From an uncultured Alphaproteobacteria bacterium (lineage in GTDB: Bacteria; Pseudomonadota; Alphaproteobacteria; CAAHEQ01; UBA3637): a stretch of DNA of 35,296 nt. The DNA lies in contig CALXVS010000014.1 in the NCBI GenBank assembly GCA_944392145.1, forward strand, positions 1 to 35,296, in the 5' to 3' direction. Shown here piece after piece: positions 1 to 35,296 of this stretch. The translations under genes and the position numbers were made by a program. The first letter of the stretch is position 1; each line of letters begins with the position of its first letter. Under the pieces are notes generated by a model that was not told where the DNA came from, did not search any database, and saw only the letters and a list, made by a program, of their open reading frames with translations.

Positions 1-1611
1 GATATCCCGGCTGATCTGTGTCGTCAAATCCTGCGCGATTATGAAAACCCTATCATGATCTTTGTCAATGACGTGCGGTATAACGATGACACCAGCATCT
101 GTGATGATGAAACCGAGGAGGCCCTGAACGACATGGGATTTATCTATAAAAACGACCTGGGAACACACGAAGCGTGTTCCGAAAAAGGGTATTTTGACGA
201 AGAGGACTTTCAGTGTCACTGTTCGGGCAACACCTATCTGGACATTTACACGAACGATTGTTTGTGTCACTCAGGGTATATCTGGAGTGCCGCTGAAAAT
301 ACCTGTATTGAGTCTATTTGTCCAGAGGGAGAGTTTTTAGCCCCTGAAGGCTGTGTTCCTTGCGGTACACCGGGAGCCGTCACCATCAATAACACAACCA
401 GTGAAATTGCTCTATGTAATGCTTGTCCCAATCGGTTTTACAACGCCCCTTACGCCAAATGTTTAAATAAAAATGCTTGTTCCGATCAACAAGTCATGGA
501 TATGTGGGGAAGCTGTCATGATTGCTCAAAAGACAGCGATATTTTATTGGGAAACAGTACTTATTCTTCCTTTTCTTATGATCAATGTGCCGCCTGTAAC
601 AGTCCTTATGAACGTGAAATCATTTTCGGCGCTAAATGTATTATCAAAAACAAATGTGAATTAGGAGCCCAATTTCACTATGAAATAGATGGAGGAGGGC
701 TACCTTGTGCTTCATGTGATACACCGGGAAAACGGTTAATCGCAAAAGGAGACACCATAGATCCTAAAGCAAAAAAATACTGTGAAGCATGCAAAAATGC
801 CGACGGAGTTTCCAATCGGGCCGTCAGTGGGCGATATTGTATTAAAGTTGTATGTGATTCGGGCGAGTTCATGGGATCGGACGGACAATGCCACCTGTGC
901 ACCGAAACAGCCGGTGTAACGGTTGGTGATAACAGCGCATTGGTTGCCGGTTGCACGGCAGAATCATGTGGGCGTGTCGTGGAAAACGGATTATGTGTTC
1001 TTAATTGTCCCCAAGATGGAACACATTTAAAAACAGCCTCAGGAGCATGTTATCCTTGCACTCAAGGAACGGCGATTTCAGGTGTTACAGCAGATGAATG
1101 TGCACAATGCACTCAACCATCACGCTTTATGTTAACAGATACCATTTGTGCACTTGAGGGACGCTGTAAAGAAGGATCATCTTATTATATTGCCGGAGGC
1201 ACTTATTGCGGATCATGTGCTGCAGACAGTACTAACCGCATTAACACTTCCGAACGGGCAAAGATGTTTTGTGAAAACTGTTCAACAAAAAAACGGCACG
1301 TTTTTAAAAACTTTTGTGTTCCAGACGATCAATGTGATACCGGCACTCAGTTTTTAGGACCGAAAGATTGGACCGGCATCCAATGCTATGATTGCACTTT
1401 TGAAAATAAAGTTTCAATCGGAACGGGATCTAAGGAACAAGATCAATGCATCAGTTGCACAACACAAAAACGCTTTTGGATCGGGGAATACTGCTATCGG
1501 TGCGATTCGGCCGAAACACCCAAAGTCACAACACCTGAAGAAGAAGACAGTTGTTATTCTTGCAAGGGAGTACGTGTGGTCAAAGACGGTAAGTGTGTCA
1601 CGGTGCAGTAA
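1..1611 (+). CDS. Cysteine-rich modular protein, 5' end outside window
   Basis: The reading frame is open from base 1, so the N-terminus is missing; the first internal ATG is at 55 but has no convincing ribosome binding site. The visible 536 residues start with a short segment (DIPADLCRQIL) and an acidic stretch. From base 319 they become a chain of about seven and a half modules of 50-65 residues. Each module has the spacing C-x(10-17)-C-x2-C-x(15-24)-C-x2-C-x(8-13)-C and often a GxxF-like start. The regular paired cysteines resemble furin-like or growth-factor-receptor Cys-rich repeats and suggest disulfide-bonded extracytoplasmic repeats. The function is not recognised. My inference is that the missing N-terminus could be a pilin-like anchor like the one at the right edge of the window. 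A hairpin terminator follows directly. Confidence 0.75.
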   Translation, partial: DIPADLCRQILRDYENPIMIFVNDVRYNDDTSICDDETEEALNDMGFIYKNDLGTHEACSEKGYFDEEDFQCHCSGNTYLDIYTNDCLCHSGYIWSAAENTCIESICPEGEFLAPEGCVPCGTPGAVTINNTTSEIALCNACPNRFYNAPYAKCLNKNACSDQQVMDMWGSCHDCSKDSDILLGNSTYSSFSYDQCAACNSPYEREIIFGAKCIIKNKCELGAQFHYEIDGGGLPCASCDTPGKRLIAKGDTIDPKAKKYCEACKNADGVSNRAVSGRYCIKVVCDSGEFMGSDGQCHLCTETAGVTVGDNSALVAGCTAESCGRVVENGLCVLNCPQDGTHLKTASGACYPCTQGTAISGVTADECAQCTQPSRFMLTDTICALEGRCKEGSSYYIAGGTYCGSCAADSTNRINTSERAKMFCENCSTKKRHVFKNFCVPDDQCDTGTQFLGPKDWTGIQCYDCTFENKVSIGTGSKEQDQCISCTTQKRFWIGEYCYRCDSAETPKVTTPEEEDSCYSCKGVRVVKDGKCVTVQ

Positions 1612-1617
1612 GAAAAT

Positions 1618-1646
1618 GCCCGCCGTTTTTAAACAGCGGGCAAATT
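1618..1646. terminator. Bidirectional hairpin terminator
   Basis: GCCCGC at 1618-1623 pairs with GCGGGC at 1636-1641. It sits between the converging cysteine-rich gene and mlaC. Read on the minus strand the stem is followed by ATTTTCTT; on the plus strand by the weaker AAATTTAT. Confidence 0.7.
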
Positions 1647-1685
1647 TATAAACAATCGGATAATTTTTTGGTATATCCAAAAGAG

Positions 1686-2294
1686 CTATTTTTGAGATTT
1701 TGTAAATTTAAAATTATCACTTTTTTTCTTTAGCTCCTTTGTCAGGGTATCTAAATTTCCATTATTTTTTTGCAAAAATGCCGTGTATTCATTCCGATAG
1801 CTCATTGCCATGGAAACGCCCTCAACAATAATGTCAATAATCCGATATGTACCGTCTTTTTGACGCAGTCGCCAAATGACGCTAATCGGCGGATTCGTGG
1901 AAATGGTTGAATCAACATAAACTTGGGCTTTCCCGGCATCCCGTGTGCCGGAAAAAGAAAATTGCTGCCCGTCATACATATTAAACCGATCTGTCCATGT
2001 TTTGGTGGTAAAATCGGTAAATTCCTTTAAAAATGCTTCCCGCTGTGCCGGGGTGGCTTTTTTCCAATATACACCTAATACAAATTGGCCGATATTTTTT
2101 AAATCCAACGCTTGTTGAAAATCATCTTGAAACAAATACAACTTTTCTTCCGGTGTTTTGGAAGACGTAATAATCTCTTTAATAACCTTATCAGCCAAAT
2201 TGCTGACAAACGAAACCGCCGCCTGATCTTGGGCATGCCCCGCACCAGCAAAGAACAACAATACTGCACTAACAATATAAATAATCTTTTTCAT
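1686..2294 (-). CDS. mlaC: MlaC-family periplasmic phospholipid-binding protein
   Basis: 202 residues with a signal peptide (MKKIIYIVSAVLLFFAGAGHA, cut before QD) and the MlaC/Ttg2D fold signature: an F..DF..AL..IG.FVLG.YW helix region, then Q..F...F..F....W..RF, then a YRI.DI.VEGVSM..S.R.E segment near the C-terminus. MlaC shuttles phospholipids across the periplasm between the outer-membrane lipoprotein MlaA and the inner-membrane MlaFEDB transporter. It lies 5 bp downstream of mlaA on the same strand, so the two are surely co-transcribed. The transporter genes mlaFEDB are not in this window. Confidence 0.93.
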   Translation of the reverse strand: MKKIIYIVSAVLLFFAGAGHAQDQAAVSFVSNLADKVIKEIITSSKTPEEKLYLFQDDFQQALDLKNIGQFVLGVYWKKATPAQREAFLKEFTDFTTKTWTDRFNMYDGQQFSFSGTRDAGKAQVYVDSTISTNPPISVIWRLRQKDGTYRIIDIIVEGVSMAMSYRNEYTAFLQKNNGNLDTLTKELKKKSDNFKFTKSQK

Positions 2295-2299
2295 ATTTT

Positions 2300-3064
2300 T
2301 TACTCCTCATCAATATCAAAATCAAATTCATAATCGGCCGGTTGTGCTTCAAGTGCATCCACCGATTCGTTAATTTTTTGCCGCCGATTTTGTTGATACA
2401 TACTGCGCGTTGTTGCATAAAAATCCGTTGACGAACGCTCTAAATTATCAAGCAAATCCAATGCTCTTTCGCGTTTATCCCAATTTTCAAGAGCAATCCG
2501 TGAATAAAGCAATACCGGTTCGTTTTTCAAAATCCAATCAATCGGTGTCAAAACCAAATCCACTCCCGTTCCAATAGCATCCCGCGGGTTAGATGGCCCC
2601 AATATCGGCAAAACTAAATAAGGCGACGATTCGCGCCATCCCCATACTGCTAATGTTTGACCAAAATCATTCGTTACTTTGGGAATTTCCAATTCAGAGG
2701 CCACATCAAAAATCCCCAAAAATCCCCAAAACGTGTTTGCCAAAAAACGTTTGGAAATATCACCGGCCTCTGCCCCCTCACCTTGCAGCAAAGCATTTAT
2801 CAGATAAAGAGGCTGCTTTAAATTGGAAAAAAAGTTCCCGACACCACGCCGCGCCGGTTCAGGAACAACAAAACGGTAACCTTGCGCGACCGGCTTTAAA
2901 ATCAATTTATCCAATGCCATATTAAAGGCAAAAATACCCCTGTTTAACGGCTCAAGCGGATCTTCCGCCTGTGATGCCGAAACACGATCATCAACGTTTT
3001 GGGTTGGACAAGCACATCCCCCCAATAACAAAATCATAACTCCGCAAAAAATAATTCTTTTCAT
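2300..3064 (-). CDS. mlaA: MlaA (VacJ) outer-membrane lipoprotein
   Basis: 254 residues. A lipoprotein signal ends in LLGGC with Cys17 as the lipidated residue. The MlaA core follows: DPLEPLNRGIFAFN near the start, P.P.R.GV.NFF.NL..P....N.LLQG, then RF..NT..G..G.FD.A and DFGQTLA.WG. MlaA removes mislocalised phospholipids from the outer leaflet of the outer membrane and passes them to MlaC, encoded next. The C-terminal tail is acidic (FDFDIDEE). It is transcribed with the LOG-family gene upstream (9 bp gap) and mlaC downstream. Confidence 0.95.
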   Translation of the reverse strand: MKRIIFCGVMILLLGGCACPTQNVDDRVSASQAEDPLEPLNRGIFAFNMALDKLILKPVAQGYRFVVPEPARRGVGNFFSNLKQPLYLINALLQGEGAEAGDISKRFLANTFWGFLGIFDVASELEIPKVTNDFGQTLAVWGWRESSPYLVLPILGPSNPRDAIGTGVDLVLTPIDWILKNEPVLLYSRIALENWDKRERALDLLDNLERSSTDFYATTRSMYQQNRRQKINESVDALEAQPADYEFDFDIDEE

Positions 3065-3073
3065 ATAAGTCTT

Positions 3074-3664
3074 TCATACATTTCTTTGCGATAATTTCGC
3101 TTGCCCCAATTCCGAACGGATTTGAGGAATAACATCTTCTATCCGCCGCACAAATGTCATTAGCTTCATCTGGTGTGGTTTGATAAATCCCTGCCCTAAC
3201 AGTTCCAATAAAAATTTTTCCAATGTATCAAAAAAACCGTTCATATTAACGATAATAATCGGCTTATCATTAATTCCCAACTGCCGTAACGTCAAAATTT
3301 CAAAAAACTCATCCATTGTTCCAAATCCACCGGGCATCACACAAAAAGCATCGGCTTGACGCGTCATGGAAATTTTACGCTCGGCCATTTTGTCCCAAAC
3401 TTCAACTTGCGCCATTTTTGATTCAGCCAAATACGGCTTTTCTATTTCATAAAGTGACTTAATCGTCGCACCAATTAAATATCCGCCATCTTGACCTGCT
3501 CCATCGGCCAAAGCACCCATCATACCCGTGCCGCCAGCCCCATAAATTAACCGAATATTATTTTGCGCAAGTAACTTACCCAATTTTCGGGCTTCATCAA
3601 TAAAAACGGACGGCACATTCGGAGAACCACCGCAAAAAACAACAACAGATTTTAAATCAGGCAT
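3074..3664 (-). CDS. LOG-family nucleotide phosphoribohydrolase
   Basis: 196 residues with the full Rossmann-like LOG/TIGR00730 pattern: FCGGSPNVPSVF near the N-terminus, the GGTGMMGALADGA loop, and the PGGFGTMDEFFE signature with the catalytic Glu. Family members release free base and ribose 5-phosphate from cytokinin-type or ordinary nucleoside monophosphates. In bacteria without cytokinins the true substrate is often unclear. The start is preceded by AAGGAAAAAG. It heads the minus-strand unit leading into mlaA and mlaC. That order may only be shared transcription, as I know of no functional link. Confidence 0.9.
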   Translation of the reverse strand: MPDLKSVVVFCGGSPNVPSVFIDEARKLGKLLAQNNIRLIYGAGGTGMMGALADGAGQDGGYLIGATIKSLYEIEKPYLAESKMAQVEVWDKMAERKISMTRQADAFCVMPGGFGTMDEFFEILTLRQLGINDKPIIIVNMNGFFDTLEKFLLELLGQGFIKPHQMKLMTFVRRIEDVIPQIRSELGQAKLSQRNV

Positions 3665-3767
3665 CTTTTTCCTTGCTTTTATTATTTTATTTCGTTATTA
3701 CTATAGGTAATATATGTTTTATTTTAAAACAGATAAATGTAAAAGGTCAAGAAAAAAGGGAAACTTC

Positions 3768-4985
3768 ATGAAAAAATTATCGCTTGTTTTAAGCATTGCC
3801 CTGCTCACTCTCCCCTCTTATGCCCAGGACGTATCTATTCCTTTGTTTGATGATGATGCTCCCAAAATCGGCCGAAATGCCCAACCATTGGAGTCACTTA
3901 TTTTAACACCGTCTCCATTACCTGCGATTTCCGTCAATTTAACATCGGACACATCTAAAGATAAAGAAGCGGAAGTTACGACCGGTTCCGCCACAACATC
4001 AACACCAGCACCTTCACAGCAAAAAAATACGACCGATTTTAAAATTGATCCCCCCAGAACCGAACCTATATCTATTGCCAAAGACAAAAAGAACAATGCA
4101 GCGGATTTGATTGCTGACCTTCAAAAAGAATTGGCCAATGCCCAAGGTACCTCTTCTATCAGTGCTGATTCATATCAGCCAAGTCAACCTGCCCTACCCG
4201 ATGTTTATCAAAAACCGACACCTGTTTTGCCGGATGTGAAACCCGCTTTACCCGCTAAAGCACCGGAAACTCCTTCTGTTTTCCCTATCAAGCAAACAAC
4301 ATCCGCCGTTCAAACACCGGCATCATTAGAGGGGCTGTTTGGTCAAACGCATGATGTTCGCGGTTTTGCCGTATCGGGTATGACACTGGGCATGACCCCT
4401 GAAGAGGTAGATGAAATCGCCGATATCGAAGGATTCCAACTTGTCCGGGCACAACGCGGTATTACTTTGTTCAGAACATCATATTACGAACATTTATGCC
4501 GTAACGCAAAAGTATATGTATTGGATCATTTGCGCGATTGTATTCGCTCACACGCACGTGCGGATCAACAAGAATACATTTCTTCCATGACGTTTAAGAA
4601 ACCCGAAACAAAAGAGTATATTCAAATCTTGTTTTCATCACCCGCGACAGATAATGTTTCATATAAAATTTATTATGAAAATGAGGGGGATAATTCGTTG
4701 ACACTGACGCAAAAGAATTTGGCGAAGCAACTTCGCCGCAAAGAGGCATTCTGGCGGCTGATGTTTGAAACATACGGCCTGCCTGATGACAGTGAGTTGA
4801 TTATTTGGGGGGATCCGCAAAAATCCTATATGCAGGCAACCATGCAAGGAACAGCTTATAACGCCTATATCGTTTTGGAAGATAAGGAAATTCAAGATGA
4901 AGATTATTTCGCGCAAGAAGAAGAGGCTCGGGATTTAACCTATAAAATGCCATTCAGTTTTGCCGGTGCCGAAAGCGAGGAATAA
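3768..4985 (+). CDS. Secreted protein of unknown function
   Basis: 405 residues from the ATG at 3768, chosen over the in-frame ATG at 3714 because GGGA precedes it and it gives a clean signal peptide (MKKLSLVLSIALLTLPSYA, cut before QD). Residues 20 to about 195 are a low-complexity linker rich in Pro, Thr, Ser and Ala. The rest is a compact domain that begins GMTLGMTPEEV, similar in style to the short motif starting many SmpA/OmlA-like small domains. It also has two cysteines in LCRNAKVYVLDHLRDC that could form a disulfide. No family is recognised. Its stop lies one base before the start of the Clp-like gene, so translation is probably coupled. Confidence 0.8.
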   Translation: MKKLSLVLSIALLTLPSYAQDVSIPLFDDDAPKIGRNAQPLESLILTPSPLPAISVNLTSDTSKDKEAEVTTGSATTSTPAPSQQKNTTDFKIDPPRTEPISIAKDKKNNAADLIADLQKELANAQGTSSISADSYQPSQPALPDVYQKPTPVLPDVKPALPAKAPETPSVFPIKQTTSAVQTPASLEGLFGQTHDVRGFAVSGMTLGMTPEEVDEIADIEGFQLVRAQRGITLFRTSYYEHLCRNAKVYVLDHLRDCIRSHARADQQEYISSMTFKKPETKEYIQILFSSPATDNVSYKIYYENEGDNSLTLTQKNLAKQLRRKEAFWRLMFETYGLPDDSELIIWGDPQKSYMQATMQGTAYNAYIVLEDKEIQDEDYFAQEEEARDLTYKMPFSFAGAESEE

Positions 4986-4986
4986 C

Positions 4987-6846
4987 ATGCCGGGGGGGCC
5001 GATTTCCGCTTATCTTATCAACTATTCTGAACAAGCACGCAAAAACCGCCTGACACCTCTTGTTGGCCGCGAAAAAGAGTTAGAGCGTTTGTTACATATT
5101 CTGCTTCGCGGGACAAAGAATAATCCGGTTATTTACGGTCCATCGGGAATTGGAAAAACGGCATTAATTGAAGGTGTGATACAATTCATGGCATCAGAAA
5201 ATGCGCCGGAATACCTTCAAAAAAAAGATGTCGTCGGGTTGGATATTGCCCGTATTATGCAAGACACCACTTCAGAAACAGCTTATGCCGAAGCGGTTAA
5301 AAAAGCCATGCAAGCAGTTGTGGACAGTGCCGGACAAATGGTTTTGTATTTAAAGGATTTGTCTTTATTGGTTCATACCGATACAGCCCCCGAAAATAAA
5401 GAGCCGGCAAAATACATGAAACTGGCCCTAACAAATAATTTGATCAATTGTATTGTTGAAACCCAAACAACCGAATTTGTGTCATATATGGAAAAAGACA
5501 CAGGTGTGATGGCCTGTGTTCAAACCATGATGTTGGAAGAACCGGATATAACGGAAAGTGTGGCTATTGCAACGGCACATAAAGACAAATTTGAATCACA
5601 TTACGGCGTGCTTATCCCTAATGAAACAGTGAAAGTTGCCTGTCAGTTAGCACACCGATATGTCAAACAGCGTGCGTTTCCCGAAAAAGCATTGGATTTA
5701 TTGGATGATTCGGCCGCATTGTTGATGATGGATATTGCCAAGGGTGAACTTGATCCTAAAGAAACAACCTTAAAACCCGAGTTTTGTTATCGGACAATTG
5801 CCGCGTGGACAGGTATTCCCGTTGAAAAAGTAGACGCTGAAGATAAAAAACGGCTGGCCAATGCCGAATATTATTTAAAACAACGTGTTATCGGGCAGGA
5901 TAACGCCGTTATCGTCGTCGCCAACGCCTTGCGCCGTGCCCGCTCCGGGCTGCAAGATCCCAATCGGCCGATCGGTTCATTCCTGTTCATCGGAACCACC
6001 GGTGTCGGTAAAACAGAGTTGGCCAAATCGTTGGCCGATTTTATGTTTAATGACGAAACGGCATTGTTACGGTTGGATATGAGTGAATATATGGAACGCA
6101 CGTCGGTTACGCGGATGATTGGCCCGCCCCCGGGCACCCCCGGCTTTGAACAAGGCGGTCTGTTGACCGAATCGGTTCGTTTAAAACCGTTTCAGGTGAT
6201 TTTGTTTGATGAAATTGAAAAAGCACATCTGGATATTTTAAACCTAATGTTGCAATTGTTGGATGAAGGACGTCTGACAGACAGTAAAGGTATCACGGTT
6301 GATTTTCGGAATACGATTATCATTTTAACGTCAAACGTAGGAGCCAATCTGCCCAGTTATCAACGTGTTGAAATGTTAACCCAATATTTTAGGCCCGAGT
6401 TTCTTAACCGCTTGGATGATGTGGTTTCATTCCACCAATTGACCGAGGAACACTTACGCCTGATTGTGGATATTCACTTAAACAAACTGTTAAAACGTGC
6501 CAAAGCCGTCGGATATAATGTTGTTGTTGATGATAAAGCAAAAGACTGGTTTGTGGATGAGGTATTTACCTCAAAATTCGGTGTACGTGCCTTGAAACGT
6601 TTGATTCAAAATCAGGTAGAAAACCCACTTTCATTCCTGATCATGCAAGATCGGATTCGGCCCGGACAGGATGTCTATTTGAATGTGGATAACACCGGCC
6701 GCAAGTTGCAGGTTTATTCCAAAACCGTTCAAAAAAATGAACAAATTACCCCCGTTGATGTGCCCGAATCGGTCAACAACGATTTGTTGTCAAAACAATC
6801 GGATGAACCTGTGGGGCAAAATAACGACGGTGACACATCTGCATGA
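4987..6846 (+). CDS. ClpA-like AAA+ protein with degenerate first ATPase domain
   Basis: 619 residues. Start at 4987 is set by GAGG at 4976-4979; the more upstream ATG overlaps the preceding gene. Two AAA+ modules are visible. D1 (about 25-255) has Walker A GPSGIGKT at 51-58, but the Walker B position reads VLYLKD (119-124) instead of an IDE-type motif. The RRF arginine-finger segment of ClpA/ClpB is ACV near 176-178. D2 (about 295-565) is intact: GTTGVGKT 336-343, VILFDE 404-409, LTSN 447-450, RPEFLNR 469-475, GVRALKR 532-538. There is no N-terminal Clp repeat domain and no ClpB middle coiled coil, so the layout is nearest ClpA but short. I see no obvious IGL/IGF ClpP-docking loop. It is likely an unfoldase-type ATPase; partner unknown. 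It overlaps mutY by 4 bp. Confidence 0.85.
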   Translation: MPGGPISAYLINYSEQARKNRLTPLVGREKELERLLHILLRGTKNNPVIYGPSGIGKTALIEGVIQFMASENAPEYLQKKDVVGLDIARIMQDTTSETAYAEAVKKAMQAVVDSAGQMVLYLKDLSLLVHTDTAPENKEPAKYMKLALTNNLINCIVETQTTEFVSYMEKDTGVMACVQTMMLEEPDITESVAIATAHKDKFESHYGVLIPNETVKVACQLAHRYVKQRAFPEKALDLLDDSAALLMMDIAKGELDPKETTLKPEFCYRTIAAWTGIPVEKVDAEDKKRLANAEYYLKQRVIGQDNAVIVVANALRRARSGLQDPNRPIGSFLFIGTTGVGKTELAKSLADFMFNDETALLRLDMSEYMERTSVTRMIGPPPGTPGFEQGGLLTESVRLKPFQVILFDEIEKAHLDILNLMLQLLDEGRLTDSKGITVDFRNTIIILTSNVGANLPSYQRVEMLTQYFRPEFLNRLDDVVSFHQLTEEHLRLIVDIHLNKLLKRAKAVGYNVVVDDKAKDWFVDEVFTSKFGVRALKRLIQNQVENPLSFLIMQDRIRPGQDVYLNVDNTGRKLQVYSKTVQKNEQITPVDVPESVNNDLLSKQSDEPVGQNNDGDTSA

Positions 6847-7862
6847 TATCGTCCCTTAACCCTCTGGCGCAACGTTTATTGGATTGGTTTGCAGTAAACG
6901 GGCGCGATTTACCTTGGCGTGTCAAAAACAAAGCACATGATGATCCTTACGCCGTGTGGATTTCCGAAATTATGCTGCAACAAACAACCGTTAAAACAGT
7001 ACGGGATTATTTTATCCGTTGGATGAAACGTTTCCCCAATTTAAAAACACTGGCTGCCGCCGATTTACAGGATGTCTTACTGATGTGGCAGGGGTTAGGG
7101 TATTATACACGAGCAAAAAAAATCCATGAATGCGCTCGACTCGTCATGAGCCAATATAACGGGCAGTTTCCTAAAACGCGAGAAGAACTGTTAAAATTGC
7201 CGGGAATCGGGCCTTACACAGCCTCCAGTATTTGTTGTTTTGCCTATAATGCCCCCGAAACTGTTGTTGACGGCAACGTGATTCGTGTTATTGCCCGGTT
7301 ATATGGCCTGACACACGCCATCAATCATGATGAAATTTATAAATTAGCCCAAAAACTGACCCCCATTGCATATGGCGCCGATTATGCCTCGGCTATTATG
7401 GATTTGGGCGCAACCGTTTGCACGCCTACTGCGCCTGATTGTCTTTTATGTCCATGGCGCACGACTTGTGTTGCTTGTCAAAAAGGATTGACTGATCAAA
7501 TTCCCTTGATTCAAAAACCGAAAAAACAAGAAAAATCAGGCTTTGTTTATTTAATTACAGATACAAACGGCCGATATTATATTCGTAAGCGTACGGAAAA
7601 AGGATTGTTATCCGGATTATATGAGTTCCCTTGGCATTACGACACACAAACACCCTTTCAAATACCCTGGATACCGGATAAAACAAACGTTTCACACACA
7701 TTTACACATTTTAAACTGACATTGGGAATTCGGCGGGCTGCATCCGATACTGTCATGTTTACGAACGGCTTATTCGTTCACCCGAACGATTTTGATAAAT
7801 ATCCGTTTTCAACCTTGATGAAAAAAGTGATGAAATATCTTTCTCCCCGTCAGGGAAGCTGA
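6843..7862 (+). CDS. mutY: Adenine DNA glycosylase MutY
   Basis: 339 residues. The helix-hairpin-helix glycosylase core carries the catalytic Glu in WISEIMLQQTTV, the HhH motif LPGIGPYTA and the catalytic Asp in VVDGNVIRVIAR. The 4Fe-4S cluster loop C-x6-C-x2-C-x5-C is intact (CTPTAPDCLLCPWRTTC). The C-terminal NUDIX-like recognition domain follows (YYIRKRTEKGLLSGLYEFPW). MutY removes adenine mispaired with 8-oxoguanine. Its ATG overlaps the stop of the Clp-like gene in an ATGA arrangement. Its 3' end runs 13 bp into the convergent DUF192 gene. Confidence 0.96.
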   Translation: MISSLNPLAQRLLDWFAVNGRDLPWRVKNKAHDDPYAVWISEIMLQQTTVKTVRDYFIRWMKRFPNLKTLAAADLQDVLLMWQGLGYYTRAKKIHECARLVMSQYNGQFPKTREELLKLPGIGPYTASSICCFAYNAPETVVDGNVIRVIARLYGLTHAINHDEIYKLAQKLTPIAYGADYASAIMDLGATVCTPTAPDCLLCPWRTTCVACQKGLTDQIPLIQKPKKQEKSGFVYLITDTNGRYYIRKRTEKGLLSGLYEFPWHYDTQTPFQIPWIPDKTNVSHTFTHFKLTLGIRRAASDTVMFTNGLFVHPNDFDKYPFSTLMKKVMKYLSPRQGS

Positions 7863-8326
7863 ACAACTTCTGATAGAAATGCTTCTCCCGTTATCAGATG
7901 CCCGGGAAGAATACCTAACCGCTGCACGGTTCCGGCATAAACTTCCAATACAACAGCCGCTCTCTCTTTTGAAGAAATAATCGTTTCATCAAACGGTTGT
8001 GCCCCTTCAAAAACAGAAACAATTTTACCGTTTTTATCGGCAAAAATCATATCCAACGGAACAAACGTGTTTTTCATCCACATGTAACGAACTTTTTCTT
8101 CAGGAAATAAAAACAACATCCCTTGGTTATCAGGCAACACCTGCCGAAACATCAAGCCTTGCATATGTTGTTCAGGTGTTATAGCCAATTCAACTTGAAA
8201 TGGGACACGGACTTTATCCGTTTTAATAAAAATTTTACTTTGAGAAAACGACAAATCTTTTGCCCCGCACACTCTGGTGACAGACATCAAACCCAAAAGG
8301 AGTCCTAAAAAAAGAACTTTTTTCAT
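7850..8326 (-). CDS. DUF192 family secreted protein
   Basis: 158 residues with a signal peptide (MKKVLFLGLLLGLMSVTRVCGA) followed by a DUF192 domain: V.LA.T.EQ...LMFR, a FLFP......MWMKNT.VPLDMIF segment and the closing E..AG......I..G. Biochemical function of DUF192 is not established to my knowledge. The start follows directly on the Bax-like gene's stop, so the two are one transcript. The stop codon lies inside the convergent mutY gene. Confidence 0.88.
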   Translation of the reverse strand: MKKVLFLGLLLGLMSVTRVCGAKDLSFSQSKIFIKTDKVRVPFQVELAITPEQHMQGLMFRQVLPDNQGMLFLFPEEKVRYMWMKNTFVPLDMIFADKNGKIVSVFEGAQPFDETIISSKERAAVVLEVYAGTVQRLGILPGHLITGEAFLSEVVQLP

Positions 8327-9198
8327 TATTCTGTTCCCTCAGATGTAAAAGCCGCATTTTCCAATCGTTCAATTTCATCCGGGGACAGCAAGCGTCGCAA
8401 CGTATTTACATATTCCGGATCATCCGGCACATATCGTTTTAAAAAAGGGATAACACGTCGTGCCTTTGGTTGGTTTGGCAAAATCCGAATTCTATCACGT
8501 GCCCAACGCCATTCAAACAATGGTGCGGATGCATTCAATTCCCAAAAATAAGATGTCACCGCTTCACTTAACGTTTGAAATGGTTTTAAATCATAATGCG
8601 TTTCATCCAGCCAGGCATATTGTCCAAACGGTGAGATCAGATTTTTTGTACCCCAGTCGGTTACCAAAGCAGCCTGAGCTACGGCAAGGGCCGGCGGAAT
8701 TACATCCACTTTTTCAAGTAAATCTGCCATTTTCCCGTCCATGGTCTTTTTTAAAAAACTGTCATACCGTTGTGCCAAAGCATCAAAAAAAGAATGTTCT
8801 TTAGCTGTCCAAGGAATACCGGCAATCCACTTATCATTTAAAATCTGCAAAATCATCCGTTCACGAGCCAATTTTTCGTTTTCACGCAAAATTAATGGAA
8901 TCATCATTTTTTGAAATAAAATACGGCTACCGTTTGACGCAAAATCCGATGGAATCTGCCCGATGTAAATGCGTGGCACCCGGCGATGTGACACACCGTC
9001 AAACAATACCCTCACCTCATCGGCCGATTGCGGAAAAATCAATTTATCCTGTTTAAATTCAATTAAAGAATCAATCAATTTTTCCGTTTCATTCGGTAAC
9101 ACCTTATTCCGCATATCGGTTAAAAAATAAATTCCCGCACCGATAAGTAACGTAATTCCTATAAAAAATACGGCAGACCGAAAAAAAGTTTGTTTCAT
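8326..9198 (-). CDS. Bax-like glucosaminidase homologue lacking the catalytic Glu
   Basis: 290 residues from the ATG at 9198, which overlaps the murJ stop (ATGA) and has AAAGGGA upstream. A signal anchor covers about residues 8-27. The remainder follows E. coli Bax: a helical region FQKMMIPLILRENEKLARER (95-114), then VDVIPPALAVAQAA and a DWGT segment. Bax-type enzymes have AxESGWGT here. This protein reads AALVTDWGT with Val179 at the usual catalytic Glu position, and it also lacks the Asn-rich NNLFG loop, retaining only SPFGQ (189-193). It may be a non-catalytic peptidoglycan-binding or scaffold protein. The assignment comes from remembered family sequence, not an alignment. Linked to murJ, which fits a cell-wall role. 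Confidence 0.72.
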   Translation of the reverse strand: MKQTFFRSAVFFIGITLLIGAGIYFLTDMRNKVLPNETEKLIDSLIEFKQDKLIFPQSADEVRVLFDGVSHRRVPRIYIGQIPSDFASNGSRILFQKMMIPLILRENEKLARERMILQILNDKWIAGIPWTAKEHSFFDALAQRYDSFLKKTMDGKMADLLEKVDVIPPALAVAQAALVTDWGTKNLISPFGQYAWLDETHYDLKPFQTLSEAVTSYFWELNASAPLFEWRWARDRIRILPNQPKARRVIPFLKRYVPDDPEYVNTLRRLLSPDEIERLENAAFTSEGTE

Positions 9199-10790
9199 CT
9201 TTTTTGTCCCTTTGAACGACGATGTAAAAAAAACTTTAATGCGCCGGGTGTCATTCCCCCGCTTACAAGCAATGTTCCACCCCATACCCCCATACCGCTC
9301 AGGATTAAAAAGAAAAGGCCCGTAATACCACTAAAAAGACTGTTTATCCAGGTCGGGTAAAACACAACAAATACCTTTAAAGCGCCACTTAAAAATAACG
9401 CCATCAATAATGCTGCTCCGATAATTCGTGGCAAACGATATAAAAACAAAGCATCCAAATGAAAATCGCCCTGTTTTTTCAAACGCAGCGCGTATTGTAA
9501 CGCATTAACCCAAACCGTTATTCCCGTTGCCGCCGCAATGCCTAAATATCCCCAGAACGGCATAAATGAAAGAGCCAGTACCGCATTTAAAACAACTCCC
9601 GCAATTGCGATTTTAACAGGTGTTACAGTATCACCCCGTGCATAAAAAAAAGGCGAAAAAGCTTTTGTCAGCATATAAGCCGGTAACCCGGCTGCAAAAA
9701 CGGCCAGCGCCCGTGATGTATGTATCGTGTCAACGGCTGTAAAAGCACCGCGTTCAAACAACACGTGCACAATCGGTTCTGCCAAAAATATTAACCCTGC
9801 CATTGATGCCAAAGACAAAGCCAACGACATTTCAATCGCCCGATTAAGCTGGGTATTCGCCTCTTGCATTTCACCGGCTTTGATATGACGTGACAAAACC
9901 GGCAACAACACGGTTCCAATCGCCACACCAATAATACCAATTGGCAGTTGAAACAAATGATGGGCATAGTTCAGCCATGATATAGCTCCTGCCCCTACAA
10001 ACGATACAAAAAGCGTGTCAAAAAACAGATTGATCTGATAAACACCGGATCCCAGCACGCCGGGGCCCATTCTTTTTAATAATGTTTTAACCTGTGTTGA
10101 TAACCGAAACAAAGCTCGTGACGGCCGAACTAACCCAAACGTCAAGTGATGACGTCGCACATGTCCGTATAAAAATACCAATTCAATAATACCAGCAATC
10201 AAAACGCCCCAAGCCAATGCATAAGCCGGTGCCGCTTGCGAATCAATCCATGGCGTCAACACATAAAGCGACACAATCATAGATACATTTAAAATTACAG
10301 GAACAAATGCTGCCGCCCAAAAACGTCCCAAAGAATTCAACATTCCCGAATATAAGGAAACCAAAGATACACACATCAGAAAAGGAAACGTAATCCGGCT
10401 AAGTGATGTTGTTAATTCCAATTTTCCCGGAATACTGTCAAATCCCGGTGCCAGTAAAAACATCAACAACGGCATTATCAGTTCAACGACCGCCGTAAAA
10501 ATAAGCAGCACATAAAATAAAAAACTGAATGCCGATCGCGAAAACACCAACGCGCGCCGGCGCCCATGTCCTTGGTATTCTCCACTGAAAAGCGGAACAA
10601 AAGCAACGTTTAAAGTTCCTTCAGCAAATAATGAACGAAACAGATTCGGAAATCGCAACGCAACAAAAAACGCATCTGCCATCATTGATGCTCCCAAAAA
10701 ACGAGCAATCAAAACATCACGGATAAAACCGACAACACGACTTAATGCTGTGCAGCCTCCTACCGTTGCGACCGATTTTAATAGACTCAT
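9195..10790 (-). CDS. murJ: Lipid II flippase MurJ
   Basis: 531 residues and about 14 hydrophobic helices. The N-terminus has the MurJ/MviN signature: ALSRVVGFIRDVLIARFLGAS...DAFFVALRFPNLFRSLFAEGTLNVAFVPLF. Further hallmarks are LLKRMGPGVLGSGVYQINL, the helix bearing LPVLSRH, and ALLMAL near the end. MurJ moves lipid-linked peptidoglycan precursor to the periplasmic side of the inner membrane. Downstream comes the Bax-like gene with a 4-bp overlap. sodC lies 80 bp upstream on the same strand. Confidence 0.96.
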   Translation of the reverse strand: MSLLKSVATVGGCTALSRVVGFIRDVLIARFLGASMMADAFFVALRFPNLFRSLFAEGTLNVAFVPLFSGEYQGHGRRRALVFSRSAFSFLFYVLLIFTAVVELIMPLLMFLLAPGFDSIPGKLELTTSLSRITFPFLMCVSLVSLYSGMLNSLGRFWAAAFVPVILNVSMIVSLYVLTPWIDSQAAPAYALAWGVLIAGIIELVFLYGHVRRHHLTFGLVRPSRALFRLSTQVKTLLKRMGPGVLGSGVYQINLFFDTLFVSFVGAGAISWLNYAHHLFQLPIGIIGVAIGTVLLPVLSRHIKAGEMQEANTQLNRAIEMSLALSLASMAGLIFLAEPIVHVLFERGAFTAVDTIHTSRALAVFAAGLPAYMLTKAFSPFFYARGDTVTPVKIAIAGVVLNAVLALSFMPFWGYLGIAAATGITVWVNALQYALRLKKQGDFHLDALFLYRLPRIIGAALLMALFLSGALKVFVVFYPTWINSLFSGITGLFFLILSGMGVWGGTLLVSGGMTPGALKFFLHRRSKGQKR

Positions 10791-10870
10791 ACTTTTATGT
10801 TATATAAAATTTCAGTGCGCGATACAAGCAGAAAAAGCAAAACAATTACTACTTCATCCAAAAAAGGGGA

Positions 10871-11407
10871 TTATTCTTTGATAATAATACCGCAAGCAAC
10901 TCGTTCCCCACCTCCCCCAAGGGGTAAAGGTGAGTCACTAAAGTTATCTCCACCGGCATGAATAACAACGGATCGTCCGATAATTTCTGACATACTTAAC
11001 CGTGATGTTGTAACACACATATGAACAACACCGGCCGAATCGGCATACAACGTGGGTAAATCGCCCGCATGTCCCTGTCCAAAGGGACCCGCATGAACGT
11101 GTGTGACCCCGGGATCATAATGATCACCAGCTTTTAGGGCATTTTGCCGTTTTCCGTCTTTAAAATCTGCACGACAATCTCCGTTTTGGTGAATATGGAA
11201 TCCATGTTCACCGGGAGTTAAACCAACGGCATCAATACATATTTCCACAGCTTTTCCTGTCTCATGAAAAACTGCCCGACCAATACACTCCTCTTTTCCA
11301 TCTGCGTTCGGAACGGTTTTATACAAAACAGCAACTGTTTCCGAATCTGGACTCATGGTGCATGCTGCCACCAGAAATGATAATAAAACAAGAATTTTTT
11401 TATGCAT
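10871..11407 (-). CDS. sodC: Periplasmic Cu/Zn superoxide dismutase, lipoprotein form
   Basis: 178 residues from the ATG at 11407, preceded by AAAGG. The longer frame from 11437 adds ten residues and spoils the signal sequence. The signal ends LVAAC, with Cys16 as likely lipid anchor. Copper ligands His71, His73, His96 and His150 are present in GFHIH, GDHYDP and VVIHAG. The zinc ligands His105, His113 and Asp116 lie in HAGPFGQGHAGD. Cys78 and Cys172 can make the family disulfide. It converts superoxide to oxygen and hydrogen peroxide outside the cytoplasm. All active-site residues look intact. Confidence 0.95.
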   Translation of the reverse strand: MHKKILVLLSFLVAACTMSPDSETVAVLYKTVPNADGKEECIGRAVFHETGKAVEICIDAVGLTPGEHGFHIHQNGDCRADFKDGKRQNALKAGDHYDPGVTHVHAGPFGQGHAGDLPTLYADSAGVVHMCVTTSRLSMSEIIGRSVVIHAGGDNFSDSPLPLGGGGERVACGIIIKE

Positions 11408-11485
11408 CCTTTTTTCCTTTTGCTTAACGAGATACATTCAAAATAGAATTTATTTCTTTTTTTTTCAAGATATACCGTCATTTTT

Positions 11486-11525
11486 TGTCAAAATTAATTG
11501 ACAAACAATAAATATAGTGTAAAAT
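11486..11525 (+). promoter_or_regulatory. Promoter with overlapping inverted repeat, LRR gene
   Basis: TTGACA at 11498-11503 and TAAAAT at 11520-11525 are separated by 16 bp. The -35 box is the right half of a perfect inverted repeat (TTGTCAA 11485-11491, TTGACAA 11498-11504), which could be an operator. Transcription would start only a few bases before the ATG at 11539. Confidence 0.5.
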
Positions 11526-11538
11526 AACGTTTAAAATC

Positions 11539-13176
11539 ATGCCCAAAAAAATATTTGATTTAATAAAAAAACAAAACGGCGAAACGTTTGCTAAAACAAT
11601 TCGCAGTTATGATAATGGTGTTTTTGACATACCGAACCTGTGTAACATTGTCAAATACGCAGGGCGTCAGGCTGAGCCCATTTTACCATACCTGATTTCA
11701 TTAAAAAACATTAAAATAGATGACAAAGAAGACCCGCTTCCACCTGAAGTCTTGTTAGAAAAAGCCGGCTATAATGCCTATTATGCCGACACACTTTCAA
11801 AACAAAATGCTATTTTAAAATATTTTGCCCCAAATGAGGAATTATGCACATTCAACGACACGAACCGATATATCAATTATTATATTATCAATGCCGTTAA
11901 AAAAAATGTTGATCAAATAAAACGTGCCGATTTTCTGAATCCCGTACGAGAAGATGCCTATGGGGTCAGTGTCATTTCTATTCAGATTTTAAAATCAGGC
12001 GGATTTATCTCTATCAAAAACAGATATAATCATACTGTTGAAAATCCCGACAACACATTTAACAGCAATCCTGATAACATTATTCCGGGATTATCCGCTT
12101 CCTTAAAAAAACGGTTTAATGTTGATTTTTCCAGCCAGCACGTTTCTGTTCCCAACGGATATGTAATTATTAATGGGAAAATAATTAAATATCAAACAGA
12201 ATATAATAATGTATATATTGGTGATTCCTTTTATATCAAAGATGGACAAATTTATGAGTTAAATCGTGATTTTCAAACTATTATTGATAACATGTTTGTT
12301 CTGGATTTAAAAAATAAGAAAATTTACAATCCCGCCGGCTTTAATGACCCATTTCCAGATATTCTTAATAAAGAGTTTGACGGTAAAAAACTACATTTTG
12401 TGCCAGCTACGAACGACGAAATACAACTTTTGGCCGATAACACACCTTTATTTAAACTGAATAAAAACCGTTGTATCACATCACTTTATTTACACCGAAC
12501 AACGTATATCGGAGAATTTTTTATGTATCGTGGTAAGCATGAAATAAAATTTTTTGCTGCGCCAAATCTGAAACATTTGGAAAGTAATTTTTTATATCAC
12601 AACAAATGCCTTGAAACCTTTCTGGCACCGCATCTTGAAACGATTGAAAATAACTTTTTATTTCATAACAAAAAATTAAAAATGATTTATATCCCTTCTC
12701 TTAAGTCCTTAGGAAACAATTTTCTTCAAGACAATGAGACATTAACACGTTTCAACGCTCCTGAACTAACTGAAATTGGGTCGGCATTTTTATACGCAAA
12801 TAAAAATCTAAAGAAATTTTATGCGCCTAAACTTGAATGCATTCGGGGTGATTTCATTTTTTTAAACGAGCATCTGCAACACTTTTTTGCTAAAAGACTA
12901 GAATCTGTCGGAGATTGTTTCCTGCCAATGAATCGGGCGCTGCGTTTGTTACGTGTTCCGAAATTGAAAAAAATCGGTAAAAGTTTTTTAATGAGCAATC
13001 AAAAACTACGAAAATTATTTGCACCGAATTTGGAAAATGTTCAAGATGACTGTTTAGAAAGTCATCTTAAACGCAATTTTATCTTAACACGAAAAAATAT
13101 CCCTCAAAATCACGATTCATATTTTTCGCGAACCTTGTTTAAACGACTGTTATTCAGAAAAAATGAAAGACAATAA
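11539..13176 (+). CDS. Leucine-rich repeat protein, 22-residue units
   Basis: 545 residues. Residues 1-335 are unrecognised, Asn/Lys/Ile-rich and without signal peptide or membrane segment. Residues 336-511 are eight back-to-back 22-residue units with the pattern L..F.AP.LE.I...FL..N... . These are of the BspA-like/LRR_5 type, which form curved binding surfaces. A short tail of about 34 residues follows. The gene is visibly more AT-rich than murJ or mutY. The start has no clear ribosome binding site and would lie only some 7 nt from the predicted transcript start. A cytoplasmic or specially exported binding protein is possible, and a host-directed effector is only a guess. Confidence 0.8.
   Translation: MPKKIFDLIKKQNGETFAKTIRSYDNGVFDIPNLCNIVKYAGRQAEPILPYLISLKNIKIDDKEDPLPPEVLLEKAGYNAYYADTLSKQNAILKYFAPNEELCTFNDTNRYINYYIINAVKKNVDQIKRADFLNPVREDAYGVSVISIQILKSGGFISIKNRYNHTVENPDNTFNSNPDNIIPGLSASLKKRFNVDFSSQHVSVPNGYVIINGKIIKYQTEYNNVYIGDSFYIKDGQIYELNRDFQTIIDNMFVLDLKNKKIYNPAGFNDPFPDILNKEFDGKKLHFVPATNDEIQLLADNTPLFKLNKNRCITSLYLHRTTYIGEFFMYRGKHEIKFFAAPNLKHLESNFLYHNKCLETFLAPHLETIENNFLFHNKKLKMIYIPSLKSLGNNFLQDNETLTRFNAPELTEIGSAFLYANKNLKKFYAPKLECIRGDFIFLNEHLQHFFAKRLESVGDCFLPMNRALRLLRVPKLKKIGKSFLMSNQKLRKLFAPNLENVQDDCLESHLKRNFILTRKNIPQNHDSYFSRTLFKRLLFRKNERQ
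12544..13071 (+). repeat. Eight tandem 66-bp LRR-coding units
   Basis: Eight consecutive units each encode 22 residues with conserved positions L1, F4, A6-P7, L9, I/L12, F16-L17 and N20. The DNA copies are well diverged, so the array is old and constrained at protein level. Confidence 0.8.
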
Positions 13177-13255
13177 TATATCTTTAACGCCTTAAATCAT
13201 AAAAATATTTTCTCCTATTTTAAAATATCTTCAAAAATTCCACCCGACACATAAC

Positions 13256-13285
13256 AAAACGGCCGCCTTATCAAGCGGCCGTTTT
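13256..13285. terminator. Bidirectional hairpin terminator after LRR gene and tRNA
   Basis: AAAACGGCCGC (13256-13266) pairs perfectly with GCGGCCGTTTT (13275-13285) around an 8-nt loop. The T-run on each strand is supplied by the stem itself. It lies 4 bp beyond the tRNA 3' end and downstream of the convergent LRR gene. Confidence 0.85.
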
Positions 13286-13289
13286 CTTA

Positions 13290-13366
13290 TGGTTGCGGGG
13301 GGAGGATTTGAACCTCCGACCTTCAGGTTATGAGCCTGACAAGCTACCGGACTGCTCTACCCCGCG
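13290..13366 (-). tRNA. Initiator tRNA-fMet (anticodon CAU), CCA encoded
   Basis: 77 nt. Acceptor CGCGGGG pairs with CCCCGCA, leaving the C1xA72 mismatch that marks bacterial initiators. D-stem is GAGC/GCTT, anticodon loop CTCATAA, T-stem GGAGG/CCTCC with TTCAAAT loop, and the CCA end is encoded. The D-stem carries the A11-U24 pair of initiators. The anticodon stem TCAGG/CCTGA keeps only two of the three G-C pairs next to the loop, the outermost of the three being A-U. Confidence 0.96.
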
Positions 13367-13378
13367 TTAACGGAAGAC

Positions 13379-13407
13379 AATTTACACTTTTTTTATTCAC
13401 TTGTCAA
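13379..13407 (-). promoter_or_regulatory. Sigma-70-type promoter of initiator tRNA
   Basis: Read on the minus strand, TTGACA (13407-13402) is followed after exactly 17 bp by TAAATT (13384-13379). The start would lie about 5-10 nt before the mature 5' end. Confidence 0.65.
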
Positions 13408-13507
13408 GCCTTTTTTTTACAAATCTTTAAGATATTCTTTTTTATACTTGCATTTTACAAAAAACTGTCCATATGTAAGGATGTGTTTCATAAAAAAAGG
13501 AGCTATC

Positions 13508-13990
13508 ATGAAAAAAGAATTATCAATCTTATGTCTGTCAGCAGGTGTTTTACTGGCGGGATGTTCATCCAAAATGTGTGATGAAAACTGCTCGTTGTTT
13601 TCATGCGGAGAAGATAGCCGCTGTGCAGTTCAACCTAAACAGATCATACCCGAAGTAACTTTAGATGCAACCTCTTTCTTTAAAACAGATTCGGCCGAAT
13701 TGAATTTACAAGATAAAAGCACATTAGATCAGGTTGTATCATATTTGCAAAATAACCCGAAAGAACACATCCGTATCAACGGTTATACCGATGTGACGGG
13801 TCCGGCGGCTTATAACATGACTTTGTCTCAAAAACGGGCTCAATCTGTTGCCGATTATTTGGTCCGTCATGGTATTTCAACCGATCGGATTGAAACAAAG
13901 GGATACGGTGCAACAAACTTTGTCGCATCAAATGCCACACCGGCCGGACGCGCCAAAAACCGTCGTGTTGAAATTTTGTTCTTTAACTAA
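13508..13990 (+). CDS. OmpA-domain outer-membrane lipoprotein
   Basis: 160 residues from the ATG at 13508, preceded by AAAGGAG; the longer frame from 13448 lacks a ribosome binding site. Lipobox LLAGC puts the lipid on Cys19. A short cysteine-containing linker (six Cys between 24 and 42) precedes an OmpA/Pal-type peptidoglycan-binding domain: INGYTDVTGPAAYNMTLSQKRAQSV.DYLV..GI...RI.T.GYG and a closing NRRVEI. It anchors the outer membrane to peptidoglycan. It is not the tol-linked Pal, which lies at 22377-22871. The linker cysteines are unusual for this family. Confidence 0.88.
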   Translation: MKKELSILCLSAGVLLAGCSSKMCDENCSLFSCGEDSRCAVQPKQIIPEVTLDATSFFKTDSAELNLQDKSTLDQVVSYLQNNPKEHIRINGYTDVTGPAAYNMTLSQKRAQSVADYLVRHGISTDRIETKGYGATNFVASNATPAGRAKNRRVEILFFN

Positions 13991-14014
13991 TTTCTTATAA
14001 AATCCTTAAAAAAA

Positions 14015-14045
14015 TCGGAAAGAGCCATCTTTCCGGTTTTTTTTA
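14015..14045 (+). terminator. Rho-independent terminator
   Basis: CGGAAAGA (14016-14023) pairs with TCTTTCCG (14028-14035) around a 4-nt loop, followed by GTTTTTTTT. It ends the OmpA-domain lipoprotein transcript. Confidence 0.9.
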
Positions 14046-14100
14046 TTTTGTTTTCACCAAAAGATATGATATAATCTTTAAAAATAACAAGGAGATTCTG

Positions 14101-15102
14101 ATGAAAAAATCTTGTCTGACATTCGTCCTATGGCTTTTATTTATTTCTCATGCTGCCCATGCCGGTTTTGCAGAAGGGGAAAAAGCTTTCAACAATCAAC
14201 AATATACACAAGCTTTTGCCGAATTTATTCCCTTGGCAGACAGTGGGGACTTTCGCTCGCAATACTATGTTGGATACCTATATTTAAATGGTTATGGTGT
14301 TTCTCAAGATGAAAAAAAGGCGCTTGATTACCTACAACGCGCGGTTGATCAAGATTACGATTTGGCTCAATCGTTGATGGCCTATTTATATGCCGAAGGA
14401 AAACTGGTTCCCAAAGACAAGAAAAAATCTCTGGCTCTGTATCAACAAGCTGCCGAACAAGGAAACATTTCGGCGTTATTAAATTTAGGAATTTTATATT
14501 ATACAGGCGATGGTGTCAGCAAGGATATCAACAAAGCATTGGATTATTTTAATAAAGTTTCTTTGACACAAAAACCTATTGTCGGTCGGTATTTGGGAGA
14601 CATCTACTCAACCGAAAAGAGCTTGATTGATTATGATAAAGCGTTTAGTTATTATCGCCAAGGTGCACAGCGCAACGATTTAGGTTCGTATCATGCATTG
14701 GCACAAATGTATCAAAAGGGGCAAGGAGTTCCAACCGATATGGGCAATGCTATAAAATATTACCAATATGCTGCTTCACAAAATTTTGCTCCCTCCCAAT
14801 ATATTTTAGGTATTATCTATGCTAATGGTGAGGGTGTGCCACGTGATAAATTAACGGCATATGCCTGGTTATCTTTAGCAGCGAATCAACAGTTAAAAGT
14901 TGCAGAAGACGCACGTAACAAACTTATGGGAACAATGTCACTGACCGATATTGAAAAAGGGCGCCATCAATTAATTGAATTACAACAAAACACAATGGGT
15001 AAAATTCAACCACCTTTGGGAAATGCGCCTGTTGAACGTGTATCCTCCGCTTCGCAAACACAAGTTAAACCCCGTCGCAAACCGCGTCGTCGGCGGCGTT
15101 GA
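14101..15102 (+). CDS. Secreted Sel1/TPR-like repeat protein
   Basis: 333 residues with a signal peptide (MKKSCLTFVLWLLFISHAAHA) and AAGGAG upstream. Residues 22 to about 290 are Sel1-like repeats, with motifs such as A...Y..AA.QG...A...LG..Y..G.GV..D...A. At least six units are visible, one of them degenerate (around TQKPIVGRYLGDIYS). The C-terminus is a basic tail (PRRKPRRRRR). Sel1 proteins are protein-interaction scaffolds, in bacteria often in envelope or host-contact processes; the partner here is unknown. Confidence 0.88.
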   Translation: MKKSCLTFVLWLLFISHAAHAGFAEGEKAFNNQQYTQAFAEFIPLADSGDFRSQYYVGYLYLNGYGVSQDEKKALDYLQRAVDQDYDLAQSLMAYLYAEGKLVPKDKKKSLALYQQAAEQGNISALLNLGILYYTGDGVSKDINKALDYFNKVSLTQKPIVGRYLGDIYSTEKSLIDYDKAFSYYRQGAQRNDLGSYHALAQMYQKGQGVPTDMGNAIKYYQYAASQNFAPSQYILGIIYANGEGVPRDKLTAYAWLSLAANQQLKVAEDARNKLMGTMSLTDIEKGRHQLIELQQNTMGKIQPPLGNAPVERVSSASQTQVKPRRKPRRRRR

Positions 15103-15131
15103 TGCAGGACAATATAACGAAAAGGATTACC

Positions 15132-15455
15132 ATGCTTTATTTCTTGAAATCTTTTTTTACATTTAACTTTGCAACCCTATTTGGTTTAATAACCGGTTTG
15201 TGGCTTTATTCCATGCATTCTGAACGAAAGCCTTTATCATCGTTTTTAACAGAACCGTCTTTATATCTTATCTTATTTATTATGGTTTTTGGCTTCAGAT
15301 TAATTGTATGGTTATTGATGGATAAAGCAGCACTGGCCGGCATCGGAAAATTGATTAAAAACGTCATCAGTGAAACAATCATTCTGACATTAGCAACACT
15401 TAGTTGTGTTGGATTTTTATTTTTAGTTAATACATTCGTGTTAAAGTATCTTTAA
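15132..15455 (+). CDS. Small three-helix inner-membrane protein
   Basis: 107 residues from the ATG at 15132, which has AAAGGA a few bases upstream; an upstream ATG at 15102 lacks this. Three hydrophobic helices can be seen, around residues 8-26, 42-63 and 80-104. A charged stretch with Asp and Lys (MDKAALAGIGKLIKN) lies between the second and third. No family recognised. It is 29 bp downstream of the Sel1 gene and probably in the same transcript. Its stop codon directly abuts the stop of the convergent gene. Confidence 0.68.
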   Translation: MLYFLKSFFTFNFATLFGLITGLWLYSMHSERKPLSSFLTEPSLYLILFIMVFGFRLIVWLLMDKAALAGIGKLIKNVISETIILTLATLSCVGFLFLVNTFVLKYL

Positions 15456-16205
15456 TTACTGAAAAATATCAGAAAGCGACCTGTCCCATTTAAATGTTTC
15501 CGTTTGTTCTAACGCAGATACGTGCTGCGGAACTAAAACACCCGCTTGATGAGCATAGTTTAAATACTCTGACAGAGCACCTTTATCTTTAAACAATACC
15601 TGAGCAGATACAGGAGCGCCAAAAACAAAAGAAAGTGGATTTAACCGTGGAACCGCGCTAACCGTCAAAACAAACGATACGTCCGCAATACCTTTCGCTG
15701 ATAAAAAACCATTTATTTGCACTTGCTTGTTCTCTTTCGGTTTAAAAACAAGATGCAGCCGACCATCAAAATGCCGAATACCCGCCAAAAGCATGCTTTC
15801 TAACGGATATGCGGCAACACTGTCAAAAGGAATATAATGCCGCATAATCTGTTCAATTTGATCCGCGTGCAACGCCTCAACAGCCCGCATAACATTAAAC
15901 TTAATCCCTTCAAATGAAATACTTATACGTCCCTGCTTTTCTGAAACCTGCATTCGTGAAATACGATGTGATACAGGAATTCCTGGAAATCGAACACCAT
16001 AAAAAATTAAAGCATGATCAAAAAGCGCCGGTTCCACTTTCTCGTACGCAAAATCTTTTGTGTCAAAAAAGAATGTTTCAGAATAATACGCCAACAACTC
16101 GGGAAGCATCTGCCGCCGCATAGTGACAAAGGCATAAACAACCAAAGCACCGGATAACATTATTATAAACGCAAGATTACTTTTAAATTTTCCCGACAAT
16201 TTCAT
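15456..16205 (-). CDS. Membrane-anchored envelope protein, unknown function
   Basis: 249 residues from the ATG at 16205, which overlaps the preceding gene's stop (ATGA). One N-terminal membrane anchor (about residues 11-29) is followed by a periplasmic region of predicted beta-rich character with repeated short hydrophobic strands. The layout is similar to alphaproteobacterial DUF2125-like proteins, but I cannot confirm that family. It is translated together with the gene immediately upstream. Confidence 0.72.
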   Translation of the reverse strand: MKLSGKFKSNLAFIIMLSGALVVYAFVTMRRQMLPELLAYYSETFFFDTKDFAYEKVEPALFDHALIFYGVRFPGIPVSHRISRMQVSEKQGRISISFEGIKFNVMRAVEALHADQIEQIMRHYIPFDSVAAYPLESMLLAGIRHFDGRLHLVFKPKENKQVQINGFLSAKGIADVSFVLTVSAVPRLNPLSFVFGAPVSAQVLFKDKGALSEYLNYAHQAGVLVPQHVSALEQTETFKWDRSLSDIFQ

Positions 16206-17506
16206 TGAATATCCCGACACGCATGCGTTGCACAAGGAAGAAATGACGTCACCTGCACAAAACCTTTCCCCGTGGCATCAAAATCAAAAAATCCCGACAC
16301 AACGCCCCATCCGGCAACAAATGCTTTTCCCGTCAACGTCAACGGCATAGGTAAATCAACAATTCCTTCTATTTCATTCAACGTATCAACATGAACAACT
16401 GCCGTCCCGAAAACTGGCTTTTGATTAACCTGACTCATTAAACGTAAATGCGCGACCGTATCCATACCATTTGCCGGTGTTGACGATACCGACACTGTGG
16501 ATTCAGATGTTTCTGCCGAAACGGCTTGATCTGTTTCAGCTGTCTTTTCCACTTGAGGCGCAGTCGCATCAATCAATGTATCAAGAGAGGAAATATCCTT
16601 TTGCATCGGTAATTCAACAACCGGAGCACTTGCCCCGTCAAGTGCTGAATTCTCAAGATTAGATGACATTCCGAATGAAACCTCCTGCCGCAATGCAACA
16701 TCAACCGACGATCCGACAGCACCTTTTAAATCGGCAGCAACTGCTAAATCATCCCGATCGGGTTTTGCCAATTTTTTTGGGTTTGTTGCCTCGGGATGCA
16801 AGGCTTTATTTCGTTTGATATACGTTTTGCCTGTTTCCAAATTGATATCAGCATAGAATACAATATCCTGCGGTAGCGGGCTATCTGTTTGTGCCGAAAA
16901 AAACAAAATCCGCTTTTCAGCAGGACAAATCTCGCGCGCCTGTTTAACAACATCATCCAAAATAACCTGCGTCGCATGGGGATTTTTAAACAAAGCCGTA
17001 TGCGGCGTAACGGCTAAAATGCGGAACGGATCACAAATTTCAAAAGGCATATAAACATCCCTGGCATTCCGACGTGCCGTCATTTGTCCGATATAAGTAA
17101 TATCTGATGCCTTATCTTTAGCGACTTCAAATGTAGCCTTTTGAACCCCGTATTCTTCGGAAGAGCGTTTGAGAAATCTTTTCTTTAAATTCGTTTCTCC
17201 TGTCCAATATCCATCTGTCCAATATCCATAAATTTGCTCGCTGGGACGTGAAAAAGCATCATAAACAGTAACATCTGCATATCCATTTAAATATCCCTCT
17301 GAACAGCTATCTGGCGAAACAGAAATATACCACCCCTTTGTATTTTTATCTGTCAAATATCTAATCTGACACTTTTTGTCATATGTGGACAAAATAGCCT
17401 CATCCAACAAAAAGGCGTGCGCCGGAACAATCGGCATAATCGGTGCCGATGTGGCCATAAACAGCATAAAAATAATTAAAGAAACTGTTTTCATAATACC
17501 TATCAT
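16202..17506 (-). CDS. Secreted protein of unknown function
   Basis: 434 residues from the ATG at 17506, chosen because GGGA lies 8 nt upstream; the ATG at 17494 has only a very close AGG. The signal peptide ends near VPAHA. Residues about 32-190 include a Trp/Tyr-rich patch (YGYWTDGYWTGETNL) and cysteines at spacing that could pair. The middle (about 225-345) is Ser/Thr/Ala-rich linker, and the C-terminal part forms a small domain ending in CATHACRDIQ. No family recognised. It is coupled by a 4-bp overlap to the membrane-anchored gene downstream, which suggests the two act together in the periplasm. Confidence 0.72.
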   Translation of the reverse strand: MIGIMKTVSLIIFMLFMATSAPIMPIVPAHAFLLDEAILSTYDKKCQIRYLTDKNTKGWYISVSPDSCSEGYLNGYADVTVYDAFSRPSEQIYGYWTDGYWTGETNLKKRFLKRSSEEYGVQKATFEVAKDKASDITYIGQMTARRNARDVYMPFEICDPFRILAVTPHTALFKNPHATQVILDDVVKQAREICPAEKRILFFSAQTDSPLPQDIVFYADINLETGKTYIKRNKALHPEATNPKKLAKPDRDDLAVAADLKGAVGSSVDVALRQEVSFGMSSNLENSALDGASAPVVELPMQKDISSLDTLIDATAPQVEKTAETDQAVSAETSESTVSVSSTPANGMDTVAHLRLMSQVNQKPVFGTAVVHVDTLNEIEGIVDLPMPLTLTGKAFVAGWGVVSGFFDFDATGKGFVQVTSFLPCATHACRDIQ

Positions 17507-17696
17507 ACGACATGTCCCTTTAAAAAGCAACATTTTTTATTTTTCTTGTGTTGTTTTACTCTCCACTTTATTTACATCAAAAAGCAGATCTTAAATTAAA
17601 TTGTTTCAAATTTAAATCTATTTTTATAAAAAGAAATAGAAAAAGATACAAATAATTGATATTTTATATCCTATAAATATCTTAAACGGCTAACAC

Positions 17697-17731
17697 AAAG
17701 GATAAAAATACATCCTTTTATTCATTATACT
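17697..17731 (+). promoter_or_regulatory. Possible XRE promoter with overlapping operator
   Basis: TATACT (17726-17731) is a good -10 box for the XRE gene. The -35 region has no TTGACA but coincides with an inverted repeat AAAGGAT (17697-17703) and ATCCTTT (17712-17718). Related AGGAT/ATCCT half-sites occur at 17667-17672 and 17750-17754. This would suit autoregulation by the encoded HTH protein. Confidence 0.35.
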
Positions 17732-17766
17732 AAAAAAATAAACCACGTTAGGATGAAAGAGTAAAA

Positions 17767-18177
17767 ATGAAATATAATCTGAAAATTGGAAAGAATGTGC
17801 GTATTTTACGAAAAATACACGGATTAAGCCAAGAAAAACTGGCTGAACTGATCAACTGCAACTATAAAACTATCTGCAATCTGGAAAATGATAAAAACAT
17901 GCCAAATTTAAAGCAGTTCATCAACATCTGTGATGTATTCGGAATCCGTTTAGACAGTATGCTAACAGACAATTTAACAAAAACAAAAGAATTTGTTCCC
18001 ATTGACGAAAACACTGATGAATACCCTGCCTTTGTTAAACGGATTGCAGCCGATAAGCAATATTCCACAGAACATATACAAAACATGATGCATGTTGCTG
18101 GAAAGCTCCCTAAATTAAATGCCCGTCAAATTAAGGCTCTACGACAGCTTATTGATTTGGCATTCAAAGAAAAATAA
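17767..18177 (+). CDS. XRE-family helix-turn-helix regulator
   Basis: 136 residues. Residues 6-60 are a Cro/C1-type HTH domain: IGKNVRILRKIHGLSQEKLAELINCNYKTICNLENDKNMPNL, then a third-helix region ending DSML. The C-terminal half is unclassified. The gene stands alone between a divergent envelope operon and convergent ftsH, with its own terminator. It probably binds the inverted repeats upstream of itself. Targets are unknown; such single-HTH proteins are common as prophage remnants, but no other phage gene is visible. Confidence 0.88.
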   Translation: MKYNLKIGKNVRILRKIHGLSQEKLAELINCNYKTICNLENDKNMPNLKQFINICDVFGIRLDSMLTDNLTKTKEFVPIDENTDEYPAFVKRIAADKQYSTEHIQNMMHVAGKLPKLNARQIKALRQLIDLAFKEK

Positions 18178-18206
18178 CCCGCCACTTTAAATCCTTTTTC
18201 ACGGAC

Positions 18207-18240
18207 AAAAAAAGGGAACGGCAACAAGTTCCCTTTTTTT
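18207..18240. terminator. Bidirectional terminator between XRE gene and ftsH
   Basis: AAAAAAAGGGAAC (18207-18219) pairs perfectly with GTTCCCTTTTTTT (18228-18240). It ends both convergent genes, the ftsH stop being 2 bp away. Confidence 0.92.
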
Positions 18241-18241
18241 A

Positions 18242-20128
18242 TCATGCTTCCGCCAAAACAGGTGCCCCAACGGGCTTCTTTTCTTTCAAGGGGCTAGATT
18301 TATCAAGAACTCCTTGACGAATAAGCGTTTGCACTTCCTCTCCAGTCAATGTTTCATGCTCAATTAACGCCTGTGCCAATAAATCTAACTGAGACCGATA
18401 TTTTTTTAAAATTGTACGCGTTGTTTCATAAGCGTCATCAATAATTCGGTGAATTTCATTATCAACCGCCAAAGCCGTCGCATCGCCCATGGTTTTACGC
18501 TTGGAAATACTATATCCCAAAAAGACCTCACCTTCCGGTTCCGTATAAGCAACCGGCCCCATTTTTTCGCTCATCCCCCATTCGGTAACCATTCTGCGTG
18601 CAATTTCGGTTGCAACTTGAATATCATTACTGGCACCGGTTGTAATCTGATCTGTTCCCAAGACAATTTCTTCCGCAATACGTCCGGCAAACAAAATACT
18701 TAAACGAGACCTTAAATAGGTCACAGTTTGAGAATATTTATCTTTCTCGGGCAACTGCATAGTCACACCCAATGCCCTGCCCCGCGGGATAATTGTCACC
18801 TTATGCAACGGATCCGATTCAGGCAGATACAATGATGCGATAGCGTGTCCAGCTTCATGGTAAGCAGTCAGACGTTTTTCCTGATCATCCATAACAACAG
18901 AACGACGCTCGGCCCCCATAATCACCTTATCTTTTGCATCTTCAAAATCAACCATGTCAACGGCTTCTTTATTTCGCCGTGCTGCCAACAAGGCCGCTTC
19001 ATTCACCAAATTTGCCAAATCAGCCCCCGAAAAACCAGGTGTGCCACGTGCAACCGTCTCAACATCAACACCATCAGCAACAGGAACCTTTTTTAAGTGC
19101 ACTTTTAAAATTGCGGCACGCCCCTTTACATCTGGATTTGATACAGTAATCCGGCGATCAAAACGTCCCGGACGCAACAAAGCCGGATCCAACACATCCG
19201 GCCGGTTGGTGGCCGCAATTAAAATAATACCGTCATTTGCCTGGAATCCGTCCATTTCAACCAACAATTGATTTAATGTTTGCTCACGTTCATCATTTCC
19301 GCCGCCTAAACCGGCTCCCCGATGCCGTCCGACCGCATCAATTTCATCAACAAAGACAATACAAGGTGCGTTTTTCTTAGCCTGGGCGAACATATCACGC
19401 ACACGTGAAGCACCAACACCGACATATAACTCAACAAAATCTGATCCCGAAATAGTAAAAAACGGCACTTTAGCTTCACCGGCAATGGCACGCGCCAACA
19501 ATGTCTTTCCCGTTCCCGGCGGGCCAATCATTAAAACACCTTTCGGAATTTTACCCCCCAACCGCTTAAATTTTTCCGGTGTTTTTAAAAAATCAACAAT
19601 TTCCTGAAGCTCTTGACGTGCTTCGTCAATGCCGGCAACATCCTCAAACGTCACTGTCGTTCCGCCGGGAAGCAGCCGCGCTTTTGATTTCCCAAAACTC
19701 ATCCCTTTACCGTTCATAGCACCGATTTGACGCACCATAAAAATCCAAATGCCAATAAAAAAGAGCAAAGAAATCAGAGGAATAATCCCGGCTCCCCAAG
19801 ATTCTTCAACCACATCAGGAATCGCCGTAATAGCAACTTTATTTTGTTCCAAAACGGGAATAAGGCCCGCATCAGCCGGTGCATACGTTTCAAAAGAACC
19901 GCCAGATTTTAACTTACCTTTAACAGATTGCCCCTGCACTTCAACAGATGTGACTTCTTGTTTGGTAACACGCTCTAAAAAAGCCGAATAAGAAAGAACT
20001 TCGGGCTTATTTGACAAAGCTTCTTCCAACCGTGGCAACGTCAACCCATGCCCCAACGCAATAATTGCAATAAAAAAAGCCACCCAAAAGATAAATGTTT
20101 TTCCGAACATATCATTATTCAGTCGCAT
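18242..20128 (-). CDS. ftsH: ATP-dependent zinc metalloprotease FtsH
   Basis: 628 residues. There are two N-terminal membrane helices (about 11-29 and 112-132) with a periplasmic domain between. The AAA+ core has Walker A GPPGTGKT at 202-209, VFVDEID near 258-264 and the LLRPGRFDR second-region-of-homology. The zinc protease site HEAGH is at 424-428. FtsH degrades misfolded membrane proteins and short-lived regulators. The start at 20128 has GAGGAA upstream, lies inside the tilS end (10-bp overlap), and so is translationally coupled. tilS-ftsH order is standard for proteobacteria. Confidence 0.98.
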
Positions 20129-21522
20129 AAATAATTCCTCATTAAATCTGATTGAATATAGATTATATCTGTGTTTTGGTCATTATAATCAAGATTCGGT
20201 ATTTTTGCAAGCACTTTTTTTAAAGCCTCTTTCAAGAGAACCGTATCTTTTTCTTCTTTTTTTTCAATATGTTTTATTGGGATAAAAACCACTTTTATTT
20301 TTTTAGGGATTTTGGCATTAAAAATGTGTATTCCGTCCAATTGTATAACTTTATTATATCGTCGGGAAGCAATCACAACCAACATATCTTTTTGTTGTGC
20401 CTGTATTTCACTTAAACTTAAGAAAGAACGTTGAATCAGGGCCGGAATATCCGGCAACAGAACTCTAGGCGGAGCAAAACATATTTGCACATCACTTGTT
20501 GAAAATACATTAAACCTGCACCAATGCTTTGTCTGTCCCGCTTGTAAAATAACAGGTGTTGGCCATATGCGCCATTCAGGTGCTATAAAAATACCTTTGC
20601 GTGTTTTCATGATATGACACCCGCCTGTCGTAAAACCTTGAACCGTCAACAGATTTTTTTCCAAGTTATTCAATGAATACGGTCGTCCTTCCGGACAAAT
20701 TACCGAAATCAAAAAACGTAATACACGCAATTGAATTTCTTCGGGCTGTTCTTGCCATAACAACCGCGGTATAAAACAAAATCCCATTTCATGAAAGACA
20801 ACCGAACACCGCACAAACCGCATGGAAAAAAAATCAAGAGCCGTGCGAGCACGATGAATCCGTTCGGCCGATATCGCCAAAGCACGTGCCGATAACTCAT
20901 TCTCGGCAAAAAGAGGCAGCCGACGCCGCCAACGCACCCGCTCATAAAGCGGATCATTATTCATCGGATCTTCAATCCAAGTCATTTTTTTTTGGTGCAG
21001 GTAAGTTAAAATTTTGTCTTTTGAAATCATAAGTAACGGCCGAAAAAGCCAAATACCCTCCCGACGGCTGATACGACTCATACCTGATACACCATCCACA
21101 CCGCTGCCTCGTGACAACCGTGCTAAAACCGTTTCAGCCTGATCTTCCAAATGATGCGCAAGACATAATGCCGATATGCCTTGTTGTTGGCAATACTGAA
21201 TCATCAATGCGTAACGTGCCGTCCGGGCGCGTTCTTCCAAATGCGCCCCGGAAAGAGACTCTTTAACCGTTAAAATCTTATGTTTAATATTTTGTGCTGC
21301 CATAATTTTTCCGACATCCACCGCTTCACGCGATGAATCAGGCCGAATCTTGTGATCAACCGTTAAAGCAATCAACATGCGGTTATGTGCCTCTGCCCAT
21401 GTTTTTAACAACAACGTCAAGCACAAACTATCAGCACCCCCGGATAAAGCAACCGCAATTGGAGCATTATCCGCGATTGGTGCCGTTTTAAAAAACGATT
21501 CAATTTCTGTTTTTAGGGACAC
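20119..21522 (-). CDS. tilS: tRNA(Ile)-lysidine synthetase TilS
   Basis: 467 residues from a GTG codon. The PP-loop motif SGGADS at residues 27-32 binds ATP. Further family marks are [19 protein letters not shown], the GIWLFRPLL...K..I..YL region and W.EDP.N.D..Y.R.R.R. TilS modifies C34 of tRNA-Ile(CAU) so that it reads AUA and is essential. The GTG sits within the 3' end of cpoB (10-bp overlap), and the 3' end overlaps ftsH by the same amount. Confidence 0.95.
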
Positions 21523-22289
21523 GCAAGTTTTTCAGCCTCTTCCCGTGCTCTATCTTTTAAATTTTGAGACGCTTTCGGAAATTCTGCTGCCAAATTTTGA
21601 AAAGCCACACAACTTTGATTTGTTTGCTTTAACCGTTTCAAGGTTAAGCCCAGTTTAAGCATATTATCCGGCGCTTTGGAATTCTTTTTATATTTACTTA
21701 CCCCATCGGCAAAAATACCGGCGGCCTGTTCATACCGTCCGCGTGCATAGTATGTTTCACCCAACCAATAATTCGCATTTCCGACCAACGACGATGAGGG
21801 ATACTTTTTCATAAAATCCACAAAAGCAGTCTCGGCCTTTTCATATTGACCTTGTTTCAACAAGGTCAAGGCGGCATCATATACTTCTTTGGGCTTTTTC
21901 TTTTCCGCCGTCGGTGCCGGTTTAGCGGTTCCCGCCCCTGTTTTATCGTTAAGCTCTTTTAAGCGAACATCCGTATCCTCTTGAACCAACGTTAATCGTT
22001 CCTCCAACAAATCGGTTTTGCGTTCCAAAAAATCTAATTTCTCGGTCAATCCGGAAATCACACGGTTTTGATCTTCTAACCGTGTATACAAATCATCCAA
22101 CGATTCGGCCGGACGATCAGCATTTAACCGCGCAGCTGTTTCCGGATTTTGGTAAATACGCTTTTGCAACAGTGTCAATTCCCGATCTAATCGGTTAACT
22201 TTGTCATTCATCATGTCAAATTGAATGTCGGCTCGGGCGACTGATACACTCAACACACCTGCCATAAATAAAACAAATATCAATTTCAT
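21513..22289 (-). CDS. cpoB: Tol-Pal system protein CpoB (YbgF)
   Basis: 258 residues from the ATG at 22289 with GGGGA upstream. There is a signal peptide (to about SVARA), a coiled-coil trimerisation region (residues about 25-110, heptad-like L/V positions with NDKVNRLDRELTLLQKRI), a Lys/Pro linker, then TPR repeats beginning YDAALTLLKQGQYEKAE and including YWLGETYYARGRYEQAA. CpoB links Tol-Pal constriction to peptidoglycan synthesis. It follows pal, from which it is separated by a terminator-like hairpin. Confidence 0.93.
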   Translation of the reverse strand: MKLIFVLFMAGVLSVSVARADIQFDMMNDKVNRLDRELTLLQKRIYQNPETAARLNADRPAESLDDLYTRLEDQNRVISGLTEKLDFLERKTDLLEERLTLVQEDTDVRLKELNDKTGAGTAKPAPTAEKKKPKEVYDAALTLLKQGQYEKAETAFVDFMKKYPSSSLVGNANYWLGETYYARGRYEQAAGIFADGVSKYKKNSKAPDNMLKLGLTLKRLKQTNQSCVAFQNLAAEFPKASQNLKDRAREEAEKLACP

Positions 22290-22301
22290 CTTTTTCCCCA
22301 A

Positions 22302-22346
22302 AAAAAAACGCCCTTTCCGAAAAAATTATACGCGGAAAAGGCGTTA
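22302..22346 (-). terminator. Hairpin terminator or attenuator between pal and cpoB
   Basis: On the minus strand, AACGCCTTTTCCG (22345-22333) pairs with CGGAAAGGGCGTT (22319-22307), followed by an unbroken T-run. Being inside the operon, it probably lowers rather than abolishes expression of cpoB-tilS-ftsH. Confidence 0.8.
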
Positions 22347-22376
22347 AAAACAAGTTTTTTTTTAAAAATCGTTTTT

Positions 22377-22871
22377 TTAATAAGCAACCGTCGTTGCATT
22401 ACGATTTTTGGCCCAAGCAGCCGGTGTTGACCCCAACACAACCGGTTTTTCTTTACCATAAGAAATGGTACGAATCCGATCGGCGGCAATACCTTTTGCC
22501 ACCAAATAACTGCGTGCAGCGTTGGCGCGACGTTCACCTAAAGCCAGGTTGTATTCACGCGTTCCACGTTCGTCACAACGCCCTTCAATCAAAATCAATG
22601 CCCGAGGGTTATCTTTCAACCAAGCGGCTTGTTCACTTAAATACGACTTGGCTTCACCCGTTAAATCAGAGCTGTTAAACGGAAAATATACAACAGCCGT
22701 TACTTCCTCATTGAATTTGGCCGTCGTATCTGTTGCGGATAAATCCGAAATATTAACATCATCAGACCAACCGCCGTTTGCGTTGCCGTATAAATCAGCA
22801 CCTTGATCGTTTGATGCGCACGCACTTAACAATGCCGCCCCACAGACAATTCCCAATACTTGTTTAAACAT
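22377..22871 (-). CDS. pal: Peptidoglycan-associated lipoprotein Pal
   Basis: 164 residues from the ATG at 22871, which has AAAGGAA upstream and yields a clean lipoprotein signal (LLSAC, lipid on Cys18); the frame extends further upstream without support. The OmpA-like domain includes VYFPFNSSDL, IEGRCDERGTREYNLALGERRA and GKEKPV, the classic Pal pattern with the peptidoglycan-binding Asp and Arg in DERGTREYN. Pal anchors the outer membrane to the wall and binds TolB. Confidence 0.96.
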   Translation of the reverse strand: MFKQVLGIVCGAALLSACASNDQGADLYGNANGGWSDDVNISDLSATDTTAKFNEEVTAVVYFPFNSSDLTGEAKSYLSEQAAWLKDNPRALILIEGRCDERGTREYNLALGERRANAARSYLVAKGIAADRIRTISYGKEKPVVLGSTPAAWAKNRNATTVAY

Positions 22872-22899
22872 TTTGTTTCCTTTCATTAAAAAAACATTT

Positions 22900-22915
22900 A
22901 CGGATACATATCCGT
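22900..22915 (-). other. Near-perfect 16-bp inverted repeat upstream of pal
   Basis: ACGGATA and TATCCGT are separated by two bases. On the minus strand it is followed by AAATGTTTTTTT, so it could end part of the transcript of the lipoprotein gene upstream, or be a protein-binding site in the pal leader. Confidence 0.5.
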
Positions 22916-22962
22916 GTTTCTTTTTCATTAGACTATACCCGTACCCAAAAGTCAATAAAATT

Positions 22963-23538
22963 TTATTTCGGGTTACATTGTGGACACGGAACATTCGGAT
23001 CCGAACACGGGCATTTAACCATTGAGGCAGTAACCGGCTTACGATCAGCCTGATACGTTTCCCACCAGGTTTTTTCACGTGTGGGTTCTTTCGGACGAAC
23101 AACTGTTTGAACCGGGATGGGTTCCGCATATTGATAGACGATCGGTGCCTGCCCGGTCACAACAACCGTTTCCGGGACCACTGTTTCAATACGATAAACT
23201 TGTGAAACCATGGGACGTGAAGATGTTTCATAAGTGCGCGTCACAATATTTTGTTCAGTCTCAATAAATGCATTGTTATGCCCACGCCCCATAATTGCTA
23301 ACGGTTGGCCATTCGGTAACCGCGTTGTTGTATAAGTACGTGGCCGAGAGGCATAATACGTGTCAATAATACACTGCCGATAAGTACCGTGTTCATCCAA
23401 AGCAGTACACCCTTGAACAGCCCGATTTTCGGCGCGACGCTGTGCACGCTGAGCTTGCGTTTTATCCATATCAGTTTCCCATGTGGCACAAGCTGATACC
23501 AATGTCGCTCCCAACAAGGCACATAAAATTTTTTTCAT
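22963..23538 (-). CDS. Lipoprotein of unknown function inserted between tolB and pal
   Basis: 191 residues from the ATG at 23538, preceded by AAAGGAG. Lipobox LVSAC places lipid on Cys17. The mature part has no recognised domain: an Arg/Ala-rich helix, then Thr/Tyr-rich stretches, a Val/Pro-rich segment (ETVVVTGQAPIVYQYAEPIPVQTVV), and a cysteine cluster at the C-terminus with spacing C-x1-C-x6-C-x2-C (KCPCSDPNVPCPQC). tolB and pal are normally adjacent, so the position is unusual. It probably works in the envelope near Tol-Pal, but that rests only on location. Confidence 0.8.
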   Translation of the reverse strand: MKKILCALLGATLVSACATWETDMDKTQAQRAQRRAENRAVQGCTALDEHGTYRQCIIDTYYASRPRTYTTTRLPNGQPLAIMGRGHNNAFIETEQNIVTRTYETSSRPMVSQVYRIETVVPETVVVTGQAPIVYQYAEPIPVQTVVRPKEPTREKTWWETYQADRKPVTASMVKCPCSDPNVPCPQCNPK

Positions 23539-23581
23539 AATAACTCCTTTGTTATATGCTTTTGACCATCTCTTTTTTTTA

Positions 23582-23610
23582 TTAGTATTCTTTTTTTTAT
23601 CACATTGCAA
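23582..23610 (-). promoter_or_regulatory. Candidate promoter of tol-region lipoprotein gene
   Basis: On the minus strand TTGCAA (23610-23605) and TACTAA (23587-23582) are spaced by 17 bp, between the tolB stop region and the lipoprotein start. It suggests this gene and possibly pal have their own promoter. Confidence 0.4.
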
Positions 23611-23618
23611 TCTTTTTT

Positions 23619-24938
23619 TTAATGTAATAAAGGTGACCACGTCGGATCGGACGCATCTTCTGGTGTTTTTATCAACCGTTCATTGTATCCTGTGACATCA
23701 ATAGAATACAATTTTGACGCCCCGCCCCGCCCGCGTTCATCCGAGGGAACCTGCCGAAAAAACATAACCACACGCCCATTCGGCGCAAATGTCGGAGCCT
23801 CAACTAAAAAGCCATTGGCAATTAAACGTTCTCCCGATCCATCCGGCCGCATCAAACCGATATGAAATTGGTTTTCCTCAATTTTTGTAAAAGCAATATA
23901 ATCACCGCGCGGTGACCATACCGGTGTTGCATAAGTCCCGGATCCGAAACTGATACGTTTAACGTTTTTGCCTTCGGCATCCATAACATACAATTGCTGC
24001 GTTCCGCCACGATCCGAATTAAACACAATCCGTTGACCATCCGGTGAAAAACTGGGCGATGTATCAATCGCCGGATGATCTGTCAATCGCTTCTTTTTTA
24101 AACTATCCAAATCAACTGTATAAATATCCGAATTACCGCGCGTCGCTAACGACATAACTAATTTTTTGCCATCCGGAGAAAACCGCGGGGCAAACGTCAT
24201 TCCCGGAAAATCCCCAACTAACCGTGATTTCCCCGTCACAATATCCATAATATAAACTTTGGGACGGCCATCCTTATATGAAAAATACGTCACTTCACGC
24301 ATATTTGGGGAAAAACGGGGCGTCAAAACTATGTCTTTTCCATCAGTCAAATATTGCACATTGGCCCCATCCTGATCCATAACGGCCAACCGCTTCATCC
24401 GATTCGCTTGATTCCCCGATTCGGATATAAAAACAACTTTCGTGTCAAAATATCCTTTTTCACCCGTTAAACGCTCATAAATTTGATCGGCAATGATATG
24501 TGCCATACGCCGCCATGAATCGGGAGTCGTGCTTAAAACTTTGGCTTCCATTTGCTCTTGTGCGTACACATCCCACAACCGAAACGAAACACGCAATTCA
24601 CCACTAACAGGATCCTCATTAATTTCGCCATGCACCAAGGCATGCGCGTTCACGGCTTGCCAATCGGCAAAATGCGGATGTGTGTCAACGGAATGGATTT
24701 TTTGAATGTAAGCATCCCGATCAATAATGCGGAACAACCCCGAACGTTCCAAATCGGCTGCGATGACATCCGTTATACTGTCAGCAATATTTTGCTGACG
24801 CCAGCCGGACGCATTAAAATACGGCATTGCCACCGGCGTCGGTTCGGATATGGCCCCCGTTACATCAATGCGCAATGCCCCTAAAGCCGGACAACCGGTC
24901 ATCAATATTAAAAACAACATCCCGATTTTTTTCCACAT
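23619..24938 (-). CDS. tolB: Tol-Pal system beta-propeller protein TolB
   Basis: 439 residues from the ATG at 24938 (AAGGA upstream), matching the usual TolB length; the longer frame from 25019 is unlikely. A signal peptide ends near PALG. An N-terminal alpha/beta domain (residues about 20-165) precedes a six-bladed propeller with repeated FSPDG / SPD..R motifs, for example [13 protein letters not shown] and [25 protein letters not shown]. TolB binds Pal and the lipoprotein layer and is released by TolA during constriction. tolA is upstream. Confidence 0.97.
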
Positions 24939-24962
24939 ATTTTTTTCCTTTTCCTTGTTTTT

Positions 24963-24991
24963 AATATATGGTATTTTTAATCTGTTAGCAA
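24963..24991 (-). promoter_or_regulatory. Candidate internal promoter of tolB
   Basis: On the minus strand TTGCTA (24991-24986) and TATATT (24968-24963) are spaced by 17 bp, in the short gap between tolA and the tolB start. Confidence 0.4.
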
Positions 24992-25008
24992 ACAAAATTC
25001 GTTTTGTA

Positions 25009-25965
25009 TCAAAATACACTCTCCTCTAAAGGATTAAAGCGCAAAAATAACTCTTTCCATGAATCATATTGAGACGCATACTTTTCTGCCAATATTTTAA
25101 AGGGTGAGTCTTCACGCTTATCACACACCCACACCGCCCGCCGCGCGCTTTCAGCTGTTGTCCGAAATGCCGGATCATTTTTCATATTATTGATTTTCAC
25201 CGTTTTAACCCGTCCGTCACGACCAACTGTTGCACTAATTTCAATAATCATGTCTTCCACACCCGCAACACCGGCATTTACATTCCAACACCGGCGAAGC
25301 TGATTGGCAATCAAATCCTGTTCTGAAATAGTTAAAAGTCGGCTTAAATTTCCCTCTTTTCCGCCTTCAATTCCATTTGAAACGGGCACCTCATCCACCT
25401 CTGGTGCTGACATATCTGACGGAACAGGGTCAAGAGGTTTTTGAATTTTCCGCACTGATTTCAACAAACTGTCCATCGGATTTTCCGAAGGTGTTTGCTT
25501 GACCTTTTTCGGCGGTGTTTTTGGTTTACTGTCGGCCTTTTTCTTTTGCGGTTTTGCCGTCGGCGTTTGTTTGACCGAAACAGCATCCTTTACCGGTTTT
25601 TGCGGAACCGGTTTGGGGGCTTTTGCAGGCTTGGGTGGTGTTGCATTCACACGCGGCGTTTTATTTTCTTTTGGTTGAACCTTTGGTTTTTCCTTAGGCT
25701 TCGGAACGGGTTTAGCCACCGGTTTCGTCGGTGTTTTATCAGGTTTGATTTTTGGGGGGAGATTTGTCTTATCCGCCAGTTGAACTTTTGTTAAATCAAC
25801 AACCATTAAGGCCGGTGTTATTTCTTTCGGCGTATGCGTACCGAATTGAATTTGAAAAAACATCAGGCCCAAAACAGCCAAATGTAACCCTAAAGAAAGC
25901 AAAAAACTACGTGCCGGCACGGGTTCAGGCACCTTTCGCCCGCGGCGGTGCCATAACTTTGGCAT
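25009..25965 (-). CDS. tolA: TolA-like energy-transducing protein
   Basis: 318 residues if the ATG at 25965 is used, which overlaps tolR by 41 bp and has no clear ribosome binding site. A GTG at 25932 would cut the overlap to 8 bp. One membrane helix (about 22-40) is followed by a long Pro/Lys-rich spacer (about 60-165), more like TonB than the Ala/Glu/Lys helix of enterobacterial TolA. A TonB/TolA-type C-terminal domain follows ([21 protein letters not shown], then [16 protein letters not shown]). It couples TolQR motion to TolB-Pal at the outer membrane. The call rests on position between tolR and tolB. Confidence 0.88.
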
Positions 25966-26356
25966 CGGTTTTCAAAGCAACCTGTGTAAATCCAGCCACC
26001 CGCAATAGAGCCATAACCTCTATCACACGACCATAGGAAGCCTCCGAATCACCGCTTAAAACCATTTGAATCTGCGGGTTTTGTGCAACAATTGCCGACA
26101 CTTTTTTGACAAGGTGATCCGCCTCAACCTTTTCCGTTCCTACAAAAATGCTTCCCGTTTTATCCACACCGATATCCAATGTTTTTTGATTGCTTTCCAA
26201 ACTTTTTCCATCTCCTTTGGGCAAATTCAACGGAATACCACTGGTCAACATCGGTGCCGTAATCATAAAAATCGCCAACAAAGACGTCATGACATCAATC
26301 AACGGCGTCAAATTGATTTCAGATTTAATCCGTGTCCGACGACGGGCTTTAGCCAT
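25925..26356 (-). CDS. tolR: Biopolymer transport protein TolR (ExbD family)
   Basis: 143 residues. A short basic N-terminus (RRRTRIKSEINLTPLIDVM), one membrane helix with the conserved Asp (LIDVMTSLLAIFMITAPML), and a periplasmic domain with VLSGDSEASYGRVIEVM. The Asp is the proton-path residue that works with TolQ. It lies 1 bp downstream of tolQ and overlaps tolA. Confidence 0.95.
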   Translation of the reverse strand: MAKARRRTRIKSEINLTPLIDVMTSLLAIFMITAPMLTSGIPLNLPKGDGKSLESNQKTLDIGVDKTGSIFVGTEKVEADHLVKKVSAIVAQNPQIQMVLSGDSEASYGRVIEVMALLRVAGFTQVALKTDAKVMAPPRAKGA

Positions 26357-26357
26357 T

Positions 26358-27050
26358 TTACCCCTCCCCCGTCTGACGTGACAAAATGGAACTTAACTCA
26401 TTTGAAAATGTTTCCATGCGTTGGGCAATACGGTCAATATCATTCGTCAGCTTATTATACGCAATCAACGCCGGAATTGCCGCAATCAACCCGACCGCCG
26501 TTGTAAACAACGCTTCGGCCACACCCGGTGCCACGGCGGCAATATTGGTGCTTTGCGTCATACCGATAGCATTAAAACTGTCCATAATTCCCCAAACGGT
26601 GCCGAACAACCCCAACAACGGTGCCACCGATCCGGTTGAGGCCAAAAAAATCATCCGGGTTTCCAACTTATCAACTTGTTTATCAATAATAATCTGCATC
26701 ATTTTATCAATACGTTCCTGAATCTTAATCGTCGCCCCGTTTTTCTTTTTTTCGGCCATGGAACGACGCCACTCTTTAACCGCACCGACAAAAATCAAGG
26801 ATAGCGGGTCCGACGGTGCTTTGGCATACGTGTTATAAAGCGCTTCCAATGATCCGCCCGACCAAAACTGCTCTTCAAAAGCTTTCATCCCCGACCGAAT
26901 TTTTTTAAACAACCGTAATTTATCAAAAATAATTGCCCAACACCAAACAGATGCAAATAAAAGCCCTAAAATCAAAGCTTTCATAAAAATGTCCGAATCA
27001 AGGAACATTTCATACATGGATAAAGAAGCGCGTACACCTTCAACTTGCAT
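26358..27050 (-). CDS. tolQ: Proton-channel subunit TolQ
   Basis: 230 residues with three membrane helices: SDIFMKALILGLLFASVWCWAII, a long cytoplasmic loop, then SVAPLLGLFGTVWGIMDSF and AVAPGVAEALFTTAVGLIAAIPALIAYN. This is the classic TolQ/ExbB MotA-type pattern. With TolR it forms the proton-driven motor of the Tol-Pal system. Its start lies 3 bp downstream of ybgC. Confidence 0.96.
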   Translation of the reverse strand: MQVEGVRASLSMYEMFLDSDIFMKALILGLLFASVWCWAIIFDKLRLFKKIRSGMKAFEEQFWSGGSLEALYNTYAKAPSDPLSLIFVGAVKEWRRSMAEKKKNGATIKIQERIDKMMQIIIDKQVDKLETRMIFLASTGSVAPLLGLFGTVWGIMDSFNAIGMTQSTNIAAVAPGVAEALFTTAVGLIAAIPALIAYNKLTNDIDRIAQRMETFSNELSSILSRQTGEG

Positions 27051-27053
27051 CAG

Positions 27054-27461
27054 TTATTCTCCTTTCTGACACGATAAAAATAATTCTTTTAAATCCGCCG
27101 GTATCCGAACGGGACGCAACGTTTTCGGGTCCACGAAAGCGACTTGAAGCCGCATGTCAACCAATATTTGTTCTTCCCGCACAACCGTTTGATTCATCAC
27201 CATACTGGCGTGACCAACCTCGGCAACCTGTGTGCGAACAATCAACAAATCCTCTAACCGCGCCGGTGCCTTATAGGAAATTTCAACCTGCCGAATCACA
27301 AAACTGACACCACGATCAATCAACGCCTGATTTGATAATCCGACGGCACGCAAAAATTCGGACCGCGCCCGTTCGGCATAATCCAAATAATTGGAATGAT
27401 ATACGATACCGCCGGCATCGGTATCTTGAAAATAAATGCGCACGGGCGTTTCATGTATCAT
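27054..27461 (-). CDS. ybgC: Tol-Pal associated acyl-CoA thioesterase YbgC
   Basis: 135 residues, hot-dog fold. The motif YFQDTDAGGIVYHSNYLDYAERARSEFLR has the catalytic Asp and the family signature; VSFVIRQVEISYKAPARLEDLL follows. YbgC hydrolyses short- to medium-chain acyl-CoA or acyl-ACP. It sits at the head of the tol genes in most proteobacteria. It is 7 bp downstream of ruvB, so the tol genes are likely transcribed together with ruvAB. Confidence 0.95.
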   Translation of the reverse strand: MIHETPVRIYFQDTDAGGIVYHSNYLDYAERARSEFLRAVGLSNQALIDRGVSFVIRQVEISYKAPARLEDLLIVRTQVAEVGHASMVMNQTVVREEQILVDMRLQVAFVDPKTLRPVRIPADLKELFLSCQKGE

Positions 27462-27468
27462 CGTATTT

Positions 27469-28506
27469 TTATTCCTCCGTTAAATTATCCAATAAATCCG
27501 GCTGGTTGTTAGAAACAACCGGAACCTTTAACCCTAAATGCCGATATCCCGCGGCCGAAAGTACCCGACCGCGCGGGGTTCGCATCACAAATCCTTGCTG
27601 CATTAAATAGGGTTCAATAATTTCTTCCAATGTGTCCCGTTCTTCGGATAAAGCGGCACAAAGCGTTTCGGCGCCCACCGGTCCGCCGGCATACTTTTCG
27701 GCAATGCACCGCAAATATCGCCGATCCATCAGGTCCAATCCCTGATGATCCACTTCCAACCGATTTAATGCCTGATCGGCAATTTCCTTTGTAATCGTTC
27801 CGCCGCAGGCAAAATCCCGCACCCGCCGCAATAAGCGCCCTGCAATACGCGGCGTCCCGCGCGAACGGTGGGCAATCTCACGCGCCCCGTCATCTGTCAT
27901 ATCCACATTCAAAATACGGGCCCCGCGTGTGACGATTTTAGCCAAATCATCAGCACTGTAAAATTCAAGCCGTAACGGAATGCCGAATCTATCCCGTAGC
28001 GGCGTCGTCAAAAGCCCCGAACGGGTAGTAGCACCCACCAACGTGAAAGGCGGCAAATCAATCCGAACGGAACGTGCGGCCGGCCCCTCCCCGATAATGA
28101 TGTCTAATTGAAAATCCTCCATAGCGGAATAAAGCACTTCCTCCACCGTCGGATTCAAGCGGTGAATTTCATCAATAAACAAGACATCACGCGGTTCTAA
28201 ATTCGTTAAAATCGCCGCCAAATCACCGGCTTTGGAAATCATGGGACCGGCCGACGGACGGAACCCGACACCCAGTTCTTTGGCGATAATTTGGGCCAAT
28301 GTTGTTTTGCCAAGCCCCGGCGGTCCAAATAACAAGGTATGATCCAACGCATCCTGACGCCGTTTGGCCGCCTCAATAAAAACACCCAAATTTTCGCACA
28401 GTGTTTTTTGCCCCACAAAATCACGCAATGACTGCGGGCGTAAAGACGTTTGAACATCTTCATCCCCCATTATTTTTTGCGGTGTAATAATCCGATTTTC
28501 AGCCAT
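27469..28506 (-). CDS. ruvB: Holliday junction helicase RuvB
   Basis: 345 residues. The start region [12 protein letters not shown], Walker A GPPGLGKT at 61-68, [12 protein letters not shown], sensor 1 [11 protein letters not shown] and [13 protein letters not shown] with the arginine finger are all present. The C-terminal winged helix ends [16 protein letters not shown]. RuvB drives branch migration together with RuvA, encoded immediately upstream (16 bp). Fully intact. Confidence 0.98.
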
Positions 28507-28522
28507 CCGTCAACATCCTTTT

Positions 28523-29149
28523 CTATCCGATTAAATGAGAGGATTGTCCGATTTCTTTTAAAACAAGACGAATCAACTCTCCCGTTTTGGCATCGGGATT
28601 TTCTTTTAAAACTTTCGCGGCCAAAATACCCGCTTCGGTGCGCGCATATCCCAAATTAACCAACGCCGACACTGTTTCGGATAAAACACCCGTTTCAACC
28701 GTGCGCCCCCCGACCGCAAGCGGCACCATTGATTCATTTTTCCCCAACGTACCCAACTTCCCTTTCAATTCGGTAACCAACCGGACACCCAATTTAGGGC
28801 CGACCCCGGGAGCCCGTGTAAAGGCCTTTGAATCACCGGTCATAACCGCCATTTGAATTTCGGATGGGGATAAAGCCGATAAGATACCCAGGGCAACTTT
28901 GGCACCAACCCCCTGCACGACCGTCAAAAAACCAAAAGCCTGCTGTTCGGTTGCATCGTAAAAACCAAACAGATGAATATGATCTTCGCGCACCTGGGTT
29001 TCAATAAGCAATGAAACACTTCCCCCCAACGGCGGCAATTTAGCAATTGTTTTGGCCGAACAAAACACGCGGTACCCGACCCCGCCAACATTCAAAACAA
29101 CATATCCTTCCGCAATGGAATCAAGTGTTCCGCTCAACTTTGCAATCAT
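28523..29149 (-). CDS. ruvA: Holliday junction DNA-binding protein RuvA
   Basis: 208 residues. N-terminal OB-fold (MIAKLSGTLDSIAEGYVVLNVGGVGYRVFCS), two helix-hairpin-helix motifs (VQGVGAKVALGILSAL and APGVGPKLGVRLVTELKGKLG) and a C-terminal domain III that contacts RuvB. It is the first gene of a long minus-strand run reaching ftsH. ruvC is not present here. The gap to divergent dnaB (29150-29294) must hold promoters for both, but I see no strong boxes. Confidence 0.96.
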   Translation of the reverse strand: MIAKLSGTLDSIAEGYVVLNVGGVGYRVFCSAKTIAKLPPLGGSVSLLIETQVREDHIHLFGFYDATEQQAFGFLTVVQGVGAKVALGILSALSPSEIQMAVMTGDSKAFTRAPGVGPKLGVRLVTELKGKLGTLGKNESMVPLAVGGRTVETGVLSETVSALVNLGYARTEAGILAAKVLKENPDAKTGELIRLVLKEIGQSSHLIG

Positions 29150-29294
29150 GGTTTGTTTTCCTTTTGTTTTAGGGGTATTTTATCGTAAGCGGAAATAAAA
29201 AGCAATCTTTTTACTTCACTTTTTGTTTTTTTTCATATATGCTTGAACGCACGCAATAACAACAAACACATCTGAATTTTGTTTAAGGATTCGC

Positions 29295-30755
29295 ATGGAT
29301 ATGGATAACCTGACGGCACGCATCCCGCCGCAAAACCTTGAAGCGGAGCAAGCCCTTTTGGGCGCAATTCTTTCCAACAACCGCGCTTTTGAAAAAGTGT
29401 CGGAATTTCTGCGTCCGGAACACTTTGCCAATCCCGTTCACGGTAAAATTTTTCAGGCCTGCGCCTCTTATATTGAACAAGGGCGAATCGCCGATCCCAT
29501 TACATTAAAGGCTTTTTTTGCAACGGATGAAGATTTAAAAGAAGCCGGTGGTGCGGAATATTTGGCACGTTTGGCAGCGGCCTCGGGTGTTATTATCAAT
29601 GCCTATGATTACGGGCGTCAGATTTTGGATCGCTATATTCGGCGGCAACTAATCGGCCTTGGAACCGATATGGTCAATGATGCTTTTACCATATCTATGG
29701 ACTCGGAAGCTTCCCAACAAATTGAAATTGCCGAAAAAAAGCTGTATCGCATTGCAAATGAAGGGGAATTGGACGGAGGCCCCGTTACTTTAAGCGCCGC
29801 TTTAAAAGAATCGTTGGCCGCAACAGAGTTTGCCATGAAAAATCCGGCAGGTATTTCCGGAGTTCCGACGGGATTAACCGAAGTGGATAAATTGATGGGC
29901 GGTTTGCACGATTCGGACCTGTTGATTTTGGCAGGACGTCCCGGTATGGGGAAATCGGCAATGGCGACAACATTGGCTTTTAATGCGGCTTTAAAGTTTG
30001 AAGAAGAAAACAAAAAACCGGGAGCCAAGAAAAAATCCGTTGCCTTATTTTCGTTGGAAATGTCGGCCGAACAACTGGCCGGTCGTATTTTATCGGCCAA
30101 AGCACAAATTCCCGGCAACCTGATGCGCACGGGAAAGTTAAACAACGACCAATTTGATGAATTGGCTGCTGCCGTTTCTTTATTGGGAAAAGTCCCGTTA
30201 TATGTGGATCAAACCCCCGGTATTACCGTTAATGCCATCATGAATCGCGCCCGTCATTTGAAAAATGACAAAGAAAAAGGGTTGGGATTGATCGTCATTG
30301 ATTACCTGCAACTGATCAGTTCCCCCGGTCGTTCCGAAAACAGGGTTCAGGAATTGTCCGAAATGACCAGAACACTGAAAATCATGGCAAAAGAGCTGCA
30401 GGTTCCCGTTTTAGTTTTATCACAATTATCCCGTTTGGTAGAACAACGGGAAAACAAAAGGCCGCAACTGTCCGACCTGCGCGAATCGGGATCTATTGAA
30501 CAAGATGCCGATATTGTCATGTTTGTGTTTCGCGAAATTTATTATCTGCAAAACGACGTGCCCAAACGCCATTCAAACGAAACACCGGAAAAATTTGCTT
30601 TGCGTCAAGCCGAATGGCAAAAAAAATGTCAGGACATTACGAATCAGGCTGAACTCATCATTGCAAAACACCGTCACGGTCCCTGCGCCAATATTAAATT
30701 ATATTTTAACGGTGAATTCGGTAAATTTTCCAATTTGGAACAGGATTTTTCATAA
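29295..30755 (+). CDS. dnaB: Replicative DNA helicase DnaB
   Basis: 486 residues; start supported by AAGGA at 29285-29289. The N-terminal DnaG-interacting domain begins RIPPQNLEAEQALLGAIL. The RecA-like core has Walker A GRPGMGKS (near residues 214-221), FSLEMSAEQLAGRIL, GLIVIDYLQLI and LSQLSR....KRPQLSDLRESGSIEQDAD, and ends with KHRHGP and F.N. No intein or insertion is visible. A strong terminator follows at once. Confidence 0.97.
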   Translation: MDMDNLTARIPPQNLEAEQALLGAILSNNRAFEKVSEFLRPEHFANPVHGKIFQACASYIEQGRIADPITLKAFFATDEDLKEAGGAEYLARLAAASGVIINAYDYGRQILDRYIRRQLIGLGTDMVNDAFTISMDSEASQQIEIAEKKLYRIANEGELDGGPVTLSAALKESLAATEFAMKNPAGISGVPTGLTEVDKLMGGLHDSDLLILAGRPGMGKSAMATTLAFNAALKFEEENKKPGAKKKSVALFSLEMSAEQLAGRILSAKAQIPGNLMRTGKLNNDQFDELAAAVSLLGKVPLYVDQTPGITVNAIMNRARHLKNDKEKGLGLIVIDYLQLISSPGRSENRVQELSEMTRTLKIMAKELQVPVLVLSQLSRLVEQRENKRPQLSDLRESGSIEQDADIVMFVFREIYYLQNDVPKRHSNETPEKFALRQAEWQKKCQDITNQAELIIAKHRHGPCANIKLYFNGEFGKFSNLEQDFS

Positions 30756-30795
30756 AAAAAATGTGCCGTTTGCATTCCCAAACGGCACATTTTTT
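30754..30795. terminator. Bidirectional terminator between dnaB and pgsA
   Basis: An 11-bp GC-containing core ATGTGCCGTTTG / CAAACGGCACAT flanked by A and T runs, perfectly paired from 30755-30772 to 30779-30795 around a 6-nt loop. Confidence 0.94.
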
Positions 30796-30807
30796 ACCAA
30801 TGATTTT

Positions 30808-31455
30808 TTATTCATCCATATACTTGCGACCGGATTTCCAATAATCGTATCCGGTCATCACCGTTAATAGGGCCGCTCCCCACAACGCAACCGATCCCAA
30901 AATTGTCAGGAACGTTGAAAAAACACCCGAAAAGCGGACATCGGCCACCATCAAAACCGGCAAAGCCGTCATTTGACAAGCCGTTTTCCACTTTGCCAGT
31001 CGCGTTACCGGACAACCGACCTTGATTTCCGCCAAAAATTCCCGTAAGCCCGACACCAAAATTTCACGGCACATAATAATAACGGCCGGAATGATACCAT
31101 AATACGGCAACCGTCCCGTATGGGCCAGCATCAATAAAATCGCCCCAACCAGCAACTTATCCGCTATCGGGTCCAACACACGCCCGAATCGGGACAATTG
31201 ATTTAAATGACGCGCCAAATAACCATCCATGTAATCGGTAATGCCCGCAATTGCAAACAACACAACGCCCGTCCATGCCCATAACGGTGTCGGAAAGAAA
31301 AAGGTCGTGACAATAACCGGAATCGCCCAAATACGAATTAATGTTAATACGTTGGGAATGTTAACACCACGCCGCACGGTTTTAATCGTTTGACGCACGG
31401 CACCGACGGGCTTCTGCAACCGTTGCGGCGTTTTAAAATGTTTTGTTTGTTTCAT
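30808..31455 (-). CDS. pgsA: CDP-diacylglycerol-glycerol-3-phosphate phosphatidyltransferase
   Basis: 215 residues from the ATG at 31455, with GAGGA upstream; an ATG five codons earlier is possible. The CDP-alcohol phosphotransferase motif is intact (DGYLAR...SRFGRVLDPIADK), as are several membrane helices. An N-terminal basic stretch of about 30 residues precedes the usual start NIPNVLTLIRI. PgsA makes phosphatidylglycerophosphate, the precursor of phosphatidylglycerol and cardiolipin. The uvrC-pgsA pairing is widespread in proteobacteria. Confidence 0.94.
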   Translation of the reverse strand: MKQTKHFKTPQRLQKPVGAVRQTIKTVRRGVNIPNVLTLIRIWAIPVIVTTFFFPTPLWAWTGVVLFAIAGITDYMDGYLARHLNQLSRFGRVLDPIADKLLVGAILLMLAHTGRLPYYGIIPAVIIMCREILVSGLREFLAEIKVGCPVTRLAKWKTACQMTALPVLMVADVRFSGVFSTFLTILGSVALWGAALLTVMTGYDYWKSGRKYMDE

Positions 31456-31486
31456 ATTGTCCTCTTTCATTTTACCTGTTTATATC

Positions 31487-33319
31487 CTATCCGTGATAAA
31501 AAGTATAGATTTTTTTTGCAATCTTTTCACTGATCCCGTCAACACGGCACAATTGATCCAGCGATGCCCCCGCGATTTCCCGCGGCGATCCGAAATGCAG
31601 TAAAAGCGCTTTTTTACGTTTTTGTCCGATACCGCCGATTTCGGACAATGTTTCGTGAAACATGTTTTTGGCCCGCTTGATACGATGTGATCCGATGGCA
31701 AAACGGTGTGCCTCATCCCGCAAACGCTGTATCAAATGGATCAAATCACTTTTAAAATCCAACCGAATCGGCTCATGCGGGCGCGATCCTAAGTAAAATG
31801 TTTCCCGGCCGGCATTTCGGTCTTCCCCTTTGGCAACCCCCAATACGGCCACATTTGTGACATGAAGTTCATTCACAATGTCCAAAACTGCCGAAATTTG
31901 CCCCTTCCCGCCGTCAATAATCAATGCATCGGGTAAATCCCCTTCGGCCAAACCACGCGTCAACCGGCGACGTAACACTTGGCGCATCATCCCGAAATCA
32001 TCATTTGTTCGGGTCAATTCTGCTTGAATATTAAACCGCCGATACAGATTTTTTTGAAATCCTTCTTTGGTGGCAACAATCATGGCACCGACCGCTGATG
32101 CCCCTTGAATATGACTGTTATCATACACCTCCACTTTGTTCAGGTGCTTCAGCTCCAATAAATCCCGAAATTCTGCCCACACACGATCGGTAATCTGCTC
32201 GTTTTGACGGTGTTGAGAAAGCGATTCGCGCGCATTCAGCACAGCTTGTTCCATCAATTTACGGCGCATTCCTTTAAAGGCACTTGAAATTTGAACCGTA
32301 TGACCGGTTTTTTGTGCCAACGCATCTGCAAACCCGGTCGGCACCGTTTCGGATAGGCACAAAAAACGCGGTGCCGGCACTTGGTCATAAAACTGCATCA
32401 AAAAAGTGGTCATAATTTCAGGACTTGGCACATCTGCCACATCCGACAAAAAATGCGTACTGTTTCCTTCGGCTTTTCCCGACCGATAGAAAAACACACT
32501 GATGCATGCCTCATCTCCCTCACGATATAAAGCCACAACATCTGTTCCGGCCAACCATATTTCACGGTCCGTTCCCTGAACTTTATTTAACGCCAAAATT
32601 TTATCACGAACGGCGGCCGCCTGTTCAAACGCCTCGGCTTTTGAAAAAGCCTGCATCTGACGGGTTAAAATTTGTTGTATTTGCGTTTGTTCGCCCCGCA
32701 AAAAGGCTTTGACATCCCGGACGGTTTTTAAATATTCCTCTTGGGAAATACACCCGACACACGGTCCGGAACACCGATGAATCTGATATAACAAGCAGGG
32801 CCGTGTGCGATTTGCAAAATAGGTATTCGTGCACACCCGTAACCCAAAAATTTTTTGAATCTCGCGAATCGTCTGACTGACGGCTAATCCAGATGCATAA
32901 GGACCAAAGTAATCACCTTTTACCCCGCGTACACCCCGATACTTCATCAACCGTGGCACCGTGTCTTTTGTCAAAACAATATAAGGAAAGCTTTTATCGT
33001 CTTTTAATAAAATATTGTAATATGGCCGGAATTGCTTAATCAAATCGTTTTCAAGCAAAAACGCTTCGGTTTCTCCGGCGGTTTCAATCACAATCAAATC
33101 ATGCACCAGACCAACCATCCGGGCAATCCGAACAGACAGTTGCCCCACGCGTGTATAATTGGTCAATCGCTTATGTAAATCTTTGGCTTTCCCGACATAC
33201 AAAACAACTCCTTTTTCGGAAATCATCCGATAAACACCCGGCCGATGCGATATAGCGGCCAGACGCTGTTTAATCAATGCCGCGCCCGTCAGATGTGTCA
33301 TAAACTTTATTTTATTCAT
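31487..33319 (-). CDS. uvrC: Excinuclease ABC subunit C
   Basis: 610 residues. N-terminal GIY-YIG nuclease domain (PGVYRMISEKGVVLYVGKAKDLHKRL), a cysteine cluster C..Y.I..C.GPC.G, a UVR motif (FEQAAAVRDKI), the RNase H-like 5' nuclease domain (VYDNSHIQGASAVGAM) and C-terminal helix-hairpin-helix repeats (IGGIGQKRKKALLLHFGS). UvrC makes both incisions in nucleotide-excision repair. An ATG at 33301 is an equally possible start, since neither has a clear ribosome binding site. Confidence 0.97.
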   Translation of the reverse strand: MNKIKFMTHLTGAALIKQRLAAISHRPGVYRMISEKGVVLYVGKAKDLHKRLTNYTRVGQLSVRIARMVGLVHDLIVIETAGETEAFLLENDLIKQFRPYYNILLKDDKSFPYIVLTKDTVPRLMKYRGVRGVKGDYFGPYASGLAVSQTIREIQKIFGLRVCTNTYFANRTRPCLLYQIHRCSGPCVGCISQEEYLKTVRDVKAFLRGEQTQIQQILTRQMQAFSKAEAFEQAAAVRDKILALNKVQGTDREIWLAGTDVVALYREGDEACISVFFYRSGKAEGNSTHFLSDVADVPSPEIMTTFLMQFYDQVPAPRFLCLSETVPTGFADALAQKTGHTVQISSAFKGMRRKLMEQAVLNARESLSQHRQNEQITDRVWAEFRDLLELKHLNKVEVYDNSHIQGASAVGAMIVATKEGFQKNLYRRFNIQAELTRTNDDFGMMRQVLRRRLTRGLAEGDLPDALIIDGGKGQISAVLDIVNELHVTNVAVLGVAKGEDRNAGRETFYLGSRPHEPIRLDFKSDLIHLIQRLRDEAHRFAIGSHRIKRAKNMFHETLSEIGGIGQKRKKALLLHFGSPREIAGASLDQLCRVDGISEKIAKKIYTFYHG

Positions 33320-33416
33320 TTTTTTTATGAAATCAAGAAACTGATTAAAAAAGATTTGAAATTTCCCGTTAAAGCGGTTAAACTGCTTTCAACATAAAAA
33401 AAGCAGGGTTTACTAC

Positions 33417-34658
33417 GTGAAAAAATTTTTATTTTGTATTATTGCCACGATATTGGCCTGGGCACCTTATACCTCTTATGCAGGTGTGGCACGTTTGGTT
33501 GCCGATACAAAAAGCGGTTTGATTTTGGTGGCCGAAAATGATCAAGAGCCGAAATATCCTGCTTCTTTGACAAAAGTTATGACCCTTTACATCACGTTTT
33601 GGGCATTGGAAAACAAATTGATTCAAATGGATGATTTATTGCCGATTTCTAAAAATGCCGAAAAACAACCACGCTCCAAACTGTATTTAAAGGCCGGCAC
33701 CACCATGACGGTTTATGAAGCAATTATGGCCCTTATCATCAAATCGGCCAATGATGCAGCTGTTGTCTTAGCCGAGGCATTGGCGAACAGTGAATCAGAC
33801 TTTGCCGATATTATGACACAAACCGCCCGGCAATTGGGTTTAACCCATACAACATTTAAAAATGCCTCAGGCCTGCATCATCCCGAACAACAAACAACGG
33901 CTCGGGATATGGCAGTTCTGACAATTGCACTGATCAATCACTATCCACAGTATTACGCTTTGTTTTCCACACCGTTTTTTGAATACAACGGCAAACGGTA
34001 TTATTCGCATAACAATATTTTAAAAAATTATGACGGAGCTGAAGGTTTGAAAACCGGGTTTATTTCAGCCGGCGGGTACAGCATTATTTCAACCGCACAA
34101 AAAGAGGGAACCCGCCTTGTTACCGTTGTTTTGGGACATGACAGTGTTAATTTACGCGATAAAACAGCGATGCGCTTATTAGATACGGGATTTGAAAAAG
34201 TCAGGCATCGTGATAAGTATTTTGCCCGCTTTGCAAAAAAAGGACAAAACCCTTTGGAAAAAAACGCTTTAGTTCCCAAAGCACACCTGGAATACCGTTT
34301 TGCCGCCATTCAAGAACGCCTGAACGAAACAAAACGATTGGCAGACCGTTTTCGCAAAAATCAAACACTGGCACCGGAATTAGCAGGTATGCCGGTTGTT
34401 GAAGTCGGTATTGCACAAGGAGACGGGTCTTGGGGGATTCAAGTCGGAGCATTTCATCATGAAACCATTGCTAGAGAAACGGCTGAACGTGTTTTATCTT
34501 TACTGGATAACACAAATAAGCATATAAAAACGCCGCGTTTTGAACAATTTTTTCGATCACGCATTTTCGGTTTTACTTCTTCACGCGATGCCAATATCGC
34601 TTGTCAAAAACTTAAAAGTCGTAAAATCCAATGCTTTCCCGTTGGACCGGATTATTAA
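33417..34658 (+). CDS. D-alanyl-D-alanine carboxypeptidase with SPOR domain
   Basis: 413 residues from a GTG start with CAGGG upstream. A signal peptide ends at SYAG. The penicillin-binding active site is complete: SLTK at 50-53, SAN at 110-112 and KTG at 212-214. The C-terminal third is not the usual PBP5 beta domain: a basic linker (about 255-330) is followed by a SPOR-type domain (WGIQVGAFHHETIARETAE to QKLKSRKIQCFPVG), which binds denuded glycan at division sites. It trims the fifth D-Ala from peptidoglycan stems. This DacA-plus-SPOR form is known in alphaproteobacteria. Confidence 0.93.
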   Translation: MKKFLFCIIATILAWAPYTSYAGVARLVADTKSGLILVAENDQEPKYPASLTKVMTLYITFWALENKLIQMDDLLPISKNAEKQPRSKLYLKAGTTMTVYEAIMALIIKSANDAAVVLAEALANSESDFADIMTQTARQLGLTHTTFKNASGLHHPEQQTTARDMAVLTIALINHYPQYYALFSTPFFEYNGKRYYSHNNILKNYDGAEGLKTGFISAGGYSIISTAQKEGTRLVTVVLGHDSVNLRDKTAMRLLDTGFEKVRHRDKYFARFAKKGQNPLEKNALVPKAHLEYRFAAIQERLNETKRLADRFRKNQTLAPELAGMPVVEVGIAQGDGSWGIQVGAFHHETIARETAERVLSLLDNTNKHIKTPRFEQFFRSRIFGFTSSRDANIACQKLKSRKIQCFPVGPDY

Positions 34659-34704
34659 ACTTTTCTTTTTTTTCAATCTGTTATCGTGCTATTAAAATCG
34701 TTTC

Positions 34705-34720
34705 AAAAAGGAACCTTTTT
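34705..34720 (+). terminator. Possible weak terminator after the carboxypeptidase gene
   Basis: AAAAAGG and CCTTTTT flank just two bases and are followed by more T. The stem is short and AT-rich, so termination would be weak. An inverted relative of the same sequence recurs at 34838-34852. Confidence 0.35.
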
Positions 34721-34792
34721 TTGCAACTGTTTTTTTTATGATTTTTGAAAAAAAGAAAAATTAGCTGATTTTGCTTTTAAATAAGTATGTTA

Positions 34793-34824
34793 GGACAAAA
34801 AAATCCCGTTATTTGTTTTTGTCC
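34793..34824 (+). other. Inverted repeat upstream of prepilin-like gene
   Basis: GGACAAAAA (34793-34801) is perfectly complementary to TTTTTGTCC (34816-34824), with a 14-nt loop. It may be a leader hairpin or a protein-binding site. No coding frame or clear promoter is seen in the rest of the 34659-34901 gap. Confidence 0.5.
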
Positions 34825-34833
34825 GATTCGGGC

Positions 34834-34859
34834 GTTACAAAAAGGTTCCTTTATGTAAC
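34834..34859 (+). promoter_or_regulatory. 26-bp palindrome just upstream of prepilin-like gene
   Basis: GTTACA (34834-34839) and TGTAAC (34854-34859) enclose AAAGG-TT-CCTTT. Twelve positions per arm have one mismatch. It ends 32 nt before the ribosome binding site GGGAGG, which fits an operator or leader hairpin. Confidence 0.5.
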
Positions 34860-34901
34860 ATAAAGAACAGGTTGAAACCAAGCTGTTTTATGGGAGGTTA
34901 C

Positions 34902-35296
34902 ATGTGGAACGTATTTAAAAAGGTATGGGTTAAGGGAAAAGGGGTTAAAGCGGTTTTGTCGGATGCTTGCAACATCGGTTATGCCGACGGGGGAGACGTC
35001 ACGAATGGTGAAAGAACCCTTTCCCCGCAACACTTTCCCTGGCGGTCATCCTTGCGTATGCGAGGATCCAGGCAACATGAATTCCGCTTTTTAGGGACGT
35101 TGACATATCGCGAAAATAAGGACTCTTTGTCCTGGATGCCCGATCAGGTCGGGCATGACAGCTGGGACGATACCACACCTAGTGACATCCCGTCCCCGTC
35201 CGTGTCCTCCCGCCGTCCTCTTTTGTCCGAAACAGGTCGTTCTATGATAGAGATGTTGGGGGTCTTGGCCATTATCGGCGTGTTAAGTATTGCTGC
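34902..35296 (+). CDS. Prepilin-like protein with a long leader, 3' end outside window
   Basis: The ATG at 34902 has a strong GGGAGG site and the frame stays open to the window end (131 codons seen). The last residues read ETG-RSMIEMLGVLAIIGVLSIA: Gly at -1 and Glu at +5 of a type IV prepilin cleavage site, followed by the hydrophobic pilin helix. The leader before the cleavage site would be 111 residues, whereas prepilin leaders are usually under about 30. Much of it is encoded by a palindromic repeat element. A GTG at 35202 would give a normal 12-residue leader but lacks a ribosome binding site. Sorting as a pilin or pseudopilin is likely; the mature domain lies beyond the window. Confidence 0.72.
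   Translation, partial: MWNVFKKVWVKGKGVKAVLSDACNIGYADGGDVTNGERTLSPQHFPWRSSLRMRGSRQHEFRFLGTLTYRENKDSLSWMPDQVGHDSWDDTTPSDIPSPSVSSRRPLLSETGRSMIEMLGVLAIIGVLSIA
35045..35159. repeat. Paired palindromic repeat element inside the prepilin leader
   Basis: The left arm 35045-35072 begins GTCATCC and ends GGATCCAGG. The right arm 35131-35159 begins CCTGGATGCCC and ends GGGCATGAC, matching the left arm's reverse complement at both ends. Each arm is itself a hairpin; the right one is TGCCCGA-TCAGG-TCGGGCA. This is the style of dispersed intergenic palindromes and Rickettsia palindromic elements. It is visibly GC-richer than nearby DNA. I saw no second copy in the window. Confidence 0.7.

Follow-up and report, generated by a model that had tools for sequence, protein, structure and literature searches.

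Rickettsia palindromic elements (RPEs) are short dispersed palindromic repeats of ~100-150 bp; they lie within alphaproteobacterial protein genes, in the reading frame, and become part of the protein (reviewed in PMC10969869, citing Ogata et al. 2000). Type IV prepilins carry class III signal peptides, for which the published leaders are 6-26 residues long, or ~15-30 residues in type IVb (PMC4471445). Invertible promoters have been described in gut bacteria, for example Bacteroides fragilis (PMC4747536, PMC10939037).

The locus described here shares features with each of these systems and departs from each. As with the RPEs, a palindromic dispersed repeat of ~120 bp lies in frame in genes (its translation is inferred); RPEs enter unrelated genes, whereas here every in-gene copy found lies in a prepilin leader within one gene family, and the elements of different genera are mostly dissimilar in sequence. 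No sequence kinship to RPE families is claimed. A published small-repeat case is similar in that a repeat element adds coding sequence to a cleaved export signal; it concerns one gene and a signal predicted with SignalP, whereas many genes, a leader on the cytoplasmic side and several genera are involved here. The likeness to class III prepilins extends to Gly(-1), Glu(+5), a hydrophobic N-terminal helix, a prepilin peptidase and a type IVb pilin-like predicted fold, but the leaders reach 136 codons, and the body, whose C-terminal part is long and rich in cysteine, has no match in Pfam or NCBIfam. The likeness to invertible promoters is a short segment that is flanked by inverted sites, lies ahead of surface-protein genes and is found in both orientations; the difference is that it precedes type IVb-pilin-like genes in an alphaproteobacterial family and that neither the recombinase nor an effect on expression has been identified. 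A literature search returned RPEs, RU-2 and prepilin reviews, with nothing on repeat-built prepilin leaders and nothing on the pilins of this bacterial group, although its coverage was incomplete and absence is unproven. Both parts were already known, and what is new here is an RPE-like process combined with a class III leader.

The pilin gene at the end of the window

The window, that is, the whole stretch of 35,296 nucleotides that was analysed, is contig C14 of a 49-contig draft genome of 1.45 Mb (G000) from an uncultured alphaproteobacterium; all of the genomes compared are uncultured drafts. Contigs of G000 frequently break inside pilin-family genes, and the window contig does so at both ends. 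Features are collected in Table 1. As the preliminary description had stated, a Shine-Dalgarno (SD) sequence and ATG lead into 111 stop-free codons and a prepilin site with Gly at -1 and Glu at +5. The Gly codon is at 35235, and the reading frame runs off the contig end. The site, G/RSMIEMLGVLAIIGVLSIA (slash at the cut), is of the G/RSMIEMLG type, and the prepilin criterion of Gly(-1), Glu(+5) and ~20 hydrophobic residues is met. The leader-length criterion is not; the description of the leader as far longer than those known for prepilins holds, provided that the long form is made. An example of a leader stretch is GVKAVLSDACNIGYADGGDVTNGER.

Table 1. Positions of features in the window
Feature	Position	Strand	Basis
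Shine-Dalgarno GGAGGT (within GGGAGGT)	34893..34898	+	Direct sequence reading; other long leaders of G000 have equivalent SDs
Start module MWNVFKKVWVKGKGVKA	34902..34952	+	Whole or partial in 8 genes, window gene counted
Putative prepilin leader of 111 codons, with Gly(-1)	34902..35237	+	SD and open frame; paralogues and relatives compared
Palindromic dispersed repeat element in the leader frame	35041..35160	+	~70 matches in the genome; folding z -2.9
Hairpin 1 of the element, peptide SSLRMRGS	35047..35071	+	Direct reading and folding; recurs in seven paralogue leaders
Hairpin 2 of the element, peptide WMPDQVGHD	35134..35159	+	Direct reading and folding
Alternative GTG start of the preliminary description; unsupported	35202..35204	+	SD score 0; missing in 8 of 14 long leaders
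Start of mature pilin-like protein, RSMIEMLGVLAIIGVLSIA, cut by contig end	35238..35296	+	Family alignment; paralogue modelled with AlphaFold and matched to type IVb pilins by Foldseek
C-terminal portion of a second pilin-family protein, opposite contig end	1..1611	+	Cysteine-rich; contig begins inside the gene
Invertible-element copy preceding the pilin gene, with an interior between two near-palindromic 26-bp sites	34700..34859	+	Paralogous copies

The pilin body had no match in Pfam or NCBIfam, and fold prediction was therefore used. The AlphaFold model of the first 200 residues of paralogue C3, counted from Gly(-1), had a pLDDT of 87 and contained an N-terminal helix at residues 4-55 (52 residues) and a beta sheet. 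Its best PDB matches by Foldseek were the type IVb pilins 9iuf (E 3e-4), 3fhu and TcpA. The criterion for a pilin fold, a long N-terminal helix with a C-terminal beta sheet, is met by the C3 model, the window copy being truncated; on this prediction the mature part models as type IVb-pilin-like. Residues G, R, S, M and E of the motif are invariant in a family alignment of 40 relatives, as are Cys103 and Cys130. In the gene at L029:1-3570 (- strand), mature residue ~150 is followed by a long C-terminal region that is rich in cysteine, contains many CxxC-type units and has no match in Pfam. A prepilin peptidase (PF01478) scoring over the cut-off is encoded at G000:C36:8723-9043, and exactly one PF01478 peptidase was found in each of 30 genomes.

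Repeat-built leaders in the genome and its relatives

The pattern GRSM[IV]EMLG was found at 31 places in G000, one of them with a mismatch, whereas the reversed control pattern was found at none. Fifteen of these heads have ordinary short leaders of 5-16 codons, most commonly exactly 15, which satisfy the published prepilin leader length. In a further 14, an SD precedes a leader of 46-136 codons that lacks stops and consists largely of dispersed palindromic repeats. The remaining two are a head in which a poly-C tract shifts the ATG out of frame and another whose motif is imperfect. The long leaders are mosaics in which a start module, either MWNVFKKVWVKGKGVKA or M[HR]FKxxFNKGVFFK, is followed by repeat pieces in either orientation and then by the cleavage site. 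The pieces include SSLRMRGS, SWILVSSTRMTWTW, WMPDQVGHD and ANNTASFVGDIFPNKRALSQCRYDSAL, the last of which is itself a hairpin; hairpin 1 of the window element also occurs in the leaders of C3b, C3a, C1a, C35, C37, C12b and C11. The long leaders are mostly positively charged and are hydrophilic, with a maximum 19-residue Kyte-Doolittle value of 0.99 versus 1.8-2.55 in the mature helices of the same genome. The 14 leaders share ancestry and are hence not independent cases.

The element in the window folds as two hairpins whose outer bases also pair (-52.7 kcal/mol), confirming the palindromic element that had been proposed to be read in the leader frame. The genome search proposed at the same time returned the matches given in Table 1, mostly in intergenic arrays, besides the repeat-built leaders in 14 of the 31 pilin heads. 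None of 103 copies examined outside the pilin genes lay in a recognised gene, the overlapping ORFs having had no family search; these ORFs look like open-frame by-products of repeat arrays. As a control, copies in intergenic arrays were open in the entry frame of the leader in only 8 of 34 cases. Set against these control copies, the stop-free state of the leader repeats exceeds chance. Leaders folded better than shuffled sequences on average (mean z -2.4 versus +0.3 for the mature part), but several, including both 111-codon copies of this genome taken whole, folded no better. The structure therefore looks like a by-product of the repeats and not a common structure, and an mRNA hairpin function as the main role of the repeats was rejected. 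Separately, a decayed relic was observed at G000:C9:23870-23994 (L460:870-1170), where a start module and a repeat piece remain but no pilin follows.

The pilin family was found in all 32 searched relatives of the same bacterial family; outside that family but within the class, a match was obtained in only 2 of 24 genomes. Two other genera include at least five relatives with in-frame palindromes in prepilin leaders. In one genome of another genus (G002), leaders of 15, 48 and 63 codons begin and end alike, with steps of 99 and 45 nt between them, the series being MSQNQKNKTPCHPEL, MSQNQKNKTPCHAELVSASIKHDVFFSHGCPIKSGMTERFDHTARSEL and a 63-codon form. Leaders in G025 contain KIPAFAGMT-type repeats, and those in G026 contain chains such as AGSSGSADAAPRMT, CHCE...SHSFAMT and CHPWTSVSEIRGS, reaching 111 codons; one such leader has 61 matches within G026. 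One clear case of a repeat leader apiece was found in G021 and G003. The repeats of the relatives are unrelated in sequence to the window element as a whole, although short stretches of it recur in G002 and G021, mainly the GCCCGATC...GGGCATGAC hairpin.

Probable switches and the histories of leader and mature part

Many pilin genes of the genome are preceded by an element of ~160 bp with near-palindromic 26-bp sites of the form GTTACAAAAAGG-AA/TT-CCTTTATGTAAC. In the window copy the sites occupy 34700-34725 (core AA) and 34834-34859 (core TT), and paralogous copies occur at 16 further places, mostly upstream of pilin heads. The 139-bp interior is flipped between the same flanks in two copies, G000:C8:59-213 (L040:59-213) and G000:C39:11736-11892 (end of L210). 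The C39 interior is identical to that at C8:32114 at 139/139 positions when inverted versus 56/139 when direct, and the C8:59 interior agrees with that at C1:109549 at 131/139 positions inverted versus 53/139 direct. These values show that site-specific inversion has taken place among paralogous loci. The criterion for an invertible switch (inverted sites around a short segment, both orientations found) is met between paralogous loci; both orientations at one single locus were not seen, and no inversion of the window copy was observed. An XerC-like ORF was the only recombinase-like ORF seen in the loci examined. The orientation of the flipped segment relative to promoter hexamers, judged by eye, was ambiguous. 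In several relatives, paired palindromic sites ~100-140 bp apart also lie upstream of pilin genes.

Homopolymer tracts were found at two kinds of position. Poly-C tracts of 7-14 follow soon after the SD-preceded ATG inside pilin leaders at L056 (G000:C4:64443), L069, L089 and L267, and in G000 the C8 tract shifts the ATG out of the pilin frame, as in slipped-strand switches. Poly-G tracts of 9-19 directly follow a TTGACA-like box upstream of pilin heads at L131, L229, L236 and L276, where a change in length would alter promoter spacing. Given the invertible element and the tracts, the pilin family is likely to be controlled by phase variation, with the reservation that there are no expression data and that the recombinase is unidentified.

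C3a and C1a hardly differ in their leaders (pS 0.083) but are saturated in their mature parts (pS 0.76), and the opposite holds for C12b and C11, in which the mature parts (first 55 codons) are near-identical (pS 0.026) and the leaders differ (pS 0.20). Judged from these divergences, leaders have evolved along separate lines from the mature parts. Among 8 loci, identity is 94-98% in the upstream regions and start modules.

Inferred translation of the leaders and competing explanations

In the 14 long leaders of the genome (1201 codons), no stop occurs in frame versus 19 and 75 in the other sense frames; the corresponding counts are 0 versus 31 and 37 in G025 (347 codons) and 0 versus 51 and 45 in G026 (689 codons). 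Frame 0 is stop-free by the way in which leaders were selected, and only the complete set from G000 and a frame-blind test escape this. In the latter, SD-preceded ATGs 140-420 nt upstream of the motif were open to it in 28 of 53 cases when in frame and in 0 of 63 when out of frame. Since one alternative frame of the leaders in G000 is also stop-poor (the 19 stops above) and repeat arrays elsewhere also contain long open frames, openness alone is weak evidence. The chance of about 0.8% calculated earlier for 100 stop-free codons is right for one ORF; the useful test lies in the paralogues and relatives. Synonymous changes between close leaders numbered 24 of 63 versus 17.4 expected, a weak excess equalled or passed in 94 of 2000 simulations, and synonymous and nonsynonymous counts were set aside as too weak to prove coding. 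In some relatives poly-C tracts lie between the SD-preceded ATG and the motif, and since a tract there acts as a switch only if the leader is translated, they count for translation. A frame that is kept while residues are nearly free fits the expectation for a disposable segment.

We consider it probable, in the absence of proteomics, ribosome profiling or a cleavage assay, that the repeat-built leaders are translated, remain cytoplasmic and are cut off, and that repeats in frame are tolerated there. The precursor of the window gene would be translated from the ATG at 34902, the only strong start of the gene; the leader of ~112 residues would stay in the cytoplasm; and the single prepilin peptidase of the genome would cut after Gly at G/RSMIE. 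Mobile or recombining palindromic repeats that land in frame in the leader would be tolerated because it is discarded and needs only frame and hydrophilicity, and they would have been gained many times, in several genera and from mostly unrelated sequences. Long-form translation, cleavage and near-neutral tolerance as the cause are inferences. The comparative evidence fits the RPE-like insertion into a cut-off leader that the preliminary description proposed, but no in-gene copy outside prepilin leaders was confirmed. No frameshift or stop beside an intact pilin motif, which would have refuted it, was seen in repeat-built leaders.

If the repeat region were instead 5' untranslated RNA, translation would start near the cleavage site, either at the GTG at 35202, previously offered as the true start should the long form not be made, or at ATGs supplied in frame by the repeats, which often end in ATGAC; the repeats could then be mRNA hairpins. 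The GTG would give a leader of 12 residues, near the 15-residue short class, but no SD precedes it and only 6 of the 14 long-leader paralogues contain it, which leaves that proposal unsupported. In four paralogues of the genome (C35, C37, C12b and C11) the 31 codons before the cleavage site include no start codon, so that a conventional leader is impossible there and even the shortest possible one exceeds the published 6-26 residues. Untranslated DNA would also not be expected to hold frame in every copy and in other genera, or strong SDs to be retained at the distal starts, and this explanation is considered unlikely. Less credible by far is a chance open frame or an assembly artefact, in spite of the window contig ending within the gene and further contigs also ending in pilin heads, as the same structure lies inside contigs with full-length proteins (e.g. 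C3, C1, C9 and C11) and the pattern recurs in other genomes.

A different question is whether long leaders are kept for a function such as translation control, membrane targeting or homology for the swapping of a 5' cassette comprising invertible element and leader. The separate histories of leaders and mature parts and the near identity of the upstream and start regions speak for it. Leader length and sequence nevertheless vary freely (46-136 codons), residues are only weakly constrained, long leaders are absent from many paralogues and relatives, and ordinary gene conversion could also yield shared cassettes; a retained function is possible but doubtful. A related proposal, advanced only tentatively, is that the prepilin leaders of this bacterial family serve as a general landing zone and switchboard ahead of phase-variable pilins, in which invertible element, poly-C frame switches and palindromes form 5' cassettes swapped between pilin genes and the leader, elsewhere a tag of 6-26 residues, is a fast-evolving genetic device.

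Prepilin leaders are usually described as short. If disposal of translated repeat-built leaders is the correct explanation, prepilin peptidase and membrane insertion would accept almost any cytoplasmic extension, and the leaders would be a natural experiment on where selfish palindromes survive in genes, namely in a segment that is translated yet discarded. The genes belong to a large unannotated type IVb-pilin-like family in gut alphaproteobacteria, with DNA-inversion and homopolymer switches, that is likely a variable surface coat in these hardly studied bacteria.
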